NCBI RefSeq assembly: GCF_001573155.1
Contig: NZ_JRWG01000006.1
Coordinates: forward strand, 124,001 to 188,000
From: Aequorivita aquimaris
GTDB lineage: Bacteria > Bacteroidota > Bacteroidia > Flavobacteriales > Flavobacteriaceae
Reading direction: 5' to 3'
Length of the DNA: 64,000 nucleotides
A program made the translations under genes and the position numbers. Within the stretch, counting starts at the first letter, position 1, and the number at the start of each line of letters is the position of its first letter. Positions 1 through 64,000 of this stretch are shown here, in pieces. Below the pieces are notes generated by a model. The model saw only the letters and a list, made by a program, of their open reading frames with translations. It did not search any database and was not told where the DNA came from.

Positions 1-2009
1 AAAACGGCTCGCGCCTCTAACAGTTTTTCTGAAATAATTTTATGGAGCATTTTTTTTGCATCCTTAAATAATTCCGAAGCTTGTTCGCCCACAATTTCAT
101 CGGTCAAAATGTTTGGATATTTTCCGTGCAGCTCCCAACTTCTGAAAAAGGGCGTCCAATCTAAATAATCCAGCAATATATTTAAATCGAAATCCTTTAA
201 AACGTGAACTCCCAGTTTGTTGGGTTTCACTATTTCTGAAGAATTCCAATCAATTTGAAACTTGTTTTTCCGCGCTTCGGAAATGGGCAAATAGGTTTTT
301 ACCTTTTGACGCTTCAGAAAATCTTGTCGGAAAGTGTCATATTCCTGTTTAATATTTTCTTTATATGCTTCCGAAGTTTCCTTTTTTAGCAAATCGCCAA
401 CCACCGTAACCGCGCGTGAAGCATCGTTTATATGCACTACGGCACATTCGTACTCGGGATCAATTTTTACCGCGGTATGCGCCCGGCTCGTAGTCGCGCC
501 GCCAATTAACAATGGCACTTTAAAATTTTGCCGCTGCATTTTCTTCGCCAAAAAAACCATTTCGTCCAGCGATGGCGTAATCAATCCGCTCAAACCAATG
601 GCATCCACGTTTTGTTCTTTTGCAGTGGCGATTATTTTTTCGGGTGGAACCATTACGCCCAAATCTATTATTTCATAATTATTGCACGCCAAAACCACGC
701 CTACAATGTTTTTTCCGATATCGTGTACATCGCCTTTTACCGTGGCCATAAGTATTTTTCCAGCGTTTTTTGAATCGCCAATTTGTGGGTTTTTCAGCTT
801 TTCTTCTTCAATATACGGAAGCAAATAAGCAACTGCTTTTTTCATTACACGAGCAGATTTAACCACTTGCGGCAAAAACATTTTTCCACTTCCGAAGAGG
901 TCACCCACTACGTTCATTCCAATCATTAAATTGCCTTCAATTACTTCAATTGGTTTGTCGGCATTTTTACGCGCTTCTTCGATATCCTCTAAAATGAACT
1001 CATCAATACCTTTTACCAACGCTCTGGTAATGCGGTTTTGCAATGGTTCTTCCCGCCACGACAGATCAATTTTACTTTCCTTTGTAGTTCCTTTTACGGT
1101 TTCTGCAAAATCCAATAATCGCTCTGTGGCATCTTCGCGCCGGTCGAGCATTACGTCTTCAACGCGTTCCAAAAGATCTTTTGGAATATCGTCGTAAACT
1201 TCCAACATTGCAGGGTTTACAATCCCGATGTTCATTCCCGCTTGAATGGCGTGGTACAAAAACACGGAATGCATCGCTTCACGAACGGGATCATTCCCGC
1301 GAAAACTAAAAGAAACATTGCTCACGCCGCCGCTCACGCTCACGTGCGGCAGATTTTCCCGAACCCAGCGCGTGGCCTCGATAAAATCGATTGCGTTTCT
1401 GCGATGCTCGTCCATTCCCGTTGCAACAGGAAAAATGTTTAAATCGAAAATAATGTCCTCGGGTGCAAATTTTACTTGGTTCACCAAAATATCGTATGAA
1501 CGTTTGGCTATTTCTATCCTTCGTTCATAATTATCGGCCTGTCCCACTTCGTCAAAAGCCATCACGATCACAGCGGCGCCGTAGCGTTTTATGAGTTTTG
1601 CGTGATGGATAAATTCTGCTTCGCCTTCCTTTAAACTTATTGAATTTACAACACATTTTCCTTGTACAACCTGTAATCCGGCCTCAATGATTTCCCACTT
1701 GCTGCTGTCTATCATAATCGGCACTCGCGAAATATCCGGCTCGGCAATAACGAGATTTAGGAATTTCACCATCGCCTCTTTGCCATCAATCAGTCCGTCG
1801 TCCATATTCACGTCGATGATCTGTGCGCCGTTTTCCACCTGTTCGCGGGCTACGGAAAGGGCTTCCTCAAAATTTCGTTCTTTTATGAGTCGAAGAAATT
1901 TCTTTGAACCTGCCACATTGGTGCGTTCTCCCACATTTATGAAATTGCTTTCGGGGGTTATAATCAATGGTTCAAGACCGCTTAATTTTAGATATTTTTT
2001 AGCTTTCAT
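1..2009 (-). CDS. metH: Cobalamin-dependent methionine synthase, C-terminal part (pterin, B12 and activation domains), partial
   Basis: Transfers a methyl group from methyltetrahydrofolate through cobalamin to homocysteine. The visible 669 codons begin [15 protein letters not shown] and show the pterin-binding domain (about residues 10-290, with [15 protein letters not shown]), then the B12 module with the cobalamin-ligand motif [10 protein letters not shown] (His429) and [13 protein letters not shown], then the start of the activation domain. The gene runs off the left edge of the window. The homocysteine-binding domain is absent and is encoded separately at 3027-4040, so the enzyme is split into two polypeptides, a common state in Flavobacteriia. 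It is the last visible gene of the leftward methionine operon under the SAM-I riboswitch. The first ATG after a repeat element was chosen as start; no in-frame ATG lies between it and the repeat. Confidence 0.95.
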
Positions 2010-2022
2010 TATTCATTTTTCT

Positions 2023-2084
2023 CTCTGCGTTCTTCGCGCCTCTGCGGTGAAAAAATATACCGCAAAGACGCAGAGGACGCAAAG
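2023..2084. repeat. CTCTGCG-family palindromic repeat, copy 1
   Basis: Imperfect palindrome: left arm CTCTGCGTTCTTCGCGCCTC, loop around GGTGAAAAAATATACC, right arm GCAAAGACGCAGAGGACGCA. It fills the gap between the dehydratase stop and the MetH start. Four related copies lie at 18160-18220, 31535-31599, 31988-32050 and 39659-39718. It has the look of a REP-like interspersed element. Confidence 0.8.
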
Positions 2085-2088
2085 TTTT

Positions 2089-3030
2089 TCAGAATGGCAA
2101 ATTCTTTAAATCCACATTTCCGCCAGAAATTATAATTCCAACTTTTTTATTTTTAAATCGTTCTCTTTCGCGAAGCAAAGCGGCAAAAGCAACTGCACTG
2201 CTGGGCTCCACGATTATTTTCATCCGCTCCCAAATAAGTTTCATTGAGGAAATAATTTCGGTTTCTTCAACCCTGATTATTTCTGAAACCAATTCTTTTA
2301 TAATCGGGAAATTGACATCGCCGAGGAAGGTTTTAAGCCCGTCGGCAATTGTATTTGTAGTTTCGTTGAATTCTATTTTTTCACTTTTTAGACTTCGAAA
2401 GGCATCGTCAACTTCAAAAGGTTCACCACCGATTGTTTTGCAATTAGTTCCGAAATATTTCACAGAAAGTGCAGTCCCCGCAATCAATCCGCCGCCGCCA
2501 ACTGGTGTGAAAACATAATCGAGATCGGGATGAGTTTGAAGTAATTCCGCTGCTGAAGTTGCATTGCCGAGAATAACATTTCTGTCGTTTGAGGGATGGA
2601 TAAATGTTGCTCCGGTTTCTTTTTGAATCCGATCTGCCTCGGTTTCCCTTGCGATTGGTGTTGATTCGGATTCTGTGATAATTCCACCGTAACCTTTAAC
2701 GGCTTCTTTTTTTACTTGTGGCGCATTTTCTGGCATAACGATGTATGCTTTTACGCCTAAATTTTTCGCGGCCAAAGAAAGTGCTTGCGCAAAATTTCCA
2801 GAGGAATGCGTTACCACGCCAGCTTTCTTCTGTTCATGAGAAAGTTGCAAAATGGCATTGGTTGCCCCTCGCATTTTAAAGGCACCCATCTTTTGAAAAT
2901 TTTCGCATTTGAAGAAAATTTCGGCACCCGAGAGTTCATTCAAAAAAGAAGATTTTAGCACAGGGGTATTGTGGACGTATGATTTTACACGTTCGCAAGC
3001 CGCCTCAACTTCTTGTTTAGTGGGAATCAT
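2089..3030 (-). CDS. PLP-dependent threonine/serine dehydratase or serine racemase family protein
   Basis: A 313-residue fold-type II PLP enzyme. Seen: the Schiff-base lysine in MGAFKMRGA (Lys52), the substrate loop THSSGNFAQ, the glycine-rich phosphate-binding loop PVGGGGLIAG (about residue 175) and the C-terminal SGGNVD motif. Length fits single-domain serine racemase or catabolic threonine dehydratase; the C-terminal regulatory domain of IlvA is missing. Its ATG overlaps the stop codon of the upstream homocysteine methyltransferase by 4 nt (ATGA), so it is translationally coupled. It is odd that it sits between the two halves of methionine synthase; a role in removing threonine/serine or feeding 2-oxobutyrate to isoleucine is possible but inferred only from family and context. 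Confidence 0.88.
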   Translation of the reverse strand: MIPTKQEVEAACERVKSYVHNTPVLKSSFLNELSGAEIFFKCENFQKMGAFKMRGATNAILQLSHEQKKAGVVTHSSGNFAQALSLAAKNLGVKAYIVMPENAPQVKKEAVKGYGGIITESESTPIARETEADRIQKETGATFIHPSNDRNVILGNATSAAELLQTHPDLDYVFTPVGGGGLIAGTALSVKYFGTNCKTIGGEPFEVDDAFRSLKSEKIEFNETTNTIADGLKTFLGDVNFPIIKELVSEIIRVEETEIISSMKLIWERMKIIVEPSSAVAFAALLRERERFKNKKVGIIISGGNVDLKNLPF

Positions 3031-4040
3031 ACGGCAGCGTTTTCAGAATTAAAAACAGGTCGCGGTTTGTATTTTAAAGCAATTTCAGCAATGGCTTTAA
3101 TGTGCTCGGGCGTGGTGCCGCAACAACCCCCGATGATGTTCACTAATTGTTTGTCTAAATATTCCGTTATCTGCGAAGCCATTTGCTCGGGACTTTCGTC
3201 ATATTCCCCAAAGGCGTTTGGGAGACCCGCATTTGGATAGGCGCTCACGGCAAGATTGGTGCGGTTTGCAATCACTTCCAAATGCGGCGTGAGTTGTTTG
3301 GCGCCCAAAGCACAATTGAAACCTACGCTCAAAAGTGGAATGTGCGTAATTGAAATCAGAAATGCTTCCGCCGTTTGCCCGGAAAGTGTTCTGCCGGAAG
3401 CATCGGTTATGGTTCCACTTATCATAATTGGAATGTCTAAATTTCGCTCTTCCTTTATTTCATCGATTGCGAAAAGGGCTGCTTTTGCGTTCAAAGTGTC
3501 GAAAATGGTTTCAACCAAAAGTAAATCCACGCCACCATCTATCAAGGCTTCGGCTTGTTGCTTATAGGCAACGCGGAGTTCTTCAAAAGAAATGGCTCGA
3601 AAACCGGGATCGTTCACATCAGGGCTCATACTTGCGGTTTTGTTTGTAGGACCTATGGCTCCTGCTACGAAACGTGGTTTGTTGGGTTCTTTCGAAGTGA
3701 ATTCATCTGCAACTTTTTTCGCGATTTTTGCAGATTCAAAATTCAATTCATAAACCAAATCCTGCATATCGTAATCGGCCATTGCAATGGTAGTGCTGGA
3801 AAATGTGTTGGTTTCCACAATATCGGCACCTGCGGAGAAATATTTGGAATGGATATCAGCAATTGCTTGTGGCTGCGTAATAGAGAGTAAATCGTTATTC
3901 CCTTGTACCGATTTATGAAAATCCTTAAACCGCTCGCCGCGGAAATCTTCTTCCGAAAATTTATAGCGCTGCAGCATCGTGCCCATTGCGCCGTCGAGGA
4001 TTAAGATTCGGTTTTGAAGTGCTTTTTGTATTTTATTCAT
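3027..4040 (-). CDS. metH: Homocysteine S-methyltransferase (N-terminal half of split methionine synthase)
   Basis: 337 residues corresponding to the homocysteine-binding TIM barrel of MetH. It starts with ILILDGAMGTMLQRY and carries the zinc-ligand cysteines Cys243 (GFNCALG) and Cys306/Cys307 (GGCCGTTPEH). It should work with the pterin/B12 half encoded at 1-2009. The stop codon overlaps the next gene by 4 nt. The upstream neighbour (OsmC protein) ends only 33 nt away, so it belongs to the same leftward operon. Confidence 0.93.
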   Translation of the reverse strand: MNKIQKALQNRILILDGAMGTMLQRYKFSEEDFRGERFKDFHKSVQGNNDLLSITQPQAIADIHSKYFSAGADIVETNTFSSTTIAMADYDMQDLVYELNFESAKIAKKVADEFTSKEPNKPRFVAGAIGPTNKTASMSPDVNDPGFRAISFEELRVAYKQQAEALIDGGVDLLLVETIFDTLNAKAALFAIDEIKEERNLDIPIMISGTITDASGRTLSGQTAEAFLISITHIPLLSVGFNCALGAKQLTPHLEVIANRTNLAVSAYPNAGLPNAFGEYDESPEQMASQITEYLDKQLVNIIGGCCGTTPEHIKAIAEIALKYKPRPVFNSENAAV

Positions 4041-4073
4041 TGCTTTTCGTTTTAGAAACCTTGGAGAAAGTTT

Positions 4074-4508
4074 TTAAACTCCTATTACATCCAACGATTT
4101 TCCGTTTAGCTCAATACTATACGTGATTTTTACCGAGGCTTCCATCGTAATTGAAACCGAGCAGTATTTTTCAAAACTCAACTTAGCGGCACGAACAGCC
4201 TTGGCCTCGTCAATCTTGCCTTCCAAATGTAGCGTTACGTGTATTGCTTCAAATGGTTTTGCCTCGCGTACTTCTTTTCGCTGGCCTTCCACCTCCATTT
4301 TATAGGAAGTGATTTCCTGCCGTTGTTTTTTCAAAATTGAAACAACATCTATCGCACTACAACCGCCAACACCCATTAGTAAAAGCTCCATTGGGCTTGC
4401 GCCTTTGGAAGGTTCGTCGGTTTTGTTGTCGATTAGAACTGGAACTCCGGAAGCGCCTTTTGCTTCAAAAAGATAGTTGTCGTTTATTCTGTTTAAGGTA
4501 ACTTTCAT
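4074..4508 (-). CDS. OsmC family protein
   Basis: 144 residues with the OsmC/Ohr fold. The two cysteines of the peroxidatic pair are present: Cys50 in LLMGVGGCSAIDVV and Cys116 in FEKYCSVS. OsmC proteins reduce organic peroxides in the cytoplasm, or in some members act on sulphur species. It lies inside the methionine operon between the homoserine dehydrogenase and methionine synthase genes, so a link to sulphur-compound stress is plausible but unproven. No signal peptide. Confidence 0.85.
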   Translation of the reverse strand: MKVTLNRINDNYLFEAKGASGVPVLIDNKTDEPSKGASPMELLLMGVGGCSAIDVVSILKKQRQEITSYKMEVEGQRKEVREAKPFEAIHVTLHLEGKIDEAKAVRAAKLSFEKYCSVSITMEASVKITYSIELNGKSLDVIGV

Positions 4509-4539
4509 ATTTTATTTTGTTTATCGTTTAATTAGAAAT

Positions 4540-4640
4540 GACATAGGACGGTAAGACGTAGGACATAGGACTAAATTATACAGGATTTTTTTGTCATGAG
4601 TCTTATGTCTTTTAGCGAAGCGGTCTTATGTCTTACGTCT
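4540..4640. repeat. Inverted degenerate word array (GACATAGGAC/GACGTAAGAC type), no cargo gene
   Basis: Left arm 4540-4572 is built from GACATAGGAC and GACGTAGGAC words. Right arm 4593-4640 is built from GTCTTATGTC and GTCTTACGTC, their reverse complements with small changes. About 20 nt of AT-rich sequence separates the arms. It occupies the gap between the homoserine dehydrogenase stop and the OsmC start and contains no gene. Confidence 0.7.
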
Positions 4641-4643
4641 TTT

Positions 4644-5786
4644 TCAATCTTTATCGCTTATTCGCAAAATATCACCAAAAACGCCACGGGCCGTCACCGC
4701 TGCGCCAGCGCCCGCACCTTGGATAACTATTGGATTGTCGCCATAACTTTCGGTGTAAATTTCAAAAATGGAATCGCTGTCTTTCAATGCTCCCAACATA
4801 CTATTTTTGGGAACAGAAGCTAAATTCACAGTTAAAATTGCACCGGTTTCCTTTGACAAATCGCCGTGTAAATCTGCAACGTAACGAAAAACCGAATCCT
4901 TCGCCTGATTCTTCTTTTTAATTTGAAACGGTATATCTAACTCTTTTAATCGCTTCAAAAATTCTTCTTTTGAAACATTGCGCAGATCCTTCGGAATTAA
5001 GTTTTGAATTGAAATATCGGCAAACTCGTTGTGTAAATCCAATTCACGCGCCAAGATAAGCAATTTCCGTCCAACGTCATTGCCACAAAGATCTTCGCGC
5101 GGGTCGGGTTCTGTAAATCCTTTGTCGATTGCCGATTTTAAAACCGAGCTGAACGTTCTGTCTTCTTCGGAAAACGTATTGAAAATATAACTCAACGAAC
5201 CGGAAAACACCCCGCGGATTCTCGTTATATTCTCACCCGAAAGATGCAAAAGTTTAATGGTATCTATCAACGGAAGTCCAGCGCCTACGTTGGTTTCATA
5301 TAAATACTGCCGTTTTTTTGAAGTCAACTTTTCACGAAGTTCTTTGTAAAAATTCAAATCCAAAGTATTGGCAATTTTATTTGAAGAAACCAAATGGAAA
5401 CCGTTTTCTACAAAAGCTGAATAATTTTGAACGAAGCCAGAATCTGCTGTGTTATCAACTAAAATCAGGTTTTGAAGGTTGTTGGATTTTGCGAAGGAAA
5501 TTACTTCTTCCACATTATAAGACTGTCCAGTTTCCAGCTTTTCTTCCAACCAATTTTTGTTCAAACCTTGTTGCTGAAGCAAAACCGTTTTTGAATTTGC
5601 GATTGCGAAAATATTCAGTTCCAAATCGCGTCTTCGGGAGATTTCTTCCTTCGAGGAGATTATTTGATCCACCAATTTGCCGCCCACATTTCCGTGCCCA
5701 AAAATGGCGATGTTTATTTTCTTCTTTTTTATACTGTTTAGGTCAATTCGGTGCAAAACCGGATTATCCAATACTTGCGTGCTCAT
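4644..5786 (-). CDS. Homoserine dehydrogenase
   Basis: Reduces aspartate semialdehyde to homoserine with NAD(P)H, giving the substrate for the neighbouring MetX. 380 residues: an N-terminal Rossmann motif IAIFGHGNVGG (about residues 27-36), the catalytic-domain signature GVFSGSLSYIFNTF (about 218-231) and the DP-rich stretch GFTEPDPREDLCGNDVGRK. There is no aspartokinase domain and no C-terminal ACT domain, so this is a stand-alone form without the usual threonine-feedback domain. It overlaps the downstream end of metX by 23 nt, indicating tight coupling. Confidence 0.9.
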   Translation of the reverse strand: MSTQVLDNPVLHRIDLNSIKKKKINIAIFGHGNVGGKLVDQIISSKEEISRRRDLELNIFAIANSKTVLLQQQGLNKNWLEEKLETGQSYNVEEVISFAKSNNLQNLILVDNTADSGFVQNYSAFVENGFHLVSSNKIANTLDLNFYKELREKLTSKKRQYLYETNVGAGLPLIDTIKLLHLSGENITRIRGVFSGSLSYIFNTFSEEDRTFSSVLKSAIDKGFTEPDPREDLCGNDVGRKLLILARELDLHNEFADISIQNLIPKDLRNVSKEEFLKRLKELDIPFQIKKKNQAKDSVFRYVADLHGDLSKETGAILTVNLASVPKNSMLGALKDSDSIFEIYTESYGDNPIVIQGAGAGAAVTARGVFGDILRISDKD

Positions 5787-6771
5787 AATTTTTTGTTTTT
5801 GTAACTACTTCTGAATTAAAAATGGGGTTCAGAATTCCCGTTAATTGTTCGTATTCAATTAAAAATGCATCGTGCCCGTGAATGGAATTTATTTCGGCAA
5901 AATGCACGTTGTCTTTTAAAGGTTTTAATGCGGAATACGTCTCTTTTATCTCTTCGCTTAAATAAAATCCGTCGCTGTCAATGCCCACCAAATATATGTT
6001 TCCTTCAATTTTAGATGCCATACTCAAAAACGCTTCCTCTGATTTAAAATCTGAGGTAACCAACAAGTGGTTCATCAATTTATAGGCTTGCAATTGAAAG
6101 CGTTTTTGTAAGGTTTCACCGTGATGCAGCAACCAGCTTTCAACATTGAAAATATGCTTCGCTTCGTTTAAACTTCTATTGAATTTCTGTTTAAAAGACT
6201 GCGGGGTTCTATAGAAAGTCATCGCGTGAACTCGCGCATCGTGCACAGGATTTTCAGAATTATATAAAATCTGCTTCTGAACTCTGCATTGCGCAATTAA
6301 CCAATCCGTCGCTTTCCAATCCGTAGCAATTGGAATTATATTTTGAAATAATTTAGGTTCCAAAACTGCCATTTGCCAAAGAATACTTCCACCCAAAGAA
6401 CCTCCAATTCCTGCAAAAACTTTCGATATTTTAAGTTGTTGCAATCCTGTTAAAAACCATTTGGCAACATTGTAAATGGTGATATCTTCATAATTTTCAA
6501 TTAAAAATCCGTCGTATCCATTGCCTGGAATGTTGAAGGAGAGAATGGTAAATGCTTCACTATTGACACATTTCTCAGCGCCAATTAAACCTTTCCACCA
6601 GCCGTTTTCACCGCAAACATTGCTGTTTCCGGTAAGCGCATGCGTTACCAAAACCACGGGAGCCGTGCCCAATTGCTTCCCAAAAACTTGGTAGCTTAAG
6701 GGAAGATTTTTGAGGCTAACTCCACTTTTTGTGGTGCAATCTGCTATTGTTAGATTTGAGATATTTGACAT
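5764..6771 (-). CDS. metX: Homoserine O-acetyltransferase family protein (alpha/beta hydrolase fold)
   Basis: Acylates homoserine so that MetY can replace the acyl group with sulphide. 335 residues, slightly shorter than typical MetX. Seen: THALTGNSNVCG near the oxyanion region, the nucleophile elbow GIGGSLGGS (Ser125), the Asp motif VGIDSDGFYLSEE and the His motif SIHGHDAFLIEYEQ. It sits between metY and homoserine dehydrogenase and overlaps the latter by 23 nt. Acetyl rather than succinyl use is assumed from the family and not proven here. Confidence 0.9.
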   Translation of the reverse strand: MSNISNLTIADCTTKSGVSLKNLPLSYQVFGKQLGTAPVVLVTHALTGNSNVCGENGWWKGLIGAEKCVNSEAFTILSFNIPGNGYDGFLIENYEDITIYNVAKWFLTGLQQLKISKVFAGIGGSLGGSILWQMAVLEPKLFQNIIPIATDWKATDWLIAQCRVQKQILYNSENPVHDARVHAMTFYRTPQSFKQKFNRSLNEAKHIFNVESWLLHHGETLQKRFQLQAYKLMNHLLVTSDFKSEEAFLSMASKIEGNIYLVGIDSDGFYLSEEIKETYSALKPLKDNVHFAEINSIHGHDAFLIEYEQLTGILNPIFNSEVVTKTKNYEHASIG

Positions 6772-6807
6772 TAGACGTGAGATTTGAGACGTGAGATTTG
6801 AGATTTT
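6772..6807. repeat. Single-arm degenerate word array (GACGTGAGATTTGA type)
   Basis: The whole metY-metX gap is made of two and a half copies of a word resembling GACGTGAGATTTGA. The array begins next to the metX ATG and ends next to the metY stop codon. It is one of about ten locus-specific arrays of this kind at gene boundaries in the window. Confidence 0.65.
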
Positions 6808-8103
6808 CTAAACCAATTGTTCTTTAAAAACGCTCTTGAAAGCTTGTTCCAAATCTGTCTTTAAATCGTCGATATTTTCCAAGCCAACGGAAAGTCTAAT
6901 TAAATCTTGACTTACCCCCGAGGCCGTTTGATCTGCTTCGTTTAACTGTTGGTGCGTTGTGCTAGCAGGGTGAATTATCAAGGATTTGGTATCTCCTATA
7001 TTTGCTAAAAGTGAAAATAACTTCACATTATCAACTACTTTTTTAGCAGCTTCAAAGCCAGCTTTTACGCCAAAAGTAACCAAGCCACTTTGCCCTTCGG
7101 GAAGGTATTTTTGGGCGAAATTGAAATACGGATTATCCTCCAAACCGGGATAATTCACCCAAGCTACTTCTTCTCTACTTTGAAGCCATTTGGCAATATT
7201 CAGCGCATTTTCGCTGTGTTTTTTAATTCTAATTTCCAGAGTTTCCAAACCTTGAATAATTTGAAAAGCGCTAAACGGGCTCAAAGCCGCGCCGAAATCG
7301 CGAAGCCCCTCGAGGCGTACTTTTGCGATAAAAGCAGCTTCCTTTAAAACTTCGGAATAAATTAAACCGTGATAACCTGCGGAGGGTTCGGTAAATTCAG
7401 GGAATTTTCCGTTGGCCCAATCAAAATTTCCTGCGTCAATAATTGCACCACCCAGTGTTGTCCCGTTTCCGTTGATGTATTTTGTGAGGGAATGGATTAC
7501 AATATTTGCACCGTGCGCAATAGGGTTCAACAAAGCCGGAGAAGCGACCGTATTATCCACAATTAGTGGAATTTTATTCGCCTTTGCTTCAGCGGCAATC
7601 GCTTCGATATCCAAAACATCCAACTTCGGATTTCCGAGGGATTCGATGAAAATTGCGCGAGTATTTTCTTTTACGGCTTTTCCAAAGTTTTCAGGATTTG
7701 AACCATCGATAAAAGAGGTTGTAATTCCCAAACGCGGTAAAGTAACGTTCAACAAATTGAAAGTGCCGCCGTACAAACTGCTGGACGCCACAATATGGTC
7801 GCCAGCGCGAAGTAGTGTCAGCAATGTTGTGGAAATGGCAGATGCGCCCGATGCAGTGGTAACCGCGCCGATACCCCCTTCCAAAGTCGCCAAACGTTTT
7901 TCCAAAATATCGCAAGTTGGATTGTTAAGGCGCGAATAAATAAATCCGGGTTCGGAAAGATTGAACAGGTTTGCAGCGTGGTCGCTATTTTTAAAAACGT
8001 AGCTGGAAGTTTGGTAAATTGGCACCGCTCTGGTTCCTCCGTTGGCGGTTGCATCGTGTCCTGCGTGCAACAACTTTGTTGCGAAATTGTTTTGTGTACT
8101 CAT
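6808..8103 (-). CDS. metY: O-acetylhomoserine sulfhydrylase (aminocarboxypropyltransferase)
   Basis: PLP enzyme of the Cys/Met metabolism family that makes homocysteine from O-acylhomoserine and sulphide. 431 residues, the usual length for MetY rather than the shorter (about 390) MetB/MetC. Seen: YSRLNNPTCDILEKR, TTASGASAIS, and the PLP lysine in HSLTKYINGNGT (Lys208). It is the first gene of the leftward methionine operon; a SAM-I riboswitch lies 128 nt upstream, so high SAM should shut it and the downstream genes off. Confidence 0.95.
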   Translation of the reverse strand: MSTQNNFATKLLHAGHDATANGGTRAVPIYQTSSYVFKNSDHAANLFNLSEPGFIYSRLNNPTCDILEKRLATLEGGIGAVTTASGASAISTTLLTLLRAGDHIVASSSLYGGTFNLLNVTLPRLGITTSFIDGSNPENFGKAVKENTRAIFIESLGNPKLDVLDIEAIAAEAKANKIPLIVDNTVASPALLNPIAHGANIVIHSLTKYINGNGTTLGGAIIDAGNFDWANGKFPEFTEPSAGYHGLIYSEVLKEAAFIAKVRLEGLRDFGAALSPFSAFQIIQGLETLEIRIKKHSENALNIAKWLQSREEVAWVNYPGLEDNPYFNFAQKYLPEGQSGLVTFGVKAGFEAAKKVVDNVKLFSLLANIGDTKSLIIHPASTTHQQLNEADQTASGVSQDLIRLSVGLENIDDLKTDLEQAFKSVFKEQLV

Positions 8104-8189
8104 TTTTCTAGTTTTTTTGAGTTAATAAAAAAATTAAAACAAAAGCCAAAATGCGCCTTGCGACGTACTTTAATAGAAAAATGTTAAAA

Positions 8190-8226
8190 AGAATAATTGA
8201 AAAGCAATTTCAGATAAGAAATTGTC
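8190..8226 (-). terminator. Possible riboswitch-controlled hairpin downstream of SAM-I aptamer
   Basis: On the minus strand CAATTTC (8224-8218) can pair with GAAATTG (8211-8205) across a 6-nt loop, followed by CTTTTC and further on TTCTTTTT. It lies just 3' of the aptamer P1 stem. The stem is weak and AT-rich and the T-tract is interrupted, so this is only a candidate expression platform. Confidence 0.3.
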
Positions 8227-8230
8227 TTGT

Positions 8231-8347
8231 CGTTATCTATCATCAATTCTGAATTTTCAGGATTGTTGTAGAATGTAGCACCTTCTTTCCGGAGAAAGGG
8301 TTGCTAAGGCGTCATAGGGTCTATTCCCTCGGCCTTTCTTGATAACA
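8231..8347 (-). promoter_or_regulatory. SAM-I (S-box) riboswitch aptamer controlling the metY operon
   Basis: Read on the minus strand, the segment shows the S-box core: P1 GTTATC/GATAAC (8346-8341 with 8237-8232), P2 around AAAGGCCGAGGGA, the conserved GACCCTATGACGCC and TTAGCAACCC stretches, P3 CCTTTCT-CCGG-AAAGAAGG, the junction GGTGCTA, and P4 with CTGAA/TTCAG. All conserved blocks appear in canonical order and spacing. It lies between a good promoter and metY and would repress methionine synthesis when SAM is abundant. Confidence 0.95.
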
Positions 8348-8376
8348 TTTCAGTAAAGATTTGAACTTTGTGAGTG

Positions 8377-8409
8377 CAAATATATGTTCGGAAAAATTTA
8401 ATAACCAAA
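8377..8409 (-). promoter_or_regulatory. Promoter of the metY operon
   Basis: Bacteroidota-type promoter (consensus TTTG-N19-TAnnTTTG). On the minus strand the -7 box TATATTTG occupies 8384-8377 and TTTG lies at 8409-8406, with a 21-nt spacer. The predicted start near 8370 precedes the SAM-I aptamer by about 23 nt. Confidence 0.65.
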
Positions 8410-8435
8410 TATTTCGCCAAAAAACTTTAAATAAA

Positions 8436-8465
8436 ATTGCGGTTCGTTTAATTTTTTTACTTTTG
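8436..8465 (+). promoter_or_regulatory. Promoter of metK
   Basis: A -7 box TACTTTTG at 8458-8465 matches TAnnTTTG; ATTG at 8436-8439 is a partial -33 box with an 18-nt spacer. The predicted start near 8471 lies about 10 nt before the SAM-II-like element, giving a leader of roughly 120 nt. Confidence 0.55.
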
Positions 8466-8480
8466 CCCAAGACAAATTAA

Positions 8481-8530
8481 GAGGAAAGATTTGACTGATT
8501 GCAACCTCAATAAAAAATGCTAAAGGCAGT
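8481..8530 (+). promoter_or_regulatory. SAM-II-like riboswitch aptamer in the metK leader
   Basis: Order and spacing match the compact SAM-II (metA) H-type pseudoknot. P1 is GAGG (8481-8484) with CCTC (8505-8508). The loop holds AGATTTGACTGATTGCAA, closely like the SAM-II GATTT...TTGCAA core. It is followed by an A-rich linker and GCTAAAGG (8519-8526). The pseudoknot helix can form between ACTG (8494-8497) and CAGT (8527-8530), with GC (8501-8502) to GC (8519-8520). A perfect 10-bp stem between 8486-8495 and 8554-8563 would compete with the aptamer and may be the expression platform. P1 is only 4 bp, so a covariance-model score is needed. Confidence 0.75.
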
Positions 8531-8592
8531 GAAAACTTCCCTTCGGCGCTTTCGTCAAATCTTCTGAAAACTATAAATTTTAAAACCATTTT

Positions 8593-9846
8593 ATGGCCTA
8601 TTTATTTACTTCGGAAAGCGTTTCTGAAGGACACCCAGACAAAGTTGCGGATCAAATTAGCGATGCGCTTTTAGATAATTTTTTGGCTTTCGACCCTGAA
8701 AGTAAGGTAGCTTGCGAAACGTTGGTCACCACCGGACAAGTTGTTTTGGCAGGCGAGGTGAAAAGCAATACCTACCTTGATGTGCAAAATATTGCACGCG
8801 ATGTAATTAACAAGATTGGTTACACAAAAGGCGAATACAAATTTAGTGGCGATAGCTGCGGAGTTATTTCATTGATTCACGAACAATCACAAGATATTAA
8901 CCAAGGTGTGGACCGCGCGAATAAAGAAGAACAAGGCGCTGGCGATCAAGGGATGATGTTTGGCTACGCTACCAAGGAAACCGAAAACTATATGCCGTTG
9001 GCCTTGGATATTTCGCATAAAATATTAATTGAATTGGCTGCACTTCGCAGAGAAGATTCGGCAATAAAATACCTGCGCCCCGACGCGAAAAGCCAGGTAA
9101 CCATTGAATACAGCGACGATAATATTCCGCAGAAAATTGTTGCAATTGTTGTTTCCACACAGCACGATGACTTTGATGAAGACGAAAAAATGCTTTCGAA
9201 AATCAAAAAGGATATAACCGAAATTTTGATGCCGCGAGTGAAAGAGCAACTTCCCGAATACGTTCAAAAATTGTTTAATGACGATATTACCTACCACATA
9301 AATCCAACGGGGAAATTCGTAATTGGTGGCCCACACGGAGATACCGGCTTAACGGGAAGAAAAATCATCGTTGATACATACGGCGGAAAAGGCGCGCACG
9401 GTGGCGGTGCTTTTAGCGGAAAAGACCCGAGTAAAGTTGATAGAAGTGCGGCTTATGCAGCGCGACATATTGCAAAAAACTTAGTTGCTGCAGGTGTTGC
9501 AAACGAAATTTTAGTTCAGGTTAGTTACGCAATTGGCGTAGTAGAACCAACTTCAATTTTGGTGAACACTTACAACTCTAAAAACATAAAACTTTCTGAC
9601 GGCGAAATCGCTAAAAAGGTTTCAGAAATATTCAACATGCGTCCTGCCGCAATTGAAAAAAGGTTGAAATTGAGAAACCCTATTTATTCCGAAACGGCTT
9701 CTTATGGACATATGGGAAGAAATCCTGAAGTGATTACCAAAACTTTTGAAAGCCCGTACAATGGACAAATTACAAAAGAAGTGGAGCTTTTCACTTGGGA
9801 GAAGTTGGATTATGTTGAAAAAGTGAAGGAAGCATTTGGAATTTAA
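8593..9846 (+). CDS. metK: S-adenosylmethionine synthetase
   Basis: Makes SAM from methionine and ATP. 417 residues; the Bacteroidota form is longer than the 384-residue E. coli enzyme. Seen: the N-terminal SEGHPDKVADQISDALLD motif, GAGDQGMMFGYAT, the conserved GGPHGDTGLTGRK and the glycine-rich GGGAFSGKDPSKVDRSAAY. It is divergent from the methionine operon, and its own leader carries a SAM-II-like element, so product feedback on synthesis is likely. A strong hairpin with T-tract follows the stop. Confidence 0.97.
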   Translation: MAYLFTSESVSEGHPDKVADQISDALLDNFLAFDPESKVACETLVTTGQVVLAGEVKSNTYLDVQNIARDVINKIGYTKGEYKFSGDSCGVISLIHEQSQDINQGVDRANKEEQGAGDQGMMFGYATKETENYMPLALDISHKILIELAALRREDSAIKYLRPDAKSQVTIEYSDDNIPQKIVAIVVSTQHDDFDEDEKMLSKIKKDITEILMPRVKEQLPEYVQKLFNDDITYHINPTGKFVIGGPHGDTGLTGRKIIVDTYGGKGAHGGGAFSGKDPSKVDRSAAYAARHIAKNLVAAGVANEILVQVSYAIGVVEPTSILVNTYNSKNIKLSDGEIAKKVSEIFNMRPAAIEKRLKLRNPIYSETASYGHMGRNPEVITKTFESPYNGQITKEVELFTWEKLDYVEKVKEAFGI

Positions 9847-9890
9847 ATTCCAAATCACAAACACCAAATTCCAAATAAATTCCAAAACAC

Positions 9891-9940
9891 AAATCCCAAA
9901 TTCCAAGTGTACTCTTTGGAATTTGGGATTTATTTTTTTG
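9891..9940 (+). terminator. Terminator of metK, probably bidirectional, formed from a TTCCAAAT word array
   Basis: Perfect 16-bp stem: AAATCCCAAATTCCAA (9891-9906) with TTGGAATTTGGGATTT (9916-9931), a 9-nt loop, then ATTTTTTTG. It separates metK from the convergent M28 peptidase. The surrounding 9846-9946 is an array of AAATTCCAAA-like words with an outer inverted pair AAATCACAAA/TTTGTGATTT. Confidence 0.75.
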
Positions 9941-9952
9941 TGATTTAAAAAA

Positions 9953-11497
9953 TTACATTCCTCCTTTTCTTTGGGGAACCCTTGGCGTTGGCCAAGTTTG
10001 GCGTTCTCCTGTCTTATCATCAATTGGCAGAATAATTTGCTCCCGCGATGTTTTTGAATCGTCTTCCGAAGCCATATAGGCCATTATTGCGGTTAAGATT
10101 ACGTTGCTTTGGACATCGTCAAAAACAATTTTGTCATAGGTATCAAGGTTTGTGTGCCAAGTGTAATTCCAATAATCCCAACTTAAAGAACTCAAGCTGA
10201 AAGCGGGTGCACCGGCCGCCACAAAACTGGCATTGTCTGAGCCACCGCTTGCTGGCCAGCCGGGAAAAGTGGTTTCAATATTTTTGCGAATTGTATCTGG
10301 CACAGCACGCAACCATCGTGAAATATAATCATAAGACTGTAAAAATCCAGCGCCATTAATACGCTTTACTCTTCCGGTTCCGTTGTCCTGATTGAAAACA
10401 GCTTGAATATTATTAACGATTTCGGGATGGTCTGAAACGAAGGAAGAAGATCCGTTTAAACCTTGCTCTTCACTTCCCCAATGGCCCACTAAAATTGTGC
10501 GTTTTGGATTGGGGTACACTTTTTTCAGAATTCGCATGGCTTCCATCATCACCAAAGTTCCAGTGCCGTTATCTGTAGCTCCAGTTCCGCCGTCCCACGA
10601 ATCAAAATGTGCTGAAAGGATTACGTATTCTTCAGGTTTTTCAGTGCCTTTAATTTCTGCGATGGTGTTAAAAGCAGGCACTACCCCCAAATCCTTAGAT
10701 TCTGCAACCACGTGTATTTTTGGTTTGTCGCCGTGTTCCACCATTCTGTAAAGCATACCGTAATCTTCCAATTGAATATCTACGGTAGGAATTTTTTTGG
10801 TGCGCGCCCCGAAAATTTTATTCGCGCCAAAAGCTTTGGACCAGTACGAATCAACAATGCCAATTGCGCCGGCTTCTTCCAAGGCTGGAATAATGCTTCT
10901 TCGGTCGTAGCCGCTGCGTTTTATGTTTTCGTTCCAGGCTTTGGTCATTTCTTCTCTTTCCGTCTTCATTTTTTCAAAAGATTCGGGTGTGGCCCATTCT
11001 TTCCAATTGTCGTCCGGTCTTCCCGTGGGCTGCTTCATAGCAACCATTACAAATTTTCCTTTCACGGTTGGCAACCATTTTCTGAATGAAATTGAATCTT
11101 TTATTTCGGGAAGTACAATCAATTCAGCAGTTACGCCTTTTGACGACGTGCCGGGACTCCAAGCAAGTTGCGTTCCCTTTAAAGATTGAACGCGCGGCGA
11201 AACCATATCGATATGCGTTATGCCACGCTCCCAGCCTTTCCATTCGCCCCATTGTTGGTTTTCTGCGGAAATACCCCAGCTTTTATATTTTGCCACTGCC
11301 CAGTCGTGTGCTTGCTGCATTTGTGGCGTGCCAACCAATCGCGGACCGATATCGTCCAGCAATTCGTGCCCAAGTATTTCTAATTGTGAATTTTCGTAGG
11401 CTTCTTTTTGGATGTTTTCAATTACGGTGTTCTTTTCCTGCGAAAAGCCCAGTAATGGTAATAAAAGGAGAAAGATGTAAAGGGATAACTTCTGCAT
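9953..11497 (-). CDS. Secreted M28 family zinc metallopeptidase
   Basis: 514 residues with a signal peptide (MQKLSLYIFLLLLPLLGFSQ). The catalytic M28 domain has the di-zinc ligand motifs ILSAHFDSWDGG, GATDNGTG, the catalytic Glu-Glu in HWGSEEQGLNGS, then FNQDNGTG and YTWHTNLDTYD. A PA-like insert precedes the peptidase part, with GIVDSYWSKAFG. Likely an exported aminopeptidase or carboxypeptidase; substrate unknown. I chose the ATG at 11497 because it gives a normal signal peptide; an in-frame ATG at 11530 would add MKKSLKPKILI. It is convergent with metK. Confidence 0.88.
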   Translation of the reverse strand: MQKLSLYIFLLLLPLLGFSQEKNTVIENIQKEAYENSQLEILGHELLDDIGPRLVGTPQMQQAHDWAVAKYKSWGISAENQQWGEWKGWERGITHIDMVSPRVQSLKGTQLAWSPGTSSKGVTAELIVLPEIKDSISFRKWLPTVKGKFVMVAMKQPTGRPDDNWKEWATPESFEKMKTEREEMTKAWNENIKRSGYDRRSIIPALEEAGAIGIVDSYWSKAFGANKIFGARTKKIPTVDIQLEDYGMLYRMVEHGDKPKIHVVAESKDLGVVPAFNTIAEIKGTEKPEEYVILSAHFDSWDGGTGATDNGTGTLVMMEAMRILKKVYPNPKRTILVGHWGSEEQGLNGSSSFVSDHPEIVNNIQAVFNQDNGTGRVKRINGAGFLQSYDYISRWLRAVPDTIRKNIETTFPGWPASGGSDNASFVAAGAPAFSLSSLSWDYWNYTWHTNLDTYDKIVFDDVQSNVILTAIMAYMASEDDSKTSREQIILPIDDKTGERQTWPTPRVPQRKGGM

Positions 11498-11685
11498 AAT
11501 AAGTATTTTAGGTTTCAAAGATTTTTTCAAAAATGAAATCTAAAACTACGATATATTTGGGAGTACTGAAAGCTTATGGAAATCGTAAGCAAAAAAACAT
11601 CAAGACTTGTCAAAACCATTGAAATCTTATCCTAGCTTCGAGAAATCTAGACTTTTGGAATTTGGATTTTAAATTTTTTGGTACT

Positions 11686-12333
11686 TTAAATTATATTATG
11701 ATTTTTCGCCTTTTGCACCGCTTCAATCTTGCTGTGCACTTGTAGTTTTTTGTAGATATTTTCAATGTGTTTTCGGACCGTGCTGGGCGAAAGAAAAAGA
11801 TGATCTGCAATTACCGTATAACTTAAACCTTTGCTGAGCTGCTCCAAAACCTCAACCTCGCGGGTGGAAAGGGAGATTTCCTCCTTGTCTTTCAGGTTTT
11901 GAATATCTATGGGGTTTCTTAACAGCTTCAATGTTTTCATTGCTATTGAAGGGTTCATCGCCGCACCGCCATTAAGGGTTTCCAAAATGCCTTCGTATAA
12001 ATCTTTTGGGTTTATTTCCTTCAGCAAATACCCGTCCGCACCCGCTTTTATGGCGTTGAAAATATGTTCGTCATTGTCAAAAGCCGTAAGCATGATTATT
12101 TTGATGTGCGGATATTTCTGCTTAACGATTTGCGTGGTTTCAATGCCGTTGAGAACGGGCATTTCAATATCCATCAAAATTAAATCGAGGTTGTGGTTTT
12201 CCTCCAATTTTGTAAGCAGCTCACTACCGTTCAACGAGGTATGCTTCACCGAAACATCTTCAAAAAAAGAAAGTTTCTCCTTTACGGCGTGGATAAGGAA
12301 GGAATTATCGTCAACAATGGCGAGTTTCAACAT
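11686..12333 (-). CDS. NarL/LuxR-family response regulator
   Basis: 215 residues: a receiver domain (about 1-120; acidic pair Asp8/Asp9, phospho-acceptor Asp55 in LILMDIEMPVLNG, Lys in the YLLKEINPKDL segment) and a C-terminal LuxR helix-turn-helix (about 148-210, LSTREVEVLEQLSKGLSYTV and LSPSTVRKHIENIYKKL). Partner of the histidine kinase encoded just upstream. Its own promoter region holds a 16-bp palindrome (12394-12409) shared with four neighbouring transcription units, so I infer it binds that palindrome and regulates itself and the local genes. Confidence 0.93.
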   Translation of the reverse strand: MLKLAIVDDNSFLIHAVKEKLSFFEDVSVKHTSLNGSELLTKLEENHNLDLILMDIEMPVLNGIETTQIVKQKYPHIKIIMLTAFDNDEHIFNAIKAGADGYLLKEINPKDLYEGILETLNGGAAMNPSIAMKTLKLLRNPIDIQNLKDKEEISLSTREVEVLEQLSKGLSYTVIADHLFLSPSTVRKHIENIYKKLQVHSKIEAVQKAKNHNII

Positions 12334-12362
12334 TTTCTTTTTGGTTAGTCGTTTAAAGATAC

Positions 12363-12409
12363 TGAAATTAGCTTAAAAAAGACAACCGGAAAATAGGGCA
12401 TTTGCCGTA
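12363..12409 (-). promoter_or_regulatory. Operator-promoter A (response regulator gene)
   Basis: Minus-strand reading: palindrome TACGGCAAATGCCCTA (12409-12394), then exactly 23 nt, then a -7-like box TAATTTCA (12370-12363). A second TATCTTTA lies a further 9 nt on. The start codon is about 30 nt downstream of the box. Same arrangement as sites B-E. Confidence 0.6.
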
Positions 12410-12414
12410 TTAGT

Positions 12415-14214
12415 TTATTTCTCCATAAATGGTTTCGCCAATCTCAACAATATAGAAGTTCCTTTCTTAGAGGATTTAAGTTGAAGTGTACCACCTATCT
12501 CCCGAGCGCGTTTTTTCATATTGTTTAGGCCGTTGCCCATAACGACAGTCTCGGGTTCGAATCCTTTTCCGTTATCGGTAATCTCAATTTGGTACTGCCC
12601 ATCTCCTTTTGAAATATTCACCTCGATTTCGTCGGCTTCGGCATATTTCAATGAATTGTTTACCGCCTCTTGAATGATTCTGTAAATATTCATTCCCTCG
12701 ACAGATGAGAATACATGCGATTCATCAACACTCTCTTCAATATTAAAGGAGAATTCGGTTTTTTCCGAAGTGTTTTTGGCGTGCTCAATAAAATTGGCGA
12801 TTCGGGCCTGCAGGTCCTCAAAAGTTATGTTTTCCTTGTTCATCGCCCAAATAGTGTCGCGCAGTTCATAAATGGTCTGCGAGGTAAAGGCACTGATTCC
12901 GCTAAGTTTGTTGCCAAGTTTTTCACCAATGTCCGTAAAGCCGAATTTCAGGTTGTCAATGCTGGAAATTATAAAAGTGAGCTGCGCCCCAATATTGTCG
13001 TGCAAATCGCGAGAAATTCGCAAACGCTGTTCCTGCAGTTTGTTTTGGGTTTCAATTTTTGCCAAAGCCGTTTTTAACTCGCTTTCCTTTTGAAGTTGAC
13101 GGTTTCTAAGTTTTTGCTGGTTGTAGAGCAAATACCCGAGCAGGCCGAGAATCAGTGCCAGTCCAAGACTCCCAAAAATAAAAGTGTTTTTTCTGCGGAC
13201 CTCCAAATCCTTTTCTGCCAGCTGGGCGCGTTGTTGTAGGATTTCGTTTTGTTTTTTTTCGGTTTCAAATTCCACGTTCAAGGCCGCAATTCTTTCCTGT
13301 ACCTTTAATCCGTGAACGCTGTCCTTTACTGCCGCATATTGTTCAAAATAAAATAGTGCCGAATCTGTATTTTTTAATTTTTTATAGATATCAGAAAGCA
13401 GTTTGTAGTTATACTGGGTGAGGTTTTGATATTGTTTCTTTTTTGAAATAGGCAACGACTTATGGACTAGCGGAATTGCATTGCTCCATTTTTCCTCAGC
13501 AATAAAAACTTCTCCCAATTGGGTATAGTTTTCGGCAATCCCCAACGAATCTGCCCACTGTAAACGTTGCTGAAGCGATTTGTTGAAATATTCCCTCGAT
13601 TTAGAAAAATTTCCCTGTAAACCATATGCCCCGGCCATATTGCTCCAACTGTAGGGAATGCCAATAGTATCGTTACGTTTCAGCTTTATCTCCAAGCCCT
13701 TTTCAAAATAAAACAGGGCACTGTCCAGCTCCTTATTTATTTCCTTTAAAACTCCATAATTATTATAAATATCCTTTAGTTCATTCTCAAAATTATTGGC
13801 TTCGGCAATATTTTTCCCTTTTTGCATATAGCTAAGGGCCTTGGGCAAATCGCGATATTTCATACTATAACCCAATTCCGCATAATAATCTGCCACACGC
13901 TCCATTTTGCCGAGTTTCTCATAAATCTTGATCCCATTAATTGCTTGCTTGGTGCTTTCTTCGTAATTACCTTGATATCCATACACCAAACTCAACTGGG
14001 AATGGGCATCAGCCTGGCCCAGTTTATATTCTATTTTACGGGCGTCGTTTAGGTTTTTTTTAAAAATGGCAACTATGGAATCCTGCGGGAGGTTGAGCCC
14101 CTGCACATAGATTTTATTTATGGAATCGATTTTGGCCTTCTGGTGTTGAATATCCTGTGAATGAAGATTCCAAACCAACAGAAGCAGCAAAAGCTGGAGG
14201 AGATTGTTCTGCAT
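12415..14214 (-). CDS. TPR-containing sensor histidine kinase (HisKA_3 family)
   Basis: 599 residues. Signal peptide (first about 20, ending NLHSQ), a run of tetratricopeptide repeats in the periplasmic part (about 60-320), a transmembrane helix NTFIFGSLGLALILGLLGYL (about 346-366), a coiled coil, the HisKA_3 phospho-acceptor in ISRDLHDNIGAQL (His405), then an HATPase_c domain with N box QEAVNN (about 519), DNGKGF (about 547) and GNGLNNMKKRA. Phosphorylates the regulator encoded 82 nt downstream. Only 5 nt separates it from the small membrane-protein gene before it. The periplasmic TPR sensor suggests a protein or peptide signal. Confidence 0.93.
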   Translation of the reverse strand: MQNNLLQLLLLLLVWNLHSQDIQHQKAKIDSINKIYVQGLNLPQDSIVAIFKKNLNDARKIEYKLGQADAHSQLSLVYGYQGNYEESTKQAINGIKIYEKLGKMERVADYYAELGYSMKYRDLPKALSYMQKGKNIAEANNFENELKDIYNNYGVLKEINKELDSALFYFEKGLEIKLKRNDTIGIPYSWSNMAGAYGLQGNFSKSREYFNKSLQQRLQWADSLGIAENYTQLGEVFIAEEKWSNAIPLVHKSLPISKKKQYQNLTQYNYKLLSDIYKKLKNTDSALFYFEQYAAVKDSVHGLKVQERIAALNVEFETEKKQNEILQQRAQLAEKDLEVRRKNTFIFGSLGLALILGLLGYLLYNQQKLRNRQLQKESELKTALAKIETQNKLQEQRLRISRDLHDNIGAQLTFIISSIDNLKFGFTDIGEKLGNKLSGISAFTSQTIYELRDTIWAMNKENITFEDLQARIANFIEHAKNTSEKTEFSFNIEESVDESHVFSSVEGMNIYRIIQEAVNNSLKYAEADEIEVNISKGDGQYQIEITDNGKGFEPETVVMGNGLNNMKKRAREIGGTLQLKSSKKGTSILLRLAKPFMEK

Positions 14215-14219
14215 AAAAC

Positions 14220-14462
14220 TTATAATTGGATTTCGGGTTGCTCAAGCAGCGCAGCCGATAAGTTGTACTTCAGAAAATTATATTTCAAAAGCGCTTGTTC
14301 CCGAAAAAGAAGTTGTGTTCCGTGTAACTTAAAAGTATTTTCCAATTGGATCATCCGACCTCGGAACTGTGCAGTGGCCTCCTGTTTCCTTTTATAATGC
14401 CACCCCAAGAGCCCGAGGACACCAAAAACGAGCAAGCTGCTGAATATAATTGTTAAACCCAT
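14220..14462 (-). CDS. Small single-pass membrane protein cotranscribed with the histidine kinase
   Basis: 80 residues I do not recognise. An N-terminal hydrophobic helix (IIFSSLLVFGVLGLLGW, about residues 5-21) is followed by a basic WHYKRKQEA stretch and an amphipathic, coiled-coil-like tail. It ends 5 nt before the kinase start and has its own promoter with the palindromic site B about 16 nt upstream of the predicted transcription start region, which supports a real gene. A kinase accessory or signal-modulating role is inference. Confidence 0.6.
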   Translation of the reverse strand: MGLTIIFSSLLVFGVLGLLGWHYKRKQEATAQFRGRMIQLENTFKLHGTQLLFREQALLKYNFLKYNLSAALLEQPEIQL

Positions 14463-14483
14463 AGTCCGAGACTTTTAAAAAAC

Positions 14484-14530
14484 TAAAGATACATTTTCTT
14501 TCCTTATAAATTTATAGGGTAACTGCCGTA
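14484..14530 (-). promoter_or_regulatory. Operator-promoter B (small membrane protein and histidine kinase)
   Basis: Minus strand: TACGGCAGTTACCCTA (14530-14515), 23 nt, then -7 box TATCTTTA (14491-14484). Predicted start near 14478, 16 nt before the ATG at 14462. The operator abuts the T-tract of the small-RNA terminator. Confidence 0.65.
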
Positions 14531-14563
14531 AAAAAAATAAACCCCGGGGTAGCCCAAGGGTTT
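14530..14563 (-). terminator. Intrinsic terminator of candidate small RNA
   Basis: Minus strand: AAACCC-TT-GGG-CTA-CCC-C-GGGTTT (14563-14539), a two-part GC-rich stem, followed by A and eight T (14538-14530). No gene ends here, so it implies a separate transcript. Confidence 0.7.
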
Positions 14564-14704
14564 TTAAAAACTGCCAATGCTCCTCACTTCATCAGCGGTT
14601 TTTTAGGTTAGTTAGCTACTTAATTCCTGAAAATTCAGACGGCCCCTACACCCTATCCCCACAAAGTTTTGTGGCCGCCTTCCTTTTCGTTGGATCATAC
14701 ATTT
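14530..14704 (-). ncRNA. Candidate small RNA under operator-promoter C
   Basis: The 14463-14769 gap has no convincing gene but has its own promoter (site C) and a strong terminator, defining a transcript of about 175 nt. Internal hairpins include CCACAAA-AC-TTTGTGG and CTGAA/TTCAG. Possible reading frames are only 18 codons (from ATGTATGATCC) and 28 codons (from ATGATCCAACG), neither with recognisable features. Most likely a regulatory RNA belonging to the two-component regulon; a short peptide is the alternative. Confidence 0.5.
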
Positions 14705-14709
14705 AAAAA

Positions 14710-14756
14710 CAAAGTTGCCATTTTAAAATCTATGTTTCAATACGGCAATTGCCTTA
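14710..14756 (-). promoter_or_regulatory. Operator-promoter C (candidate small RNA)
   Basis: Minus strand: TAAGGCAATTGCCGTA (14756-14741), 23 nt, then CAACTTTG (14717-14710). Predicted start near 14704. It drives no protein gene directly, only the 175-nt unit ending in the terminator at 14530. Confidence 0.6.
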
Positions 14757-14769
14757 CTTTACCGTTGGT

Positions 14770-16266
14770 TTAATTTTTCAGTATCTGAAATGATTGTACC
14801 CCAAAGCGGGTCGTAACGTAAACCAAATACAAGCCGGGCGTACCCTGCATTTCAAATGAAATTTCAGCCATGTCATTATACCTTTTACTTGCCACTACCT
14901 GCCCCAGCAAGCTGTATTGCGCAACCATTATAGTTTCAGAAGTTTTTGGCAGTTTCAACATTAACCGATCATGGGTTGGGTTCGGGAAAGCCAGTATTTT
15001 CTTGTCGGCAAGGAGGTCCTGAGTTCCCAAGACTCCACCCTCATAAACACGCACGGCACCCGTGAATGTTCCGTGGGAAGAAGAAAGGGGCATGCCAATA
15101 ACCACGGTTTCGCCGCTGGCAGAAATGGCAGTATTGTAGCCCCCAAAGTCGCCGTCAACCAGACCGTTGATCCCGCTATCTACTTGGTACCAAGTATTGC
15201 CAACCAACCTATATACGCGGGTTTGGCCACGCAAATCTCCTCCGCCCGGATGCTGTACTGCCCCAGCGACAAGGGTGGTGCCGTCTGCCGATAGGGCTAC
15301 GGAATGACCAAAATTATAGTTGTCATTTTCTCCATCTATGGCTTGGCCCAGCTGTTGCCATTGCGTTCCGTCCCATTCAAATGCGCGTACCTGCCCGCGG
15401 TCGGCTCCGTGGTGCCAAGCTCCTATTGCCAGCCGATTGCCATCAGCCGAAAAATCCAACGATTTTCCAAACCAATCGGTTTCTTCAGTACCGGTAAGCC
15501 TATTGCCCATCTGGTTCCATTGGGTGCCGTTCCATTCGTAGATATCAACACTGCCCGCATCCGTCGCGAAATCGTCGTTCATATGCGTGCCGATGGCCAC
15601 TCTTGTTCCATCTGCGGAAAGTTTTATGCAATGGCCCATATAATCATATTGATTCTCACCTTCAATGGCACTGCCCATTTGGTTCCAGTCGGTACCATCA
15701 AAGGTATAGACCCGCACTTCCCCAATTTGTGTTCCCGAAGGTCCGGCAAGTGGGGCACTAATGGCCACGGTATTGCCATTTTCGTCTAACGACACAGACC
15801 AACCTGAATTTATATCGTTGAGAACTCCGCCAATGGTAGGTCCGAGTTGTTGCCAGGAGGTGCCGTTCCACTCAAAAACCTTTACGTGTCCGGCAGAAGC
15901 TCTTCCACCGGCCATAGCACCCGTGGCCCCGACGGCCAACCTGTTTCCATCGGGCGTCAAGGACGCGCTGTATCCAAATTTATAGTTGGCAGCCTCTCCC
16001 TCAAGGGTTTGGCCTCGCTGCGCCCATTGATTCCCGTTCCACGAAAATACGCGCATATTTCCCGATGACGACCCGTTGGGATCGGCCTGGTATGCTCCTA
16101 CGGCCAGCGTGTTTCCATCGGCGCTAACAGAAATGGAGCTGCCCGTTGAATCAAATTCAGACCCAAAAAAATCAGCACCTTTTTGTTGCCACTGGCCGTT
16201 TACAGTGGCAGTAAGCATTATTGACCATAACAAGTACAATGTTGGTTTAAGTAAGTTTATTTTCAT
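14770..16266 (-). CDS. T9SS-secreted beta-propeller (FG-GAP-like repeat) protein
   Basis: 498 residues. Signal peptide (about 1-24, ending TATVNGQ), then about seven imperfect repeats of roughly 50-55 residues, each with a core like SADGNTLAVGA, VRVYEWNGTQWNQMG and a following G-x-x-DWFG turn, as in FG-GAP/WD-like propellers. The last about 75 residues are a type A type IX secretion sorting domain (AFPNPTHDRLMLKLP, LLGQVVASKRY, GLYLVYVTT). Exported to the cell surface or medium. Its promoter bears the perfect palindrome of site D, so it is a probable target of the neighbouring response regulator. Confidence 0.88.
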   Translation of the reverse strand: MKINLLKPTLYLLWSIMLTATVNGQWQQKGADFFGSEFDSTGSSISVSADGNTLAVGAYQADPNGSSSGNMRVFSWNGNQWAQRGQTLEGEAANYKFGYSASLTPDGNRLAVGATGAMAGGRASAGHVKVFEWNGTSWQQLGPTIGGVLNDINSGWSVSLDENGNTVAISAPLAGPSGTQIGEVRVYTFDGTDWNQMGSAIEGENQYDYMGHCIKLSADGTRVAIGTHMNDDFATDAGSVDIYEWNGTQWNQMGNRLTGTEETDWFGKSLDFSADGNRLAIGAWHHGADRGQVRAFEWDGTQWQQLGQAIDGENDNYNFGHSVALSADGTTLVAGAVQHPGGGDLRGQTRVYRLVGNTWYQVDSGINGLVDGDFGGYNTAISASGETVVIGMPLSSSHGTFTGAVRVYEGGVLGTQDLLADKKILAFPNPTHDRLMLKLPKTSETIMVAQYSLLGQVVASKRYNDMAEISFEMQGTPGLYLVYVTTRFGVQSFQILKN

Positions 16267-16298
16267 AATAGCTTGGTTTTATAAATTAAATAGTTTTA

Positions 16299-16345
16299 CA
16301 AAGTTTAAAATCGCAAGAGATTCAAACAATAAGGCAATTGCCTTA
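16299..16345 (-). promoter_or_regulatory. Operator-promoter D (T9SS propeller protein)
   Basis: Perfect 16-bp palindrome TAAGGCAATTGCCTTA at 16330-16345; 23 nt further on the minus strand lies AAACTTTG (16306-16299). Predicted start near 16293; the ATG is at 16266. Confidence 0.7.
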
Positions 16346-16436
16346 ATTACACGAAAAGTAAAACCGGAGGAAAAACTCACGTTTCGCCCCCGGCCCACGT
16401 AAAAACCTCAACATAGAGATTTTCTTTAAATATTTA

Positions 16437-16964
16437 TTACTGATTGGTCACTTCAATATTGAACTGGCCGTCGGTTACTGAAACACTCTCACTAGTGTTA
16501 TTCAAATTATAACCAGTAAAATTAAACGTACCCTTAATTGTATTTCCGTCGTAACTAGAAATGTTTAGCGTACCATTGTTTCCTTGTCCGGTTCCAACAG
16601 TTGAATAAACAACTACTGTATTAGGATCTGGGTTACTTGGATCTGGTAAAAAACTATATGTGCCAATATTAACAAAATTCAAATCATAGCTACCTTCGCC
16701 ATCAAAACTCGTGAGAATAATTTGTAGGTTTTCAGACTGTTCTGTTCCACCACTAATGGCAATCGCTTGTCCTGCACCAGAATTGGTCACCCTAGCCACT
16801 ACTGTTCCTTGCATTCCTGAAAAGTTGTTTCCATCAACTTTTGCAGTAAATGTTCCAGTACCGCCTTGTGGGTCATCGCCTCCATCATCATCTTTTTTAC
16901 AAGAAGTTAAACTTACGGCAACTACTGCCATTAATACTAAAATAGATTTTTTAAATGTTTTCAT
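16437..16964 (-). CDS. Lipoprotein, DUF6252-like
   Basis: 175 residues. Lipoprotein signal peptide with lipobox SLTSC (Cys22) followed by KKDDDGGDD, typical of Bacteroidota lipoproteins. The mature part is a small beta-rich domain (TFTAKVDGNNFSG, then ISSYDGNTIKGTFNFTGYN) resembling DUF6252 lipoproteins. Probably anchored in the outer or inner membrane; function unknown. Site E lies in its promoter, so it should share regulation with the propeller protein. Confidence 0.8.
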   Translation of the reverse strand: MKTFKKSILVLMAVVAVSLTSCKKDDDGGDDPQGGTGTFTAKVDGNNFSGMQGTVVARVTNSGAGQAIAISGGTEQSENLQIILTSFDGEGSYDLNFVNIGTYSFLPDPSNPDPNTVVVYSTVGTGQGNNGTLNISSYDGNTIKGTFNFTGYNLNNTSESVSVTDGQFNIEVTNQ

Positions 16965-17015
16965 AATGTTTGGTTTAATATTCCGCTATAGGCGAATACG
17001 TGATTAATGTTGAAG

Positions 17016-17062
17016 CAAAATTGACCCAAACCGAAAGTTTTTACAATAGGGCAATTGACGTA
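17016..17062 (-). promoter_or_regulatory. Operator-promoter E (DUF6252 lipoprotein)
   Basis: Minus strand: TACGTCAATTGCCCTA (17062-17047), 23 nt, then CAATTTTG (17023-17016). Predicted start near 17010, about 46 nt before the ATG. Confidence 0.6.
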
Positions 17063-17099
17063 TTCTGATATACGAATTGAGATTTTAGATTGTAGTTTT

Positions 17100-18143
17100 C
17101 TAAAACCGAATGTGCGGAAACCGTTTTTGAATCTCCCTAATTTTTAATTGAAGTTTTTCCGAAAACTGAAGGTGTTCAGCACTATTTGGGTTGAAGGGCC
17201 TGTGATTTAAACCACTTTGAACAGCCGTAATTTCTTTTTGAAGGGTTTCGGTTTCCGAAGCAATCCACACTCGTGAAAATTTCTGCCAAATAAGCTCGAT
17301 GGCGGTGCTGTTTGGATGAAGCAGATCCTCGGCGTAAAAACGGTAATCGCGCAACTCGTCCATCATGATTTCGAAGGCAGGAAAGTAAAAGGATTTACGA
17401 TTTACGTCCCGAAAGCTATCGGGAGCCGATTTTAGATTTAAGAAGTGGTGGATCGCGGAAATCAGATGTGCTTTGCTGAGTGAATTTTCCGCGAAACCAT
17501 CTTTAATATGCCGCACGGGCGAAACGGTGTTTATAATTGTCGCGGCTAGGTTTATTGTTGAAATTTTATCGAAAATAGTTTGAAGGCTTTTTGAAATGGT
17601 TTCGATGGAAAGCAATTCCTTTTGAAAATGTTGCTTCGGAAGTTTATGGCAGTTGGCTACAATTTCGCCTGTGCTGAGCGGAGCCGAAGCACGGTCGCTG
17701 AGCGGAGCCGAAGCACGGTCGCTGAGCGGAGCCGAAGCGTCGACAGTCCTGTAAACCCACGAAGTTCCAAAAGTGAAAATGATATGCGTTGCAGAAAAGA
17801 GAGCTTTGCGAAGGTTTTGTAATGCTGAATTCAGATTCTCCAAAAATTCGTTTTTATCCAAAGCCGAAAGCTCGGAATGCACGTCAAAACATTTCCAAAC
17901 TTCGTTGTGCTGAAAAATATCTTCTTCCGAAAATGATACGTCATCAATTGCGCGAACAATCAGTTTTTCAATCGATACAGGATTGAAAATTACCCCAAAC
18001 GGATTTTGTAGATTTTGGAATTTATAAAAATCAAACTTCCCTCCAATATTTTCCGAAAAACAGCTTCCCATCAAAAGGATTTTGGAGGAATAATCTATTT
18101 GATTTTCTTCAGGTTTTAAAGATATTTCGGTTTGGAGCTTCAT
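17100..18143 (-). CDS. GSCFA domain-containing protein
   Basis: 347 residues. Named motif GSCFSENIGGK near the N-terminus (about residues 25-35), with FGVIFNP, FTFGTSWVYR and SPVRHIKDGFAENSLSKAHL, as expected of the SGNH/GDSL-related GSCFA family. A putative cytoplasmic hydrolase; substrate unknown. Start set at 18143 (MKLQTEISLKPEE); an upstream in-frame ATG would translate a CTCTGCG repeat and is not credible. An internal 66-nt insertion (17673-17738) encodes the tandem octapeptide DRASAPLS. Confidence 0.85.
   Translation of the reverse strand: MKLQTEISLKPEENQIDYSSKILLMGSCFSENIGGKFDFYKFQNLQNPFGVIFNPVSIEKLIVRAIDDVSFSEEDIFQHNEVWKCFDVHSELSALDKNEFLENLNSALQNLRKALFSATHIIFTFGTSWVYRTVDASAPLSDRASAPLSDRASAPLSTGEIVANCHKLPKQHFQKELLSIETISKSLQTIFDKISTINLAATIINTVSPVRHIKDGFAENSLSKAHLISAIHHFLNLKSAPDSFRDVNRKSFYFPAFEIMMDELRDYRFYAEDLLHPNSTAIELIWQKFSRVWIASETETLQKEITAVQSGLNHRPFNPNSAEHLQFSEKLQLKIREIQKRFPHIRF
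17673..17738. repeat. 24-bp tandem repeat inside the GSCFA gene
   Basis: Two complete 24-bp units and a partial third. The unit starts GCTGAGCGGAGCCGAAGC and ends ACGGTC. The period is a multiple of three, so the reading frame is preserved and the protein gains ASAPLSDR units between TVD and TGEIVANC. The word resembles the CGACTGCGCTCAGG intergenic palindromes elsewhere in the window. Confidence 0.8.
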
Positions 18144-18159
18144 ATTAAGTTTTAAAAAT

Positions 18160-18220
18160 CTCTGCGTTCTCTGCAACTTTGCGGTGTAATTTTTACCGCA
18201 GAGGCGCAGAGGGGGCAAAG
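18160..18220. repeat. CTCTGCG-family palindromic repeat, copy 2
   Basis: Arms CTCTGCGTTCTCTGC and GCAGAGGCGCAGAG around a loop with GTGTAATTTTTAC. Lies between alaS and the GSCFA gene. Confidence 0.8.
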
Positions 18221-18233
18221 AATAAAGAAACTG

Positions 18234-20846
18234 TTACCTAAGAAAATCTTTCGCTTTTTCCAAGGCCTCCTTAATTCCCGCTGGATTCTTCCCTCCCGCA
18301 GTGGCAAAGAAAGGCTGTCCGCCGCCGCCGCCTTGAATGTATTTTCCAAGTTCGCGGACGATTTTTCCCGCATCCAGATTTTTATCGGCAGCCAATTCTT
18401 TTGAAATATAACAGGCAAGCAACGCTTTTCCATCGTGATCGGCGCCAAAAACTAAAAATAGATTCTCGGTTTCACCGCCCATTTCAAACGCCAAATCCTT
18501 CATTCCGCCAGCATCGAGGTCTATTTTTTTTGCAAGGAAATTGATTCCGTTTATTACTTCAATTTCAGCTTTTAATTCGCCTTTTAGATTCTTGGCTTTA
18601 TCCTTCAACAATTGCTGAATCTGTTTTTGCAAGGCACTGTTTTCTTCCTGCAGACTTTCCACAGCTTTCAACGGATTCTGTGCGTTGTTCAACGCTTTTT
18701 GAAGCGAAGCAAACGATTCACTTCTATCAATAAAATATTGTTTAGCAGCATCGCCCGTAATCGCTTCAATCCTTCTGATTCCCGAGGCAACCGCGCCTTC
18801 GGAAGTAATGATGAAATGCCAAATATCGTTTGTATTCGGCACGTGCGTTCCCCCGCAAAGTTCCATCGATTTTCCAAATTTTATCGCGCGCACGCTATCG
18901 CCGTATTTTTCGCCGAAAAGCGCAATGGCACCTTCGTCTATGGCCTGCTGGTATGGAATATTTCGTCGTTCTTCCAAAGCAATTCCCTCGCGAATTCGGG
19001 CGTTTACAAAATCCTCAACCTGTTTCAGTTCCTCATCGGTCACTTTTGCGAAATGTGAAAAGTCGAACCGCAAATTCCGGCTGTGGACCATACTCCCTTT
19101 TTGGGTAACGTGTTCGCCCAAAATGTTGCGCAGGCCTTGGTGCAGCAAGTGGGTTGCGGTATGGTTGGCCGCGGTACGGTTTCGCTGTTTTTCGTCCACT
19201 ACGGCCACAAACGTACCCTCCAAGTTTCGCGGAAGCGTTTTTGTGAAATGGATTATTAGATTGTTCTCCTTTTTGGTGTCAACGATATAAGTAATGCCGC
19301 CATCGGCAGCTTTTAAATAGCCTTTATCGCCTACTTGGCCGCCGCCTTCGGGATAGAACGGAGTTAGGTTGAAAACAAGCTGGTACATTTCGCCCTCCTT
19401 TTTGCTCTCTACCTTGCGGTATTTTGTAATCCGCACTTGGGTGTCCAAGGTATCGTAGCCCACAAATTCCTCCACATCATCTTTTTCCAGAACAATCCAG
19501 TCGCCCGTTTCCACTTTTGTTGCGGCGCGGGAGCGGTCTTTCTGTTGCTGAAGTTCGGCGTCAAATTCCTTTTCGTTCAACGAATAGCCGCGCTCACGAA
19601 GAATCAATGCCGTTAAATCTATCGGGAAGCCGAAGGTATCGTACAATTCAAACGCTTTTTTACCGGAAATTTCCTTTGAATCTGCGGTTTCGATTACGTT
19701 TTCAAGCAACACCAAACCTTGGTCCAGCGTTCGCAAAAATGATTGTTCCTCTTCGCGAATAACATTCGTGATTAAGTTCTTTTCAGTAATTAACTCCGGA
19801 AAAGCGTCGCCCATTTGCGCGCTGAGCGTTTCTACCAATTTATAAATGAAAGGCTCTTTTTTGTCCAAAAACGTAAACCCGTAACGGATGGCCCTTCTCA
19901 AAATCCTTCGTATTACATAACCGGCGCCCGTATTGCTCGGCAATTGTCCGTCTGCAATTGAAAATGCCACGGCACGAACGTGGTCTGCGATTACGCGCGT
20001 TGCAATGTCCTTTTTCTCGTCCTTTCCGTATTTTGAATTCGTAATTGCCTCAATCTCACGAATGAGCGGTGTAAAAACATCGGTATCGTAGTTGCTCTGT
20101 TTATTTTGCAAAACCATACACAAACGTTCAAAACCCATCCCGGTATCTACGTGCTGTGCAGGTAATTTTTCAAGGCTGCCGTTGGCTTTTCGGTTGAATT
20201 GCATAAAAACCAAGTTCCAGATTTCCACTACTTGCGGGTGGTCGTTATTCACCAAATCCTTCCCTGAAATTTTAGCCTTCTCTTCCGCAGAACGGATATC
20301 CACGTGAATTTCGCTACAGGGGCCGCACGGCCCTTGGTCGCCCATTTCCCAAAAATTGTCCTTTTTGTTTCCGTTTAAAATGCGGTCTTCGGGCACGAAT
20401 TGTTTCCAAAGTTCATAAGCTTCGGTATCGCGCTCCAAGCCTTCACTTTCATCGCCTTCAAAAATGGTTACGTAGAGAATTTCCTTATCAATTTTATAGA
20501 CTTCGGTCAAAAGCTCCCACGCCCATTCGATGGCTTCTTTCTTAAAATAGTCTCCAAAACTCCAGTTCCCCAACATTTCAAACATAGTGTGGTGGTAGGT
20601 GTCCATTCCCACTTCTTCGAGATCGTTGTGCTTTCCGCTTACACGCAGACATTTTTGTGTATCGGCTATGCGGTTGCTTTTTGGCTTACCATTTCCGAGG
20701 AAATATTCCTTAAATGGTGCCATCCCACTGTTTATAAACATTAGCGTTGGATCATTCTTCACGACCATAGGTGCCGAGGGAACAATGGCGTGTTGTTTCG
20801 ACTTAAAAAATTCTAAAAATTGGGAACGTATTTCCTTGGACTTCAT
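18234..20846 (-). CDS. alaS: Alanyl-tRNA synthetase
   Basis: Charges tRNA-Ala. 870 residues, normal for bacterial AlaS. Seen: the N-terminal [19 protein letters not shown], class II motif 2 region [13 protein letters not shown] and [22 protein letters not shown], the tRNA-recognition region, the editing-domain zinc motif [12 protein letters not shown] and [12 protein letters not shown], and the C-terminal DHHA1 domain ending in [15 protein letters not shown]. Divergent from the M23 peptidase gene. Confidence 0.97.
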
Positions 20847-20875
20847 TTTTTATAAAATTATGCTAAAATTAAAGG

Positions 20876-20907
20876 TTGGGCACAGTAGGAAACAATTTCT
20901 ATCTTTG
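20876..20907 (+). promoter_or_regulatory. Promoter of the M23 peptidase gene
   Basis: TTGG at 20876-20879, 20-nt spacer, TATCTTTG at 20900-20907, a full match to the TAnnTTTG -7 box. The ATG follows 62 nt later. Confidence 0.6.
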
Positions 20908-20969
20908 TAAAAACGTTACCTTTACTTCGCGCGAACAAACACCGCGCAAAAATAGCAATTTTTTAACGC

Positions 20970-21947
20970 ATGTCTAAGGTTAAATATTACTACGATAGTG
21001 AAACGCTTTCGTACCAAAAAATAGAAAAGAAAAAAGGAAGGAAACTAAAGATTTTCGCCCTGAGTCTTTTGGGAACATTACTAAGTGGTTTCTTATGGTT
21101 CTTGGTTTATATAAATCTTCCCTCAGTACAGACCCCGAAAGAGTTGGCGCTGCAGCGTGAGCTGAACAATATGGAGCTTCAGTTTGAACTTTTGAACAAA
21201 AAAATGGAGCAGGCACAGGCCGTGCTTGCCGAGGTTGAGGAGCGGGACAACAATCTTTACCGTGTATATTTTGAATCAAATCCAATTCCGGAGGAACAGC
21301 GTAGGGCAGGTTTTGGAGGGATAAACCGCTACAAGGATTTGGAAGGGTTTAATAATTCAAAATTGATTATCAATACAACCCGAAACCTCGATATCTTGAC
21401 CAAACAGATTGTTGTTCAGTCAAAATCTTTAGACGAAATAGCGAGACTTGCAGAAGAAAAAGAAAAACTTTTGGCGGCAATTCCCGCCATTCAGCCAGTA
21501 AAAAATGAAGACCTAACGCGAATGGCATCAGGTTATGGTTACAGAACCGATCCATTTACAAAGGCTAGAAAGTTTCACTACGGAATGGATTTTACAGCAC
21601 CCCGAGGAACACCTGTATATGCCACCGGAGACGGCAAAGTTACACGTGCTGACAATACTGCGACGGGCTACGGAAACCACGTGGTGATTGACCACGGCTA
21701 TGGCTATGAAAGTCTGTATGGACATTTGTACAAATACAATGTGCGCCCAGGGCAAAAAGTGCAGCGCGGCGACATTATAGGTTTTGTGGGAAGCACCGGA
21801 AGAAGCGAGGCCCCGCACTGCCATTACGAAGTTTTCAAGGATGGCGAACGCATTAATCCGATTAATTTTTACTACGGAAGTTTGACTGCGGAAGAATTTG
21901 CAGAAATCTTGAGAAAATCACAGGAAGAAAACCAATCTTTAGATTAA
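20970..21947 (+). CDS. M23 family metallopeptidase (peptidoglycan endopeptidase)
   Basis: 325 residues. Short cytoplasmic N-terminus, one transmembrane helix (about 29-49), a coiled coil (about 57-95), then a LytM/M23 domain (about 185-300) with zinc ligands His203 and Asp207 (FHYGMDFTAP) and His285 (APHCHYEVF), plus His252 (LYGHL). All catalytic residues are present, so it is likely an active DD- or LD-endopeptidase at the inner membrane facing the periplasm. It starts a rightward run with merR and lemA. Confidence 0.92.
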   Translation: MSKVKYYYDSETLSYQKIEKKKGRKLKIFALSLLGTLLSGFLWFLVYINLPSVQTPKELALQRELNNMELQFELLNKKMEQAQAVLAEVEERDNNLYRVYFESNPIPEEQRRAGFGGINRYKDLEGFNNSKLIINTTRNLDILTKQIVVQSKSLDEIARLAEEKEKLLAAIPAIQPVKNEDLTRMASGYGYRTDPFTKARKFHYGMDFTAPRGTPVYATGDGKVTRADNTATGYGNHVVIDHGYGYESLYGHLYKYNVRPGQKVQRGDIIGFVGSTGRSEAPHCHYEVFKDGERINPINFYYGSLTAEEFAEILRKSQEENQSLD

Positions 21948-22036
21948 ATTCCAAAAAACAAAAACCAAATTCCAAAAAATTAAAATTAATCACTGATAAC
22001 CCTTAACCTTTAACTCTCAACATTTAACCAAAACAA
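21948..22036. repeat. Degenerate word arrays between the M23 and MerR genes
   Basis: Two adjacent arrays: ATTCCAAAAAACAAAAACCA-type words (21948-21985), then CCCTTAACCTTTAACTCTCA-type words (22002-22027). No gene or hairpin of note. Confidence 0.5.
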
Positions 22037-22366
22037 ATGCACATAGACCTACCCGAAAAACTGTATTACGGCATTGGCGAAGTAGCCGAAGCTTTCGGCG
22101 TGAATACCTCGCTGATACGTTTTTGGGAAAAGGAATTTGATGTATTGAAGCCAAAGAAAAACGCCAAAGGCAACCGAAAGTTTACCCCGCAGGACATCAA
22201 AAATCTGGAACTCATCTACCATTTGGTGAAAGAACGCGGGTTTACGCTGGAAGGCGCAAAAATCCATTTAAAGGAAAACAAACAAAAAACACTGGACCGG
22301 TTTGAGATTATCCGCAAGCTGGAGTCGGTAAAAGCAGAACTTTTAAAAATCAAGGAACAACTTTAA
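22037..22366 (+). CDS. MerR family transcriptional regulator
   Basis: 109 residues: a winged helix-turn-helix (YYGIGEVAEAFGVNTSLIRF, then WEKEF, about residues 9-35), wing RKFTPQDIKNLELIYHLVKE, then a C-terminal dimerisation coiled coil. No effector domain, so a small ligand-independent MerR-type DNA-binding protein. Located 13 nt before lemA and likely cotranscribed with it; target genes unknown. Confidence 0.88.
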   Translation: MHIDLPEKLYYGIGEVAEAFGVNTSLIRFWEKEFDVLKPKKNAKGNRKFTPQDIKNLELIYHLVKERGFTLEGAKIHLKENKQKTLDRFEIIRKLESVKAELLKIKEQL

Positions 22367-22379
22367 AACCAATCGCATC

Positions 22380-22988
22380 ATGAAAAAATGGTTACCCATC
22401 ATTATTATCCTCGGCCTAATTTTAATTATTGGAGGTTATTTGGCCAGCCTTAACAACAAACTCGTGGAATTGGACCAAAAGGCCACTGCCCAGTGGGCCA
22501 ATGTGGAAAGCTCTTACCAGCGCCGGGCAGACCTTATTCCAAACATTGTGAGCACTGCAAAGGGCTATGCCGAGTTTGAACAGGAAACTTTGGTTGCCGT
22601 TACCGAGGCCAGAAGCAAAGCCACTTCCATAAACATTGACCCTTCAAATATTACCCCAGAACAACTTGCGCAATATCAACAAGCGCAGGCAGGCGTAACC
22701 TCTGCCCTTTCGCGATTGTTGGCCGTTTTTGAAAGATACCCCGATTTAAAGGCGAATGAAAATTTCAAGGAATTGATTAACGAACTGGAACGCACCGAAA
22801 ACCGCATCAACGTGGAGCGTAACAGGTTTAACGAAGAAGCGCGACTGTTCAATACCGAAATACATAAATTCCCAACCAAGCTTTTCGCAGGAATGTTGGG
22901 CTTCCACGAAAAAGCATATTTCAAAGCCGATGCCGGCAGCGAAAAAGCCCCGGAAGTAAATTTTGATGACCTGGGAAAAGATGATTAA
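22380..22988 (+). CDS. LemA family protein
   Basis: 202 residues with one N-terminal transmembrane helix (about 4-23) and the LemA helical domain (VELDQKATAQWANVESSYQR, RADLIPNIVSTAKGYAEFE). LemA proteins are membrane-anchored helical-bundle proteins of unclear function, often beside TPM-domain genes as here (two follow). The C-terminal tail ends in an acidic DDLGKDD. Confidence 0.93.
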   Translation: MKKWLPIIIILGLILIIGGYLASLNNKLVELDQKATAQWANVESSYQRRADLIPNIVSTAKGYAEFEQETLVAVTEARSKATSINIDPSNITPEQLAQYQQAQAGVTSALSRLLAVFERYPDLKANENFKELINELERTENRINVERNRFNEEARLFNTEIHKFPTKLFAGMLGFHEKAYFKADAGSEKAPEVNFDDLGKDD

Positions 22989-23099
22989 AAAACCCAAAAA
23001 GATTTGAGATTTGGGACAAGCGACGAAAAAGAGATTCTTTATATAAAACTCAAAGATCTGGGTCTCAAGTCTCAAGTCTAACATCTAACATCTAAAAAA
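22989..23099. repeat. Degenerate word array between lemA and the first TPM gene
   Basis: Left arm AGATTTGAGATTTGGGAC, right arm with CTCAAAG, GTCTCAAGTCTCAAGTCTAA and CATCTAACATCTAA, partly inverted to the left arm. The array runs up to the next start codon. Confidence 0.55.
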
Positions 23100-23561
23100 A
23101 TGTCTAAAGTTGAAGATTTTCTAACTTCGGAAGAAGAAGGCGCCATTATTGAAGCCATTCGCACTGCCGAAAAAAACACCTCGGGCGAAATACGCGTGCA
23201 TTTGGAACCCTCTTCCATTTCCGCAGAAGAACCAAACGAACATATTGACGCCTTTGATCGCGCCGCGGAAGTTTTTGATATGCTGAATATGCACAACACC
23301 GCAGAACGCAACGGCGTGCTAATTTATGTTGCCGTAGATGACCGAACGCTCGTAATTATGGGCGACAAGGGCATCAACGATATTGTGGGCCAGAATTTTT
23401 GGGAAAGTACCAAAGACATCATCATTAACCATTTTAAAAATGGCGATATGAAGCAAGGTCTGGTGGAAGGAATCCTAAAAGCTGGCGAACAGTTGAAGAA
23501 ACATTTTCCATATAAAAAAGACGATAAAAACGAATTGCCGGATGATATTTCCGTGGGGTGA
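23100..23561 (+). CDS. TPM domain-containing protein (cytosolic/peripheral form)
   Basis: 153 residues. TPM domain core LTSEEEGAIIEAIRTAEKNT, GEIRVHLE, NGVLIYVAVDDRTLVIMGD and KGINDIVGQNFWES. No signal peptide or membrane helix. TPM domains are linked to membrane and photosystem quality control and phosphatase-like activity; the LemA-TPM-TPM trio is a recurrent cluster, which suggests a joint envelope function. Confidence 0.88.
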   Translation: MSKVEDFLTSEEEGAIIEAIRTAEKNTSGEIRVHLEPSSISAEEPNEHIDAFDRAAEVFDMLNMHNTAERNGVLIYVAVDDRTLVIMGDKGINDIVGQNFWESTKDIIINHFKNGDMKQGLVEGILKAGEQLKKHFPYKKDDKNELPDDISVG

Positions 23562-23665
23562 TTCAGTATTCAGTCGCAGTATTCAGTAAACAGTAAAAAA
23601 GAATTTTGAAATAATTTCTTCAAATACAAAATCCCTCGCTTATAAACTTTTAAACCCATAAACTT
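23562..23665. repeat. Degenerate word arrays upstream of the second TPM gene
   Basis: An array of ATTCAGTATTCAGT/AAACAGTAAA words (23562-23600) is followed by TATAAACTTTTAAACCCATA-type words (23639-23675). The second array runs into the 5' end of the next gene, where the start codon is expected. Confidence 0.55.
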
Positions 23666-24460
23666 ATAAACTTTTTATTTAAATATTACTTTTTACTGTT
23701 GCTTGTAGCAATCGGTTTTTTCTCCGAAAATGTTTCGGCCCAGTATGAAATTCCGCCGAAACCTGAAAAGCAGACCTCTCTTTACGATTATATCGACCTG
23801 CTTACGCCGTCCCAAAAAAGTGCGTTGGAAAGTAAGCTGGTTCGCTATGCGGATTCTACCTCCACTCAGATCGTCTGTATTATTATCGGTTCAACAAACG
23901 GCGAGGACATTTCTATGCTCGGTGCTGAATGGGGCCAAAAATGGGGAATTGGGCAAAAAGAAGAAGGTAACGGAATTGTAATCACCCTCGCAAAGGACGA
24001 CCGCAAAGTTGACATAAACACCGGCTACGGTATTGAATACCGTATTACCGATTTAATGTCGGAACGCATCATCAATCGGATTATGATTCCTGAATTTAAG
24101 GAAGGAAATTATTACGAAGGCCTCGACAAAGGCAGCGACGCCATCTTTGCGGCGCTGAAAGGAGAATTTAAGGAAGACCGCGATTTTGGAAAAAAGGACG
24201 GAACGCCCATCCCCTTTTTCATAATTTTCATCTTTATCATTATCATCATTGCGCTTATGCGAAAAGGAGGGCGCGGCGGTAAAGGTGGAGGCGGCGGAAG
24301 CTTGCTGGACATTATTGTGCTAAGCAGCCTTGGCCGCGGAGGTTTTGGCGGTGGCGGCGGAAGCTTCGGCGGTGGCGGAAGTTTTGGCGGCGGAGGAGGC
24401 TTTGGCGGCGGTTTCGGCGGAGGAGGCTTCGGCGGAGGCGGCGCTAGTGGGGGTTGGTAA
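23666..24460 (+). CDS. TPM domain protein with glycine-rich tail (YgcG family)
   Basis: About 264 residues if started at the ATA codon at 23666. The signal peptide reads xNFLFKYYFLLLLVAIGFFS..ENVSAQ, followed by the TPM domain (LYDYIDLLTPSQKSALESKL, then QIVCIIIGSTNGEDI, VDINTGYGIEYRITD), a transmembrane helix (IPFFIIFIFIIIIIALM) and a Gly/Phe-rich repeat tail of about 55 residues ending GGW. No ATG or GTG starts the frame: the first accepted alternative is TTG at 23699, which would cut the signal peptide to a short, uncharged stub. The original ATG may have been lost to the TATAAACTT repeat, or an unusual start is used. Confidence 0.8.
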   Translation: MNFLFKYYFLLLLVAIGFFSENVSAQYEIPPKPEKQTSLYDYIDLLTPSQKSALESKLVRYADSTSTQIVCIIIGSTNGEDISMLGAEWGQKWGIGQKEEGNGIVITLAKDDRKVDINTGYGIEYRITDLMSERIINRIMIPEFKEGNYYEGLDKGSDAIFAALKGEFKEDRDFGKKDGTPIPFFIIFIFIIIIIALMRKGGRGGKGGGGGSLLDIIVLSSLGRGGFGGGGGSFGGGGSFGGGGGFGGGFGGGGFGGGGASGGW

Positions 24461-24471
24461 ATCTAACTTAG

Positions 24472-25431
24472 TTAACCCATTTCCTCAACAAATTCAAAAG
24501 CCCGTACTACCGAATACGGATGATGTGAATATTTAGGCGGAAAGGCGCAATGCCCTCCGTGGGCAGGGGTTTCCAAAAACAGATAATCGTGGGCCTTGGC
24601 CATTTCCACGGGATGGTCTTTTGTCCCCAGAATTGGGTCGTCCCAAGCATTGATTACTAACAACGGCAATTTTATTCCTGCAACTGAATTTCCCGGAGAA
24701 GCATTCAGATAATAATCGTCTAAATCGCTGTAGCCACCGTGCACGGGAATGATGAACCGGGTCACAACATCATCAAAATTTTTGATGTATTTGGCAGCAT
24801 CTGCAGGAACGGCATCGGGAAACTGGATGGTTTTTGCGGCTATCTTCGATTTTACCTTTCCTATAAACCGTCGCTGATAAATTTTACTGAGCCCGCTTTG
24901 CAATTTTTCGGCACTCGACCGTAACTGGAAAGGAGCCGAAATGGCTACCGCGGCCTTTACTTCCACTGGAATTTCACGCTTCCCCAAATAATTCATAATC
25001 TGGTCACCTCCCAAAGAAAAACCAACTAAGAAAATTTTGGTAAAACCGTTTTGCGCCACATGTTTTACTACATATTCCAAATCTTCTATGGAGGCGTGGT
25101 GGTACAATTGGGGCAATAAATTCATCTGGCCGCCACAACTGCGGTTATTCCACGCGAAAACCGAATAGCCTTTTTCAAGAAAATAATTGGCGCATACGTT
25201 ATTGTAATTTTTTCTGGAATTCCCCTCAAGCCCGTGGCAAAGAATCACTGCCTTTTGTGAATCCTGCAACTTATAATCCAGCAGCAGAAAATCGGCATCG
25301 GGCAATATCAGCTTTTTTCGGTCATAATCTGGCGGTCCAAATTTCCGGATGACCCCCGAATAGATGGTGGAAATATGCCCATTATGAAAAATGGGGTCTG
25401 GCCGGTATGTGGATTTTTCCAGATAAGGCAT
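24472..25431 (-). CDS. Alpha/beta hydrolase, YheT family
   Basis: 319 residues. N-terminal RPDPIFHNGHISTIYSGVIR typical of YheT/EMB8-like hydrolases, oxyanion region ILCHGLEGNSRKNY, nucleophile elbow LVGFSLGGDQIMNYLG, the catalytic Asp in INAWDDPILG and His in TPAHGGHCAF. Probably a carboxylesterase acting on lipids or medium-chain substrates. Convergent with the TPM gene, 11 nt apart. Confidence 0.9.
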   Translation of the reverse strand: MPYLEKSTYRPDPIFHNGHISTIYSGVIRKFGPPDYDRKKLILPDADFLLLDYKLQDSQKAVILCHGLEGNSRKNYNNVCANYFLEKGYSVFAWNNRSCGGQMNLLPQLYHHASIEDLEYVVKHVAQNGFTKIFLVGFSLGGDQIMNYLGKREIPVEVKAAVAISAPFQLRSSAEKLQSGLSKIYQRRFIGKVKSKIAAKTIQFPDAVPADAAKYIKNFDDVVTRFIIPVHGGYSDLDDYYLNASPGNSVAGIKLPLLVINAWDDPILGTKDHPVEMAKAHDYLFLETPAHGGHCAFPPKYSHHPYSVVRAFEFVEEMG

Positions 25432-25625
25432 GGTTTGCTACATTGTCAGAAATTTCCTTTCTCCTTAAAGATAGGATTACATTTTCGGATTCTAAAATTT
25501 ATTTGCAGCGGAAATACGTAAAAACTTATTCAAAAAAAAGATCAATCTTATTTCTTAGTTTCTGTTTACGAGATTCATTAGAAATTAAAAGTTTGTACAA
25601 GTAAAAGCTAAAAACTATACATTAA

Positions 25626-28397
25626 TTAGTCGAAATAAATAGAACCCCTTCCCGTCTCGCCCTTGCTTCCCAAGGTATTGAACTTATAGCTGAAGCTCAA
25701 CATAAAATACTGCCGAAGCACGGTGCTTTGGTTATCCTGTATAAAATTTTCAGAAAATGTGCGGCGTGCATTCGTGTTTTGATTCAGCAGGTCATAAACT
25801 TTCAACGTTAACGTGCCCTGTTCCTTTAGCAGCGAATATGCCAAGGTACTGTTCCAGAACCAAGCACTTTTCTGAAAACCGGGAGCAATATCGGGGTTAT
25901 AATCAAAATCAATTTCGTTCTTCCATTCAAAATTCTTCGGAACATAGAGACTTGTTGAAAGTTTAACCGAATGGTTCAAATAATTGCGGTCTTCAAAAAT
26001 GTTGCTTTCAAAACTATTTTTTGAAATCCCGAGTGAGTAATACACCCGGATATCAAAAAGCTTTTGCCAAGAAAACGAAAGATTGGCATTTGGCGTAAGT
26101 GTAAAATTGTGGCTTTTATACTCAAGTCCATTGTTGAAATTCACGTCCTGCGAAAAATTGCCATATACGCCTATTCCGGTTTTAATGCTCCGTAAACTGT
26201 CCAAGCTGTGCTTTCGGTTGGTTGAGGCACTTCCCCTAATACTGTATTTGCCGTTAACATTGGCGTAGGTTGTGTTTCTTATATTGTTTGCATCAACATT
26301 TGTTGTCGCTACGACGGCATTTTCGGATGCATCGACATTTACATAAGCATAAAAGCCACTACCCTTTTGAAAATCATAATTATTGTAATTCAAATAAAAA
26401 GAATGATTGTTTGTGGGTTTTAAATTTGGATTTCCGGTGATTATGTTCAATGGGTCGGCTACATTGGTATTGGGGAGCAACTGCTCAATTGCCGGTGCTT
26501 CATTCCGCAAAACATAACCGGTATATATTTGCGCTTTTGAAGAAAATTTAAAATTTCCACGCATATAAAGCTCCCAAGCCTCAAAATTATTATCAACTTT
26601 CAGTTCGGGCCGCAATGCATCCTCTCCCTGCAATTTTCGGAACACATAACCTGCACCCAAATTGACCCAGCCTTTTTCCGTATTTAAAACCAAAGACGCC
26701 AGCGGCGTACTGCGAATATCCTTAAACGTATAGTCGGTGCTTAGTAGGGAATTGAACAGTGTATAATTTTGTGAAACTTCATTAAAATCAAACACCGATT
26801 CAGCATTCATCGTTTGTTTGAAACCATAGGTATAACTCAGCTCCCAAAACAGTTTTTTGGGCAACAACGGCAACCTATAGGTAAGCCGCGTGTAGTAATT
26901 GCTGTACTTTTTTTCAACATTGGTAAACTGATTTCTGTTTTCTTCGAAAGGGTTATCCCCAAAAATCTGCTTCGTGCTTAAAAGATAATCTTCTCCCGTG
27001 GTCGCGTTCCATTCATTGGTAAAATTGACTTTAAAGAAACCACCGCCAGCACCATACTTCTTTGTTAAATCCAACTGGTTTTTGAATTGTCGGGTACTTA
27101 TTTCATTTGAATTGAAAAGCGATGAACTGTTGGTCAACAATTTATTTTCATCGAGAGAGGCAGCATCGGTCTCTCTGTGTCCAGAAAGTTTGGAATAGGA
27201 AATATTCGGCTTGATATTTATGAGAAATGTGGAATCTACCTTTATATCAAAACCCAGATTTACGTTATGACTATCTGTATCGCTATTGGTGGAACTATTG
27301 CTTTCGGTGAAATAACTGCGGTCTGGCAAAATATTCTCCCGCTGTGTTTTGGAATCGCTATAGGAGTTGCTGCTGGAATAAAAATAATCTGCCGAAATAT
27401 CGGTCTTTTTTTCGATGACATCGGCATAACTGCTGCCTAAGATTCTACTATTTACAATCCCATCGCCATAGCCAAAACTGCGACCGTCGATGGTAAAACT
27501 GCCAGAGCTGCTCATGGACATATTTCGCGGGCTGCCGAACATTTTTTCAATCTCCCCAAAACTAAAACCGGGCGAGTTGATATTGTTCCCTCCGCCGAGC
27601 ACGCTCAAACGCCTGTCGTTGTCAAAATAATTAAAAATGCCAGCATATTCAAAACGTTCGTCAGTGCCACCTCCGGCCGCAACCCTTCCAAAAACCCCCT
27701 TGTTGTTCTCTTCCTTTATGGTAAGATTGATGGTCTTACTCTCTTGACTCCCTTTTTCGCCAGTAAATGCTTCAGACTTACCCTTGGTATCAACAATCTG
27801 TACTTTTTCAACAATATCCTTTGTCAGGTTTCGGGAGGCAATGGTAGGGTCGTTGCCAAAAAATGGTTTTCCGTTTACCATAATATTACTCACTTCCTTG
27901 CCGTTCACTTTTATCTTTCCGTCGGGGCTTACCTCCACACCGGGAAGTTCCTTAAGCAAATCCTCGATATTGGCGTCTTTTTTTGTTTTGAAGGAAGCCA
28001 CGTTAAATTCCAAGGTATCCTTCTTAATAGTTACGGGCGCGCGCGATTTCACGATTACTTCATCGAGATTTGCTACCGAAACCGAAATAGGAATTATCCC
28101 CAAATCCTGGATAGGTTTATCCAAATTCAATTCTTTTTGAAAATTTTCGTAGCCCACAAAACTGATGTTCACACGCACACTTTTTTCCGAAGTTTTCCCT
28201 TCTAAGACAAACTTGCCGTTTCTATCTGTAATGGTATAAGTAATCAAGGTACTGTCTTTTACAGTTTCCATAAAAACAGTTGCGGCCTCAAGAGGGTTGC
28301 TGGATTCTTTGTCCGTCAATGTGCCAGAGACTTGAAAATTCTGTGAAAAGCCAAGGGAAGCAATTAGGATGAAGACCACTAAAAAGTAATTCCTCAT
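25626..28397 (-). CDS. Outer membrane beta-barrel protein with carboxypeptidase-like regulatory domain (OMP_b-brl_3 type)
   Basis: 923 residues: signal peptide (1-19), a carboxypeptidase regulatory-like domain (about 22-105, VSGTLTDKESSNPLEAATVF, GYENFQKEL), a TonB-plug-like region (about 130-230, KDANIEDLLKELPGVEVSPD, MVNGKPFFGNDP) and a long beta barrel ending with aromatic residues (GSIYFD). No TonB box is obvious. Such proteins resemble TonB-dependent transporters but their substrates are unknown. A second relative is at 56525-59284. It stands alone, about 95 nt upstream of der. Confidence 0.87.
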   Translation of the reverse strand: MRNYFLVVFILIASLGFSQNFQVSGTLTDKESSNPLEAATVFMETVKDSTLITYTITDRNGKFVLEGKTSEKSVRVNISFVGYENFQKELNLDKPIQDLGIIPISVSVANLDEVIVKSRAPVTIKKDTLEFNVASFKTKKDANIEDLLKELPGVEVSPDGKIKVNGKEVSNIMVNGKPFFGNDPTIASRNLTKDIVEKVQIVDTKGKSEAFTGEKGSQESKTINLTIKEENNKGVFGRVAAGGGTDERFEYAGIFNYFDNDRRLSVLGGGNNINSPGFSFGEIEKMFGSPRNMSMSSSGSFTIDGRSFGYGDGIVNSRILGSSYADVIEKKTDISADYFYSSSNSYSDSKTQRENILPDRSYFTESNSSTNSDTDSHNVNLGFDIKVDSTFLINIKPNISYSKLSGHRETDAASLDENKLLTNSSSLFNSNEISTRQFKNQLDLTKKYGAGGGFFKVNFTNEWNATTGEDYLLSTKQIFGDNPFEENRNQFTNVEKKYSNYYTRLTYRLPLLPKKLFWELSYTYGFKQTMNAESVFDFNEVSQNYTLFNSLLSTDYTFKDIRSTPLASLVLNTEKGWVNLGAGYVFRKLQGEDALRPELKVDNNFEAWELYMRGNFKFSSKAQIYTGYVLRNEAPAIEQLLPNTNVADPLNIITGNPNLKPTNNHSFYLNYNNYDFQKGSGFYAYVNVDASENAVVATTNVDANNIRNTTYANVNGKYSIRGSASTNRKHSLDSLRSIKTGIGVYGNFSQDVNFNNGLEYKSHNFTLTPNANLSFSWQKLFDIRVYYSLGISKNSFESNIFEDRNYLNHSVKLSTSLYVPKNFEWKNEIDFDYNPDIAPGFQKSAWFWNSTLAYSLLKEQGTLTLKVYDLLNQNTNARRTFSENFIQDNQSTVLRQYFMLSFSYKFNTLGSKGETGRGSIYFD

Positions 28398-28492
28398 ATT
28401 TATAAATGAAGCAAGTTTATTTTGAAATCGAAGATAGCGTTTAAAGTTGAAGCCATAAAAGAAATTTCCACAACGCTTAACACTTAATGAAT

Positions 28493-29797
28493 CTACTTCT
28501 TCCTAAAATAAACCGTAATGGGAACCCCCGTAAAATCAAAGTTCTCCCGAAGTTTATTCTCAATAAAACGTTTGTACGGGTCTTTTACATACTGCGGAAG
28601 ATTACAGAAAAATGCAAAACTTGGATACGGAGTTGGCAACTGCGTACAGAATTTTATTTTTACATATTTCGCTTTGTATGCTGGCGGCGGATACGCTTGG
28701 ATAATAGGAAGCATCACTTCGTTAAGCTCACTGGTCTTAACTTTTTTGCTTCGGTTTTGGTAAACTTCTACTGCTGTTTCAATGGCTTTATAAATACGTT
28801 GCTTTGTAAGTACGGAAACAAAAACAATAGGCACGTCCACAAAAGGTTCAATTTGCTGACGGATGTATTTTTCGTAATCTTTCACACTACTGCTTTCTTT
28901 GTCTTCCACTAAATCCCACTTGTTGGCAAGTATCACGATTCCTTTATTGTTTCGCTGTGCAAGCCAGAAAATGTTCTCCACTTGCCCGTCAAAACCGCGG
29001 GTAGCGTCAAAAATAAGGATGATAACATCGCAGTGCTCTATAGCGCGGACGCTTCGCATTACGGAATAAAATTCCAAGTCTTCCTTTACCTTGCTCTTTT
29101 TGCGGATTCCGGCAGTATCAACCAAATTGAATTCAAACCCGAAACGGTCGTATTTTGTATCAATACTATCGCGCGTAGTTCCCGCGATGTCGGTAACAAT
29201 GTATCTGTCTTTGCCAATCAACGCATTGATGAACGAAGATTTTCCTGCATTCGGACGACCCACAACTGCAAAACGTGGAAGCTCGCTGTCATCCGGATCT
29301 TCCCTATCCGGCAATGCCTTCACCAAATCATCGAGCAATTCACCAGTGCCACTACCATTAATGCTGGAAATATTGTATTGGTTTTCAAACCCAAGCGAAT
29401 AAAACTCCAAAGCATCATTAACTCTTGAAGCAGCATCAACTTTATTGATTGCCAAAAAGATTGGTTTTTTTGAACGGCGAAGCAGTTTCGCCACCTCTTG
29501 GTCCATTCCCGTAACGCCGCTTTCCACATCAACCATAAAGATTATGGCATCTGCTTCATCAATGGCGAGTTCCACTTGCTTGTCAATTTCGGCTTCAAAA
29601 ATATCGTCGCTTCCCTTCACATAACCGCCCGTATCAATTAATGAAAATTCCTTTCCGTTCCAGTCACTTTTTCCGTAATGGCGGTCGCGCGTAACGCCGC
29701 TCACGGCATCCACAATGGCTTCCCTGCGCTGAATCAATCTATTGAAAAAAGTGGATTTTCCCACATTTGGTCTTCCTACAACGGCAACAATGCTCAT
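28493..29797 (-). CDS. der: Ribosome biogenesis GTPase Der (EngA)
   Basis: Tandem-GTPase required for 50S assembly. 434 residues from the ATG at 29797 ([20 protein letters not shown]). G1 motifs GRPNVGKS and GRPNAGKS mark the two G domains; DTGGY and DTAGI, NKVD and NKWD follow, and a C-terminal KH-like domain ends in TVYFRKK. A TATTTTTG -7 box on the minus strand (29823-29816) lies about 18 nt upstream of this ATG, which supports it over the in-frame ATG at 29818. Confidence 0.97.
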
Positions 29798-29881
29798 AAT
29801 CTTAATTTTAGGGTGCAAAAATAGCTTTTAGTTGGCAGAAAAAATACTATTTTAACGGCTTTAAAAATAAATAATTAAAGA

Positions 29882-30373
29882 ATGCTTTCCAATGAAATTG
29901 TATTGCGCCCACGTTTCCAAATGGAACTTGAAGAACCCTGTTCACAATTGGTTATGAAATTTTCGGAAGTAAAAAAATCGCAAAATAGATTTGTTATTTC
30001 CTGCGTGGACGACCATATTTTTATAAAACTTCCAAATAAGGAACAGCATTTTTGGTCGCCGCAACTGCATTTGGAAATAACTGAAAAAGATGAAAACTCC
30101 TGTTCCCTCCACGGTTTTTTCGGGCCGAATCCAACTGTGTGGACCATGTTTATGTTTCTGCATGTTGCCGTTGGAATCCTGTTTATGGTAGATTTGACTT
30201 GGTTGTACTCCAATTACAATTTGGGAAACCCGATAACCATTCAAATCATTATTGCAATTGTTTTGGTATTGGCTTGGATTTTACTGTATTTCGCCGGAGC
30301 CATGGGAAAGAAAAAAGGAAAACCCGGAATGCGCGAACTTTATGATTTTATGCTGAAAACAATTCAATCATAA
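29882..30373 (+). CDS. Hypothetical two-helix membrane protein between der and era
   Basis: 163 residues, not recognised as a named family. An N-terminal soluble beta-rich part (about 1-80) is followed by two transmembrane helices (about 88-106 and 117-139) and a basic C-terminal KKKGKPGMREL tail. The gene is flanked by the two GTPase genes der and era, divergent from der and convergent with era with a 4-nt gap. The position alone does not show function. Confidence 0.75.
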   Translation: MLSNEIVLRPRFQMELEEPCSQLVMKFSEVKKSQNRFVISCVDDHIFIKLPNKEQHFWSPQLHLEITEKDENSCSLHGFFGPNPTVWTMFMFLHVAVGILFMVDLTWLYSNYNLGNPITIQIIIAIVLVLAWILLYFAGAMGKKKGKPGMRELYDFMLKTIQS

Positions 30374-30377
30374 TTCG

Positions 30378-31262
30378 TTATTGATTGTAGCCGAATCTTC
30401 GTAGCTGCTTTTCATTGCTGCGCCAGTCTTTATTCACCTTTACATAAAGCTCCAAATGAATCTGCTTTCCGAAGAATTTTTCCAAATCCTTTCGGGCTTC
30501 AGTGCCCACACGCTTTAAAGCCGAACCTTTGTGGCCAATGATAATCCCCTTTTGCGTTTCGCGCTCAACCATAATTATACTGCGGATTCGGATGATATTT
30601 TCGTCCTCAAAAAATTCCTCGGTATCAATTTCAACGGAATAGGGAATCTCCTTTTTGTAGTGCATCAATATTTTTTCGCGAATGGCTTCGTTTACGAAAA
30701 ATCGCTCGGGCTTATCGGTGAGTTGGTCTTTTGGATAAAAGGGCGGCGATTCGGGCAACAATTCAATAATTCGATTAAAAACTTCGGGAACCCCAAAATT
30801 TTGTAGCGCAGAAATCGCAAAAATTTCAGCATTAGGAACTTTTTCCTGCCAAAGCTTTAAGGCTTCGGAAAGCAGCTCCTCGTTGCCTTTGTCAATTTTA
30901 TTTATCAGCAATAAAACTGGAATTTTTGAATTTGTTATTTTGTTGAAAAACGCCTCATCTTTCAGCTCCTTTTCGCCCAATTCCACCAAATACAGCAGAA
31001 TATCGGCATCCTCAAAGGCAGATTTCACAAAATCCATCATACTTTCCTGCAATTGGTACGCAGGTTTTATGATTCCGGGTGTATCGCTCAAAAGTACTTG
31101 AAAGTCATCGCCGTTCACAATTCCCAAAATGCGGTGACGGGTGGTCTGCGCCTTGGAAGTAATAATGGAAAGGCGCTCGCCCACAAAAGCGTTCATCAAC
31201 GTGCTTTTGCCCACGTTTGGGTTTCCAATAATATTTACGAATCCGGCCTTGTGTTTTGTCAT
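30378..31262 (-). CDS. era: GTPase Era
   Basis: Binds the 3' end of 16S rRNA and acts in 30S maturation and cell-cycle control. 294 residues: GTPase domain with G1 GNPNVGKST, G2 TSKAQTTRHRI, G3 DTPG, G4 NKID, and a C-terminal KH domain containing GIIIGHKGSALKRVGTEARKDLE. Full length for the family. Confidence 0.97.
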   Translation of the reverse strand: MTKHKAGFVNIIGNPNVGKSTLMNAFVGERLSIITSKAQTTRHRILGIVNGDDFQVLLSDTPGIIKPAYQLQESMMDFVKSAFEDADILLYLVELGEKELKDEAFFNKITNSKIPVLLLINKIDKGNEELLSEALKLWQEKVPNAEIFAISALQNFGVPEVFNRIIELLPESPPFYPKDQLTDKPERFFVNEAIREKILMHYKKEIPYSVEIDTEEFFEDENIIRIRSIIMVERETQKGIIIGHKGSALKRVGTEARKDLEKFFGKQIHLELYVKVNKDWRSNEKQLRRFGYNQ

Positions 31263-31350
31263 TTCTTTGGAATTGATATTGCAAATTTAAGGCTTAAATC
31301 CCGAAACAATGGATTTGGTTCAATTTTAAAACTTTCAGCCTTGAAATCCT

Positions 31351-31358
31351 TACTTTTG
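31351..31358 (+). promoter_or_regulatory. -7 promoter box of the DUF5522 gene, near-leaderless
   Basis: TACTTTTG at 31351-31358 matches TAnnTTTG. The ATG begins at 31363, so a start 5-7 nt after the box would give a leader of about 0-3 nt. Confidence 0.5.
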
Positions 31359-31362
31359 TGAC

Positions 31363-31533
31363 ATGCTTTTTCCAAAGAAAAAAATAGAGCTCGAAGAAGG
31401 CGATTATTACCTTACGCCCGAAGGCTACAAGTGTTTTACGGAACAGTACCACTTAAAACGCGGATATTGCTGCGAAAGTGGCTGCCGTCATTGCCCGTAC
31501 GGTTTTGACAAAAAAACTGGGAAGCATCAATAA
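31363..31533 (+). CDS. Small cysteine-rich DUF5522 family protein
   Basis: 56 residues: MLFPKKKIELEEGDYYLTPE at the start, then EGYKCFTEQYHLKRGYC, CESGCRHCPYGFDKKTG. The Cys pattern C-x13-CC-x3-C-x2-CP suggests a metal or Fe-S site; DUF5522 proteins of this size are widespread in Bacteroidota. Divergent from era. Its TAA stop is followed after one base by a CTCTGCG repeat. Confidence 0.85.
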   Translation: MLFPKKKIELEEGDYYLTPEGYKCFTEQYHLKRGYCCESGCRHCPYGFDKKTGKHQ

Positions 31534-31534
31534 A

Positions 31535-31599
31535 CTCTGTGTGCTCTGTGCCTTTGCGGTTAATTTTCTCCACCGCGAAGGCGCAGAGAACGCAAAGAA
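31535..31599. repeat. CTCTGCG-family repeat, copy 3 (left flank of the GxxExxY gene)
   Basis: Hairpin arms CTCTGTGCCTTTGCGGT and ACCGCGAAGGCGCAGAG with loop TAATTTTCTCC. The last 45 nt (from GCGGTTAATTTTCTCC) are almost identical to copy 4 on the far side of the gene, in the same orientation. Confidence 0.85.
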
Positions 31600-31609
31600 A
31601 ATATTCAAA

Positions 31610-31987
31610 ATGACTGAGAACGAAATATCTTCAAAAATAATCGGTGCGGGTATTGAAGTCCACAAACAACTTGGACCTGGGTTATTGGAGAGCACCTATG
31701 AAGTTTGTTTAGCGCATGAGTTAAAATTGATGGGGTTGGAAGTGAAGCAACAGGTACCGTTGCCAATTATTTATAAAGAAATTAAACTGAATGCTGGGTA
31801 TAGAATTGATATGATTGTGGAAAATAAAGTTATTGTCGAAATTAAATCTGTTGACGCATTGGCCCCGATACATACTGCCCAAATATTGACTTATTTAAAG
31901 TTAAAAGAAGTAAAACTTGGACTTTTAATAAATTTCAATTCTGTAAAATTAATTGATGGACTCAAAAGAATCGTAAACAATTTATAA
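31610..31987 (+). CDS. GxxExxY protein (PDDEXK_3 nuclease-like)
   Basis: 125 residues. Contains the name motif GPGLLESTYEVCLAHEL and the nuclease-like core RIDMIVENKVIVEIKSVDAL, matching the PD-(D/E)xK pattern (Asp in RIDM, Glu-x-Lys in VEIKS). Start set at 31610 (MTENEISSK); the longer frame upstream would read through the preceding repeat. The gene is framed by near-identical direct copies of the CTCTGCG repeat, and its stop codon touches the second copy, so gene plus repeat may move as a unit. Function of the family is not established. Confidence 0.85.
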   Translation: MTENEISSKIIGAGIEVHKQLGPGLLESTYEVCLAHELKLMGLEVKQQVPLPIIYKEIKLNAGYRIDMIVENKVIVEIKSVDALAPIHTAQILTYLKLKEVKLGLLINFNSVKLIDGLKRIVNNL

Positions 31988-32050
31988 CTCTGCGCCCTCT
32001 GCGTCTCTGCGGTTAATTTTCTCCACCGCGAAGGCGCAGAGAACGCAAAG
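31988..32050. repeat. CTCTGCG-family repeat, copy 4 (right flank of the GxxExxY gene)
   Basis: Arms CTCTGCGTCTCTGCGGT and ACCGCGAAGGCGCAGAG. It begins directly after the TAA of the GxxExxY gene and ends 15 nt before the hutU ATG. Confidence 0.85.
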
Positions 32051-32065
32051 AAAAATATAAAAAAA

Positions 32066-34048
32066 ATGACTTTTAAAGAACAAATACAACAAGGCATCCC
32101 TTCAATTTTACCTGAAAAGAAACCTTACGACCAATCCATAAACCACGCGCCAAAGCGAAAGGAAATCCTTTCAAAGGAAGAAAAGGAACTTGCGCTGCGC
32201 AACGCCCTTCGCTATTTTGAGCCAAAACACCACGCCACGCTCCTACCCGAATTTCGCGAGGAGCTGGAAAAATACGGGCGCATTTATATGTACCGTTTTC
32301 GTCCCGATTATAAAATGTACGCACGACCAATTGAGGAATATCCCGGAAAATGTGAGCAGGCAAAGGCAATTATGCTGATGATCCAAAACAACTTGGATTA
32401 TGCCGTGGCGCAGCACCCGCACGAATTGATTACCTACGGCGGAAATGGCGCGGTTTTCCAAAACTGGGCGCAGTATCTTTTGGTGATGAAATACCTTTCG
32501 GAAATGACCGACGAGCAGACTTTGGTTATGTATTCAGGACATCCGTTGGGGCTGTTTCCTTCCCATAAAGACGCACCGCGGGTGGTGGTTACCAACGGTA
32601 TGATGATTCCGAATTATTCAAAACCGGACGATTGGGAAAAATTCAATGCGCTCGGCGTAACCCAATACGGACAAATGACCGCGGGAAGTTATATGTACAT
32701 TGGTCCGCAGGGAATTGTTCACGGAACCACGATTACCGTTTTGAATGGTTTCAGAAAAATTAAAAAAGAGCCAAAGGGCGGCTTGTTCGTAACTTCCGGT
32801 CTCGGCGGTATGAGCGGCGCGCAACCCAAAGCCGGAAATATTGCAGGCTGTGTAACGGTCTGCGCCGAAGTAAACAAAAAAGCAACTGAAACCAGACACA
32901 GTCAAGGTTGGGTAGATGAAGTGATTTCAGATTTGGATATGCTTTCAAAACGCGTAAAAGAAGCATTGGCCAATAATGAAACCGTTTCGATAGCCTACGA
33001 CGGAAATGTGGTGGAAGTTTGGGAAAAGTTTGATGAAGAAAACATTAAAATTGATTTGGGAAGTGACCAAACTTCGCTTCACAATCCGTGGGCGGGCGGG
33101 TATTATCCCGTTGGTTTGACGTATGAGGAAGCCAACGAAATGATGGCAAACAACCCCGAGGAATTCAAAAAGGAAGTTCAAAAAAGTTTGCGCCGCCAAG
33201 TGGAAGCCATCAACAAGCACACTGCAAAAGGCACGTATTTTTTCGACTATGGAAATGCATTTCTTTTGGAAGCCTCGCGCGCAGGTGCCGATGTGCTTTC
33301 TGAAGAAAAAAATAAGGAATTCAAATATCCTTCCTATGTGCAGGATATTATGGGCCCCATGTGCTTCGATTACGGTTTTGGGCCGTTCCGTTGGGTATGC
33401 GCTTCGGGGAAACCCGAAGACCTTCAAAAAACGGATGAAATAGCTTGTGGGGTTTTGGAGGAATTGATGAAAAATTCGCCAAAGGAAATCCAGCAACAAA
33501 TGCAGGATAACATTACTTGGATTAAAGGCGCACAGGAAAACAAATTGGTTGTTGGTTCGCAGGCACGCATACTTTATGCAGATTCAGACGGGCGTGTGCA
33601 GATTGCTTCGGCTTTCAACAAAGCAATTTCCGAAGGAAAAATTGGCCCGGTAGTTTTGGGGCGTGACCATCACGATGTTTCGGGAACGGATTCGCCGTAT
33701 CGCGAAACTTCAAATATATATGATGGAAGTAGATTTACAGCCGATATGGCCATCCAAAACGTAATCGGCGATAGCTTCCGTGGCGCCACATGGGTGAGCA
33801 TCCACAACGGCGGCGGCGTAGGTTGGGGAGAAGTGATTAACGGCGGTTTCGGAATGGTTCTTGATGGTAGTAGCGATGCACAACGGCGACTTGAAAATAT
33901 GCTTTTCTGGGATGTAAATAACGGAATAGCCAGACGCAGTTGGGCGCGGAATGACGAAGCTGTTTTCGCAATAAAACGCGCGATGCAAAACAATCCGCAA
34001 TTGAAGGTTACGCTTCCCAATTTCGTGGACGATATGTTATTCAAATAA
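32066..34048 (+). CDS. hutU: Urocanate hydratase
   Basis: Second step of histidine degradation, converting urocanate to imidazolonepropionate with bound NAD+. 660 residues, the longer urocanase form (E. coli-type HutU is about 560). Seen: ITYGGNGAVFQNWAQYLLV, LFPSHKDAPRVVVTNGMMIP, the NAD+-binding GLGGMSGAQPKAGNIAG, and HNGGGVGWGEVINGGFGMVLD. No other hut gene lies in the window, so the pathway is dispersed. The 5' end abuts repeat copy 4. Confidence 0.95.
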   Translation: MTFKEQIQQGIPSILPEKKPYDQSINHAPKRKEILSKEEKELALRNALRYFEPKHHATLLPEFREELEKYGRIYMYRFRPDYKMYARPIEEYPGKCEQAKAIMLMIQNNLDYAVAQHPHELITYGGNGAVFQNWAQYLLVMKYLSEMTDEQTLVMYSGHPLGLFPSHKDAPRVVVTNGMMIPNYSKPDDWEKFNALGVTQYGQMTAGSYMYIGPQGIVHGTTITVLNGFRKIKKEPKGGLFVTSGLGGMSGAQPKAGNIAGCVTVCAEVNKKATETRHSQGWVDEVISDLDMLSKRVKEALANNETVSIAYDGNVVEVWEKFDEENIKIDLGSDQTSLHNPWAGGYYPVGLTYEEANEMMANNPEEFKKEVQKSLRRQVEAINKHTAKGTYFFDYGNAFLLEASRAGADVLSEEKNKEFKYPSYVQDIMGPMCFDYGFGPFRWVCASGKPEDLQKTDEIACGVLEELMKNSPKEIQQQMQDNITWIKGAQENKLVVGSQARILYADSDGRVQIASAFNKAISEGKIGPVVLGRDHHDVSGTDSPYRETSNIYDGSRFTADMAIQNVIGDSFRGATWVSIHNGGGVGWGEVINGGFGMVLDGSSDAQRRLENMLFWDVNNGIARRSWARNDEAVFAIKRAMQNNPQLKVTLPNFVDDMLFK

Positions 34049-34060
34049 AATAAATTACCT

Positions 34061-34600
34061 ATGAAAACACTTAAATTGTTACCCCTATTCTTGCTTTTTG
34101 TGTTTAGCTCCTGCTCCACCGTTCGGGTAGCGACAGATTTTGACAAAGAAGCCAATTTCAACAACTACAGCTCCTTCGCTTTTTTCAAACCGGGCATCGA
34201 CAAGGCTGAAATCAGCGACCTCGACAAAAAGCGCATTCTTCGCGCTATTGAGGCGGAACTTTCGGCGAAAGGAATGTCCAAATCAGAAAGTCCTGATTTG
34301 CTGGTCAGTATTTTTACCAAAGAACGTGAACGTGTTGACGTTTATAACAACAGTTTCGGTTACGGCTGGGGCTGGAATCCTTGGTATTATGGCAGCTATT
34401 ACGGCGGCAGCCACGTGGCCCGTTCCACAGAAGGGACGCTTTACATTGACCTAATTGATGCCAAAACCAACAATCTGGTTTGGCAGGGAATGGGTAGCGC
34501 AGATTTGGTTACCAGTGATATGGAACGAAAAGAAGAGCGCATCCGTGAAATTGTTTCTAAAATTTTAGCGGAATATCCGCCCGGAGCGATGAAGAAATAA
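34061..34600 (+). CDS. DUF4136 lipoprotein
   Basis: 179 residues. Lipoprotein signal with lipobox FSSC (Cys18), then the DUF4136 pattern VATDFDKEANFNNYSSFAFF, DKKRILRAIEAELSAKGM, SPDLLVSIFTKER and LIDAKTNNLVWQGMGSADL. A Gly/Tyr/Trp-rich patch (YGWGWNPWYYGSYYGG) sits in the middle. An envelope protein of unknown role, 12 nt after hutU. Confidence 0.9.
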   Translation: MKTLKLLPLFLLFVFSSCSTVRVATDFDKEANFNNYSSFAFFKPGIDKAEISDLDKKRILRAIEAELSAKGMSKSESPDLLVSIFTKERERVDVYNNSFGYGWGWNPWYYGSYYGGSHVARSTEGTLYIDLIDAKTNNLVWQGMGSADLVTSDMERKEERIREIVSKILAEYPPGAMKK

Positions 34601-34722
34601 CTTTAGAAAACCTTCAATTAACAAAGCCTTTTTCTGAAAAAATAGTTTTAAGAGATTATTACTTAAAGCTATCGTAAAAAAATCGACCTCATCCGATTTA
34701 AAAATTTAAAAAAAGAAAAGGT

Positions 34723-35634
34723 ATGAAATCTATTAAATTATTATTGCTAGTATTTTTTGTCAGTTTTGGAATACAGGCACAGGAGTTGGTTACGGGAAAA
34801 GCTACTCTAACCCGCACTTCAGAAGGCATCTATGAAATCAAGAAAACAGATGGCACTTTAAAAAAAATTAACATTCGGCCCAATGAAGATAAGCACGTGC
34901 AAGGAACACTTGCCGTTCTGTTTAAGGATTGTGAGGAATTGAGACAATCGGTTTTTGAATCACGAATTGTTACAGAGGGGCAACTTATACAGGCCGTGGA
35001 GAGTTATAATAAATGTAATTACACCACTTTTGAACCTACTGAAAAAGAAATTGAGCAGGCTGCAAATTTTCAGGGTGACGAATATAAACTCTTTGCAAGT
35101 ATTGGTGGTTCATTGAACCGAATTAGTTTCTTCAATTTTGATGATTATGAAAATTTAACACAGGGCCAACTGAGTTTTGGCGTTGCCGCAACTCCGGGAT
35201 TTATTGGTTCGTTACAAGGAAGCCTTTACTTCACTTTGGAAGCAAGTGCTGCATTTTCGGGCGATAAAGATTTTAGCAATTCGCCATTTACCACAAGTTT
35301 CAAAAAGAATTCTTACAGAGCAAGTTTGGGCACTGAATATCATTTCAACAAAAATGGCTCAATAAAGCCCCTTGTCGGAATTGGTGTAGGCCTTGTACAA
35401 GACCGCTATAAGGGCACGTATGATGATTATAACGTAAAAGGTTCGGAAGGAAGCGCTTATTTTGTACCAAAGGCAGGTATTTTATTTTCGTTGGATGATA
35501 AAAAATCTCTGGGAATTATATTTAGCTACATTCCGGAATACGAGAATAATTTAACCATTTGGAATGGCGAAGAAATCGTTCCTTTAATAATTGACACTCA
35601 TTATATAAATGCAGGTTTGTATCTTTACTTTTAA
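34723..35634 (+). CDS. Secreted/outer membrane beta-barrel-like hypothetical protein
   Basis: 303 residues. Signal peptide (MKSIKLLLLVFFVSFGIQAQ), an N-terminal region with a conserved pair of cysteines (FKDCEELRQ and YNKCNYTTF) and a C-terminal eight-strand-like barrel (LSFGVAATPGFIG, RASLGTEYHFNKNG, YINAGLYLYF) ending in an aromatic residue, as in small outer-membrane proteins. Not recognised further. Confidence 0.75.
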   Translation: MKSIKLLLLVFFVSFGIQAQELVTGKATLTRTSEGIYEIKKTDGTLKKINIRPNEDKHVQGTLAVLFKDCEELRQSVFESRIVTEGQLIQAVESYNKCNYTTFEPTEKEIEQAANFQGDEYKLFASIGGSLNRISFFNFDDYENLTQGQLSFGVAATPGFIGSLQGSLYFTLEASAAFSGDKDFSNSPFTTSFKKNSYRASLGTEYHFNKNGSIKPLVGIGVGLVQDRYKGTYDDYNVKGSEGSAYFVPKAGILFSLDDKKSLGIIFSYIPEYENNLTIWNGEEIVPLIIDTHYINAGLYLYF

Positions 35635-35641
35635 CTTGATG

Positions 35642-35666
35642 GGAAGTATTACAATTTAATACTTCC
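35642..35666 (+). terminator. Stem-loop after the barrel gene, no clear T-tract
   Basis: Perfect 9-bp inverted repeat GGAAGTATT (35642-35650) and AATACTTCC (35658-35666) with a 7-nt loop. No T-run follows, so it may be an attenuator or mRNA-stability hairpin rather than a terminator. Confidence 0.4.
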
Positions 35667-35692
35667 TATAAAGTCTCAAAAAGTAGAAGGAT

Positions 35693-36241
35693 ATGATAAA
35701 ACTTTCAAAATACAATCAGCGATCATTATACGGAGGCCTGATTGCAGCTATTATTACAGGAACCGGAGTTTTTCTTTTGGGAAATATTTCTGGCTATGAG
35801 GCAAAAAAATTGATAACTTCTTCCCTCCCTGGAATAAATATGCTCTGTAATACTATTGTGCTGGCTTCGGCCACTATTCTTGCCCTTTTGCTAACACTGC
35901 TGGGAATAAGTTCTGGATCCAAATCTAAATTGAAAAAAGGACATTACACCCAAGTAATGGCAATTGCAAAACTGGATACCATTCTTTTTGTAATTGCCAT
36001 TATCCTATTTCAAATATTCAACATTCCTATCACCGAATCGGAAGAGTTGCCTACTACCTGGTATTCCAACATTTATTGGGCTACACTATTTCTCTCATCG
36101 TTGCTTAGTGGCGGAATGGTTTCTGTAATATTGATGCTTTATAACACAGTAATCAATATGATTAAAATTGTGGGATTGGAGGAAAAAGACCATCCCCTTG
36201 TTTTTCACGATGACAACAATGATTCAGAAAAAGAACAATAA
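35693..36241 (+). CDS. Hypothetical four-helix integral membrane protein
   Basis: 182 residues, not recognised. Four hydrophobic segments (about 12-30, 48-66, 92-110 and 128-148) and an acidic C-terminus (HDDNNDSEKEQ). Follows the barrel gene by 58 nt in the same direction and converges with the E1 dehydrogenase gene (11-nt gap). Confidence 0.7.
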   Translation: MIKLSKYNQRSLYGGLIAAIITGTGVFLLGNISGYEAKKLITSSLPGINMLCNTIVLASATILALLLTLLGISSGSKSKLKKGHYTQVMAIAKLDTILFVIAIILFQIFNIPITESEELPTTWYSNIYWATLFLSSLLSGGMVSVILMLYNTVINMIKIVGLEEKDHPLVFHDDNNDSEKEQ

Positions 36242-36252
36242 GTAAATTTAAA

Positions 36253-38313
36253 TCAGTAATTCAAAACTTCCAAAATCTTCTTCTTTACTTTTTCGGTGGA
36301 AGGAATCATCGTTTCCTCCAATGTGGAATTCAGCGGAATCGCGGGCATATTTTCAGAACCAATGAGCATGACCGGCGCATCCAATTGTTGAAAACATTCT
36401 TCTTGGATTTTTCCTTGCAAACCGCGTGAGAAGCCATTTTCTGAAGGTTCTTCGGTTACCACCAAACATTTTCCGCATTTTTTTACGCTTTTGAAAACGG
36501 TATCATAATCCAACGGATGCAGTGTTCGTAGATCGACAATCTCAATTTTATCCTGCATTCCGAGTTCTTCGGAAGCGTTCATCGCCCAATGCACGCCCAT
36601 TCCGTAAGTGACAATCGAAAGTGTTTCCTCTTCTTCCTGCTTCCAGATTTCCTGTAAAACCCAAGCTTTTCCGAAAGGCAAAATATAATCTGCATCGGGC
36701 ATTAACGAGGTTGCACCTTTTGTGCCTTTCACCTTACTCCAGTACAACCCTTTGTGTTCAAAAATTACAACGGGGTTTGGGTCGTAATATGCAGCTTTCA
36801 TCAAACCTTTTAAATCGGCTCCGTTGCTGGGGTATGCTATTTTCAACCCGCGAATATTTGTAACGACACTTTCGACGGAAGAGGAATGGTACGGACCGCC
36901 GCTTCCGTAAGCGCCAATGGGGACTCGAAGAATCATTGAAACGGGCCATTTTCCATTTGAAAGATAACAGCTTCGGGAAACTTCTGTAAAAAGTTGATTG
37001 AGTCCCGGCCAAATATAATCTGCAAACTGAACCTCAACAATTGGTTTCAATCCCACGGCGCTCATTCCAACTGTGGAACCGACGATAAATGCTTCTTGAA
37101 TGGGCGTATTAAAAACACGGTTGTCGCCAAACTTCTGAGCTAGCGTCGCCGCTTCGCGAAAAACACCACCCAAACGGCCGCCAACGTCTTGCCCGTACAA
37201 TAAACATTCGGGATGTTTAGCCATCAACTCCTCAATTGCGAAAAGCGCGCAATCTACCATCACAACTTTTTCGCCACCTTTTGGGGAACGTTCGCCTACT
37301 TCCTCGGTAATTGTTGTAGGCGCAAAATCGTGGGTAAATAAATCTCCCGGTTTTGGGTCTTCGGCTTTCAAAGCTTTTTCAAGTGATTTTTCGATTTCGG
37401 TTTTGATTTCGATTTCGATTTCTTGAAGCTCCTTTTCAGAAAAACCATTCTTCAAAAGCAGTTTTTTCAACTTTGGATAGGGATCGCGACTTCTGGCTTC
37501 ATCAAGATCATCGCGATAAAACTCCATTCTGACTCCAGAAGTATGATGGTTCAAAAGCGGTACTTTGGCGTGCACCAAAAACGGTCTGCGTTCTTCCCTA
37601 ATTTTTGAAATTACATCTTGAATTGTATTGTAACTTTCCTCAAAATCGGTTCCGTCTATTGAAACCGCTTCCAAACCGTGAAAACCTGCAGCGTATTCAA
37701 AAGCATTCTGCGCACGGGTTTCCGCCGCATTTGCTGAAATATCCCAACCATTATCCTGCACCAAATATAGAATTGGCAATTGCTTTAAAGCCGCCATTTG
37801 AAAGGCTTCGGCTACTTCGCCCTCGGTTACGGAAGCATCTCCTAAACTGCAAACTACAATTGGAGATTCAGAAGTTTCATTTTTAAATTCTACCTTAAAC
37901 GATTCTTTATACCAAAACCCCATTGCCACTCCCGTTGCGGGTATCGCCTGCATTCCAGTAGCGGAACTTTGGTGTGGGATTTTCGGTTTGTCATAATCCT
38001 TTAAACTAGGGTGTGAATAATAGGTTCTTCCCCCAGAAAATGGATCGTCCTTTTTCGCCAAAACCTGTAGCATCAATTCATACGGCTTCATCCCGATTGC
38101 CAATAGCATAGAATCATCTCGATAATATGGAAAGGCATAATCCTGCGGCAAAAGTTGCATTCCCACGGCGGTTTGGATTACTTCATGCCCACGCGAAGTT
38201 GCGTGTACGTATTTTGAAACAATCTTGAAGTTTTCTTCATATATCTCGGTCATCGCCTTTGCGGTACTGAGGTTTTTAAAAGCCTTCTTTAATATATCTT
38301 TTGAAATATTCAC
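36253..38313 (-). CDS. Branched-chain 2-oxoacid (or pyruvate) dehydrogenase E1, fused alpha and beta subunits
   Basis: 686 residues: an alpha part (about 1-340) with the thiamine diphosphate motif GDASVTEGEVAEAFQMAAL and substrate/phosphorylation-loop region YRDDSMLLAIGM, then a beta part (about 350-686) starting EKVVMVDCALFAIEELMAKH with LYGQDVGGRLGGVFREAATL. The fused layout is standard in Bacteroidota. With the E2 gene 45 nt upstream it forms part of a 2-oxoacid dehydrogenase complex, most like the branched-chain type. Last gene of the long paa-led operon; E3 is elsewhere. Confidence 0.9.
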   Translation of the reverse strand: MNISKDILKKAFKNLSTAKAMTEIYEENFKIVSKYVHATSRGHEVIQTAVGMQLLPQDYAFPYYRDDSMLLAIGMKPYELMLQVLAKKDDPFSGGRTYYSHPSLKDYDKPKIPHQSSATGMQAIPATGVAMGFWYKESFKVEFKNETSESPIVVCSLGDASVTEGEVAEAFQMAALKQLPILYLVQDNGWDISANAAETRAQNAFEYAAGFHGLEAVSIDGTDFEESYNTIQDVISKIREERRPFLVHAKVPLLNHHTSGVRMEFYRDDLDEARSRDPYPKLKKLLLKNGFSEKELQEIEIEIKTEIEKSLEKALKAEDPKPGDLFTHDFAPTTITEEVGERSPKGGEKVVMVDCALFAIEELMAKHPECLLYGQDVGGRLGGVFREAATLAQKFGDNRVFNTPIQEAFIVGSTVGMSAVGLKPIVEVQFADYIWPGLNQLFTEVSRSCYLSNGKWPVSMILRVPIGAYGSGGPYHSSSVESVVTNIRGLKIAYPSNGADLKGLMKAAYYDPNPVVIFEHKGLYWSKVKGTKGATSLMPDADYILPFGKAWVLQEIWKQEEEETLSIVTYGMGVHWAMNASEELGMQDKIEIVDLRTLHPLDYDTVFKSVKKCGKCLVVTEEPSENGFSRGLQGKIQEECFQQLDAPVMLIGSENMPAIPLNSTLEETMIPSTEKVKKKILEVLNY

Positions 38314-38329
38314 TTTTTTATTCTTAACG

Positions 38330-38354
38330 AGGTCTCGACTGCGCTCGACCTGAC
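38330..38354. repeat. CGACTGCGCTC-type short palindrome between E2 and E1
   Basis: AGGTCTCGACTGCGCTCGAC followed by CTGAC; a small hairpin. The core CGACTGCGCTC recurs at 55081 and 59310. Confidence 0.6.
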
Positions 38355-38358
38355 ATTA

Positions 38359-39645
38359 TTAAATTTTTCTGTTAGTATCAAACTGTTCCATATAATCGGC
38401 AATTCTTCTAAGGAAAGATCCCGCCAAATATCCATCTACAATTCTATGATCAAAGGAAAGTGACAAATACATCATTTGTCGTATTTCGATTGCATCACCT
38501 TCTTCTCGCTCTATTACTTCAGCGCGTTTTTTAATGATTCCGGTTGCGAGAATTGCGGCTTCGGGTTGGTTGATTATTGGCGTTCCCATCAAACTTCCAA
38601 AAGTACCCACATTGCTTATTGTAAAAGTACTGCCCTTTGTTTCGTCCGCTTTTAATTTGTTGTCGCGCGCTTTTCCGACGAGCTCGTTTGTGGTTTCGGC
38701 CAATTCTTTTAAGTTCTTTTTATCGGCATTTTTCACCACGGGAACTATCAAATTTCCCGAAGGTAGTGCGGTTGCCATCCCGATATTTATTTCATCTTTT
38801 ACAATAATATTTTTTCCATCAAGTGTGGAATTGATCATGGGAAAATCTGTAATCGCTTTCGCCACACATTCAATAAACAATGGAGTAAACGTGAGTTTTT
38901 CGTTGTATTTTTTCTGAAAAGCGACTTTATTATTATTGCGCCAATTTACCATTTCGGTCAAATCTGCCTCTACATAAGCCGTTACATGTGGCGAAGTGTG
39001 CTTGCTGAAAACCATATGGTCGGCTATCATTTGGCGCATACGGTCCATTTCCACGATCTTGCCTTTTCCTTTATCGAATTTCAAATCGGGAACCTGAAAT
39101 CCCGAAACTTCTGGAATGGCTTGCGCAAACTGGAACGGACGCCCATTTTCAAGATAATTCGTAACATCGCTTTTACGCAGCCGACCCTCTTTTCCAGTTC
39201 CGGAAATTCTAGCCAATTCATCGTAACTGATATGATTTTTGCGAGCAATACTATCAACCAATGGCGAAATGAAAACGTTTTCGTTTACTTTAAAGGAAGC
39301 TGATTTTGAAATTTGTTTTTGTGCTTTCGGTTTTTCGGAAATTTCGGTTTTAGAAACCGTTTTTTCTGAAGTTTTGCTAGTAGATTTTGGAGCTCCTTTC
39401 TCTTCAGAAAACTCCAAAATTGCGATTACTTCCCCCACGGGAACAACATCTTTTGCCTTAAATATATGCTCAAGCATTTTTCCCGAAGCTGGTGCGGGGA
39501 CTTCATTATCTACTTTATCAGTCGCAACTTCCAGCAATATATCGCCTTCTTCAAAAGAATCGCCTTCGTTTACCAACCAATTGATAATCGTTCCTTCGGT
39601 TATGCTCTCGCCCATTTTGGGCATTTTGAATTCTGTTTTATTCAT
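38359..39645 (-). CDS. Dihydrolipoamide acyltransferase (E2) of a 2-oxoacid dehydrogenase complex
   Basis: 428 residues: lipoyl domain (1-80; lipoylated Lys44 in VATDKVDNEVP), a Lys/Ser-rich linker, a peripheral subunit-binding domain (about 125-165, SPLVDSIARKNHISYDELAR and GRLRKSDV) and the catalytic domain with the His motif SFDHRIVDGYLAGSFL near the C-terminus. Moves the acyl group made by E1 to CoA. Probably the branched-chain type, given the fused E1 next to it. Confidence 0.93.
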   Translation of the reverse strand: MNKTEFKMPKMGESITEGTIINWLVNEGDSFEEGDILLEVATDKVDNEVPAPASGKMLEHIFKAKDVVPVGEVIAILEFSEEKGAPKSTSKTSEKTVSKTEISEKPKAQKQISKSASFKVNENVFISPLVDSIARKNHISYDELARISGTGKEGRLRKSDVTNYLENGRPFQFAQAIPEVSGFQVPDLKFDKGKGKIVEMDRMRQMIADHMVFSKHTSPHVTAYVEADLTEMVNWRNNNKVAFQKKYNEKLTFTPLFIECVAKAITDFPMINSTLDGKNIIVKDEINIGMATALPSGNLIVPVVKNADKKNLKELAETTNELVGKARDNKLKADETKGSTFTISNVGTFGSLMGTPIINQPEAAILATGIIKKRAEVIEREEGDAIEIRQMMYLSLSFDHRIVDGYLAGSFLRRIADYMEQFDTNRKI

Positions 39646-39658
39646 CCTGTCTTATTCC

Positions 39659-39718
39659 CTTGCGAACTTTGCGGCTTTGCGGTGTATAAATTACCGCAGA
39701 GGCGCAGAGAACGCAGAG
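39659..39718. repeat. CTCTGCG-family palindromic repeat, copy 5
   Basis: Arms GAACTTTGCGGCTTTGCGGT and ACCGCAGAGGCGCAGAGAAC around TATAAATT. Lies between the PaaY-like gene and the E2 gene. Confidence 0.75.
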
Positions 39719-39720
39719 TT

Positions 39721-40320
39721 TTATTTATTTTTCCTATATTCTTCCAAAGTTTTATAAAAATCTTCTTGTTTTGGACGATTTGCCGGAATTTCTCGAAGTG
39801 GCTCCACTTCTCTTAAACTTTCGTGGCAATCTGTTGGTAATTGCTGGTACAATCGGGTTCCGGCGGTTTTCCACGCGATCATTTCATCGGAAATATCTTT
39901 TATTGCTTTTGCGGGATGGCCCACAATTAATTTTCGTTTTGGAAATTTCTCTTCGGCTTTTACAAAACTCATTGCGCCAACAATACATTCATCGCCAATT
40001 TCGGCATCGTCCATAATTACGCTGTTCATTCCTATCAAACAATTTTTGCCCAAATTAGCACCGTGAATTATTGCTCCGTGGCCAACGTGGGCGCTTTCTT
40101 TCAAAACAATACTTTTCCCCGGAAACATATGCACCGTACAGTTTTCCTGCACATTTACGCCATCTTCCAAAATAATCTCGCCCCAATCGCCACGAATTGC
40201 CGCACCTGGACCGATATAACAATTTTTTCCAATAATCACATTGCCAGTAACGGCCGCCAAAGGGTGGACGAAACTGGATTCGTGGATTACTGGGATATGG
40301 CCTTTAAAGGAATAAATCAT
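39721..40320 (-). CDS. paaY: PaaY-like gamma-carbonic-anhydrase/hexapeptide-repeat protein
   Basis: 199 residues forming a left-handed beta-helix (repeats such as VTGNVIIGKNCYIGPGAAIR). Metal-ligand histidines are in place: His64 (NCTVH), His81 and His86 (HVGHGAIIHG), as in gamma carbonic anhydrases and PaaY, a thioesterase that clears dead-end oxepin-CoA adducts. The operon context with paaZ supports PaaY. The N-terminus MIYSFKGHIPVIHESSFVHP is typical of PaaY. The S23 cassette 1 arm starts 6 nt upstream of its ATG. Confidence 0.87.
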   Translation of the reverse strand: MIYSFKGHIPVIHESSFVHPLAAVTGNVIIGKNCYIGPGAAIRGDWGEIILEDGVNVQENCTVHMFPGKSIVLKESAHVGHGAIIHGANLGKNCLIGMNSVIMDDAEIGDECIVGAMSFVKAEEKFPKRKLIVGHPAKAIKDISDEMIAWKTAGTRLYQQLPTDCHESLREVEPLREIPANRPKQEDFYKTLEEYRKNK

Positions 40321-40326
40321 AATTAT

Positions 40327-40829
40327 AGTGGTGAGCGATGAGTGGTGAGAGCGCTTCGCTGTGAGTGGACATCTACTTATTTTTTAAATGATTTCTTAAC
40401 GAGGAAATCATTTTACCAAGTTCCGTTAGCCTTCTTCTATTTTCTTCATCTGTTTCAAAAGTAATATATTCTCTTAATCTTGCTTTAGTAGAAGCAGCCA
40501 CACATTCGTGAGAACTGTCCCAGGCCATTTTTAAATAACGAATAAAGTTAGCATCCGTGCTGCCTGAACCTTCTGCAATATTAAAAGCAATAGAATCGGC
40601 CGCACGAATAAATTGAGATGATAATTTATAAATTTCGTGGTTAGGAAATTTTTCTACTTGTTTATTTACAAATTCTCCAAAGTCCAATGCCTTTTGATAG
40701 ACTTGTAAATCTTCGAATTTAAAATGATAATTACTTTTCATATTCTTAAAAATAATAATTATGGCGTTCATCACCCAAAGTAAAACTAGCATTTTGCTCT
40801 CACCACTCACCACTAATCACTCATCACTC
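40327..40829. mobile_element. Putative four-helix-bundle cassette 1 with inverted word-array ends
   Basis: The left arm (40327-40370) reads AGTGGTGAGCGATGAGTGGT...; the right arm (40796-40829) reads GCTCTCACCACTCACCACTA..., its approximate reverse complement built of GTGGTGAG/GTGATGAG words. A single gene (40373-40741) lies inside. The right arm supplies the last Glu codon and the TGA stop of the upstream enoyl-CoA hydratase gene. No transposase or obvious target duplication. Boundaries are approximate. Confidence 0.45.
40373..40741 (-). CDS. Four-helix bundle protein (23S rRNA intervening-sequence family), copy 1
   Basis: 122 residues. Begins MKSNYHFKFEDLQVYQKALD with the family signatures LSSQFIRAADSIAFNIAEGS, DANFIRYLKMAWDSSHECVA and LTELGKMISSLRNHL. 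The family (TIGR02436/S23, related to Avd of diversity-generating retroelements) forms pentameric helical bundles of unknown role. It interrupts the paa operon between echA and paaY. Closely similar to copy 2 at 46675. Start set at 40741 because this is the family's normal N-terminus; the longer frame reads into the repeat arm. Confidence 0.88.
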   Translation of the reverse strand: MKSNYHFKFEDLQVYQKALDFGEFVNKQVEKFPNHEIYKLSSQFIRAADSIAFNIAEGSGSTDANFIRYLKMAWDSSHECVAASTKARLREYITFETDEENRRRLTELGKMISSLRNHLKNK

Positions 40830-41576
40830 AAACCGCTTCAACATTTCCTTCGTAAAATCACTTAGCACCAATCTCCCTGAAATCACTGCTCTTTCGGCCA
40901 AAAGTTCATCCCAATCCTCCGTGCCGCTCCAAAATACTTTTTTCATTTCTTTCATTGCTTCGGGATTGTAATTGCAAAGATTTTCTGCAAATTTTTGAAC
41001 GGCTTCATCCAATTCTTCCAAAGTATCAAAAACCTGATTGTACAAACCTTTTTGACGCGCCCATTCGGCTTCGTAGAATGAATTTGCATCAATAGCTATT
41101 TGGCTCATTGCGCTTAAGCCTAATTTTCTCTCAACTGCTGGACCCACTACAAAGGGGCCGATTCCCACATTTAATTCACTTAACTTAATTGCTGCAAATT
41201 TTGTAGCCATACAAAAATCGGTCGCCGAAGCAACGCCCACGCCACCGCCAACAGTTTTTCCCTGAATTCTACCAATTATAAACTTTGGGCATTTTCGCAT
41301 TGCGTTAATAACGTTTGCAAACCCACTGAAAAAAACCTTTCCCGTTTCTGGGTCGTTTATGTTTATCAATTCGTTAAAACTCGCACCCGCACAGAACGTT
41401 CTGTCGCCGCCACTTTTCAGAATAATTACTTTCACCTCATCGTTATTTCCAGCTTCGGTGATTGTATTTGCGAGTTTTGCCAACAAATCTCCCGGCAGGC
41501 TATTGTGTGCCGGATGGAAGAATTCTATGGTGGCGATTCCTTTTTCAGTTGTTATGTTTACGTATGGTTGTTCCAA
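40824..41576 (-). CDS. Enoyl-CoA hydratase/isomerase family protein (PaaF-like)
   Basis: 250 residues of the crotonase family. Seen: AGASFNELININD, GRIQGKTVGGGVGVASATDF (oxyanion-hole glycine region), SELNVGIGPFVVGPAVERK. Position after paaZ suggests 2,3-dehydroadipyl-CoA hydratase (PaaF), but methylglutaconyl-CoA hydratase is an alternative given the adjacent branched-chain dehydrogenase genes. Its last codon and stop lie within a word-array arm. Confidence 0.82.
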   Translation of the reverse strand: MEQPYVNITTEKGIATIEFFHPAHNSLPGDLLAKLANTITEAGNNDEVKVIILKSGGDRTFCAGASFNELININDPETGKVFFSGFANVINAMRKCPKFIIGRIQGKTVGGGVGVASATDFCMATKFAAIKLSELNVGIGPFVVGPAVERKLGLSAMSQIAIDANSFYEAEWARQKGLYNQVFDTLEELDEAVQKFAENLCNYNPEAMKEMKKVFWSGTEDWDELLAERAVISGRLVLSDFTKEMLKRFE

Positions 41577-41588
41577 AATTTTTTAAAT

Positions 41589-44087
41589 TTAAATTAATCC
41601 GAATTGCTCGAAATGGTGGTTTAAATGTTTTCGTTCCAATAAATACCATTCGTATCGGTTCATTTCACCAAAAACCAGGTTCTTCAATTTAGCGTCTGGA
41701 TTTTCTTTGAAATAGGTTTTATATGCTTCCCTTTCCTCTAAAAATTTCTCCTTAGCCGTTGCTAAATCGGGATGTTTCAATGTGTCCAAAGTATCTTTTT
41801 CCAATTGGGGAAAATTTGTATTTCGAGGAAATTTTTCATAATTATAAAGACTCGCATGGACTTTTTCCAAAATCTTTTCAGGCGTTGCAACCTCAAAATC
41901 CTGAATTTTTCCCGAAGCTATTTTATAGGTGTACTCCAAGTGCTCCAACATATGCTGGGGCGTCATGATGCCCCATTTTGGCTTGGTATCTTCGGTTAGT
42001 TTGTTCAAGCATTCCTCGATTTTTTCATCGGTTATTTCAACAAAAGTTTCCTGTTTCTTTTGAACCATGGTGAGAATTGTTGCAACGGCTACCAATTCAT
42101 CTTCGGTATCAAAAACCTCGACAAACCATTTTACAATTCCGCTAGGATGTTCTGCGGAAGCGACATCTCTATCTACCTTTTGTTTGCAGGTTAATCGTAC
42201 GTAAATGGTGTCATTATGATATAATGGACGTAGAAAACGACAATCCTCCAAACCGTAATTTGCAGCTACTGGACCTTTATTTGGATAAACGAAAAGCCCG
42301 GCCGCTGCGGAAATTATAAAGTAGCCGTGGGCGGTACGCTTTTCGAAAATACTTCCGTCGAGCGAAGTAATATCGGTATGCGCGTAAAAATGATCCCACG
42401 TTAAATTGGCGAAATTGATTATATCGGTATCGGTAAGCGTGCGATTATGCGTTTTTAATGACATTCCCGCCTCGATGTCTTCCCAATGGTATTTAAATGG
42501 ATGCTGTTCCGCCTCTTTATATTTTGCGTTTGCTTGATAAATTCCTGTGATTTCCGTTAAAGTTGTCGGTGAACCTTGAATTGCTGTTCGCTGCATATAA
42601 TGTTTAATACCACGCACACCGCCCATTTCCTCACCACCACCAGCACGTCCTGGACCTCCGTGGACCAAACTTGGTAAAGGTGAACCGTGACCTGTACTTT
42701 CTTTAGCGCTTTCACGGTTTAGAACTAAAATCCTTCCGTGGTGAGAAGCTGCATTTATTACGTATTCTTTGGCAATTTTATCATCGTTTGTAGCAATGGA
42801 AGATACCAACGAACCTTTCCCCATTTGTACCAACGTGATAGCTTCGTCTAAATTTTTATAAGGCATGATTGTACTCACTGGACCGAAAGCTTCGGTTTCG
42901 TGAACGGATAAATTTTTAAACGGATTGTCTTCGCGAAGTAAAATTGGAGCCAAGAAAGCACCTTTTTTAGCATCAGCGCCAATCACTTCTATTTTATCCA
43001 AATCGCCGTAAACAATACTTGCGGTTTTGGATAATTCTTGAACGCGTTCCCGCACCTCCTGTACTTGATCCAAACTCACCAAAGAGCCCATTCGGACTTC
43101 CTTCAAACGCGGATCGCCAATGGTTACTTTTGAAAGAGCATTTCCAAGTGCAATTTGCACATCTTCAACTAATTTTTCAGGAACAATCACCCGACGGATC
43201 GCGGTACATTTTTGTCCGCACTTCACTGTCATTTCATTTCGCACTTCTTTAATAAAAAGGTCGAATTCAGGTGTTCCCGGAGCGGCATCTTCCCCCAAAA
43301 CGGAAGCATTTAAACTATCTGCTTCCATCGTAAATGGCACCGCCTCCTCTATAATTCTTTTATGCGCTTTCAGCATTCTTCCTGTAGTTGCAGACCCGGT
43401 GAATGTAACCACATCTTGGGATTCCACGCTATCGAGAATAGTTCTGGCCGAACCTGTAATAAGTTGCAAAGCCCCTTCGGGCAAAATTTTTGAAGCAATA
43501 ATTTCACGAACTACGGCTTCAGTTAAAAAAGAAGTGTTTGTGGCTGGTTTAACAACGGCAGGGACACCTGCCATCCAATTGACAGCACATTTTTCAAGCA
43601 TTCCCCAAACGGGGAAGTTGAACGCGTTTATATGAATTGCAACGCCACGTTTTGGAACCATAATGTGATGTGCCATAAAACGGCCACCGCGCGACAAATC
43701 GATGGGTTCGCCTTCAACGTGATAAGATTGGTTTGGAAATAATTTTCTGAGGGAAGCATTGGCAAAAAGATTTCCGAAACCACCTTCAATATCAATCCAG
43801 CTATCCACTTTTGTTGCGCCAGTGCGGTAACTTATTTCATAAAAATCGGCTTTCTTTTTAACCAAATGGAGGGCCAGGGATTTTAACATATTTCCGCGTT
43901 CCTGAAAGGTCATCTTTCTAAGTACTTCGCCTCCTGTGGTTCTTCCGTATTGCAGGATTTCAGCAAAATCTAGTCCTTCTGTATCTGAAAGGGCAATGAT
44001 TTCACCAGTAATGGCGTCGTGCATTGGCACGCCTTCGCCGTTTCCTTCAAGCCATTGTCCCGTGACGTAATTATGTAATTTTTTCAT
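41589..44087 (-). CDS. paaZ: Bifunctional PaaZ: oxepin-CoA hydrolase/3-oxo-5,6-dehydrosuberyl-CoA semialdehyde dehydrogenase, with extra C-terminal DUF1569-like domain
   Basis: 832 residues from the ATG at 44087 (MKKLHNYVTGQWLEG). Aldehyde dehydrogenase domain (about 1-510: INAFNFPVWGMLEKCAVNW, VTFTGSATTGR, catalytic Cys in MTVKCGQKCTAIRRV, HGGPGRAGGGEEMGG), MaoC-like hydratase domain (about 520-675: DIINFANLTWDHFYAHTD, RTAHGYFIISAAAGL). The usual protein ends near 680; here about 150 residues follow, with TPQHMLEHLEYTYKIASG and ERKHLNHHFEQFGLI, like DUF1569/DinB-fold metal-binding domains. Opens the phenylacetate-derived oxepin ring. Confidence 0.93.
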   Translation of the reverse strand: MKKLHNYVTGQWLEGNGEGVPMHDAITGEIIALSDTEGLDFAEILQYGRTTGGEVLRKMTFQERGNMLKSLALHLVKKKADFYEISYRTGATKVDSWIDIEGGFGNLFANASLRKLFPNQSYHVEGEPIDLSRGGRFMAHHIMVPKRGVAIHINAFNFPVWGMLEKCAVNWMAGVPAVVKPATNTSFLTEAVVREIIASKILPEGALQLITGSARTILDSVESQDVVTFTGSATTGRMLKAHKRIIEEAVPFTMEADSLNASVLGEDAAPGTPEFDLFIKEVRNEMTVKCGQKCTAIRRVIVPEKLVEDVQIALGNALSKVTIGDPRLKEVRMGSLVSLDQVQEVRERVQELSKTASIVYGDLDKIEVIGADAKKGAFLAPILLREDNPFKNLSVHETEAFGPVSTIMPYKNLDEAITLVQMGKGSLVSSIATNDDKIAKEYVINAASHHGRILVLNRESAKESTGHGSPLPSLVHGGPGRAGGGEEMGGVRGIKHYMQRTAIQGSPTTLTEITGIYQANAKYKEAEQHPFKYHWEDIEAGMSLKTHNRTLTDTDIINFANLTWDHFYAHTDITSLDGSIFEKRTAHGYFIISAAAGLFVYPNKGPVAANYGLEDCRFLRPLYHNDTIYVRLTCKQKVDRDVASAEHPSGIVKWFVEVFDTEDELVAVATILTMVQKKQETFVEITDEKIEECLNKLTEDTKPKWGIMTPQHMLEHLEYTYKIASGKIQDFEVATPEKILEKVHASLYNYEKFPRNTNFPQLEKDTLDTLKHPDLATAKEKFLEEREAYKTYFKENPDAKLKNLVFGEMNRYEWYLLERKHLNHHFEQFGLI

Positions 44088-44131
44088 TTTTAAATTTTTT
44101 AGCAATCCGCAATGAAGCGGAAAACAATTTT

Positions 44132-45337
44132 TTAAACTCGCTCAATGACAGCCGCATATCCTTGGCCAACGCCCACACACATGGTGATTAAAGCGTATTT
44201 TTTATTTTGAAGTTGAAGTTCCAAAGCTGCGGAATAAGCGATTCGCGTCCCAGTAACCCCGAGCGGATGGCCAATTGCGATTGAACCCCCATTTGGGTTG
44301 ATGCGTGGGTCGTCATCTTTCAATCCCCATTCGCGGATGCACGCCAATGCTTGTGATGCGAAGGCTTCGTTTAATTCAATCACGTCCATATCTTCCATTT
44401 TCAAACCTGCTTTTTCCAAAGCTTTATTTGAAGCCGCAACGGGACCGATACCCATAATTCTTGGTTCAACTCCTACTACTGCTGAACTTACTATTCGAGC
44501 AATTGGTTTCAAGTTATATTTTTTTACGGCATCTTCGGAAGCAATTATGGTTGCTGCCGCGCCGTCATTCAATCCCGAGGAATTTCCCGCCGTAACACTT
44601 CCATCTTTTTTGAAAGCTGGGCGGAGTTTTGCCAATACTTCTTTAGTAGTACCGGGTCGGATGAATTCATCATCCTTAAAAATAATCGGGTCCTTTTTTC
44701 GCTGCGGAATTTCCACGAAAACAATTTCTTTTGCCAAACGACCATTTTCTTTTGCTTTTGCAGCCTTCATTTGTGAATGATACGCGAATGCATCTTGGTC
44801 TTCACGGGAAATGTTATGTTTTTCAACCAAATTTTCGGCGGTATTTCCCATTCCGTCTGTGCCGTACATTTCGGCCATTTTTGGGTTTACGAAGCGCCAT
44901 CCGAAACTGGAATCGTACATTTTAGCATCAGTTCCAAAAGCGGAAGATGGTTTTGCAATTACGTATGGTCCACGCGTCATATTTTCAACTCCGCCAGAAA
45001 TAAACAGATCGCCGTCGCCAGCTTTAATCGCCCGATTAGCGTGGATTATTGCCGAAAGTCCGCTGCTGCAAAGTCGGTTTACGGTTTCCCCTGGCACCGT
45101 AACTGGCAATCCCGCTAAAAGAGATGCCATTCGTGCTACATTCCGATTGTCTTCCCCAGCTTGGTTTGCGCAACCAAGGATTACATCATCATATGCTTCT
45201 TTTGGAATATTTGGGTTTCTTTTTACTATTTCAGCTATTACCAATGCCGCCAAATCATCAGTTCTTATAGTGCTTAGCATGCCTTGGTAGCTGCCAATTG
45301 GTGTTCGTATTCCGTCAATTATATATGCGTCTTTCAT
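44132..45337 (-). CDS. paaJ: Acetyl-CoA acetyltransferase / 3-oxoadipyl-CoA thiolase
   Basis: 401 residues of the thiolase family. Catalytic Cys90 in VNRLCSSGLSAI, His motif NGGSIAIGHPLGVTGTR and second Cys in ITMCVGVGQGYA. In paa operons this enzyme cleaves 3-oxoadipyl-CoA (and the 5,6-dehydrosuberyl analogue). Located between paaZ and a zinc peptidase gene, 13 nt from the latter. Confidence 0.93.
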   Translation of the reverse strand: MKDAYIIDGIRTPIGSYQGMLSTIRTDDLAALVIAEIVKRNPNIPKEAYDDVILGCANQAGEDNRNVARMASLLAGLPVTVPGETVNRLCSSGLSAIIHANRAIKAGDGDLFISGGVENMTRGPYVIAKPSSAFGTDAKMYDSSFGWRFVNPKMAEMYGTDGMGNTAENLVEKHNISREDQDAFAYHSQMKAAKAKENGRLAKEIVFVEIPQRKKDPIIFKDDEFIRPGTTKEVLAKLRPAFKKDGSVTAGNSSGLNDGAAATIIASEDAVKKYNLKPIARIVSSAVVGVEPRIMGIGPVAASNKALEKAGLKMEDMDVIELNEAFASQALACIREWGLKDDDPRINPNGGSIAIGHPLGVTGTRIAYSAALELQLQNKKYALITMCVGVGQGYAAVIERV

Positions 45338-45350
45338 TCTAAGTTTTATT

Positions 45351-46208
45351 CTAATTTAAAATTTCCGAAAAGGTATCGCCTTGCTTTATATCACCAGTTT
45401 TATAGCCTTTCATAAACCATTTCATACGTTGTTCTGAGCTTCCGTGGGTAAAACTATCGGGCACCACATCGCCTCGTGTTCTTTTTTGAATAGCGTCATC
45501 ACCCACCGCGTTGGCTGCGCTCAAAGCCTCTTCAATATCACCTTCTTCCAAATATTCTTGGTTGTAATGTGCCCAAAGCCCCGCGTAAAAATCGGCCTGC
45601 AGTTCCAAAGCCACCGATAATCTGTTGGCTTCACTTCTGTTTTGGCGTTGCAATTGGGTTACTTTTTGCGATGTTCCTAATAACGTCTGCACGTGATGCC
45701 CTATCTCGTGGGCGGTAACGTAGGCTATGGCGAAATCTCCGCCCTTAGCGCCAAATCGAGTTTTCAATTCGTCAAAAAATGCCAAGTCCATATATACTTT
45801 TTGATCGGCAGGGCAGTAAAACGGGCCTGAAGCTGAGCTTGCATTTCCACAGGCAGTACTTACAGCATCTGTAAATAAAACCATTGTGGGTTCTTTATAA
45901 TCGCCAATATTATTTTGGGTAAAAATCTGGTTCCAAACATCTTCTGTATCGGCCAAAACGGTGGCCATAAAATTGCCCATTTCTTTTTCCTGGGCGGTAA
46001 GTTCCCGTTGTTCGGTTTGCTGGACAGTTTGGCTGTTTCCTAATTGTTCAACGATAGGGGCAAGTTGTTGCCCGGTTTCGCCACCGAAAAAATTTAGAGC
46101 AAGAACGATTATTGTTACTACAATTCCGCCACCTGCGGCCAGTTTGCCTTTGCTCATTCCCCGTCGGTCGTCCAGATTACCGCTTTTTCTTCTACCTTGC
46201 CATTTCAT
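45351..46208 (-). CDS. Neutral zinc metallopeptidase (YpfJ/KPN_02809 family)
   Basis: 285 residues. Cytoplasmic basic N-terminus (MKWQGRRKSGNLDDRRG), one transmembrane helix (about 22-42), then the peptidase domain with HExxH at residues 167-171 (YVTAHEIGHHVQTLLG), GPFYCPADQKVYMDLAFF and ALELQADFYAGLWAHY. Presumed active at the membrane, facing the periplasm. It lies within the paa operon between paaI and paaJ, with short gaps on both sides, which is unusual for a pathway operon. Confidence 0.92.
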   Translation of the reverse strand: MKWQGRRKSGNLDDRRGMSKGKLAAGGGIVVTIIVLALNFFGGETGQQLAPIVEQLGNSQTVQQTEQRELTAQEKEMGNFMATVLADTEDVWNQIFTQNNIGDYKEPTMVLFTDAVSTACGNASSASGPFYCPADQKVYMDLAFFDELKTRFGAKGGDFAIAYVTAHEIGHHVQTLLGTSQKVTQLQRQNRSEANRLSVALELQADFYAGLWAHYNQEYLEEGDIEEALSAANAVGDDAIQKRTRGDVVPDSFTHGSSEQRMKWFMKGYKTGDIKQGDTFSEILN

Positions 46209-46246
46209 AATTTCTATGTTTTAGTTAATTGATTTTGAAGTTGAAA

Positions 46247-46669
46247 TTATTCCCAGTCTTTACTGGTTCGATACACTACGCCTTTGAAAAGAGCTACTAG
46301 CTCATCGCCACGCTTTACTTCAACAATATTGAACCCCAATTTGTTTCCTACTTTTTCAATCACAGATTCTGCTGTTAAATAATCGCCCTCGTTCAACGCT
46401 TCAATGTGATTGATTGAAGTTTCAATAGAAACCGCATATTTTCCGTGGGTATTCGCTGCAAATCCGAATGCGGTATCCGCCAAACTATAACTTATGCCGC
46501 CGTGGGCTTTGTTCATACTGTTGAGCATCTCTTTACGGACGGTCATCGCCACCTTGCATCTACCTTTTTCAACTTCCAATATTTCGATGCCGAGCCATTG
46601 GCTGAAAGCATCCAGGGAGAGCATCTTTGCAGGTATGAGGTGGTGTGGTATGAGGTTTGAGGAGGGCAT
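46247..46669 (-). CDS. paaI: Hotdog-fold thioesterase PaaI
   Basis: 140 residues. Hotdog core with NSMNKAHGGISYSLADTAFG and SIETSINHIEALNEGDYLTA, matching PaaI thioesterases that clear dead-end ring-hydroxylated phenylacetyl-CoA derivatives. Its first 15 residues (MPSSNLIPHHLIPAK) are encoded by the left arm of cassette 2; an internal ATG at 46624 (MLSLDAFSQWLG) would give 125 residues. I kept the longer form because PaaI homologues have about 15-20 residues before this point, though the sequence here is repeat-derived. Confidence 0.88.
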   Translation of the reverse strand: MPSSNLIPHHLIPAKMLSLDAFSQWLGIEILEVEKGRCKVAMTVRKEMLNSMNKAHGGISYSLADTAFGFAANTHGKYAVSIETSINHIEALNEGDYLTAESVIEKVGNKLGFNIVEVKRGDELVALFKGVVYRTSKDWE

Positions 46670-47106
46670 AGTGACTATTTTTTTATTCTTTTTGAAATTG
46701 TATTCCTTAGACTTGTAATCATTTTGGAAAGCTCGGTAATATTTTTTCGCACTTCTTCATCATCTTCAAAATTAATATAATTACGCAATCTTGCTTTTGT
46801 ACCGCAGGCCACGCATTCTTCCGCACTGTGCCAAGAATTTCCCAAATAATTATAAAACTGTCTATCGGTACCTGATGACCCTTCCGCAATATTCAGTGCA
46901 TTAGAATCTGAAGCTCTTTTGAATTGGGATTTTAATTCAAATCGTTCATCCCTGGGAAATTTCTTGACCAAGGAATTTACAATTTCCCCAAAAGCAATCG
47001 CTTTTTGGTAAACCTGTAATTCCTCAAATCTAAAATGATATTCCGATTTCATAAATCTAATTCTTTTTTGGAGCCTCATACCTCATACCCCAAACCTCAA
47101 ACCTCC
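46631..47106. mobile_element. Putative four-helix-bundle cassette 2 with inverted word-array ends
   Basis: Left arm 46631-46666 (AGGTATGAGGTGGTGTGGTA...) and right arm 47074-47106 (CCTCATACCTCATACCCCAA...) are inverted and built of GGTATGAGG/GGTTTGAGG words. One gene lies inside (46675-47052). The right arm encodes the last residues and stop of PaaH, the left arm the first residues of PaaI. Confidence 0.45.
46675..47052 (-). CDS. Four-helix bundle protein (23S rRNA intervening-sequence family), copy 2
   Basis: 125 residues, clearly paralogous to copy 1: starts MKSEYHFRFEELQVYQKAIA, has LKSQFKRASDSNALNIAEGS, RQFYNYLGNSWHSAEECVAC and ITELSKMITSLRN, ending in a basic SKRIKK. Inserted between paaH and paaI in operon orientation. 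Start at 47052 follows the family N-terminus. Confidence 0.88.
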   Translation of the reverse strand: MKSEYHFRFEELQVYQKAIAFGEIVNSLVKKFPRDERFELKSQFKRASDSNALNIAEGSSGTDRQFYNYLGNSWHSAEECVACGTKARLRNYINFEDDEEVRKNITELSKMITSLRNTISKRIKK

Positions 47107-48252
47107 TTTGTTCATCCTTCTTAACAACGGCGAACAACGATACCTGTCCTCGTGATATTCATCGTAAAGTTCGTCCATTTTTTTTACACACCAATCCATT
47201 CCCTTTTCATCGGCCCAAGCCAATAAGCCTTTCGGATAGTTCACACCTTTGGTCATTGCGTTGTCGATATCTTCTGCGGAAGCGATGTTCCAAAACAGGG
47301 CGTCTGCGGCTTCGTTTATTAGCATTACGAGTATTCGATTAAAAATTTGCTCTGCCTTTTCGGAATCAAAATCGCCTTCCCCTGCGCTCAGGCTGACACC
47401 GTCTGAATAATTATAATACCCCTTTCCGCTCTTTCTTCCCAAATAACCAGCTTCGGCAAAACGCTTTTGGGTGAAAGAAGGTTTGTAGCGCGGATCGTAA
47501 TAGAAGGCTTCAAAAACCGTTTCGGTTACGGTGTAATTTACGTCGTTTCCAATAAAATCCATCAGTTCAAAGGGACCCATTCTGAAACCGCCAATTTCTT
47601 TCATTGCAGAATCTATTTCTGCGAATGATGCAAATCCTTCTTCATAAATGCGAAGTGCTTCCCCGTAAAATGGACGGGCTACGCGGTTCACAATGAATCC
47701 CGGAGTATCCTTTGCAACTGCGACAGTTTTATTCCAATTTTTAATTATTTCGACGGAATTCTTCAAGGTTTCTTCTGAAGTTTGGATTGCGGGAATAACC
47801 TCAACCAATTTCATTAAAGGCGCTGGATTGAAAAAATGAATCCCGATGCAACGTTCCGGTTTCTGAAGGGAGGAAGCGATTGATGCTATCGATAAAGAAG
47901 AAGTATTTGAGGCAATGATGCAATCGTCGCCCACAAATTTTTCGAGGGTCGAAAACACATTCTTTTTAATTTCGAGATTTTCAACTATCGCTTCAATGGT
48001 CAAATCTGAATCTTTCAGTTCTTTTAGAGAATTGACATATTTTATATTGTTTTGGATGCGCTGTTTTTCTTCGGAATTGATTTTTCCTTTTTCCAACAAA
48101 CGGTCCATTATTTTTTCCAAATCTGCTTTGGCTTTTTCCAAGGCTTCTGTTTTGGTATCGTACAATTTTACCGAACATCCAGCCGTGGCGGCTACTTGTG
48201 CTATGCCGCTTCCCATAGTTCCTCCGCCAATTATTCCAACTTTTTTGATCAT
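47083..48252 (-). CDS. paaH: 3-hydroxyacyl-CoA dehydrogenase PaaH
   Basis: 389 residues: Rossmann NAD-binding site GIIGGGTMGSGIAQVAA (about 7-23), ASNTSSLSIASIA, catalytic His in IGIHFFNPAPLMKLVEVIP, and C-terminal domain with GFRMGPFELMDFIGNDVNYT. Oxidises 3-hydroxyadipyl-CoA. The C-terminal GGLRFGV and the stop codon are encoded by the word array of cassette 2, so the original end has probably been altered. Confidence 0.92.
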   Translation of the reverse strand: MIKKVGIIGGGTMGSGIAQVAATAGCSVKLYDTKTEALEKAKADLEKIMDRLLEKGKINSEEKQRIQNNIKYVNSLKELKDSDLTIEAIVENLEIKKNVFSTLEKFVGDDCIIASNTSSLSIASIASSLQKPERCIGIHFFNPAPLMKLVEVIPAIQTSEETLKNSVEIIKNWNKTVAVAKDTPGFIVNRVARPFYGEALRIYEEGFASFAEIDSAMKEIGGFRMGPFELMDFIGNDVNYTVTETVFEAFYYDPRYKPSFTQKRFAEAGYLGRKSGKGYYNYSDGVSLSAGEGDFDSEKAEQIFNRILVMLINEAADALFWNIASAEDIDNAMTKGVNYPKGLLAWADEKGMDWCVKKMDELYDEYHEDRYRCSPLLRRMNKGGLRFGV

Positions 48253-48274
48253 TTTATTTATTTCATATATAAAA

Positions 48275-48313
48275 CCCCTCGTCCCGATAACTATCGGGAG
48301 CGCTCAGGGTGAC
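48275..48313. repeat. Short palindromic repeat between paaG and paaH
   Basis: CCCCTCGTCCCGATAACTAT then CGGGAGCGCTCAGGGTGAC; the hairpin CCCGATAACTATCGGG is inside. The tail GCGCTCAGGGTG is shared with the repeat at 55076. Confidence 0.6.
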
Positions 48314-48316
48314 AAT

Positions 48317-49096
48317 TTACTTCCCTTTAAAGTTCGGTTTCCGTTTGTTTATAAAAGCATCAACACCCTCGGCATAATCTTCGCTTTGGGCCGATTCTAT
48401 TTGAAGTTTGCTTTCAAAATTCAGTTGTTCTTCCAACGAATTCTGCATTGAATTGTTCAGCAAACGTTTTGTAAGTCCCAATGCTTTGGTGGGCATATTT
48501 GCCAAAATGGAAGCAATGTTGTTCACCTCTTCCTTAAAATTTTCCGGCGTAACTACTTTGTAAACCATTCCCAGTTTTTCAGCTTCCACGGCAGAAACCT
48601 TATCGCCCAACATCATCAACGCCGAAGCTTTTTGGAACCCAATCAATCGCGGCAAAAAGAAGGTCCCGGCGCTATCGGGCACCAACCCAATTTTACTGAA
48701 AGCCTGTATAAAACTGGCATTTTCGGAAGCGACAACTACATCACAAGCCAAAGCAATATTAGCGCCTGCACCTGCGGCGACTCCATTGATTGCGCCGATG
48801 ATTGGTTTTTCAATATTTCGAATCCGTGAAATAATAGGATTGTAGTGTTCCTCAAGAATTTTTTTGAAACCGGGGTTTAATTCCGGTGAAGTGACTTCCT
48901 TTAAATCCTGACCGGCACAGAAAGCCTTTCCGCTTCCGGTGAGTACGATTGCGCGAACTTCTGGATTTTTTTCGCAGGCATCCAATTCGTCTTGTAGCAG
49001 AAGTGCCATTTCGCGGTTGAAACTGTTAAAAACCTCTGGGCGGTTCAGCGTTAGTGTTGCTATTTTGTTTTCTATTTGGGTGGTTATGCTTTTCAT
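48317..49096 (-). CDS. paaG: 2-(1,2-epoxy-1,2-dihydrophenyl)acetyl-CoA isomerase PaaG
   Basis: 259 residues, crotonase family, starting MKSITTQIENKIATLTLNRP. Seen: GKAFCAGQDLKEV, AINGVAAGAGANIALACDVV and the PaaG-typical ASFIQAFSKIGLVPDSAGTF (with the catalytic Asp). Converts the ring epoxide to oxepin-CoA. Start at 49096 leaves 2 nt to the paaD stop; an in-frame ATG at 49111 would overlap paaD. Confidence 0.93.
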   Translation of the reverse strand: MKSITTQIENKIATLTLNRPEVFNSFNREMALLLQDELDACEKNPEVRAIVLTGSGKAFCAGQDLKEVTSPELNPGFKKILEEHYNPIISRIRNIEKPIIGAINGVAAGAGANIALACDVVVASENASFIQAFSKIGLVPDSAGTFFLPRLIGFQKASALMMLGDKVSAVEAEKLGMVYKVVTPENFKEEVNNIASILANMPTKALGLTKRLLNNSMQNSLEEQLNFESKLQIESAQSEDYAEGVDAFINKRKPNFKGK

Positions 49097-49098
49097 TT

Positions 49099-49599
49099 TT
49101 ATTTTAGACATTTAAAGTAATCAAACGGTTCCTGGCAATCATCACATTTAAACAAAGCTTTGCAGGCCGTGGAACCAAACTGGCTTACCAAATGTGTATT
49201 CGTGCTTCCACATTGCGGACATTTTACCAGTTTTTTTTCGCCAAGTAAAACGTCTTTATCATGGGATTCTGAAAGCGGTCGGGCAATGCCGTATTCCTCC
49301 ATTTTTTGGAGTCCTTCTTCTGAAATCCAATCCGTTGACCAGGCTGGGGAAAGAACCAATTCAACTTCTACATTTTTTCCTATTTCTGAAAAGGCTTTTT
49401 TTAAATCATCTGCAATCACATCCATTGCCGGGCAACCGGAATATGTGGGTGTAAGTTTAATTTGAACAATTCCATCCTTTTCAACCGCTTCACGAATTAC
49501 ACCCAAATCCAAAACCGAAAGTACAGGAATCTCAGGATCGCTTACTTGTTCCAAAATTGGAATCAATTCATAATCAATATTTGCAGGTTTGGTGATCAT
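49099..49599 (-). CDS. paaD: Phenylacetyl-CoA epoxidase subunit PaaD
   Basis: 166 residues. DUF59/MIP18-like N-terminal domain (EQVSDPEIPVLSVLDLGVIR, TPTYSGCPAMDVIADDL) and a C-terminal zinc-ribbon-like Cys cluster: Cys127 and Cys130 (KCPQCGS), Cys152 and Cys155 (KCDDCQ). Thought to help assemble the Fe-S or di-iron centres of the epoxidase complex. Confidence 0.94.
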   Translation of the reverse strand: MITKPANIDYELIPILEQVSDPEIPVLSVLDLGVIREAVEKDGIVQIKLTPTYSGCPAMDVIADDLKKAFSEIGKNVEVELVLSPAWSTDWISEEGLQKMEEYGIARPLSESHDKDVLLGEKKLVKCPQCGSTNTHLVSQFGSTACKALFKCDDCQEPFDYFKCLK

Positions 49600-49622
49600 A
49601 ATTTTGCTTTCAATAGATGGGA

Positions 49623-49640
49623 TTCCCGCCTGCGCGGGAA
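49623..49640. repeat. TTCCCGCCTGCGCGGGAA palindrome between paaD and paaC
   Basis: An 18-nt hairpin, TTCCCGC/GCGGGAA with a 4-nt loop region, next to the paaC stop. The sequence type is a common intergenic repeat in many bacteria. Confidence 0.6.
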
Positions 49641-49644
49641 TTTG

Positions 49645-50394
49645 TTACCATTGCATATTCGGATAGGTGCGCTGCATATATTGCAACTCTGCCAAAATAT
49701 AGCCCATATGCTCCGTGTGGACGCCTTCTTTTCCACCTTTAGTAAAATATTTGTTTTCGGGAACTTTCAAGGTTGCTTCTTTTAAAACTTCGGAAACCTC
49801 TTCGTAATATTTTTCTTTGAATGTTGAAACATCAACACCAATTCCTTCTTTTGCCATTGTCGTTTCAGCTTCGGTCATAAAGAAAAGCTCGTCCGTAAAT
49901 CGCCAGAGGTCATCGATTGCTTCCTGCATTTTTGCGTTACTTTCCTCGGTGCCGTCGCCCAAGCGTTTTACCCAATCGGAAGAAAATCGTTTGTGGTAAC
50001 TTACTTCCTTAATTCCTTTTTTGGCGATTGCGGCCAAAGTTTCATCCGGACTGTTCTGCAATTTTTCCATAAACATAAAATGGTAAACATCGAAGAGAAG
50101 CTGACGGCCAATGACGTAGCCGAAATGTGTGTTTGGCTGTTCCACTAACAGACAGTTTTTGTATTCCCTTTCAATTCTTAGGAAGGCAATATCATCTTCA
50201 GTTTTATTTTCATCGGAAATCTTTGCGGCATATTGGTAATAGCTTCGGGTCTGACCCAGCAGATCCAGGGCAATATTGGTTAGGGCGATATCCGTTTCCA
50301 AATTTGGGCCGTGGCCGCAGAGCTCGCCCAAGCGCTGGGCTAGGATTAGGGAGTTGTCTGCGATGGTGAGAATATAGTTATATAGATTCTTCAT
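49645..50394 (-). CDS. paaC: Phenylacetyl-CoA epoxidase subunit PaaC
   Basis: 249 residues, ferritin-like fold related to PaaA but without all iron ligands; the structural subunit. Seen: LYNYILTIADNSLILAQRLG, LDLLGQTRSYYQYAA, KEVSYHKRFSSDWVKRLGDG and the C-terminal HTEHMGYILAELQYMQRTYP. Part of paaABCDE, here split by cassette 3 between paaB and paaC. Confidence 0.95.
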   Translation of the reverse strand: MKNLYNYILTIADNSLILAQRLGELCGHGPNLETDIALTNIALDLLGQTRSYYQYAAKISDENKTEDDIAFLRIEREYKNCLLVEQPNTHFGYVIGRQLLFDVYHFMFMEKLQNSPDETLAAIAKKGIKEVSYHKRFSSDWVKRLGDGTEESNAKMQEAIDDLWRFTDELFFMTEAETTMAKEGIGVDVSTFKEKYYEEVSEVLKEATLKVPENKYFTKGGKEGVHTEHMGYILAELQYMQRTYPNMQW

Positions 50395-50405
50395 TTTCAG
50401 TTTTT

Positions 50406-50817
50406 AAAATCGAAATCGAAACTCAAATCGAAATCGAAAACATTAGCTATATTTTTTGAGAAGTGAAACAACAATTCTTATAAGTTCGTCATTTTCATTT
50501 CTTATTGCTGCAATATTACTAGAATCAATGAGATTCGCTTTAACTTGAATATTAATATTCCTCAGTGACTCTCTTAATTGTTTCAATGTAATCCTTAATT
50601 TGTTAGCTCTATCTTTATCTGAACCTGCGCCTTCAAATTCTCCGAAATTTAAAGCAGATGAACATGAAGATCTTATAGGTTGTTTAGCGAGATAATCGGC
50701 GGCAAAGGATTTTGGTGGCATCTTAAAAATTACAACAATCGAAGCGGCGAAATCTTCAAACCGATTATCTAAATTATAACTTTTCATTTTTCGATTTCAG
50801 TTTAGATTTCGATTTCC
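50406..50817. mobile_element. Putative four-helix-bundle cassette 3 with inverted word-array ends
   Basis: Left arm 50406-50440 (AAAATCGAAATCGAAACTCA...) and right arm 50789-50817 (TTTCGATTTCAGTTTAGATT...) are inverted and made of AAATCGAAATCG words. The arms start 12 nt upstream of the paaC ATG and end 2 nt short of the paaB stop codon. One gene lies inside (50443-50787). Confidence 0.45.
50443..50787 (-). CDS. Four-helix bundle protein (23S rRNA intervening-sequence family), divergent copy 3
   Basis: 114 residues from a different branch of the family: starts MKSYNLDNRFEDFAASIVVI, has SFAADYLAKQPIRSSCSSAL, NFGEFEGAGSDKDRANKLRI, TLKQLRESLRNINIQVKANL and a C-terminal IRIVVSLLKKYS. Inserted between paaB and paaC in operon orientation. 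Low similarity to copies 1 and 2, so it arrived independently. Confidence 0.8.
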   Translation of the reverse strand: MKSYNLDNRFEDFAASIVVIFKMPPKSFAADYLAKQPIRSSCSSALNFGEFEGAGSDKDRANKLRITLKQLRESLRNINIQVKANLIDSSNIAAIRNENDELIRIVVSLLKKYS

Positions 50818-50819
50818 CT

Positions 50820-51113
50820 CTACATATGCTTCACCTCATCCGGCAAATCATAAAAAGTGGGGTGGCGATATACTTTGTCCTGCGCAGGCTCAAAAAGTTC
50901 GCCATTATCAGCGGGATTGGAGGCTGTAATATGTTTGCTTTCCACCACCCAAATGCTCACTCCTTCGTTTCGGCGTGTGTAAACATCGCGGGCATTTTCC
51001 AATGCCATTTCGGCATCGGCGGCGTGGAGGCTACCAAAATGGCGGTGCTCCAATCCGTTTTTACTGCGGACAAATATTTCCCAAAGGGGCCAGTTTTTTT
51101 TAGTGTTTTCCAT
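50820..51113 (-). CDS. paaB: Phenylacetyl-CoA epoxidase subunit PaaB
   Basis: 97 residues. Starts KNWPLWEIFVRSKNGLEHRH, with VGSLHAADAEMALENARDVY-like core (here FGSLHAADAEMALENARDVY) and TRRNEGVSIWVVESKHITAS. A small subunit bridging epoxidase heterodimers. Ends 1 nt after the paaA stop on the operon side. Confidence 0.95.
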   Translation of the reverse strand: MENTKKNWPLWEIFVRSKNGLEHRHFGSLHAADAEMALENARDVYTRRNEGVSIWVVESKHITASNPADNGELFEPAQDKVYRHPTFYDLPDEVKHM

Positions 51114-51114
51114 C

Positions 51115-52071
51115 TTAACTCGCTTTTGCTACTTTTCTTTTTTCGTTCTTTTCAGCATACGCCATTGCTGCATCGCGAACCCATTCGCCATTGTTCCATG
51201 CGTTCACTCGGGCGCTCATTCGTTCTTTGTTGCACGGGCCGTGGCCTTTTACTACTTGCCAAAATTCATCCCAATCAATTTCGCCGAAATCGTAATGTCC
51301 GGTTTCTTCATTAAATTTCAAATCTGGATCCGGAATTGTAAGTCCCAGCAAATCTGCCTGCGGTACAGTCTGGTCTATAAATTGCTGACGAAGCTCGTCG
51401 TTACTTTTACGTTTCAATTTCCATTTCATGGATTGCTCGGTGTGAACCGACTCCGCATCGGTTGGGCCCAACATCATCAAACTTGGCCACCACCATCGGT
51501 TTAGCGCATCTTGCGCCATGGCTTTTTGTTCTTCCGTACCGCGGCAAAGTGTTAACATAATTTCATAACCTTGACGCTGGTGAAAACTTTCTTCCTTGCA
51601 AACACGTACCATTGCACGGGCATACGGGCCAAAAGACGTATTGCAAAGCGGTACCTGATTGATAATCGCGGCGCCGTCAACCAACCAGCCAATCGCGCCC
51701 ATATCGGCCCAAGTGATTGTTGGATAATTGAAAATGGAAGAGTATTTTGCCTTTCCGGAATGTAATTGTTCGTATAGTTCATCGCGGGAAACTCCCAAGG
51801 TTTCACAAGCTGAATACAGGTACAATCCGTGTCCGGCTTCATCCTGCACTTTTGCAAGCAACGCAGCTTTTCTTCGCAATGAAGGTGCACGGGTAATCCA
51901 GTTGCCTTCGGGAAGCATCCCAATGATTTCGGAATGTGCGTGCTGGCTTATCTGCCGAATATGGGTCTGACGGTATTTCTCCGGCATCCAGTCTTTCGGC
52001 TCTATCTTTTCATCGCGCGCAATGCGGGCTTCGAAAATTTCTTCTAGGTTTTTTACTTCTTTCTCACTCAT
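51115..52071 (-). CDS. paaA: Phenylacetyl-CoA epoxidase catalytic subunit PaaA
   Basis: 318 residues, ferritin-like di-iron monooxygenase that adds one oxygen to the ring of phenylacetyl-CoA. Seen: [20 protein letters not shown]-like segment ([14 protein letters not shown]), [19 protein letters not shown] (Glu and ExxH iron ligands), [20 protein letters not shown] (second Glu/His pair), [20 protein letters not shown]. Full length for PaaA. Confidence 0.96.
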
Positions 52072-52112
52072 CTGTTTATGCTTTAAGCTTTAGGCTGTAA
52101 ACCGTAAGCTAG
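52072..52112. repeat. Degenerate word array between paaA and paaE
   Basis: TGCTTTAAGCTTTAGGCTGT followed by AAACCGTAAGCTAG: repeats of a TTTA(A/G)GCT-like word, some inverted. No gene. Confidence 0.5.
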
Positions 52113-53186
52113 TTATACATCAAAATCTACTTTCACTTTTTCGGAAGTTGGAACTGCTTGGCAACTCAATACAAAGTTTTGCGCAACTTCTTTTTCTTCC
52201 AAAGCGTAATTTATTTTCATCTCCACACTGCCTTCCAAAATTTGGCATTTGCAAGTGCTGCAAACCCCGCCTTTGCAGGCAAAGGGCAAATCGGCACCTG
52301 CAGCCAAAGCAGCATCGAGGATATTGTCAAAATCCTTTGTCATTGTAAATTGGAATTCCTTTCCGGCATCCACAATGGTCACCTCAACACCTTCCACATT
52401 TTGTTGCGCCAAGCGTTCGGCGCGTTTTTTATCTTCTTCGGTCAATCCGGTTACGAACAATTCAAAATGAATCAATTCTTTCGGCAAACCTGCTTCCACC
52501 AAATAATTGCTCACGTAGCTCACCATTTCTTCGGGTCCGCACAGGAACACTTCACTGGTATCTGGAATGTCGATAAAGGTTTTAGTCAAAACCCGCATCT
52601 TTTCATCGTCAAAACGTCCGTTGAAAAGTTCGATATCGCGGCGTTCCTTCGTAAGGAAATAATAGATTTCCAATCTGCCAAAATACTGGTTCCGCAACTG
52701 TTCCAAAGCTTCCTTAAAGATAATGGATTTCGCCGTTCTATTCACATAAAACAGCTTGCAAGTTGCGTTGGGCTCCAAAGCCAAATGTGTTTTAATCATA
52801 GAAAGCACGGGCGTAATACCGCTTCCAGCCGCAAAAAACAGATAGTTTTTGGCTTTTTCAGGTTCAATTTCCACGCCAAACATCCCACTTGGCTCCATAA
52901 TCTCCAGCGTATCGCCAGCCTGTAACCTTGAATTTACAAAGGTTGAAAACTTGCCGCCCGGAATGGTTTTTACAGCCACTTGCCATTGTTTATCAATAGG
53001 GCTGGAGCACAAGCTGTAGGAACGCCTTGTATCTTCGCCTTCAATATCGGCCTTTAAGGTTAAATGCTGTCCCTGTCTAAAGTTAAATTCCTCTGCTAAG
53101 TTGGCGGGAACATCAAAGGTAATCACCGAACAGTCGTCGGTTTCTTTGTAAACGTCCTTTATTTTTATTTTATGAAATTTTGCCAC
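52113..53186 (-). CDS. paaE: Phenylacetyl-CoA epoxidase reductase subunit PaaE
   Basis: 357 residues: an FAD-binding domain (RRSYSLCSSP, about 54-63), an NAD(P)H domain (FFAAGSGITPVLSMIKTHL, FLCGPEEMVSYVSNYL) and a C-terminal plant-type [2Fe-2S] ferredoxin domain with Cys304, Cys309, Cys312 and Cys342. Passes electrons to PaaA. First gene of the operon here, ahead of paaA; also called PaaK in some nomenclature. Confidence 0.95.
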   Translation of the reverse strand: MAKFHKIKIKDVYKETDDCSVITFDVPANLAEEFNFRQGQHLTLKADIEGEDTRRSYSLCSSPIDKQWQVAVKTIPGGKFSTFVNSRLQAGDTLEIMEPSGMFGVEIEPEKAKNYLFFAAGSGITPVLSMIKTHLALEPNATCKLFYVNRTAKSIIFKEALEQLRNQYFGRLEIYYFLTKERRDIELFNGRFDDEKMRVLTKTFIDIPDTSEVFLCGPEEMVSYVSNYLVEAGLPKELIHFELFVTGLTEEDKKRAERLAQQNVEGVEVTIVDAGKEFQFTMTKDFDNILDAALAAGADLPFACKGGVCSTCKCQILEGSVEMKINYALEEKEVAQNFVLSCQAVPTSEKVKVDFDV

Positions 53187-53209
53187 GTACGGGGTTTAAA
53201 AATGATAAA

Positions 53210-53239
53210 CAAAACTACGTTTTTTGCTTTAAGTTGCAA
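53210..53239 (-). promoter_or_regulatory. Promoter of the paa operon
   Basis: Minus strand -7 box TAGTTTTG (53217-53210) with CTTG (53239-53236) as the -33 element, 18-nt spacer. Predicted start near 53203, 17 nt before the paaE ATG. No operator palindrome recognised in the 114-bp divergent gap. Confidence 0.55.
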
Positions 53240-53263
53240 GATACAAAAATTAGGTCTTTATCG

Positions 53264-53296
53264 CTTTGGAAACCTGCCGAGTCTAAGCTACTTTTG
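53264..53296 (+). promoter_or_regulatory. Promoter of the aromatic amino acid hydroxylase gene, near-leaderless
   Basis: TTTG at 53264-53267, 21-nt spacer, TACTTTTG at 53289-53296. The ATG is only 4 nt after the box, so the transcript would start at or close to the start codon. Confidence 0.6.
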
Positions 53297-53300
53297 ACCT

Positions 53301-55070
53301 ATGGAAACAAACATTGAAACCAACGAATTGCTGGACCGGTTGCCGCCGCATTTGAAACAGTACATAAAACCGCAAAACTATGAGCAATACACGCCCATAA
53401 ACCAAGCGGTGTGGCGCTATGTAATGCGAAAAAACGTAGATTATCTGGCAAAGGTTGCCCACGAAAGTTATTTGGGCGGCCTCAAAAAAACTGGTATTTC
53501 CATAGATGAAATTCCTTCCATGTACGGAATGAACCGTATTTTAAAGGAAATTGGTTGGGCTGCCGTTGCCGTTGATGGGTTTATTCCGCCGAATGCTTTT
53601 ATGGAATTTCAGGCTTATAAAGTGCTGGTTATTGCGAGCGACATCCGCCAACTTGAAAACATAGAATACACCCCAGCCCCTGATATTATTCACGAAGGCG
53701 CGGGCCACGCCCCCATTATTGCAAGTCCCGATTACGCGGAATATCTGCGTCGTTTTGGAGAAGTAGGCGCTAAAGCAATTTCCAGCGCACACGATATAGA
53801 TATGTATGAAGCCGTTCGCGAGCTTTCCATTTTAAAGGAAGCCGAAGGAATTTCGCAGGAACTGATAAACGCCGCCGAAGCCCGGGTTGAAGAACTTCAA
53901 AATAAAAAAGTGAAACCTTCGGAAATTTCCCTGATTCGAAATCTGCATTGGTGGACCGTGGAATACGGAATGGTTGGTACGGTTGAAAATCCGAAGATTT
54001 ACGGGGCCGGACTGCTTTCTTCCATTGGCGAAAGTGTTTGGTGTATGAAAGAGGAAGTGAAGAAAATCCCCTACTCCATTGATGCGGCTTACCAAGATTT
54101 TGACATTACGAAACCACAGCCGCAACTTTATGTAACACCAGATTTTGCGTATTTACAAGAAGTTTTGGAAGAATTTGCAAACACCATGGCCGTTCGGAAA
54201 GGCGGTTGGCGAGGTTTAAAAAAACTCATAAAATCCAAACAGCTCGGGACTATTGAAATAAGCACGGGACTTCAAATTAGCGGCCATTTCTCGAGAATGA
54301 TAAAAAATGAGGATAATGAGGTGGTGTATTTTGAAACTGAAGGCGAAACTGCACTCTCCTACCGCGAAAAAGAAGTAATTGGCCACGGGGTGAGCCGCCA
54401 TAAAAACGGATTCCGTTCGCCTTTGGGGAAATTGAAAGGAATCAATCTCGCTATAGAAAATATGGGGCCGCGCGATTTGCAGGCTTATAATTTTTACGAC
54501 GGAAAACCAATTGCTTTCGAGTTTGAAAGCGGAATAACCGTTGCAGGTTTGAACGTCACCGGAATACGAAACCTTCGCGGAGAACTTATGCTTATCCAAT
54601 TTACGGATTGCACGGTAAAATATAAAAACGAAGTCCTTTTCTCTCCGGAAATGGGCGATTTTGATATGGCCGTGGGCAAGGAAATTGTTTCAGCCTTTGC
54701 GGGAGCGGCAGATTATAATTCCTTTGATTTGGTAACGCACACTGCTACCAGCGAAACCATCCGACCCCAACTTTCTGAAAAAGAGATTGAACTGAATTCG
54801 CTTTATAAAGAAGTTAGAGCCATTCGTAATTCTAAAGAAGGTGATACGACAAAACTTCAGGAAATCTTTAAAATTTTAGAAGAAAATCATCCGACCGATT
54901 GGCTGCTGCCACTGGAAATTTATGAATTGGTTGCACAATTTGATTCAGATTTTTCTGAACAAGTTTTAAAGCATCTTTTAAATTTGAAGCAACAGCGACC
55001 AAAAGTCGCGCATTTGATTGAAGGGGGATTGGAACTTTTAGAAACAAAAACAAAAGAAATTATTAAATAA
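53301..55070 (+). CDS. phhA: Aromatic amino acid hydroxylase (phenylalanine 4-monooxygenase type)
   Basis: 589 residues. Pterin-dependent non-heme iron hydroxylase with the 2-His-1-Glu facial triad His131, His136 (PDIIHEGAGHAP) and Glu221 (HWWTVEYGMVG). Likely converts phenylalanine to tyrosine. No ACT regulatory domain at the N-terminus. About 290 residues follow the catalytic core (around 300-589: GLQISGHFSRMIKN, YNFYDGKPIAFEFESGITVA, and an all-helical end), far longer than the 260-residue bacterial enzyme; this extended form occurs in Bacteroidota. Divergent from the paa operon. Confidence 0.9.
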   Translation: METNIETNELLDRLPPHLKQYIKPQNYEQYTPINQAVWRYVMRKNVDYLAKVAHESYLGGLKKTGISIDEIPSMYGMNRILKEIGWAAVAVDGFIPPNAFMEFQAYKVLVIASDIRQLENIEYTPAPDIIHEGAGHAPIIASPDYAEYLRRFGEVGAKAISSAHDIDMYEAVRELSILKEAEGISQELINAAEARVEELQNKKVKPSEISLIRNLHWWTVEYGMVGTVENPKIYGAGLLSSIGESVWCMKEEVKKIPYSIDAAYQDFDITKPQPQLYVTPDFAYLQEVLEEFANTMAVRKGGWRGLKKLIKSKQLGTIEISTGLQISGHFSRMIKNEDNEVVYFETEGETALSYREKEVIGHGVSRHKNGFRSPLGKLKGINLAIENMGPRDLQAYNFYDGKPIAFEFESGITVAGLNVTGIRNLRGELMLIQFTDCTVKYKNEVLFSPEMGDFDMAVGKEIVSAFAGAADYNSFDLVTHTATSETIRPQLSEKEIELNSLYKEVRAIRNSKEGDTTKLQEIFKILEENHPTDWLLPLEIYELVAQFDSDFSEQVLKHLLNLKQQRPKVAHLIEGGLELLETKTKEIIK

Positions 55071-55075
55071 AAAGA

Positions 55076-55098
55076 CCCTTCGACTGCGCTCAGGGTGG
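55076..55098. repeat. CGACTGCGCTCAGGG short palindrome after phhA
   Basis: CCCTTCGACTGCGCTCAGGG plus TGG: ends CCCT/AGGG can pair. A common interspersed repeat type in Bacteroidota. Related cores lie at 38330 and 59308. Confidence 0.6.
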
Positions 55099-55111
55099 CA
55101 AAAAAAATTAT

Positions 55112-55417
55112 ATGGGACTATTTGATTTTTTATTCGGAAATAAGACTAAGAAAATACAGGATTTTAAAAGCCGCGGTGCCATAATCGTGGATGTTCGGAG
55201 CAAAGGCGAATATGAAAGCGGGGCGATTCCGGGCTCTAAAAATATTCCGCTTCAGAATATTTCTTCTAAAATAGACGAAATAAAAAAATGGAACAAACCG
55301 GTAATTGCCTGTTGTGCCAGTGGAATGCGCAGCGCCAGCGCGGCCGGAATTTTAAAAAGCAACGGCATAGAGGCGATGAATGGCGGCGGCTGGTTTGGTT
55401 TGAGCAAGAAATTATAA
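55112..55417 (+). CDS. Rhodanese-like domain protein
   Basis: 101 residues: a single rhodanese domain with VDVRSKGEYESGAIPGSKNI and active loop CCASGMRSASAAG (catalytic Cys68, C-x4-R). Probably a sulphurtransferase; no signal peptide. Followed by two small palindromes and the SNase gene. Confidence 0.92.
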   Translation: MGLFDFLFGNKTKKIQDFKSRGAIIVDVRSKGEYESGAIPGSKNIPLQNISSKIDEIKKWNKPVIACCASGMRSASAAGILKSNGIEAMNGGGWFGLSKKL

Positions 55418-55427
55418 GCCCACCCGA

Positions 55428-55444
55428 CCCTCCCGAAGGGAGGG
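55428..55444. repeat. CCCTCCCGAAGGGAGGG palindrome
   Basis: A 7-bp GC-rich stem with a 3-nt loop just after the rhodanese gene. No T-tract, so more likely a repeat than a terminator. Confidence 0.55.
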
Positions 55445-55521
55445 ATAAAATTTCTATATTTTTTAAAGTGTTGAATTTCAGTTTTTTGTAGTTTTATAAT
55501 GACTAACAAAAATTTGAAATT

Positions 55522-55848
55522 ATGTATCAATACAAAGCAAAAGTTATAGACGTTTATGACGGTGATACCATTACCGCAATGGTAGATTTGGGGTTTTACC
55601 ATTTTCAACAAATGAAATTTCGTCTTTACGGAATAGACACTCCGGAAATTCGTGGTGAGGAACGGGAAAAAGGATTGGTGGTTCGCGATATTGTGCGGGC
55701 AATGATTCTGGATAAGGAAGTTACCATCAATTCGTACAAGGACAAACAGGAAAAATACGGTCGCTACCTAGCAAACATAATCATTGACGATATAGATTTG
55801 AACAAATGGTTAGTGCAAAACGGGCACGCAAAAGAATATATGCTATAG
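55522..55848 (+). CDS. Staphylococcal-nuclease-like (thermonuclease) protein
   Basis: 108 residues, a minimal SNase domain. Catalytic set visible: Asp15 (YDGDTI), Arg34 and Asp39 (RLYGIDTPE), Glu42, and Arg81 (YGRYLA). No signal peptide, so a cytoplasmic or unusually exported nuclease. Its 3' end overlaps the convergent DUF4230 gene by 6 nt. Confidence 0.9.
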   Translation: MYQYKAKVIDVYDGDTITAMVDLGFYHFQQMKFRLYGIDTPEIRGEEREKGLVVRDIVRAMILDKEVTINSYKDKQEKYGRYLANIIIDDIDLNKWLVQNGHAKEYML

Positions 55849-56457
55849 TTTCAGCTTTTGCAGTTCCGCTTCGTTTTCAACTACTTTGGAATTGTATTTC
55901 AACGTCCACCCCATTGAGTTGGTGAGAATATAAATTTTTTGAAGTTCGGAAATCAACCTGTTTTCGGCATTCGTTCGCAATTCCGAAGCTTCAATTTTCT
56001 TTTTGAGTGATTTTTCAACCCGGCTTTTTATTTTGTTGTAATCAGATGCGGTGAATTGGTTGAGATAATCTTGGGTAACATCATAATACTGTATGTTTGG
56101 GTTTATGGAAAGCTCCGGTTCGGGAATATTTGTAATGGTTACCGTCTTTGTAGTCTCATCAATATCAGTTTTCACTTCGCTTAGATCATAAGCGATTGTT
56201 GCCTTTGCATTGACAACAATCAAGGCTTTCTTTCGCGCATCGAATAATCCGTACATTAAATCTTTGCTGTCGTTATATGTAAAAACCTGTGCATAACTAC
56301 CTTCGGTAACAATCAATTTGCCCACGTTTTTCAGTTCTTTTTGAATGAGGGCTGTATTCGCTTCAAGTATTTCACGGTTTTCCTTTTTGTTTTCACAATA
56401 CCGCAGGCCGAAGACGATTACAAAGGCAATTACAATTCCTAGAAGGATGTTTCGCAT
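55843..56457 (-). CDS. DUF4230 domain-containing protein
   Basis: 204 residues from the ATG at 56457 (MRNILLGIVIAFVIVFGLRY). One N-terminal membrane helix, then the DUF4230 domain (ELKNVGKLIVTEGSYAQVFT, VNAKATIAYDLSEVKTDIDE, KKIEASELRTNAENRLISEL). Membrane-anchored protein of unknown function. The longer upstream frame starts in a GATTGCGTCGCTGCACTCGC repeat and was not used. Confidence 0.88.
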   Translation of the reverse strand: MRNILLGIVIAFVIVFGLRYCENKKENREILEANTALIQKELKNVGKLIVTEGSYAQVFTYNDSKDLMYGLFDARKKALIVVNAKATIAYDLSEVKTDIDETTKTVTITNIPEPELSINPNIQYYDVTQDYLNQFTASDYNKIKSRVEKSLKKKIEASELRTNAENRLISELQKIYILTNSMGWTLKYNSKVVENEAELQKLKL

Positions 56458-56494
56458 GGGAGAATTTTTAAAAGGGAAATTAAGGAAAAAACAT

Positions 56495-56524
56495 GAGATT
56501 GCGTCGCTGCACTCGCAATGACGG
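56495..56524. repeat. GAGATTGCGTCGCTGCACTC-type repeat between barrel gene and DUF4230 gene
   Basis: GAGATTGCGTCGCTGCACTC then GCAATGACGG; ATTGCG/CGCAAT arms form a hairpin. It runs up to the stop codon of the outer-membrane barrel gene. Confidence 0.6.
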
Positions 56525-59284
56525 TTACAAATCATATTTTATCACAAACATAACAATGCGCGGCATCACAAAATACTGCGAAGTTGTGTTGAACTGGTCA
56601 TTAAAACTATCGTTATTAATGAATTCTGTATTGAGAATATTTGTGGCCCGCACTGAAAATTCCCACGGACTTTCACCCTTTTGATAGTATAAGTTTGCAT
56701 TGAAAAAAGAATAACTGTTTTCAATTGTATTTGCATCATTTGTGTACTTATAATAATCCCATTCGGCAAAAAGATTGAAATTTCTTAAAAAGCGAAGATT
56801 CACGTTAGCATAGGGCTGGTTTGTAAAAAATGCCTGCTCAATCCCACCGTTGTCATAATCGTTTTTGATATACCGATACCCTACTTCAAAATTTGGAAAA
56901 CTTTTGAAGTTACTTAGTACACTAGCATTATAGTTTTGCGTTAGACTTTGGCTCTCACGAATTTCTTCATTTATGGTATTACTTGTTTTAGTCAAAAACA
57001 CAGCCGCATCGAGTTTAAACTGTACTTTTTTAACGGTTTTGCTGAATCTTCCTACTACTGAAAAAGTTTCGTCGGGGAAATTGCTGTCAAAATTTATGGG
57101 GCTGCTCACCTGGTTAATACCCACCAATTGTGTGTTTGTTTTAATAGCATCAATCTTGCGGGTATAGCTCAAATTACCCCCAATGTTTGTATAGTTGAAA
57201 AGATTGAAACTGAAATAAGTTAAATTATAACTGTGCGAAAGCGAATTTTCCAGTTCGCGATTCCCCCGGAAAAGCTGATTGTAATTATTGAAAACATATG
57301 CCTGGGCATAATTATTAACATCGCTGTATTCTGAAGTAATTGCATAATTGAAACGCAGATTTTCACTTTTCTTCAGTTCCAAAATTACGTTGACATCGGG
57401 CAGTACCATCCACTTGTTTTGGGTTGCCGTAGTTCCCAGCTGCTCATTTTTCAAATCGTAATTATGAAGTGTAACACCAGGGTTGAAGATGAATTTGCCG
57501 CTTTTCAATTTATAGTGAAGTCCAAAAAAAGCATCGGTAAAAGTGTAAGTTATATCATTGTTGAAGTCGTTTTCAGTAAAAGCGTTTTGAGTACCATTAT
57601 CCAAAATCTGAAAAATCGCAGAGTTAAAACTTTGGTTGCTATATGTAGTCCCGACAGTAAAATTAAGGTTGCTAATGTTGTTCAAAATATAGTAATAATC
57701 AATCTTTGCGTCCAGTTTGTTGCTTTTTACCGTTTTATCTTGGTTTATATTATAACGGTCTGATTGTTCCAATGGATCAAAAGTATCGGCATTGCTATTA
57801 AAAGGATCCAACGGATTAATCTGTGTAAAAACGCCACGAAACGGAATGGAATCCTGCACAGCTTGATAAAACGGATCTTCTTTTTGGTACAAATGCTGAA
57901 CCTCTGCTGCAAAAATATTCTTGTCATTTAAAGTATAATAGGCATTCGCAGTCTGATTGATAGAAAAAGGCTTGTTTTCCTTTACTTCAGAAATGTCATT
58001 TTGGTTACCGTCCACTATTGAAATGGTAGTATCGTCTTCGGTTTGCTTTGAAGTTTTTAGCAGCGCATCATAATCTAACTGAAAGCTTGTACTGGGTTTA
58101 TAAATACTGCTCAATTTCAGCATAGCCAATTGGTTGCGCTGGTCGTTTTCAGTATTTGTGTTTTCTGTAATTCCTTCATCAATGTACTGCCGAATGGAAT
58201 TATTCACGATGTTTGTTTTGTTGTCGCTCAAAATTCCAAAGCCACTTATATCGAGTTTTTCGTTTAGGGCGTAGCTGAAGTTTCCTGCAACAAATTTGGC
58301 ATCTATATTCTTTGCACGGTCGTTTTGTGAAACCGCAAACCCAAGGTCGCTATCGCTAATTCTAAAACTGGTTCCGCCACCTTTATTGAAGTTTTTAAAC
58401 CCACCTGTAAAGTTGAAATAATCCCGAAAAGTAAAAGGCACTTCCCCAATATTGTTGAAATCGGTAATTACATTAATACTGTATTTAGGACTGTAATAGA
58501 AAAGCTTCGGATGCACTAAATAGCGTCCATTATCATCGCCATATTCATCTGCAATTCCTGCGCCAGCCGTAACTTCCCCAAACCAGAAATTTTTCTTCCC
58601 TTCTTTCAATTTGATGTTTATGGCAACATTGTCGCGATCGTTTCCAAGACCGCGCATTTGGCTTACTTCGTTATAGTTTCGAAGTACTTCAACCTTATCA
58701 ACGGCATCGGCGGGAATGTTTTTTGTGGCTAGCTTACTGTCTCCATCAAAAAAATCTTTGCCTTCCACCATAACTTTACTCACGGTTTTCCCTTCTACTT
58801 GGATTTCACCTTCATCATTAACTTCCACTCCCGGAAGTTTTTTCATTACATCGCCCAACTTTCTTTCATCGCCATTGGTGAAGCTATCCGCATTGTAAAC
58901 AATGGTATCGCCTTTAACGGTTACGGGCATTTCATAAACAATTTCCACATCGTCCAGTTGGTTTTCTTGCGGGTTTAAAATGAAATCCAAATCAATATTT
59001 TCCGCATCAGCGGGAACATTTACCGTTTGTTCCTTGGTTTCATACCCAAGAAAGCTTGCTCTTAAAATATAAATGTTTCCTTTGGGAAGATCTAACTGGT
59101 AACGTCCTTGGTAATTCGTAATTCCGTAAGATTCTGTAGCGCCAGTAGCTTTAATGCTGGCAATAACATTGGCAAATTCAAGCGTATTGCCAACGCTGTC
59201 TTTAATGGTTCCTTTCACCTTTATACTTTGTGCGGAAAGGGAAAAGCTAAAAAGAAGTATAAATAACCAAAAGATTTTTTTCAT
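56525..59284 (-). CDS. TonB-dependent-receptor-like outer membrane beta-barrel protein
   Basis: 919 residues: signal peptide (1-18, ending SLSAQ), carboxypeptidase regulatory-like domain (about 22-105, VKGTIKDSVGNTLEFANVIA, GYETKEQTVNVPA), plug-like region (about 130-230, RKLGDVMKKLPGVEVNDEGE, MVEGKDFFDGDSK) and a long barrel ending in an aromatic-rich strand (MPRIVMFVIKYDL). It is downstream of a GLPGLI gene, a pairing typical of Flavobacteriia. Homologous in layout to the protein at 25626. Confidence 0.9.
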   Translation of the reverse strand: MKKIFWLFILLFSFSLSAQSIKVKGTIKDSVGNTLEFANVIASIKATGATESYGITNYQGRYQLDLPKGNIYILRASFLGYETKEQTVNVPADAENIDLDFILNPQENQLDDVEIVYEMPVTVKGDTIVYNADSFTNGDERKLGDVMKKLPGVEVNDEGEIQVEGKTVSKVMVEGKDFFDGDSKLATKNIPADAVDKVEVLRNYNEVSQMRGLGNDRDNVAINIKLKEGKKNFWFGEVTAGAGIADEYGDDNGRYLVHPKLFYYSPKYSINVITDFNNIGEVPFTFRDYFNFTGGFKNFNKGGGTSFRISDSDLGFAVSQNDRAKNIDAKFVAGNFSYALNEKLDISGFGILSDNKTNIVNNSIRQYIDEGITENTNTENDQRNQLAMLKLSSIYKPSTSFQLDYDALLKTSKQTEDDTTISIVDGNQNDISEVKENKPFSINQTANAYYTLNDKNIFAAEVQHLYQKEDPFYQAVQDSIPFRGVFTQINPLDPFNSNADTFDPLEQSDRYNINQDKTVKSNKLDAKIDYYYILNNISNLNFTVGTTYSNQSFNSAIFQILDNGTQNAFTENDFNNDITYTFTDAFFGLHYKLKSGKFIFNPGVTLHNYDLKNEQLGTTATQNKWMVLPDVNVILELKKSENLRFNYAITSEYSDVNNYAQAYVFNNYNQLFRGNRELENSLSHSYNLTYFSFNLFNYTNIGGNLSYTRKIDAIKTNTQLVGINQVSSPINFDSNFPDETFSVVGRFSKTVKKVQFKLDAAVFLTKTSNTINEEIRESQSLTQNYNASVLSNFKSFPNFEVGYRYIKNDYDNGGIEQAFFTNQPYANVNLRFLRNFNLFAEWDYYKYTNDANTIENSYSFFNANLYYQKGESPWEFSVRATNILNTEFINNDSFNDQFNTTSQYFVMPRIVMFVIKYDL

Positions 59285-59307
59285 AGTATGTATTGAGGAA
59301 ATAAAAT

Positions 59308-59334
59308 ATCGACTGCGCTCCCGACGGACAGATA
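59308..59334. repeat. CGACTGCGCTC-type repeat between the GLPGLI and barrel genes
   Basis: ATCGACTGCGCTCCCGACGG ACAGAT: carries the CGACTGCGCTC core but without the full palindrome, so a decayed copy. Confidence 0.45.
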
Positions 59335-59353
59335 ATTTACAGTGAAACTTTTT

Positions 59354-60235
59354 TTAAAATCCGCCGCCACGACGACCACCACCGCCATTGCCGCCGCGAC
59401 CTCTAAAATTCTCGCGAATTTCATCAGTCTTTTCCTTTACAATTTTAATATACTCCTCACGGGTAACTTCCTTTCCCTTTTTGGGTGGTTCAATTTTTTC
59501 TGCTTCTTTTGGATTCATCACTATTTTGGAACATAAAAGTGTGGTTCGATAAACATTTAATTCTAAAATAAGACCTGGAAGACCAGCATATTCGCCCGGA
59601 CCGTTGCTCACGGGAATCTGTGGCGTAAACCACGCCGTAACCTCAATTTCTTCTGGTATTTCAATCATATCCATTGGGTCTTGTGGTTGGGCGGTGTCAT
59701 TTTTTGTTTCGGCATTTTCCCTTTCGTCTTTCTTTTTTGGGCGTGCCATGCTGTAATCATTGGGATCTACCTTTTTCATAGCTGTAGCTTTAAAAGCGAT
59801 GTATTGCCCAATAGTTTTAGATTCCTTAGTTATTTGCCAATCTAAATCCTTAATGGAATCTGTCACTAAAAATTGCTTTCCAAAAAATTCGTTCTCTTCT
59901 ACAATCTGCCCTGTTTTAAGGTTTTTATACTGTGCCCCGGGCGTGTAGCTGCTCATCATCATTTTAAAACCGGGATTCATCGGGGCGGCATCCAGCTTTT
60001 CCTGTTCCTTATAAATGGACTCGTCTTTGTTGAAAGTAAGAATGTAGGTTTTTTCCAAGGCACTCTTCATCATTTGGGCGACGGTTTTTTTCATCTCCTC
60101 GCTCATTTCACGGCCGCCGCCAAGGGCGTCCATATCTACCGTGGTCTTGGATTCGTAAAAGGCTTGGCCGCTTATGTTTTGGGCGTTTATGCTAAATGAG
60201 AAAAATAATAGGAGTATTAGGGTATATCGTATCAT
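59354..60235 (-). CDS. GLPGLI family protein
   Basis: 293 residues from the ATG at 60235 (MIRYTLILLLFFSFSINAQN). Signal peptide, then the family region with the diagnostic AGLPGLILELNVYR, WFTPQIPVSNGPGEY before it, and a Gly/Arg-rich C-terminal tail (RGRGGNGGGGRRGGGF). Exported protein of unknown function, usually next to a TonB-receptor-like gene as here. An in-frame ATG at 60262 would add nine residues. Confidence 0.92.
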   Translation of the reverse strand: MIRYTLILLLFFSFSINAQNISGQAFYESKTTVDMDALGGGREMSEEMKKTVAQMMKSALEKTYILTFNKDESIYKEQEKLDAAPMNPGFKMMMSSYTPGAQYKNLKTGQIVEENEFFGKQFLVTDSIKDLDWQITKESKTIGQYIAFKATAMKKVDPNDYSMARPKKKDERENAETKNDTAQPQDPMDMIEIPEEIEVTAWFTPQIPVSNGPGEYAGLPGLILELNVYRTTLLCSKIVMNPKEAEKIEPPKKGKEVTREEYIKIVKEKTDEIRENFRGRGGNGGGGRRGGGF

Positions 60236-60259
60236 AAATAGTATTTTGATGGTAAGTGT

Positions 60260-60267
60260 CAAAGTTA
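60260..60267 (-). promoter_or_regulatory. -7 promoter box for the GLPGLI-barrel operon
   Basis: TAACTTTG on the minus strand (60267-60260), a full TAnnTTTG match; the -33 region is weak. The ATG is 25 nt beyond the box. The rest of the 260-bp gap to 60495 shows nothing else I can name. Confidence 0.5.
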
Positions 60268-60495
60268 AAACACTTTGACTAAAATGTTTAAAATTAGTTT
60301 AATTTGTTTGAACAAATTTCTGTCCACTACCACTAAGACGAACCAAGTTATAATCTGTTACATTATTTTTCGTTTAAATAAAACCTTCATTTTGTAACTT
60401 GCCAACTTTATGAAATGCCGATTAACAAATTGTAAACGAAATGAATATCTATGTCGCGGCATTCCTTCTTCCTATTTCTCAAATATCTTACACAG

Positions 60496-61296
60496 ATGAA
60501 ACAGCTTTTCCTCTTTTTATTGCTCGTTTGCCACCTTGGCATTGCCCAAAGCGTTACGCTTGAGGGTAAAGTTCCATTTGCTGCCGATAAGTTTATTGGT
60601 TTTGACAACTACAAAAATGCCTACTTTATAAAAGACCGGGTATTGAAAAAACAAGGCCCAGATGGTAACTTTCTTTTTAATGATTTACAGTTAGGGCGGA
60701 TAACATCGATTGACATAATCAATCCACTGAAAGTGATTGCCTTTTTCCAGGACACAAACACGGTGGTAATGCTGGACAACAAACTGAACGAGATAGAACG
60801 CATCAACTTTAACAACCTACCGCAATTTTTGAACGTAAGTACCGCCACAAACGCCGGCGGCAACAGCTTATGGCTCTTTAATGTGGACACGCAACAGTTG
60901 GAAATGTATAATTACGGCTCAAAACTGCAAACAGTAGTATCGCAACCATTTCCGGGGAAATTGCTCTCGCAGGCCAGTAATTTTAATTACTGCTTTACAC
61001 TGACTGAAAAAAAACTGCGCGCCTTCAATATCTACGGAAGTATTCTGAACGAAGTACCTTCTGAAGACTATGAAAAAATTGTTCAACAAAATGAAAATTT
61101 GGTCGCTTTAAAGGAAAACGCACTTTATTACCTTCCAGATTTTGCTAGACGCAACGAAACAGTAAATCACACAACCGTGATGCTGAAATTACCCGAAATA
61201 ACAATTAAGGACTTGCAGCTTACCAATGATTTCCTGTATATTTATGACGGCGAAAATTTGCACACTTTTAAACTAACCATCCCAACTAAAGAATAA
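60496..61296 (+). CDS. Exported hypothetical protein, propeller-like
   Basis: 266 residues from the ATG at 60496 (MKQLFLFLLLVCHLGIAQSV), giving a clean signal peptide; the in-frame ATG at 60451 would add 15 residues before it. The mature part has repeats such as IDIINPLKVIAFFQDTNTVV, NSLWLFNVDTQQLEMYNYG and ALKENALYYLPDFA, suggestive of a small beta-propeller. Not assigned to a named family. Ends 2 nt before the kinase gene, so they are cotranscribed. Confidence 0.8.
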   Translation: MKQLFLFLLLVCHLGIAQSVTLEGKVPFAADKFIGFDNYKNAYFIKDRVLKKQGPDGNFLFNDLQLGRITSIDIINPLKVIAFFQDTNTVVMLDNKLNEIERINFNNLPQFLNVSTATNAGGNSLWLFNVDTQQLEMYNYGSKLQTVVSQPFPGKLLSQASNFNYCFTLTEKKLRAFNIYGSILNEVPSEDYEKIVQQNENLVALKENALYYLPDFARRNETVNHTTVMLKLPEITIKDLQLTNDFLYIYDGENLHTFKLTIPTKE

Positions 61297-61298
61297 CT

Positions 61299-61913
61299 AT
61301 GCACGTTGCAATTGCAGGAAACATAGGTTCCGGAAAAACCACCCTTACCCGTTTATTGGCAAAACATTACAAATGGCAGGCCCATTATGAAGATGTGGAA
61401 GACAACCCGTATTTGGATGACTTTTACAATCAAATGGAACGTTGGTCCTTCAACCTTCAAATCTACTTTTTGAACAGCCGATTTCGCCAGATTCTCGAAA
61501 TTCGCGAAAAGGGAAAGAACGTAATCCAGGACAGGACCATTTACGAAGATGCCTACATTTTTGCGCCAAACCTGCACGCAATGGGCTTGATGACCAACCG
61601 CGATTTTGAAAACTACCGCTCGCTTTTTGATCTTATGGAGAGCGTTACAAAAGGTCCTGATTTATTGATTTATTTGCGAAGCAGTATTCCGAATTTGGTA
61701 AATCAAATCCACAAACGCGGTCGCGATTATGAAAACTCTATTAGTATTGATTATTTAAGTCGTTTGAACGAGCGTTACGAAGCGTGGATTCATAATTATG
61801 ACAAAGGAAACCTCATTATTTTTGACGTGGACAACATAAATTTTGTGGACGATCCGGAGCATTTAGGTCAGGTAATCAATAAGATAGACGCGGAACTTCA
61901 CGGGCTGTTTTAA
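61299..61913 (+). CDS. Deoxynucleoside kinase
   Basis: 204 residues. P-loop GNIGSGKTTLTRLLA (7-21), substrate-site EDVEDNPYLDDFY, VIQDRTIYEDAYIFA (the DRT/ERS-like motif), LLIYLRSSIPNLVNQIHKRG with the LID arginines. Phosphorylates deoxynucleosides for salvage (deoxyadenosine/deoxyguanosine-type by family). Full length. Confidence 0.93.
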   Translation: MHVAIAGNIGSGKTTLTRLLAKHYKWQAHYEDVEDNPYLDDFYNQMERWSFNLQIYFLNSRFRQILEIREKGKNVIQDRTIYEDAYIFAPNLHAMGLMTNRDFENYRSLFDLMESVTKGPDLLIYLRSSIPNLVNQIHKRGRDYENSISIDYLSRLNERYEAWIHNYDKGNLIIFDVDNINFVDDPEHLGQVINKIDAELHGLF

Positions 61914-62007
61914 GCAATTTTAAAAAAACAAAAAACTCTTTTTTTACGTTTGATAAAAGTTATATATTGCGCGCTTTAACTTTTTATTAACACGTAAAAT
62001 ATTACCT

Positions 62008-62532
62008 ATGAAAATTTTTAAATTAATCCTTTTTACAGCATTTATTTCATTATCCATTTCTTGTTCCAAAGATGATGATAATCCTGCACTTGAAAATAAT
62101 GGCAATATTGTTGGCGTATGGAAAGGAACAACAGTAGATTATTCTGGAGCAACAGAAACTTCTGGACAAGGTCAAAATATTTCGGCTACTTTTAATGGAG
62201 AAGGCTATGATGTAGACTACACGCTTACTTTTACTGAAAATCCCAACAAAGTAGTTTCTGACGGCAGTTATAGTATTGAACTGACAACAACTGCTAATGG
62301 TCAGTCAACTACCCAAAACATTGAGAATTTAGAATTTCTTTCAAGTGGCGAGTGGAGCATGAATGGAAACACGCTCAATGTAACAGTTGATAATGAAACT
62401 GATGAAATAACAATTGTACAATTAACTGATGATACTATGGTATTAAAAGGTCAAGAAGTTCAAACGATGTCTCAAGGTGGATTTACTGTAACTTCTACCA
62501 CAAATATCATTTTGACTTTTACAAAACAGTAA
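62008..62532 (+). CDS. Lipocalin-like lipoprotein
   Basis: 174 residues. Lipoprotein signal with lipobox SISC (Cys19) followed by SKDDDNPA. The mature part is beta-rich with NIVGVWKGTTVDYSGATET, LTFTENPNKVVSDGSYSIEL, SSGEWSMNGNTLNVTVDNE, MVLKGQEV, the pattern of Bacteroidota lipocalin-like domains. Function unknown. Followed by a strong terminator. Confidence 0.82.
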   Translation: MKIFKLILFTAFISLSISCSKDDDNPALENNGNIVGVWKGTTVDYSGATETSGQGQNISATFNGEGYDVDYTLTFTENPNKVVSDGSYSIELTTTANGQSTTQNIENLEFLSSGEWSMNGNTLNVTVDNETDEITIVQLTDDTMVLKGQEVQTMSQGGFTVTSTTNIILTFTKQ

Positions 62533-62553
62533 ATTCTTTCGGCTAAAGCTTTC

Positions 62554-62589
62554 AACCCCTTTTCAAATGAAAAGGGGTTATTTTTTTTA
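62554..62589 (+). terminator. Intrinsic terminator of the lipocalin-like lipoprotein gene
   Basis: Perfect 10-bp stem AACCCCTTTT (62554-62563) with AAAAGGGGTT (62570-62579), 6-nt loop, then A and eight T (62580-62588). Confidence 0.9.
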
Positions 62590-62665
62590 GAAATTTTAAT
62601 ATTTAAACCTTAACGTTTCCCTTACAGTATTCTATCTGTAAAACCATTATTTTGCCATTTATACT

Positions 62666-64000
62666 ATGGCATCACTCTACAATAATAAATTTTACCACCG
62701 CGACCTTTCGTGGCTTCGCTTTAATCACCGTGTTTTACAAGAAGCGGCAGACGTGCGCAATCCACTTTATGAGCGCATCAAGTTTTTGGCAATTTTTTCA
62801 TCAAATCTCGATGAATTTTTTCGCGTTCGGGTTTCCGATATTCGGCAGATAAAAAACATTGAAAAACCGCTTCGGAAAAAGCTGATTACCAAACCAAACA
62901 AGGTTTTAAAGGAAATCAAAAAACAGGTCGATATCCAGCAAAATGAATTCGGAAAAATTTTCAATGAAGAAATAATTCCGCAGTTGGCTTCGGAAGGAAT
63001 ACATTTGATACGCCACGAGAATTTTACGGAAGAACAGCGGGAAATCGCGACCAAATATTATGAGGAAAGCCTAAAGCAGATTACCGAAATAAGCTGCAAT
63101 CCCTGCACCGAGCAACATTCGGTATTCGTAAAAAACGAAAGGCTTTACTTGGCCGCCCAAACCGCGGAAGATGAATTTTTAATGGTGGAAATTCCGGAGA
63201 CGGAGCCACGTTTCTTTGTATTTCCTTCGGAAGATGATAAAGAGTTTTATATCACTTTTATTGATGATATTCTAAAATACAATCTTCAAAAGGAATTTTC
63301 AGAAAAAAGGGATACGGCCTTTCATTCCCTTAAAATTTCGCGCGATGCCGAACTGTATATCGAGGATGAATTCTCCGGCAATTTGATGGAAAAGATAAAA
63401 GCCGCCCTTCCCAATCGCGATACGGGGCAGGCCACACGGGTTTTAATAGACCCCGAAATGCCAGAGGATTTCAGGGAAATTCTGAAAAAGGCACTGGACG
63501 TAACCCATACCGATGTTGTCCTGGGCGGACGCTATCATAATTTTAAGGATTTTATGCAGTTCCCCAACCCCACGCAGAAAAAGCTGTCCAATGAAAAGCT
63601 GCCGCCACTTCCCCATCCGGTATTGGAAAATTGTAATTCGATTTTCGAGGTTATCGACAAAAAAGACCAATTGCTGCACTATCCTTACCAAAGTTTTAAA
63701 CCTGTAATCAAACTGATGCAGGAAGCGGCAAATGATCCACAGGTCAAAACCATAAAAATCACAATTTACCGCGCGGCAGACGAATCTGATTTGAACGATG
63801 CCATTGCCCTAGCCGCCAAAAACGGAAAGGACGTAACGGTTTTTATTGAGGTGAAAGCCCGTTTTGACGAACAAAACAATTTAAAATGGGGCGCCATTTT
63901 CAGAAAAAATGGGGCGCGGGTCATTTACAGTTATCCCGATATTAAGGTGCATTCCAAAATACTTTATATTGAAAGGGAAGTTGAAGAAAAAATGAAGCGC
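62666..64000 (+). CDS. ppk1: Polyphosphate kinase 1, 5' part
   Basis: Makes polyphosphate from ATP, reversibly. The 445 visible codons begin MASLYNNKFYHRDLSWLRFN, the usual PPK1 N-domain start, with FLAIFSSNLDEFFRVRVSDI, HYPYQSFKPVIKLMQEAAND, KITIYRAADESDLNDAIALA, and the phosphorylatable-His region VIYSYPDIKVHSKILYIERE near the right edge. The gene runs off the window. ATG at 62666 gives the standard PPK1 start. Confidence 0.96.
   Translation, partial: MASLYNNKFYHRDLSWLRFNHRVLQEAADVRNPLYERIKFLAIFSSNLDEFFRVRVSDIRQIKNIEKPLRKKLITKPNKVLKEIKKQVDIQQNEFGKIFNEEIIPQLASEGIHLIRHENFTEEQREIATKYYEESLKQITEISCNPCTEQHSVFVKNERLYLAAQTAEDEFLMVEIPETEPRFFVFPSEDDKEFYITFIDDILKYNLQKEFSEKRDTAFHSLKISRDAELYIEDEFSGNLMEKIKAALPNRDTGQATRVLIDPEMPEDFREILKKALDVTHTDVVLGGRYHNFKDFMQFPNPTQKKLSNEKLPPLPHPVLENCNSIFEVIDKKDQLLHYPYQSFKPVIKLMQEAANDPQVKTIKITIYRAADESDLNDAIALAAKNGKDVTVFIEVKARFDEQNNLKWGAIFRKNGARVIYSYPDIKVHSKILYIEREVEEKMKR

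Follow-up and report, generated by a model that had tools for sequence, protein, structure and literature searches.

Does a response regulator of Aequorivita aquimaris act on the five copies of a 16 bp palindrome that surround its own gene, and what would such a local regulon deliver? The original prediction, made for the stretch of 64,000 nucleotides analysed here (the window), was that the adjacent regulator binds these sites and activates a self-contained surface-protein regulon. The features are as follows.

11686..12333, minus strand: NarL/LuxR-type response regulator, 215 aa, the proposed palindrome binder
12394..12409, minus strand: palindrome 1 (7-2-7), putative promoter through which the regulator controls its own gene; -7-like box at 12363-12370
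12415..14214, minus strand: sensor histidine kinase (Pfam: TPR repeats, HisKA_3, HATPase_c)
14220..14462, minus strand: ORF for an 80 aa small membrane protein, opening the kinase operon
14515..14530, minus strand: palindrome 2, putative kinase-operon promoter; box at 14484-14491; one base off the degenerate pattern
14531..14705, minus strand: predicted stand-alone small RNA of about 175 nt, with its conserved core at 14527-14642
14741..14756, minus strand: palindrome 3, putative small-RNA promoter; box at 14710-14717
14770..16266, minus strand: secreted FG-GAP beta-propeller of 498 aa with a T9SS type A C-terminal sorting domain
16330..16345, minus strand: palindrome 4 (perfect), putative FG-GAP protein promoter; box at 16299-16306
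16437..16964, minus strand: DUF6252 / Riean_0653-family lipoprotein of 175 aa, the target with the widest occurrence
17047..17062, minus strand: palindrome 5, putative lipoprotein promoter; box at 17016-17023

All five palindromes are present where they were predicted, and at each of the five, read on the minus strand, exactly 23 nt separate the palindrome from the quoted box. Symmetry from site 1 to site 5 is 12, 10, 14, 16 and 12 matching positions out of 16, the copy at 16330-16345 being, as claimed, perfect and the only perfect one. A scan of the window with TANGGCAATTGCCNTA at up to two mismatches returned these five only, in line with the claim that there is no other good copy. At up to three mismatches there are nine matches, against 4.28 +/- 2.16 in shuffled sequence and at least nine in 5 of 100 shuffles; for the window taken alone, this count is unimpressive. 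In the whole genome, five sites have at most one mismatch, four of them inside the cluster. The degenerate motif TANGNCANNTGNCNTA has six sites in 3.15 Mb, four in the cluster (reversed control, two); one of the two outside is intragenic and the other lacks a box at 23 nt. The loose motif (up to two mismatches) is not enriched genome-wide (33 sites; reversed control, 29), and hence only the tight motif with its spacing is informative. The genome-wide scan proposed with the original prediction is thus favourable for the tight motif, which concentrates in the cluster (4/6), but not for the loose one. Three distal candidates for regulon membership in the same genome were rejected: C2:86756 is intragenic, and no box stands 23 nt from either C2:176904 or C3:229764.

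The loci of relatives are the decisive test for the palindromes, since they lie outside the sequence from which the claim arose. Locus regions from 28 genomes of the genus, the window's own included (377 kb in total), contain 107 sites matching the degenerate motif, while six control patterns give 0-1. The regulator gene is downstream of all 107. The box is exactly 23 nt away at 93 of the 107 on the forward strand and at none on the reverse strand. A further 77 loci from other genera hold 137 sites (controls 0-3), of which 104 have the box at 23 nt (reverse strand, two) and 127 are upstream of the regulator. Duplicates of genus genomes (L046-L050) were excluded from the site, helix-operator and promoter-class counts. 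As the loci are related, the sites count as conserved, not as independent; the accompaniment of the regulator by the palindromes, which had been suggested as a check, is evident in both sets.

In a family sample of 249 Flavobacteriaceae genomes, 63 have the regulator. The exact palindrome is found in 17 of these 63, compared with 7 of the 186 without it, and 21 of the 34 exact sites are no more than 12.5 kb from the regulator gene (the reversed control gives seven sites); six exact sites lie away from the regulator within regulator-bearing genomes. No exact copy is found in 46 of the 63, as would be expected wherever the operator core has diverged.

Two of the outputs are proteins with recognizable domains. 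The FG-GAP protein matches PF14312 (1.3e-18) and, above the cut-off, TIGR04183 (5.3e-07), and was found in only four of the 28 genus regions. The lipoprotein matches PF19765 (9.3e-08) and NF052634 (1.1e-17, above the cut-off), and is the first ORF after the palindrome in 68 loci, a count that includes five duplicates. The outputs that recur across genera are this lipoprotein and a unit made up of a PQQ propeller gene and an RNA.

The RNA accounts for the site that had been described as preceding a gene-free unit, the other four preceding genes. The unit holds a conserved, covarying RNA, its limits in the window being set by the box (start) and the U-run (end). A 28-codon open frame was rejected as a gene: the 5' part of the RNA unit where it lies is shared, by eye among the RNAs compared, only by L126, so the unit was not treated as coding. 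The RNA is found in all 28 genus genomes, in 26 of them within 7 kb of the regulator; the window copy matches the covariance model with an E value of 8.8e-16 and itself belongs to the seed. Of its three hairpins, one has a CUAACC loop, one a purine loop that is conserved (UGAGGAG-type), and the last is a terminator. Hairpins 1 and 2 covary, and one loop sequence is constant though its stem varies. In alignment A1, 9 of 28 pairs have changes on both sides and none of 500 shuffles is as good, although on one of the five measures (pair types) 25 of 500 shuffles equal it. Alignment A2, which is biased towards the structure because it was fitted to the model and includes seed sequences, has 21 of 28 such pairs, again with 0/500 shuffles as good. 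In the window copy, hairpin 2 and the terminator are retained and hairpin 1 pairs poorly in the alignment; its folding energy is not unusual (z -1.1; 28/200 shuffles). Weaker covariance matches in the same genome include a second RNA (L185) and five (L186-L190) that resemble ordinary terminators. The family sample contains RNA matches in 17 of 249 genomes, 13 of them within 10 kb of the regulator, and the four distant ones are, by eye, ordinary terminators. Neither the RNA of the window nor those of L127, L132, L133 and L146 matched an Rfam family at gathering score, and a literature search, with most subscription journals beyond its reach, recognized nothing on this locus. This small RNA, putatively driven by the palindrome, appears to be previously unseen.

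In 14 of the 28 genus genomes (14 of the 25 good assemblies), where a PQQ/BamB-like propeller gene was detected at E<=1e-30, the RNA forms the 3' end of that gene. There it has the make-up of a 3'UTR-derived sRNA, namely a structured mRNA 3' end with its own terminator; in the window it stands alone. In the other 14 genomes the gene went undetected; three of these are assemblies less than 90% complete (G007 69%, G003 89%, G019 87%). In 13 of these 14 the palindrome promoter lies directly on the RNA, which predicts a stand-alone sRNA. G025 has kept the RNA with no palindrome ahead of it. Presence of the gene changes state five times on the best tree, three of these forced by starred branches; the tree was built by a quick method, with the rows for G007, G021 and G009 less than half filled, and the outgroups have the gene. 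Ancestrally, the RNA was probably the structured 3' end of a regulated PQQ/BamB-like propeller mRNA. It may be, though this is put forward tentatively, that the output which the two-component system cannot do without is the RNA rather than the protein, with repeated independent loss of the coding sequence yielding stand-alone sRNAs whose promoter was retained. This proposal takes in sibling RNAs that share the loop GAAGUGAGGA, a second sibling lying behind a cytochrome oxidase gene with another palindrome and the same 23 nt.

The RNA most likely regulates other transcripts in trans via its exposed loop. The loop complement TCCTCACTT occurs 33 times, compared with 10 for the reversed control; no convincing leader target was seen among the 29 of these 33 occurrences that were viewed in context, 23 of which are inside an open frame on either strand. 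Among 104 stretches of regulon-gene leaders, 7 contain TCCTC, and five of these coincide at a single position within the regulator gene. The failure of these searches with the loop complement to give a target would suit an RNA that is simply an elaborate terminator or an mRNA-stabilizing 3' end with no action in trans, as would its strong terminator hairpin and its ancestral position directly behind a stop codon. This is unlikely: hairpins 1 and 2 covary, a loop stays constant as its stem changes, and of the 14 genomes that lack the coding sequence, and so have no mRNA left for the RNA to stabilize, 13 retain promoter and RNA together.

The proposed binder has Response_reg (2.3e-24) and GerE (4.6e-18) domains, both above cut-off, and is matched in all 28 genus genomes at 89-100% identity. 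Its relatives with solved structures are VraR and NarL; it is not a NarL equivalog (126 bits, cut-off 250). Its recognition helix is SPSTVRKHIENIY. The kinase has a signal peptide and one transmembrane helix, as read from the sequence, so its TPR region is probably periplasmic; orthology to FimS was rejected (48.6 bits against a cut-off of 600). Pfam and NCBIfam searches gave no match for the 80 aa membrane protein, for which tblastn gave matches at the equivalent position in most listed genus loci.

At the lipoprotein promoter, the sequence of the site shifts together with the recognition helix of the regulator and its position is unchanged. Loci with a PST-type helix have a CA..TG core in 54 cases and another core in one; for xGT helices the counts are 9 and 20. 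TACGN8CGTA precedes the lipoprotein in all 29 xGT loci that have this gene (control patterns 0-1), and the box is at exactly 23 nt in 27 of the 29, in a search that left the spacing free, unlike an earlier one ahead of lipoprotein genes in which 23 nt was imposed. The operator core thus seems to change with the helix, with few independent switches (one pair on starred branches, three on all branches), so that a sign test for the covariation cannot reach significance. The operator forms at issue in PST versus xGT specificity are TACGTAATTCRTCGTA and GGCAATTGCC.

This covariation fits a regulon of the adjacent regulator, as originally proposed. Binding instead by a different LuxR/NarL paralog or by some unrelated dimeric regulator, the two-component genes being merely targets, is improbable. 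Paralogs are likely, since a first look found 37 candidate regions for the regulator in its own genome; the exact motif also occurs in 7 of the 186 genomes that lack the ortholog, and a second palindrome of equal length and spacing precedes another RNA elsewhere. Against this, all 107 genus sites are upstream of this particular regulator gene, whose own promoter bears the palindrome, 21 of the 34 exact family-sample sites are near it, and it is with this regulator's helix that the operator core varies.

The palindrome has the form TACGGCA-AT-TGCCGTA, two inverted 7-mers 2 bp apart with TAC-type ends, the third position of one half-site often being A or G and not C; it resembles a NarL-type 7-2-7 repeat adjoining a -33 element. 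The flavobacterial sigma-A -7 box has the consensus TAnnTTTG and in Flavobacterium spans -12 to -5, according to the promoter description in PMC9723704. This placing puts the palindrome centre at about -43.5, a small correction to the predicted -42. Box variants at the fixed place are CAnnTTTG and TAnnTTTA. The regulator's own site has the weakest box of the five, TAATTTCA, and in three genus loci (L131, L145, L148) the regulator box is out of the 23 nt register.

The autoregulatory and output promoters are of two different types. Among genus sites matching both palindrome and box, the only ones scored, TTG directly follows the palindrome in 55 of 55 output promoters versus 0 of 45 autoregulatory ones; a 633 aa kinase (L134), misfiled by protein length as PQQ, was omitted from both counts. 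TTG abuts the palindrome in 26 of 26 lipoprotein promoters, and RNA promoters have TTG with CAnnTT.G in 12 of 12 loci. TTG is absent from all 23 regulator and all 22 kinase-operon promoters, every one of which has a T..A box. Palindromes are able to form hairpins, and repression through some NarL-type sites is known. That the sites here repress, or are DNA hairpin or terminator features and not protein sites, is slightly less probable even than an alternative binder, given a sigma box at a fixed distance on one strand only (93/107 versus 0), the TTG immediately behind the palindrome in all 55 output promoters, and a layout like that of the activating NarL 7-2-7 sites beside -35 described in PMC7419079.

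It is highly probable that the locus as a whole is an autoregulated two-component regulon, activated through the palindromes, with both protein and RNA outputs. The TPR-type kinase would phosphorylate the adjacent NarL-type regulator, a dimer of which would bind the 16 bp 7-2-7 repeat; with its downstream edge at -33 and its centre at about -43.5 from the start, the bound palindrome would activate a sigma-A promoter. The autoregulatory promoters would drive the regulator and the small-protein/kinase operon, and the output promoters the DUF6252 lipoprotein, the secreted propeller protein and the RNA. In the window's lineage, and in others of the genus, the coding sequence is missing and the palindrome promoter lies on the RNA itself. 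A local, autoregulated regulon of the kind originally proposed is supported, as the sites accompany the regulator and the exact motif associates with it in the 249 genomes; the description as a self-contained surface-protein regulon overlooked the RNA output, the two promoter types and which outputs recur across genera.

The locus offers a complete set of regulator, sites and predicted targets in a phylum for which few activator sites and sRNAs have been mapped, and the signalling pair is present in 63 of the 249 Flavobacteriaceae sample genomes, about a quarter. The varying helix and operator form a natural series from which DNA specificity in the NarL family can be read. With the protein gene in half of the RNA-bearing genomes, the genus is also a natural experiment in the passage from mRNA tail to sRNA gene, and RNA function is directly testable in strains without a confounding coding sequence.

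The NarL consensus has TAC-type ends. The E. coli yeaR-yoaG and ogt NarL II promoters, as described in PMC7419079, have one 7-2-7 site just upstream of -35, and the palindromes here are likewise inverted 7-mers with a 2 bp gap next to a -35-type element. They differ in the Bacteroidota sigma-A context (-33/-7), the heptamer TACGGCA and the five local sites around the regulator. The Cpx regulator is OmpR-type, in contrast to the NarL-type regulator here. The Cpx system nevertheless offers a parallel, in that a two-component system activates an exported protein, CpxP, whose mRNA 3' end carries the CpxQ sRNA (PMC4817254, in its account of CpxQ); protein and RNA are different, and half of the genus genomes here lack the coding sequence yet retain the RNA. 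RsaG of Staphylococcus aureus, from the 3' end of the HptRS-dependent uhpT, is similarly a 3'-end sRNA of a parent mRNA under a two-component system, in another phylum, and is reported to arise from the full-length RNA through 5'-3' degradation (PMC9438474, section on RsaG). FimS/FimR of Porphyromonas gingivalis also pairs a Bacteroidota sensor kinase, with periplasmic TPRs, and a regulator activating surface-protein genes; its targets are fimbriae, and the passages on this system in PMC11053733 describe no sRNA. Rfp18 of Flavobacterium psychrophilum, compared by description, is another conserved structured sRNA in Flavobacteriaceae with predicted stem-loop pairing, for which the Rfp18 passages of PMC9723704 name no regulator, in contrast to the RNA described here.

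The five palindromes of the original prediction are present in the sequence, each 23 nt from its -7-like box, within the following arrangement:

11686..12333, minus strand: NarL/LuxR-type response regulator
12394-12409, minus strand: palindrome 1
12415..14214, minus strand: TPR sensor histidine kinase
14515-14530, minus strand: palindrome 2
14531..14705, minus strand: predicted small RNA
14741-14756, minus strand: palindrome 3
14770..16266, minus strand: secreted T9SS propeller gene (FG-GAP)
16330-16345, minus strand: palindrome 4
16437..16964, minus strand: DUF6252/Riean_0653 family lipoprotein
17047-17062, minus strand: palindrome 5

Full symmetry is confined to the copy at 16330-16345, the other four being imperfect. 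A scan of the window alone allowing three mismatches gives nine matches against 4.28 expected, and lends the motif little support. The 3.15-Mb genome contains TANGNCANNTGNCNTA at six sites, against two for the reversed control. Four of these copies fall inside the 4.7-kb cluster, in which the site at 14515 is one base off the pattern; of the two outside, one is intragenic and the other has no box at 23 nt.

Conservation of the sites with the regulator is evident in comparison with other genomes. A close regulator match is present in all 28 genus genomes examined, and the named relatives point to an Aequorivita-like organism as the source of the window. The genus locus set (the window region and the regulator surroundings from 27 further genus genomes, 377 kb) contains 107 sites, whereas six control patterns similar in make-up occur 0-1 times. 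Every one of the 107 lies upstream of the regulator; a [CT]AnnTTT[GA] box stands exactly 23 nt away on the forward strand at 93 of them and on the reverse strand at none. Loci from other genera, 77 in all, contain 137 sites (0-3 in controls), 104 with a box at 23 nt and 127 upstream of the regulator. In a family sample of 249 genomes, the regulator is present in 63 (E<=1e-50), and the exact palindrome is found in 17 of these versus 7 of the 186 without it; 21 of the 34 exact-palindrome sites lie <=12.5 kb from the regulator gene, the reversed control yielding seven sites.

The regulator is a receiver-GerE protein, with VraR and NarL as its closest solved relatives. The lipoprotein gene was found in 84 of 105 loci, duplicates having been dropped, and in these the operator core of the best site before it, taken 23 nt ahead of a box, goes with the regulator's recognition helix. 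A ..SPST.. helix accompanies CA..TG cores, frequently GGCAATTGCC or one close to it, and a ..S[TVSHKQ]GT.. helix accompanies TACGTAATTCRTCGTA or TACGTCATTTGTCGTA-like cores. The core is CA..TG in 54 loci with a PST-type helix and different in one, where the helix is really PAT; with an xGT helix, 9 cores are CA..TG and 20 are not. When spacing is left free, TACGN8CGTA precedes the lipoprotein in 29/29 xGT loci (0-1 for four control patterns), with the box exactly 23 nt away in 27, and lies <=150 nt from the regulator start in 19 of 37 loci of the xGT type. This co-variation is suggestive of the regulator as the palindrome binder and falls short of a significance test: the receiver-domain tree requires five helix changes but offers only one to three independent comparisons.

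Two promoter types can be distinguished among sites matching both site and box (the L134 kinase promoter, misfiled as PQQ, is left out of the counts). TTG directly follows the palindrome in all 55 genus output promoters scored (lipoprotein 26, PQQ propeller 13, FG-GAP 4, RNA 12), and in 51 the box has C first and G last. TTG is absent from every genus promoter of the regulator (n=23) and the kinase operon (n=22), and the box there is of the T..A form. In other genera the two types are less sharply separated: TTG occurs in 2/17 regulator promoters, 1/12 kinase-operon promoters and 34/39 sites before the lipoprotein (37 loci). Taking -12 to -5 for the sigma-A box (PMC9723704) puts the palindrome centre near -43.5. 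At E. coli promoters NarL works from 7-2-7 sites immediately 5' of the -35 element; one example has its centre at -44.5 (PMC7419079).

The unit between palindromes 3 and 2, described as gene-free in the original prediction, lacks a conserved reading frame; related loci reveal a common RNA. In these, hairpin 1 has an ACUAACC loop, hairpin 2 has a variable stem and a constant loop (GAaGUGAGGAG and variants), and the 3' element is a terminator with a U-run. The window RNA retains hairpin 2 and the terminator but not hairpin 1. Both-side changes affect 9 of 28 pairs in 11 sequences, and 21 of 28 in 33 matches fitted to the covariance model and including its seed sequences; neither level was reached by any of 500 shuffles. 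A search of Rfam with the RNA gave no family match. The covariance model detects it in 28/28 genus genomes. In 26 of them it lies <=7 kb from the regulator; in G009 the distance is 18 kb, and in the fragmented assembly G007 the two are on different contigs.

In 14 genus genomes a propeller-gene stop codon lies directly 5' of the RNA, the model match overlapping the last codons; the one propeller scanned, from L046, matches Pfam PQQ_2 at 4.2e-17. In the family sample, 11 of 13 regulator-linked RNA matches follow an open frame whose C-terminus is of the same type. The PQQ propeller protein is detected in 14 of the 28 genus genomes and, at the same threshold (E<=1e-30), is not detected in the other 14, including that of the window (completeness is below 90% for three of these 14 assemblies). 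An output-type palindrome promoter sits directly on the RNA in 13 of these 14; in the last, G025, the RNA is retained without a palindrome, behind an apparent remnant of the propeller gene end. Both outgroup loci have the propeller gene, and its presence needs five state changes on the tree, three forced by starred branches. Most simply, the coding sequence was lost repeatedly with promoter and RNA retained, which would imply selection on the RNA. Fewer events would be needed if the locus was exchanged between species.

A signal at the TPR domain, presumably periplasmic, most likely activates the kinase and, by phosphorelay, the regulator, which would bind its own 7-2-7 sites and raise expression of itself and the kinase. 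It would also switch on the lipoprotein, the surface or secreted propeller and the RNA, which presumably accumulates and acts via its exposed purine loop. The lipoprotein family takes its name from Riean_0653 of Riemerella; transposon mutants in this gene lose most haemolysis and the gene restores it, yet the recombinant protein itself has no haemolytic activity (PMC7881567).

Several other features of the window were recorded. An 80-aa single-span protein before the kinase (14220-14462) has no Pfam or NCBIfam match; its sequence is weakly conserved and its position kept in most genus loci. SAM-I and SAM-II riboswitches lie back-to-back (8230-8348, minus strand; 8475-8534, plus strand), as also in L132, between divergent genes 6808-8103 and 8593-9846, which we take from their sequence to be metY-like and metK-like. 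A short 24-bp direct repeat (17680-17740) in a GSCFA-family gene encodes repeated DRASAPLS.

A second RNA is encoded elsewhere in the same genome:

G000:C2:38650-38785 (L200:9100-9300), minus strand: second RNA, following a cytochrome c oxidase subunit I-like gene

It has a loop, GAAGTGAGGA, like that of the window RNA, plus a terminator, and its own palindrome, TNCGTAGTACTACGTA / TGCGTAGTACTACGTA, lies 23 nt before a TATCTTTA box. No Rfam family reaches the gathering score with it. Similar units occur in 9 of 12 loci examined, its own included, the palindrome differing in L209. The like loop and the palindrome at the same spacing hint that the two could be sibling sRNAs, controlled by paralogous regulators. 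At L262:1500-1600 (G000:C9:76293), a perfect TACGTAGTACTACGTA is followed after 23 nt by TATATTAG and then by a 354-aa open frame, which may also belong to the regulon of the second palindrome.

No description of the locus was found in a literature search of partial coverage. The arrangement here, a two-component system with a 3'-end sRNA on the mRNA of an exported protein, is similar to CpxP/CpxQ (PMC4817254) and RsaG (PMC9438474), but the protein, the RNA and the phylum are different.
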